NCBI GenBank assembly: GCA_016208665.1
Contig: JACQXT010000138.1
Location: 1-7,291 of the forward strand
Direction of reading: 5' to 3'
Source of the DNA: Chitinivibrionia bacterium
Lineage (GTDB): Bacteria > Krumholzibacteriota > Krumholzibacteriia > WVZY01
Length of the DNA: 7,291 bases
A program made the position numbers and the translations under genes. The notes under the pieces are model-generated. The model was not told the origin of the DNA, searched no databases, and saw nothing but the letters and a program-made list of their open reading frames with translations. The stretch's first letter is position 1. Every line of letters starts with the position of its first letter. Shown here in pieces: positions 1-7,291 of this stretch.

Positions 1-1
1 C

Positions 2-40
2 ACCGTCATCATCGTGGAGCTCGGCATCCTGAAGATCTGA
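2..40 (+). CDS. 3' end of an unidentified rightward gene (partial)
   Basis: The window opens inside an open frame that reads TVIIVELGILKI and then stops at TGA (38-40). The start lies outside the window and only 12 residues are visible. The residues are hydrophobic, but this is too little to assign a family. The next confident gene (146-562) lies on the other strand, so the two converge. The call rests only on an uninterrupted frame up to a stop, next to a gap rich in inverted repeats. Confidence 0.35.
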   Translation, partial: TVIIVELGILKI

Positions 41-145
41 GCGCAAGTCGAGCTCCTCTTGTTGCGCAGTTCGCCCGAGCGAATCGGGAGGCTGGCGAAG
101 GAGCGGAGAGACCCGGAGCTCTCGGGACTCCCCGCGGCGGCAAGG
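41..145. terminator. Convergent gap with small GC-rich hairpins, possible terminator region
   Basis: This 105-bp gap lies between two converging genes. It holds a perfect CCCGA/TCGGG stem with a GCGAA loop (74-88), a CCCG/CGGG stem around GAGCTCT (112-126) and a GCGCAA/TTGCGC pair with a 15-nt loop (41-67). None is followed by a T-run on either strand, so this is not a classical intrinsic terminator. The position between converging genes is what suggests a termination role. Confidence 0.25.
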
Positions 146-562
146 CTACTTCGGTGGAAAGTTCGCCGGGTCGATTACGTACCAGACGCTGTTCACGCCC
201 TGGCCGAGCGTATCGCCTGCAGTTTTGTCGTTGACCCAGTAGTAGAGCGGGAAGCCGCGGAACGTGGTCTGCTTCTGCCCGTCCTCGCGCGTGATCGTGG
301 CGAAATCCTCAGCCTTCACTCCCTCGGGTGCCTTGACCGCCTCGCGGTAATACAGGGGCCACTTCTCCACGCAGGGCCCCGCACAAGCGCTCTTCCCCGT
401 GGAGTCCTTCTTGAACCAGTAGAGTGCCATGTTCTTGGTGTCGGTGAGGTACGAGCCGACACCATCCTTCTTCGCAATCTTCACCGCGTGGTGTTCGGCG
501 AACGCGGGCGCGGAAGTAACCATCACGGTCACTGCGAGCAACGAGCCGACGATTCTTTTCAT
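146..562 (-). CDS. Secreted protein with two Yx[FWY]xxD repeats (COG4315 / PF03640-like)
   Basis: A 138-aa exported protein of unknown biochemical function. It has a basic start (MKR), a hydrophobic stretch and a probable signal peptidase I site after residue 22 (APAFA, then EHH). The mature part carries two copies of the family signature: Y48-W-F-K-K-D53, followed by GKSAC60AGPC64xxxWP, and Y107-Y-W-V-N-D112, followed by GDTLGQGVxxxWYV. This is the pattern of the 'secreted repeat' lipoprotein family with the conserved Yx(FWY)xxD motif; this member has no lipobox. Start choice: the frame is open further upstream, but ATG 562 directly begins the signal peptide and is preceded by AAAGGAGAGG at good spacing. 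It lies 44 bp downstream of the protease gene and is probably last in the leftward operon. C60 and C64 could form a disulfide. The family call is firm; the function is unknown. Confidence 0.85.
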   Translation of the reverse strand: MKRIVGSLLAVTVMVTSAPAFAEHHAVKIAKKDGVGSYLTDTKNMALYWFKKDSTGKSACAGPCVEKWPLYYREAVKAPEGVKAEDFATITREDGQKQTTFRGFPLYYWVNDKTAGDTLGQGVNSVWYVIDPANFPPK

Positions 563-606
563 CCGCCTCTCCTTTTGTTGAGTTTCTTTCACCTTGTTCC
601 CACCTC

Positions 607-1443
607 TTATCGCCTCTCCTTGTTCAGGGGATCTCTTGCACGAGACTCGAGTTCTCCCATGAATTTCTGCCACGCATCATGGAGCGAAAATCCGAGGATT
701 GATCGCCAGGAGCCTTCGAAATCGTGGCCGTCCGCAAGAGCGAGAAGGAGCGATTGGAATTTTGTCCCATCCAGAGATTGCAGATAGGCGACAAACATCT
801 CTGCCTGCCGGTAAAACATGTGTGACTCTAATCCGTACTTGCACCGCTCCGGATGCACGAGGCCGCCCGCGGCATCGGAAAAGAAATGTTGGCCCGCCAT
901 AATGGCCCGTGTCGCCTCCGGTTCAGTAACCATGGCCATGGCGGAACCGCCGGACACAAGCTCTGCCAAGCCTTCCTCAAACCACATCGGCAGCGTCGGG
1001 TGGCGTTCGGACACCCCGAGCCTCTGCTGCAAGTACAAATGCACAAGTTCGTGCGTGAGAAGTGCTTTGATGTGATCATCCGGCGCAGTTTTCACAAGCC
1101 CGGAAAGAAATACCGTTCCGGAAATCATGACTCCCCACTCCTGCTTTGAAACGTCGGTGACGGCGGCAAAGCTGTCAGCACTCTCGAAAATCTTGACCTG
1201 AACAGGCTTCACGAATGGGCGCTGGAGTTCTCTTTCAACTGTGGCGATTGACTCCGGCAGATACGAAGCAACGATGCGGGCTATGTTTTCTGCGCGTGGC
1301 TCGTAATAAATGCGATTGTCTGACTCCATTGGCATGAATTGCACGTTCGATTTTCTTGCTTGGTCGGACTGCTGTGCCATAGTGCAGCCAAACAACACAA
1401 TCGCCATCAGTTGAATCGGTATTCCAATCGATCGCTTGTTCAT
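607..1443 (-). CDS. Lipoprotein with peptidase MA-like (HExxH gluzincin) domain
   Basis: A 278-aa predicted outer-envelope lipoprotein and putative zinc metallopeptidase. The N-terminus has a hydrophobic segment that ends in a lipobox, with the lipid-bearing Cys at residue 20 (LFGC). The catalytic signature is clear: HELVH at 131-135 (two zinc His plus the general-base Glu132) and WFEEGLAE at 154-161, where E157 is the expected third zinc ligand. This HExxH...EGLAE arrangement is that of the peptidase MA-like / M1-type superfamily. The C-terminal helical part (205-270) probably completes the active-site cleft. The start at ATG 1443 is supported by GAGGAGC about 8 nt upstream and by the signal peptide. 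It lies 69 bp after the ATPase stop and 44 bp before the COG4315 gene, consistent with one leftward transcript. The substrate is not predictable. Base composition looks lower in GC than the ATPase gene (visual impression only). Confidence 0.85.
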   Translation of the reverse strand: MNKRSIGIPIQLMAIVLFGCTMAQQSDQARKSNVQFMPMESDNRIYYEPRAENIARIVASYLPESIATVERELQRPFVKPVQVKIFESADSFAAVTDVSKQEWGVMISGTVFLSGLVKTAPDDHIKALLTHELVHLYLQQRLGVSERHPTLPMWFEEGLAELVSGGSAMAMVTEPEATRAIMAGQHFFSDAAGGLVHPERCKYGLESHMFYRQAEMFVAYLQSLDGTKFQSLLLALADGHDFEGSWRSILGFSLHDAWQKFMGELESRARDPLNKERR

Positions 1444-1512
1444 GGGATCTCGCTCCTCACTGTCGACGAGGGACTCATTCGTTATGCCCTTGCAGATGAA
1501 AGCGGTCCTTGA

Positions 1513-4269
1513 TCATGGCTCGGTCCTCCATTGCGGCCGGGTGTGTCGCACAACCTTCACCGTCTCGAGGACCAACAACGGGATAACGCCCACGGCGAGC
1601 AACAGGAAGCAATCGCCAAGCGACATGAACGAGGTCTTCAGGAAGCGACCCAGCGTCACGTTGTGATGGCTCCACACCTGGAGGCCGAAAGAAATGGAAA
1701 CAACAATGGCGAGGTTGAAGTTCGTGAGCAGGGAGATGCGCCAGACCGGCTTGGTCTCGCTTCGGACACCGAATGCGCGGAGCAGTTCAGCGAAGACCAG
1801 GACCGCAAAGGCCTGGGTGCGTGCCATTTCTTCGGTTCCCGTCTTCAAGCCGTAGAGGTAAACCGTGAACGAGACACCAGCCGTGAGAAAACCGGTGAGG
1901 AACATCGGGCCGAGGAAGCCGCGGTCCGTGATGCGCTCGGACCGGCGCCGCGGAGGGCGATTCATTACGTCGGGGTCAATGGGGTCGGCTGCAAGGAAAA
2001 GTGCGGGCAGGCCGTCGGTGACGAGGTTGATCCAGAGCAGGTGGATCGGCAGCAGCGGCGAGGGGAGACCCACAACCACGCAGATGGTCATCAGGAGCAG
2101 TTCGCCCGTGTTGCCCGCCAGCAGATACTGGAGCGTCTTGCGGATGTTGTCGTAGATGCCACGGCCCTCTTCGACGGCGGCGACGATCGAAGCGAAGTTG
2201 TCATCGGTGATGATCATGTCCGAGGCCTGCTTCGTGACTTCCGTTCCTGAGATCCCCATGGCGATGCCGATGTCGGCGCCTTTGATGGCGGGTGCGTCGT
2301 TGACGCCGTCGCCGGTCATCGCGACCACCGCGCCATTCGCTTTCCAGGCGCGAACGATCCGGAGTTTATGCTCCGCGGTGACGCGGGCGTACACGGCGGT
2401 CCCTGGGGCGCGCTGGCGGAGGTCATCGTCGGACATCGTGTCCAGTTCGACGCCAGCAATGGCGGTGTCACCGTCCGCGGCGATGCCGAGTTCCCGTGCG
2501 ATCGCCATTGCGGTGTGCGGGTGGTCGCCGGTAATCATCACAACGCGGATGCCGGCGGCGCGGCATTTTGTCACGGCTTCTTTGGCCTCCTGGCGTGGTG
2601 GGTCATACATGCCGACGAGGCCGACGAAAACGAGATCGCGCTCCACCGCGTCCGCAGTGAGTGCGGCGGGGGGGAGGTCGTCCAGGTCGCGATAGGCTGA
2701 GCCGATGACGCGCAAGGCTTGCCGCGCCAGCGCGGTGTTTTGCGCCACGAGGCTTCCACGATCTTCGTCGGTCATGGGGCGGACACCGGTGCCGGTGTAC
2801 AGATTCGTGCAACGGAGCAAAAGCACATCAGGCGCGCCGTTGATGAAGGCGCGGAGCTTCCCGTCCGGCATCCGGCGGATGACCGTGCTCCGTTTGCGGT
2901 CGGAGTCGAAGGGGATTTCGTGATGCTTCGGCAGTTCCTTGTCGATGCGCTGCCGGTCACCGCCGGCTTTGAGGCCCACCGCGAGCAGCGCGCCTTCGGT
3001 GGGATCGCCGACGACTTTCCAGGTTCCGTCTTCCTGGACGAGATGGGCGTTGTTGCAGCCGAGAAGGACGGTCGCCAGATCGAGCAGGGGTGCGGTGTGT
3101 TGCGCCCCGGACTTCCGGCCCCCGAAGCGCACTTCGCCGCCCGGCCCATAGCCTTCGCCGGTGACTTCGTAGCTTCTGCCCGCGACAGAGAGCGCGCGTA
3201 CGGTCATTTCGCCGACCGTCAATGTGCCGGTCTTGTCCGTGCAGATGACTGTCGTCGAGCCGAGTGTCTCGACCGCGGGCAATCTGCGCACGAGCGCGCG
3301 GCGGCGGGACATGCGCAACACCCCGAGGGCGAGCGATACCGTGACGATGGCCGGCAGTCCTTCCGGCACGGCGGCCACGGCAAGGCTGACCGAGGTCATG
3401 ATCAGTTCGAGGAGCTTTGTCCCCCGCAGCAGCCCCAGCCCGAACAGCAGGGCGACGATGCCCAGCGCCGCCCAGACGAGGATGCGCCCGAACGAGTCGA
3501 GTTTCTGCTGAAGCGGTGTGCCCTCGTCGGCGCCCGCTTCTTCAATCAGACCGGCGATGCGGCCCAACTCCGAGTTCATCCCCGTGGCGACGACGACGGC
3601 CTGGCCGGTGCCCGCCGCGACGCTGGTTCCCATGAAGACCATGTTCTCTCGGTCGCCGAGCGGGATATCGCCCTGCGCCAGCGTCTTGGCCTGTTTGGTT
3701 ACCGCGTCCGACTCGCCGGTCAGCGCGGACTCGATGCACTTGAGCGAGGCCGCCTCCAGGATCCGTGCATCGGCGGCGACCAGGTCACCGGCTTCCAGCG
3801 CGAGGATGTCGCCCGCGACGATTCCCGAAGCGGCGATCGCGGTGACGTTCCCGTCGCGCCGCGCCTTGGCCTGTGGCGCGGTCATTTTTTTTAGCGCTGC
3901 GATGGACTGCTCCGCTTTGAACTCCTGGTAGAAGCCGATGACGGCATTGAGGAACACGATGGCGAGGATGGCGATCGCATCCACCACTTCACCAAGGAGA
4001 CTGGAAATGGCACCCGCGCCGATGAGAATCCAGACGATGAGACTCTTGAACTGACCGAAGAAGAGGTGGAGGGGGCTGACGCGCTTACCCTCCTTGAGTT
4101 CGTTCGGGCCATTGATCGCGAGGCGTCGGGCCGCTTCCTGCACGGAAAGTCCGGTTATTGCGGAGCCGAGCTGTACCAGCACCTCTTCAGCGGACCGGCT
4201 GTACCACATTGTGCCTTTTCGTGGTGTGGAATCACCGCCAGCGTGAGGATGGTCGTCGTCTTCGGGCAT
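1513..4269 (-). CDS. P2-type (SERCA/PMR1-like) Ca2+-transporting P-type ATPase
   Basis: A 918-aa inner-membrane cation pump that couples ATP hydrolysis to cation export. Visible in order: a cation-ATPase N-terminal domain (about 22-90), TGES (184-187, actuator), PEGLPAIVT (302-310, M4), DKTGT (345-349, phosphorylated Asp345), FINGAPD (475-481, nucleotide domain), MITGD (578-582), TGDGVNDAP (652-660), then a C-terminal membrane domain. Cation ligands of the SERCA type are present: E303 in PEGLP, N720 and E723 in NTGE, N748 and D752 in INLVTDG, and probably E828 in FAELL. This pattern favours Ca2+ over Na+/K+ or heavy metals. Odd: the usual Lys of the KGAP nucleotide-binding motif is Asn477. 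Start: the frame is open 49 codons further upstream, but that part crosses the promoter/palindrome region. GGAGG at 4283-4279 fits ATG 4269 (ATG 4275 is too close); ATG 4209 is a weaker alternative. It is first in a leftward operon. Confidence 0.93.
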   Translation of the reverse strand: MPEDDDHPHAGGDSTPRKGTMWYSRSAEEVLVQLGSAITGLSVQEAARRLAINGPNELKEGKRVSPLHLFFGQFKSLIVWILIGAGAISSLLGEVVDAIAILAIVFLNAVIGFYQEFKAEQSIAALKKMTAPQAKARRDGNVTAIAASGIVAGDILALEAGDLVAADARILEAASLKCIESALTGESDAVTKQAKTLAQGDIPLGDRENMVFMGTSVAAGTGQAVVVATGMNSELGRIAGLIEEAGADEGTPLQQKLDSFGRILVWAALGIVALLFGLGLLRGTKLLELIMTSVSLAVAAVPEGLPAIVTVSLALGVLRMSRRRALVRRLPAVETLGSTTVICTDKTGTLTVGEMTVRALSVAGRSYEVTGEGYGPGGEVRFGGRKSGAQHTAPLLDLATVLLGCNNAHLVQEDGTWKVVGDPTEGALLAVGLKAGGDRQRIDKELPKHHEIPFDSDRKRSTVIRRMPDGKLRAFINGAPDVLLLRCTNLYTGTGVRPMTDEDRGSLVAQNTALARQALRVIGSAYRDLDDLPPAALTADAVERDLVFVGLVGMYDPPRQEAKEAVTKCRAAGIRVVMITGDHPHTAMAIARELGIAADGDTAIAGVELDTMSDDDLRQRAPGTAVYARVTAEHKLRIVRAWKANGAVVAMTGDGVNDAPAIKGADIGIAMGISGTEVTKQASDMIITDDNFASIVAAVEEGRGIYDNIRKTLQYLLAGNTGELLLMTICVVVGLPSPLLPIHLLWINLVTDGLPALFLAADPIDPDVMNRPPRRRSERITDRGFLGPMFLTGFLTAGVSFTVYLYGLKTGTEEMARTQAFAVLVFAELLRAFGVRSETKPVWRISLLTNFNLAIVVSISFGLQVWSHHNVTLGRFLKTSFMSLGDCFLLLAVGVIPLLVLETVKVVRHTRPQWRTEP

Positions 4270-4337
4270 GAGCATACCCCTCCGCGACCCGAGTGCCTGC
4301 GTGCAGACAAAACGAATCTCCTCAAGCATTCTCGGTT

Positions 4338-4355
4338 CGAGAAAGATCTTTCTCG
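4338..4355. promoter_or_regulatory. 18-bp perfect palindrome, likely operator
   Basis: CGAGAAAGATCTTTCTCG reads identically on both strands. It lies between the divergent operons and covers the candidate -10 of the leftward promoter. Its left half also pairs with the adjacent TTCTCG (4329-4334) across GTT, so TTCTC/GAGAA units occur at 4329, 4339 and 4350 in alternating orientation. This looks like a binding site for a dimeric regulator; I do not recognise the family. A perfect 18-bp palindrome in such a short gap is unlikely by chance. Confidence 0.6.
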
Positions 4356-4374
4356 CAATCCGAAGGCTTGTCAA
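4346..4374 (-). promoter_or_regulatory. Candidate leftward promoter for the ATPase operon
   Basis: On the minus strand a perfect TTGACA (4374-4369) is followed after 17 nt by AAAGAT (4351-4346), which matches TATAAT at three of six positions. Transcription would begin near 4340 and leave a leader of about 70 nt before ATG 4269. The -10 lies inside the 18-bp palindrome at 4338-4355, so a bound repressor would block it. The -35 is strong and the -10 is weak. Confidence 0.45.
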
Positions 4375-4414
4375 TGCTTGGTCGGCAAACTTCGTGGACA
4401 ATGCCTTGACAAGC
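4366..4414. repeat. Inverted repeat placing two TTGACA boxes back to back
   Basis: The arms GCTTGTCAATGC (4366-4377) and GCCTTGACAAGC (4403-4414) are reverse complements at 11 of 12 positions and are separated by 25 bp. Each arm carries one TTGACA element pointing outward, so both candidate -35 boxes are part of the same symmetrical structure. An 11-bp direct repeat, CAAGCATTCTC, also occurs at 4323-4333 and 4410-4420, overlapping the right arm. The arrangement is that of a symmetrical divergent control region. Confidence 0.6.
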
Positions 4415-4434
4415 ATTCTCCCTGCACGGAGAAT
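4406..4434 (+). promoter_or_regulatory. Candidate rightward promoter for the seleno-rhodanese operon
   Basis: TTGACA (4406-4411), a 17-bp spacer and GAGAAT (4429-4434, four of six matches to TATAAT) form a plausible sigma-70 promoter. The start would be near 4441, giving a leader of about 54 nt to ATG 4495. A perfect 7-bp inverted repeat, ATTCTCC/GGAGAAT (4415-4434), fills the spacer and overlaps the -10. It can be extended by AGC/GCT across one bulged T. It carries the same TTCTC/GAGAA units as the palindrome at 4338-4355, which suggests one regulator controls both directions. Confidence 0.55.
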
Positions 4435-4494
4435 TGCTCACGTCATGAGCCAAAGAACCCGCCAAAGGGTCTCTCGGCGAAAGGAGCTAATGTC

Positions 4495-4905
4495 ATGAGA
4501 AAAGAAGTTGCTTCGACAGCGGCGCTTACCCTTCTTGCGATAGCTTGGATATTCTCTGCCATCAGCATCGCCGCCGAAGATGCGCCGCGGATCACGAAAG
4601 AAGAAGTGGTAACCCTTCTGGGCGACCCGAAGGTCACCATCCTGGATGCCAGGGCCCTGGCGGACTGGAAGAAGAGCGACAAGAAGATCAAGGGCGCGGT
4701 CCGCGTCGATCCCCATGACGTCGGCACCTGGGCCGGCAATTATTCCAAAGAGAAAAAAATCATCGTCTACTGCGCCTGACCCATGGAAGCGACGAGCGCC
4801 AGTGTGGTGCTCAATCTCAGGGGACGGGGCTTCACGAATGCCTTTGCGCTCAAGGGTGGCTGGAATGATTGGGTCGAGGCCGGATTCCTCACGGAACCGA
4901 AGTAA
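4495..4905 (+). CDS. Exported selenocysteine-containing rhodanese-like protein, copy 1 (in-frame TGA read as Sec)
   Basis: A 136-aa protein if TGA 4777-4779 is read as selenocysteine (residue 95); a plain gene caller stops at 94 aa. A signal peptide (1-27, cleavage near SIAA, then EDAPR) sends it out of the cytoplasm. The rhodanese domain runs from about 33 to 132: PRITKEEV, VTILDARALADW, IKGAVR, KKIIVYC93-A-U95-PMEATSA, then the C-terminal part GFTNAFALKGGWNDW that rhodaneses need. C93 sits at the catalytic-Cys position. In Cys homologues known to me this motif reads YCACP, so Sec replaces the second Cys. The usual CxxxxR active-site loop is absent. AAGGAG at 4481-4486 supports ATG 4495. It is first in the rightward cluster, 61 bp before a paralogue with the same TGA. 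Pseudogene or sequencing error is unlikely because both copies share the feature. Role (inference): thiol/selenol redox or sulfur/selenium transfer in the periplasm. Confidence 0.9.
4777..4812 (+). promoter_or_regulatory. UGA selenocysteine codon and bacterial SECIS hairpin, copy 1
   Basis: TGA (4777-4779) is followed after 14 nt by GAGCGCC (4794-4800), loop AGTGT (4801-4805) and GGTGCTC (4806-4812). This is a 7-bp stem with one G-U pair. The loop starts 21 nt after the UGA and has G as its second base. That fits the general bacterial SECIS description: a stem-loop just downstream of UGA inside the coding region, with a G among the first two loop bases, for SelB binding. The position and loop are identical in copy 2. 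Confidence 0.82.
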
Positions 4906-4966
4906 TGTGTGGTCAGGGTCTGTACGCAGGTGGTATCGCCTCTGTCATGATCAAGGAGAATGAGTC

Positions 4967-5383
4967 ATGAGACGCGCCGCATATGTTTTCGCGGGATTGT
5001 TGGTGATGCTTGCGCTTTTGTGGACGGTCCCTGCATCGGCCGCGGCCGCCGATGATGATGCTCCCCGGATAACCAAGGAAGAACTGAAGACGAGGCTTGG
5101 CGAACCCGCTCTTGCCGTGATCGATGTCCGGTACAGCCCGAACTGGAAAAAAAGTGGACAAAAGATTGCCAAGGCAGTTCGCGAAGATCCGACCGAGATC
5201 GGTTCCTGGGTCGGAAAGTACCGAAAAGACCAGGCCCTCGTCCTCTACTGTGACTGACCGAACGAACAGACAAGCGCCAGTGTGGCGCTTAACTTGATGG
5301 AACGGGGATTTACGAAGGTGTACGCGCTCAAAGGCGGTTGGTGGGAATGGGTCGGCGCAGGATATCCGGTTGAGGACAAGTGA
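4967..5383 (+). CDS. Exported selenocysteine-containing rhodanese-like protein, copy 2 (in-frame TGA read as Sec)
   Basis: A 138-aa paralogue of the preceding gene, with Sec at residue 97 (TGA 5255-5257) and a true TGA stop at 5381-5383, so one gene uses UGA both ways. Signal peptide 1-28 (LLVMLALLWTVPASA, then Ala-rich), mature start DDDAPRITKEE. Rhodanese features: LAVIDVRYSPNW, KAVRED, ALVLYC95-D-U97-PNEQTSA, GFTKVYALKGGWWEWVGAG. Hand alignment of the mature parts gives about 60 identities in 109 positions. From Sec to the C-terminus it is 27 of 42, against 33 of 67 before it. The part after the TGA is therefore under stronger constraint and must be translated. The start is supported by AAGGAG at 4953-4958, 8 nt upstream. 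It lies 66 bp before the DsrE-like gene, probably in the same transcript. Function as for copy 1: inferred extracytoplasmic sulfur/selenium or redox chemistry. Confidence 0.9.
5255..5290 (+). promoter_or_regulatory. UGA selenocysteine codon and bacterial SECIS hairpin, copy 2
   Basis: TGA (5255-5257) is followed after 14 nt by AAGCGCC (5272-5278), loop AGTGT (5279-5283) and GGCGCTT (5284-5290). This is a fully Watson-Crick 7-bp stem. Relative to copy 1 the basal pair changes from G-C to A-U through two synonymous third-position changes (ACG to ACA, CTC to CTT). The G-U pair becomes G-C, at the cost of a Val/Ala change. Distance and loop are unchanged, which supports selection on RNA structure as well as on protein. 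Confidence 0.83.
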
Positions 5384-5449
5384 TATAGGAATTTTTATCA
5401 CGGGACGTTCGAAAATGGTCTTCTCTGTTTGGAGGCGGAGCGAATAGCT

Positions 5450-5968
5450 ATGAAACGCGCGCTTCTTTCGATCATGACGCTGATCTTCTTTTCAGCGTGT
5501 CCGATCTTAGCGTTTAGCGAGTCTGGCGCGGCAAAGACGTTTCTTATCCATGTCAAGAGCCCCATGACAAAGCATGACGCCCGGACCGTCTTTATCCCTC
5601 ACCTCGCCCTGAGCGCATTGCAGCAAGGCTACAGGGTGGTCATTCTTTTCGATGACGACGGAGTGTCGGCGATAAAAATCGGCGTATGGTACGGTGGGCA
5701 CACGACACCGCTCGACAAGACGGCGTTGCCGGAAGAGGAGCGTCGGGCCCTCGCTACCCTGCTTGGCGTTCCCGATCCAAGCCTTCCCGACAATTACGGC
5801 GATTTTGTCCGTTTCCTGAAGGGGAAAGGGGTTGAACTCTACGCAAATAAGATCGTGATGGAACTCCGGAATATCGGAGGCGAAAAGTACGACCACGCGG
5901 TGACGCCTGTCGGAATGGACAGGATGGTGGAGATATTGGGCGGGGCAACGATCTACGTGGCCTATTGA
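5450..5968 (+). CDS. Secreted DsrE/DsrF-like family protein lacking the sulfur-carrier Cys
   Basis: A 172-aa exported protein with a signal peptide (MKRALLSIMTLIFFSACPILAFS). Cleavage near residue 23 is likely; FSAC with Cys17 could instead serve as a weak lipobox. The mature part has the DsrE-like Rossmann-type pattern: KTFLIHVKSP (29-38), HLALSALQQGYRVVILFDDDGVSAIK (51-76), FLKGKGVELYANKIVMELRNIGG (122-144), and a C-terminal TPVGMDRMVEILGGATIYV. In sulfur-carrying DsrE relatives a Cys follows the GVxxY strand. Here that place reads ELYANK, and no Cys exists after the signal region, so persulfide transfer through Cys is not possible. Start: ATG 5450 with GGAG at 5437-5440; the in-frame ATG at 5429 lacks a good site and would add residues before the signal. 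It is third in the rightward cluster, 66 bp after seleno-rhodanese 2. The pairing with rhodaneses suggests sulfur chemistry by context. Confidence 0.75.
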   Translation: MKRALLSIMTLIFFSACPILAFSESGAAKTFLIHVKSPMTKHDARTVFIPHLALSALQQGYRVVILFDDDGVSAIKIGVWYGGHTTPLDKTALPEEERRALATLLGVPDPSLPDNYGDFVRFLKGKGVELYANKIVMELRNIGGEKYDHAVTPVGMDRMVEILGGATIYVAY

Positions 5969-6391
5969 TGCGGCGTGGGGAAGCTCTGGGGGAAAACAGG
6001 GTTCGGGAAAAGACGTGCCTGCGCTGAATCTCGAAACCGGCGACGAGAAGCGCCGCAGCAAGAACGCGCTGACGAGAAGGAAAATGCGGCTCGGCCTGCG
6101 GTCGGTTCAGTCCCTCTGAAAGAGTGCGTTCTTCATCGAGAAGCACTATCTTGAAAACGTCTTCACGGGCCTAGATGGGCGGACCACAACGGGAGGAGGG
6201 ATGCCGGAAAAGCTCCGATTGATCGCGTGCGACTTGGTGGCGGGCATGGCCAAGGACATGAAAAGGAGGGTGTGCGCTGGATGGCCCATGGGGCACGCTA
6301 AGAAAAAGTGCAAGAAAATCAACGCGACAGAAACCGGCTCGAATACATCGATGAAGGTGGTCAACGCAGTTGCCATCAAAGGAGGACAGCG
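5969..6391. other. 423-bp stretch with no convincing gene
   Basis: Between the DsrE-like stop and the next lipoprotein I see no gene I can support. The frame stays open for 61 codons after the DsrE TGA, but the residues (Arg/Gln/Glu-rich) resemble out-of-frame translation. An ATG at 6201 after GGGAGGAGGG has no spacer to the ribosome binding site, and its 100 codons run well into the following gene in another frame. A bulged hairpin, GTGC-g-TTCT/AGAA-GCAC, lies at 6124-6146 without a T-run. TTGAAA at 6151-6156 could be part of a promoter for the 6392 gene, but no good -10 follows. It may hold a long leader or decayed sequence. Confidence 0.5.
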
Positions 6392-6955
6392 ATGCGCTCG
6401 CCTTGGATCGTCAGGTGTATCGTCACGTTCACGTTGGTCTGCGCCGGCTGTGCCGCCGGGCGAGGTTCCGCCCTTAAATCTCCCGCGACTGATGCCGAGT
6501 TGATCGCGAACGCCATGTCCGCCGCCCCGAGAGCGGTTGCTGAGGCGGCCACGATCATGGCCACGGACGAAAAGGGCCAGTTGCGGGTTCTTCGCCAGGG
6601 CACCGGACCCTTTACCTGCCTTCCCGACAATCCGGAATCGCCCGGCAACGACCCGATGTGCGTGGACAAGGCCGGTATGGAATGGGCGAAAGCCTGGATG
6701 ACGAAGACTACCCCTCAGGCCGGCATGGTAGGATTCGGCTACATGCTCATGGGCGGCTCGGACGCCAGCAACGACGATCCCTATGCAAAGGGACCGGCGC
6801 CCGGAATGCGCTGGGTCGAAACGGGTCCACACGTCATGGTCTTCAACCCTGGCCCGATGATCGACGCTTATCCGAAGAAAGCTGACGATCCGAGGCAACC
6901 TTATGTGATGTGGGGGGACACGCCCTATCGGCATCTCATGATTCCGGTCCAGTGA
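6392..6955 (+). CDS. Lipoprotein of an uncharacterised secreted family
   Basis: A 187-aa predicted lipoprotein. A hydrophobic N-terminus (MRSPWIVRCIVTFTLVCAGC) ends in CAGC with Cys20 as the lipidation site; the -3 Cys is atypical. The mature protein begins with an Ala-rich helix (DAELIANAMSAAPRAVAEAATIM, 34-56). A compact domain follows, with Cys76 and Cys90 in GPFTCLPDN...DPMCVD (a likely disulfide) and the strongly patterned stretches MEWAKAWM, GYMLMGGSDASNDDPY, WVETGPHVMVFNP (141-153) and PYVMWGDTPYRHLMIPV (170-186). From memory this pattern occurs in many short secreted proteins annotated only as hypothetical; I know of no function. His147 and His181 are the only His residues in the conserved stretches and could bind a ligand or metal (speculative). 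The start is supported by AAAGGAGGA at 6378-6386; the longer frame from 6308 would bury the signal peptide. It is 423 bp from its upstream neighbour, so probably a separate transcript. Confidence 0.8.
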   Translation: MRSPWIVRCIVTFTLVCAGCAAGRGSALKSPATDAELIANAMSAAPRAVAEAATIMATDEKGQLRVLRQGTGPFTCLPDNPESPGNDPMCVDKAGMEWAKAWMTKTTPQAGMVGFGYMLMGGSDASNDDPYAKGPAPGMRWVETGPHVMVFNPGPMIDAYPKKADDPRQPYVMWGDTPYRHLMIPVQ

Positions 6956-6984
6956 GAATTCAACTGTCGGCAGCTTGAGCGAGA

Positions 6985-6999
6985 GAGCCCGGGGGGCTC
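6985..6999. terminator. GC hairpin between converging genes, possible terminator
   Basis: GAGCCC/GGGCTC forms a perfect 6-bp stem around GGG, about 30 bp after the lipoprotein stop and 22 bp beyond the stop of the converging ferritin-like gene. An alternative outer pairing, GCGAG/CTCGC, is also possible. There is no T-run on either side, so intrinsic termination would be weak. Confidence 0.35.
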
Positions 7000-7021
7000 G
7001 CCGCGCCCCCGCCGTTCCTGT

Positions 7022-7291
7022 TCAGAGGGCGGCGAGCTCCTTCTCGATCGCGTTGACGTGGCCCTTCTCGAACGCGGCCAGGTGGTCGAAGATCTTCTTC
7101 GCCCCCGGCTCCTTCGCGCGGGCCGAGGCGCCGGAGAACAGGTCGAACGCCTCCTTCTCCAGCAGGAGAGCCATCTGGAGGACTTCCCGGGCCGTCTTGA
7201 GGCCGCCGATCTTCCCGAGCAGCTCCCTGTGGGTCTCCTGGACGAGCTCGTCGATGTCCGGAAGCCCCTCCTTGCCGAGGATGTCCTTGTA
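7022..7291 (-). CDS. C-terminal part of a ferritin-like / rubrerythrin-type protein (partial)
   Basis: The final 89 residues of a leftward gene whose start lies beyond the right edge; the stop is TGA at 7024-7022. The visible part is helical and charged. It has TAREVLQMALLLEKEAFDLFSGASARA (33-59), then PGAKKIFDHLAAFEKGHVNAIEKELAAL (62-89). The helix with LEKEAFDLF and the helix with E75-K-G-H78 match the last two helices of a rubrerythrin-like four-helix bundle, where Glu and ExxH bind a di-iron centre. Such domains act in peroxide or iron handling. The N-terminal half is not visible. In some bacteria a ferritin-like C-terminus is fused to a rhodanese domain, which could fit this neighbourhood but cannot be judged here. 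Third codon positions are almost all G or C, more so than in the central genes. Confidence 0.75.
   Translation of the reverse strand, partial: YKDILGKEGLPDIDELVQETHRELLGKIGGLKTAREVLQMALLLEKEAFDLFSGASARAKEPGAKKIFDHLAAFEKGHVNAIEKELAAL

Follow-up and report, generated by a model that had tools for sequence, protein, structure and literature searches.

The window, meaning the whole stretch of DNA analysed (7291 bp), is an entire contig (C96) of a bin (G000) that is 66% complete and comprises 232 contigs. Two rhodanese-domain genes, named A and B here, lie in tandem on its forward strand and are followed by a third gene of DsrE fold (Table 1), the intergenic gaps measuring 61 nt (A to B) and 66 nt (B to third gene). 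Each of A and B contains an in-frame TGA embedded in a shared motif, Y-C-x-[TGA]-P-x-E-x-T-S-A-S, and the frames run on to a TAA at 4903-4905 in gene A and a TGA at 5381-5383 in gene B, confirming the TGA positions and downstream frames reported in an earlier note on this DNA. Aligned from the end of the leader, the two proteins are identical at 32/65 positions upstream of the TGA and 26/41 downstream, a trend like that of the earlier count (33/67 and 27/42); overall, they are about half identical (51-53%).

Both proteins matched the Pfam Rhodanese family (PF00581; 1.8e-13 for gene A and 8.7e-12 for gene B) and the predicted fold is likewise that of a rhodanese. The catalytic loop in the gene A model consists of a strand (88-92), C93-A94-U95 and a helix starting at residue 96, the place of the classical Cys being taken by C93 or U95. 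The closest structures of the rhodanese protein are largely sulfurtransferase and persulfide-handling domains; since the VIA ranking of structural neighbours is limited to matches supplied by Foldseek, it excludes no family. The earlier note had described a tandem of exported seleno-rhodaneses: selenocysteine (Sec), the rhodanese domain and the tandem all stand, and export is predicted, by inspection, from a leader-like hydrophobic stretch in each protein.

A and B belong to an already catalogued family and do not form a new one, scoring 152.4 and 161.3 bits against NF041203, “rhodanese-related (seleno)protein” (rhodanese_LYCAU), whose cut-off is 115. A 2026 review lists the CxU rhodanese as rhodanese form 3, and its available text describes a single Sec per protein and does not give an arrangement (PMC13188914). 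While A and B resemble NF041203 and form 3 in passing the cut-off and in their Y-C-x-U motif, the window differs from the review entry in its two tandem paralogues and DsrE-fold gene, and some family genes elsewhere carry U-x-U. A Sec rhodanese domain is also found in TsoB (rhodanese/DsbD fusion-like selenoprotein, NF045694, UxxxxU), but gene B reaches 21.7 bits against it, far under the cut-off of 805, and the window genes have a different motif and no DsbD part. Similarly, the Sec rhodanese forms 1, 2 and 4 (UxxS, UxxG), as described in the available parts of the reviews, share the fold and Sec but differ in the motif surrounding it. The earlier suggestion of novelty therefore fails for the proteins; no publication on the A-B tandem was found in the literature searched, and within that literature the tandem with its leader-bearing DsrE-fold gene is apparently undescribed.

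Table 1 Features of the window and, in the last row, family genes located outside it.
Feature	Position	Strand	Details
Lipoprotein_15 repeat protein	149-562	-	Pfam/NCBIfam
Peptidase_MA-like protein	610-1443	-	Pfam/NCBIfam
Cation-transporting P-type ATPase, PMR1/SERCA-like	1513-4416	-	under equivalog cut-offs
22-nt inverted repeat	4362-4418		82% complementary; upstream of gene A
Promoter-like TTGACA/GAGAAT	4406-4434		in one arm of the inverted repeat
Gene A, rhodanese-domain selenoprotein (predicted)	4495-4905	+	136 aa, Sec95, leader residues ~1-28 (translation, TGA=U)
Gene A in-frame TGA, predicted Sec95 (YCAU)	4777-4779	+	sequence; same-column TGA in L015, L016
Gene A SECIS-like hairpin	4794-4812	+	8 bp (8/8 pairs), loop GUG; energy p=0.003 vs synonymous redraws
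Gene B, rhodanese-domain selenoprotein (predicted)	4967-5383	+	138 aa, Sec97, leader residues ~1-28 (translation, TGA=U)
Gene B in-frame TGA, predicted Sec97 (YCDU)	5255-5257	+	sequence; same-column TGA in L015, L016
Gene B SECIS-like hairpin	5272-5290	+	8 bp (8/8 pairs), loop GUG; energy p=0.013 vs synonymous redraws
Third cassette gene, DsrE-fold protein	5450-5968	+	172 aa, leader; sole Cys = Cys17, inside leader
ORF, possible lipoprotein-like	6392-6955	+	187 aa; no Pfam or NCBIfam match
Partial ORF	7025-7291	-	no Pfam or NCBIfam match
Y-U-x-U genes	L017:4209-4622, L018:3123-3536, ten further loci		two TGAs six bases apart

The promoter-like sequence upstream of gene A was rejected as a candidate, as one was found where 0.7 are expected, which is no more than chance. 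The P-type ATPase gene does not adjoin the cassette at the two related loci L015 and L016.

Decoding of the in-frame TGA codons

The region 3′ of the TGA is under purifying selection. Compared with the orthologues at L015 and L016, dN/dS past the TGA is 0.23 and 0.12, respectively, for gene A and 0.02 in both comparisons for gene B, well under 1 and in favour of the reading of the earlier note; the corresponding upstream values are 0.33 and 0.32 for A and 0.11 and 0.14 for B. Between L015 and L016 themselves, the downstream ratio is 0.39 for A, based on 7 changes only, and 0 for B, based on 1 change; for the A-B comparison it is 0.20, at a dS close to saturation. A TGA at the same column was found in these orthologues and in 53 family genes, namely those among 65 blastp rows that contain [Y/F][C/U]xU; the 12 rows left out are L110 (YUAR, TGAs elsewhere), L114 (TGA elsewhere) and ten without a TGA. 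The family genes fetched are part of the TGA-bearing matches listed from the phylum of L015.

Among 73 database homologues, 50 stop at YC[A/S/T/D], one residue short of Sec, and another 20 stop just past the preceding Tyr, so that annotation does truncate these proteins as had been foreseen. An annotation that stops at the TGA loses the active site and the remaining domain and hides the copy number of the family. That automatic annotation ends the family there would agree with the TGAs being genuine stops, leaving two truncated rhodanese remnants with decaying downstream parts; the dN/dS values past the TGA, the TGA shared by orthologues and family genes, and the hairpin and Sec machinery described below make this very improbable.

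Hairpins resembling SECIS elements begin 14 nt past the TGA in both genes, with the loop starting 22 nt past it. The bacterial SECIS model, as given in the available text of PMC13188914, has a loop of 3-9 nt and a stem of 4-16 bp, a G within the first two loop places, a spacing of 16-37 nt and an MFE <= -7.5; genes A and B agree with this published four-point model throughout. Across the family, 43/53 genes fit the model and 10/53 fail, against 59/159 synonymous redraws that fit. Taken one by one at the 0.05 level, the hairpin is significant in 23/51 family sequences by energy and in 17/51 by pair number. For the 51 distinct sequences, 73.5% of the cells are paired, versus 30.9-47.8% at slid positions, and the signal comes from the five inner pairs, the outer two and the innermost being weak. 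No Rfam match was found within the window.

The bin encodes selA, selB, selD and a tRNA-Sec, all above their cut-offs, which answers the earlier question of whether Sec machinery exists in the same genome. The tRNA-Sec has the anticodon TCA and is located at a contig end, and selD (L012, G000:C146) contains an in-frame TGA of its own, located in the active site (SCAGU). The first piece of selB alone scores 242.4 against a cut-off of 242.25, and 312 together with its neighbour in frame. Among relatives, selA is above the cut-off in 38/38, including the genome of the window, and selB in both other tandem genomes tested. None of the machinery genes is on the window's own contig, so the link between machinery and cassette depends on binning. 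Between the contig and the remainder of the bin, tetranucleotide composition shows a correlation of 0.92, and 11% of 96 equal-length chunks are lower; this value is acceptable, though on the low side, and gives no pointer to mis-binning, although the contig may still be mis-binned.

Cys occupies the Sec column (YCAC) in 2/73 homologues (P0043 and P0075), such that both Cys and Sec forms align across the TGA; the earlier note had mentioned rhodanese selenoproteins with Cys homologues of this kind, and NF041203 is indeed a curated family. An open frame under TGA=residue leaves the identity of the residue unspecified, and an altered code or a Trp read-through would also give one. Such decoding is hardly credible here, considering that TGA also terminates gene B and the DsrE-fold gene (5966-5968), that Cys takes the column in the two homologues and that the bin has a tRNA-Sec with the anticodon TCA. 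Judging from the sequences, both TGAs are thus very likely decoded as Sec.

Recurrence of the tandem and its DsrE-fold gene

A genome scan with gene B as query returned seven loci, among them L015 (Nitrospirae DeMMO3_8) and L016 (Nitrospiria Hainich-H41), which harbor the same A-B tandem with a TGA in both copies. Their A copies are 68% and 73% identical to that of the window, respectively, and their B copies 77% and 76%. In the phylum of the L015 genome, at least 27 of 395 drawn genomes score above the NF041203 cut-off, and at least three of those above it (G080, G081 and G450) have paired adjacent hits, making four genomes with that of the window. The pair is not confined to the window's genome, being present in three others. 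Given the same-order tandem at L015, L016 and G450, and the mere 51-53% identity of A and B, it is most improbable that the tandem was misassembled or arose by duplication only very recently, as the short contig and its fragmented bin might otherwise suggest.

Within the window's own phylum, 1/80 genomes (its own) passes the NF041203 cut-off, and 73/80 match at E<=0.001, mostly through other rhodaneses. As G080 and G081 are outside these 80 same-phylum genomes, transfer between phyla is likely; alternatively, mis-binning may account for the distribution. In a tree built without the motif columns, the B copies of the four tandem genomes form one group (96/93). A second group (87/82, not starred) unites the A copies from the window, L015 and L016. 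The A-like copy of G450 falls outside that A group, nearby, so its orthology to A is unsure. No relative was found in viral contigs scanned with gene A, where 10 stretches matched the pattern and 0 were confirmed.

The third gene scores 14.1 bits against Pfam DsrE (PF02635), under the gathering cut-off of 22.7. Its AF2 model (pLDDT 87.6) matched 10 PDB rows with E<=0.001, comprising DsrE/DsrF, DsrEFH, YchN and TusBCD; a sequence search of solved structures gave MreB rows only, at E ~0.5, which we take as chance. A sulfur-carrying Cys is typical of DsrE/TusD. Because the sole Cys of the third protein is inside the leader, processing would leave the protein with no Cys to bear sulfur, and we therefore name it a DsrE-fold protein without classing it as DsrE. 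Thus, it resembles the sulfur-relay proteins DsrE/DsrF, DsrEFH and TusBCD in fold but differs from them in its sub-threshold Pfam score, its leader and its lack of a Cys beyond it.

The three-gene cassette, A-B followed by the leader-bearing DsrE-fold gene, recurs in four genomes: the window, L015 and L016 (third gene 63% identical) and G450 (44%). In G081 (42%) and G156 (35%), the third gene instead stands downstream of a UxU copy, and in total it is 3′ of 10/53 family gene rows, corresponding to six loci. No DsrE-fold gene was found within 1.8 kb downstream of the UxU gene of G080 (L060). The recurrent cassette provides a testable context for a catalogued, uncharacterised family in Sec-dependent, predicted periplasmic sulfur handling.

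Proposed sulfur transfer

Our preferred reading, with a probability of roughly 0.58, is that A and B are very likely Sec rhodaneses, predicted to be exported and hairpin-decoded, that act in periplasmic sulfur transfer with the DsrE-fold protein as a possible partner. Each in-frame TGA would be decoded as Sec through the hairpin downstream of it. Once exported, the selenolate would accept sulfane sulfur in the periplasm, forming a perselenide or selenenyl-sulfide that the Cys two residues before Sec, in the same loop, would resolve. The sulfur would then be handed on, and the Cys-less DsrE-fold protein may serve here as partner or scaffold. Here we infer Sec insertion in the cell, export, the chemistry and the DsrE-fold partnership alike. 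Since A and B are about half identical and yet each under selection, the two probably act on different substrates or with different partners.

A smaller but serious possibility is that these selenoproteins serve thiol/selenol redox chemistry without sulfur transfer, with a CxU selenenyl-sulfide couple that would reduce disulfides or peroxides in the periplasm. The residue two before Sec is always Cys (41/53 aligned genes) or Sec encoded by TGA (12/53), as a redox pair would have, and the tree needs at least six Cys/Sec changes at that position. Moreover, most uncharacterised selenoproteins have redox roles, according to the available part of PMC9312934. However, the fold is that of a rhodanese, and its closest structures are largely sulfurtransferase and persulfide-handling domains; the adjacent gene, in addition, has a DsrE fold. 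All of this is still compatible with redox chemistry. We favour sulfur transfer over plain redox with moderate confidence.

Relatives with a U-x-U motif

The 12 family genes with Sec at both positions read Y-U-x-U, and none of them is in the window. At the second TGA, 10/12 agree with the SECIS model, and L091 and L112 fail it. Measured from the first TGA, the hairpin loop is ~28 nt away, which is within the published range, so one SECIS hairpin could serve both UGAs. These relatives offer a test case for one SECIS serving two close UGAs. The UxU motif is absent from the available text of the review PMC13188914 and from the other papers listed by our search, and no literature pairing “two selenocysteine residues” with “rhodanese” was found; the variant is apparently undescribed within the literature searched.

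Combining these observations, one may speculate about a periplasmic selenium-based sulfur relay built from two non-redundant Cys-x-Sec rhodaneses and a Cys-less DsrE-fold partner, in which the relatives would use a diselenide-capable U-x-U with one SECIS for both UGAs. This fuller scheme is tentative.

In two further two-TGA hits (L115 and L116), the [Y/F][C/U]xU motif was not found. L110 (G352:C1:1061500-1065500) is a relative with Y-U-A-R and a further downstream TGA, perhaps a decaying copy. Finally, L019 and L020 (Acidobacteria/Vicinamibacterales) lack both TGA and Cys at the motif position (VVAYDSDPEE) and are perhaps non-catalytic.
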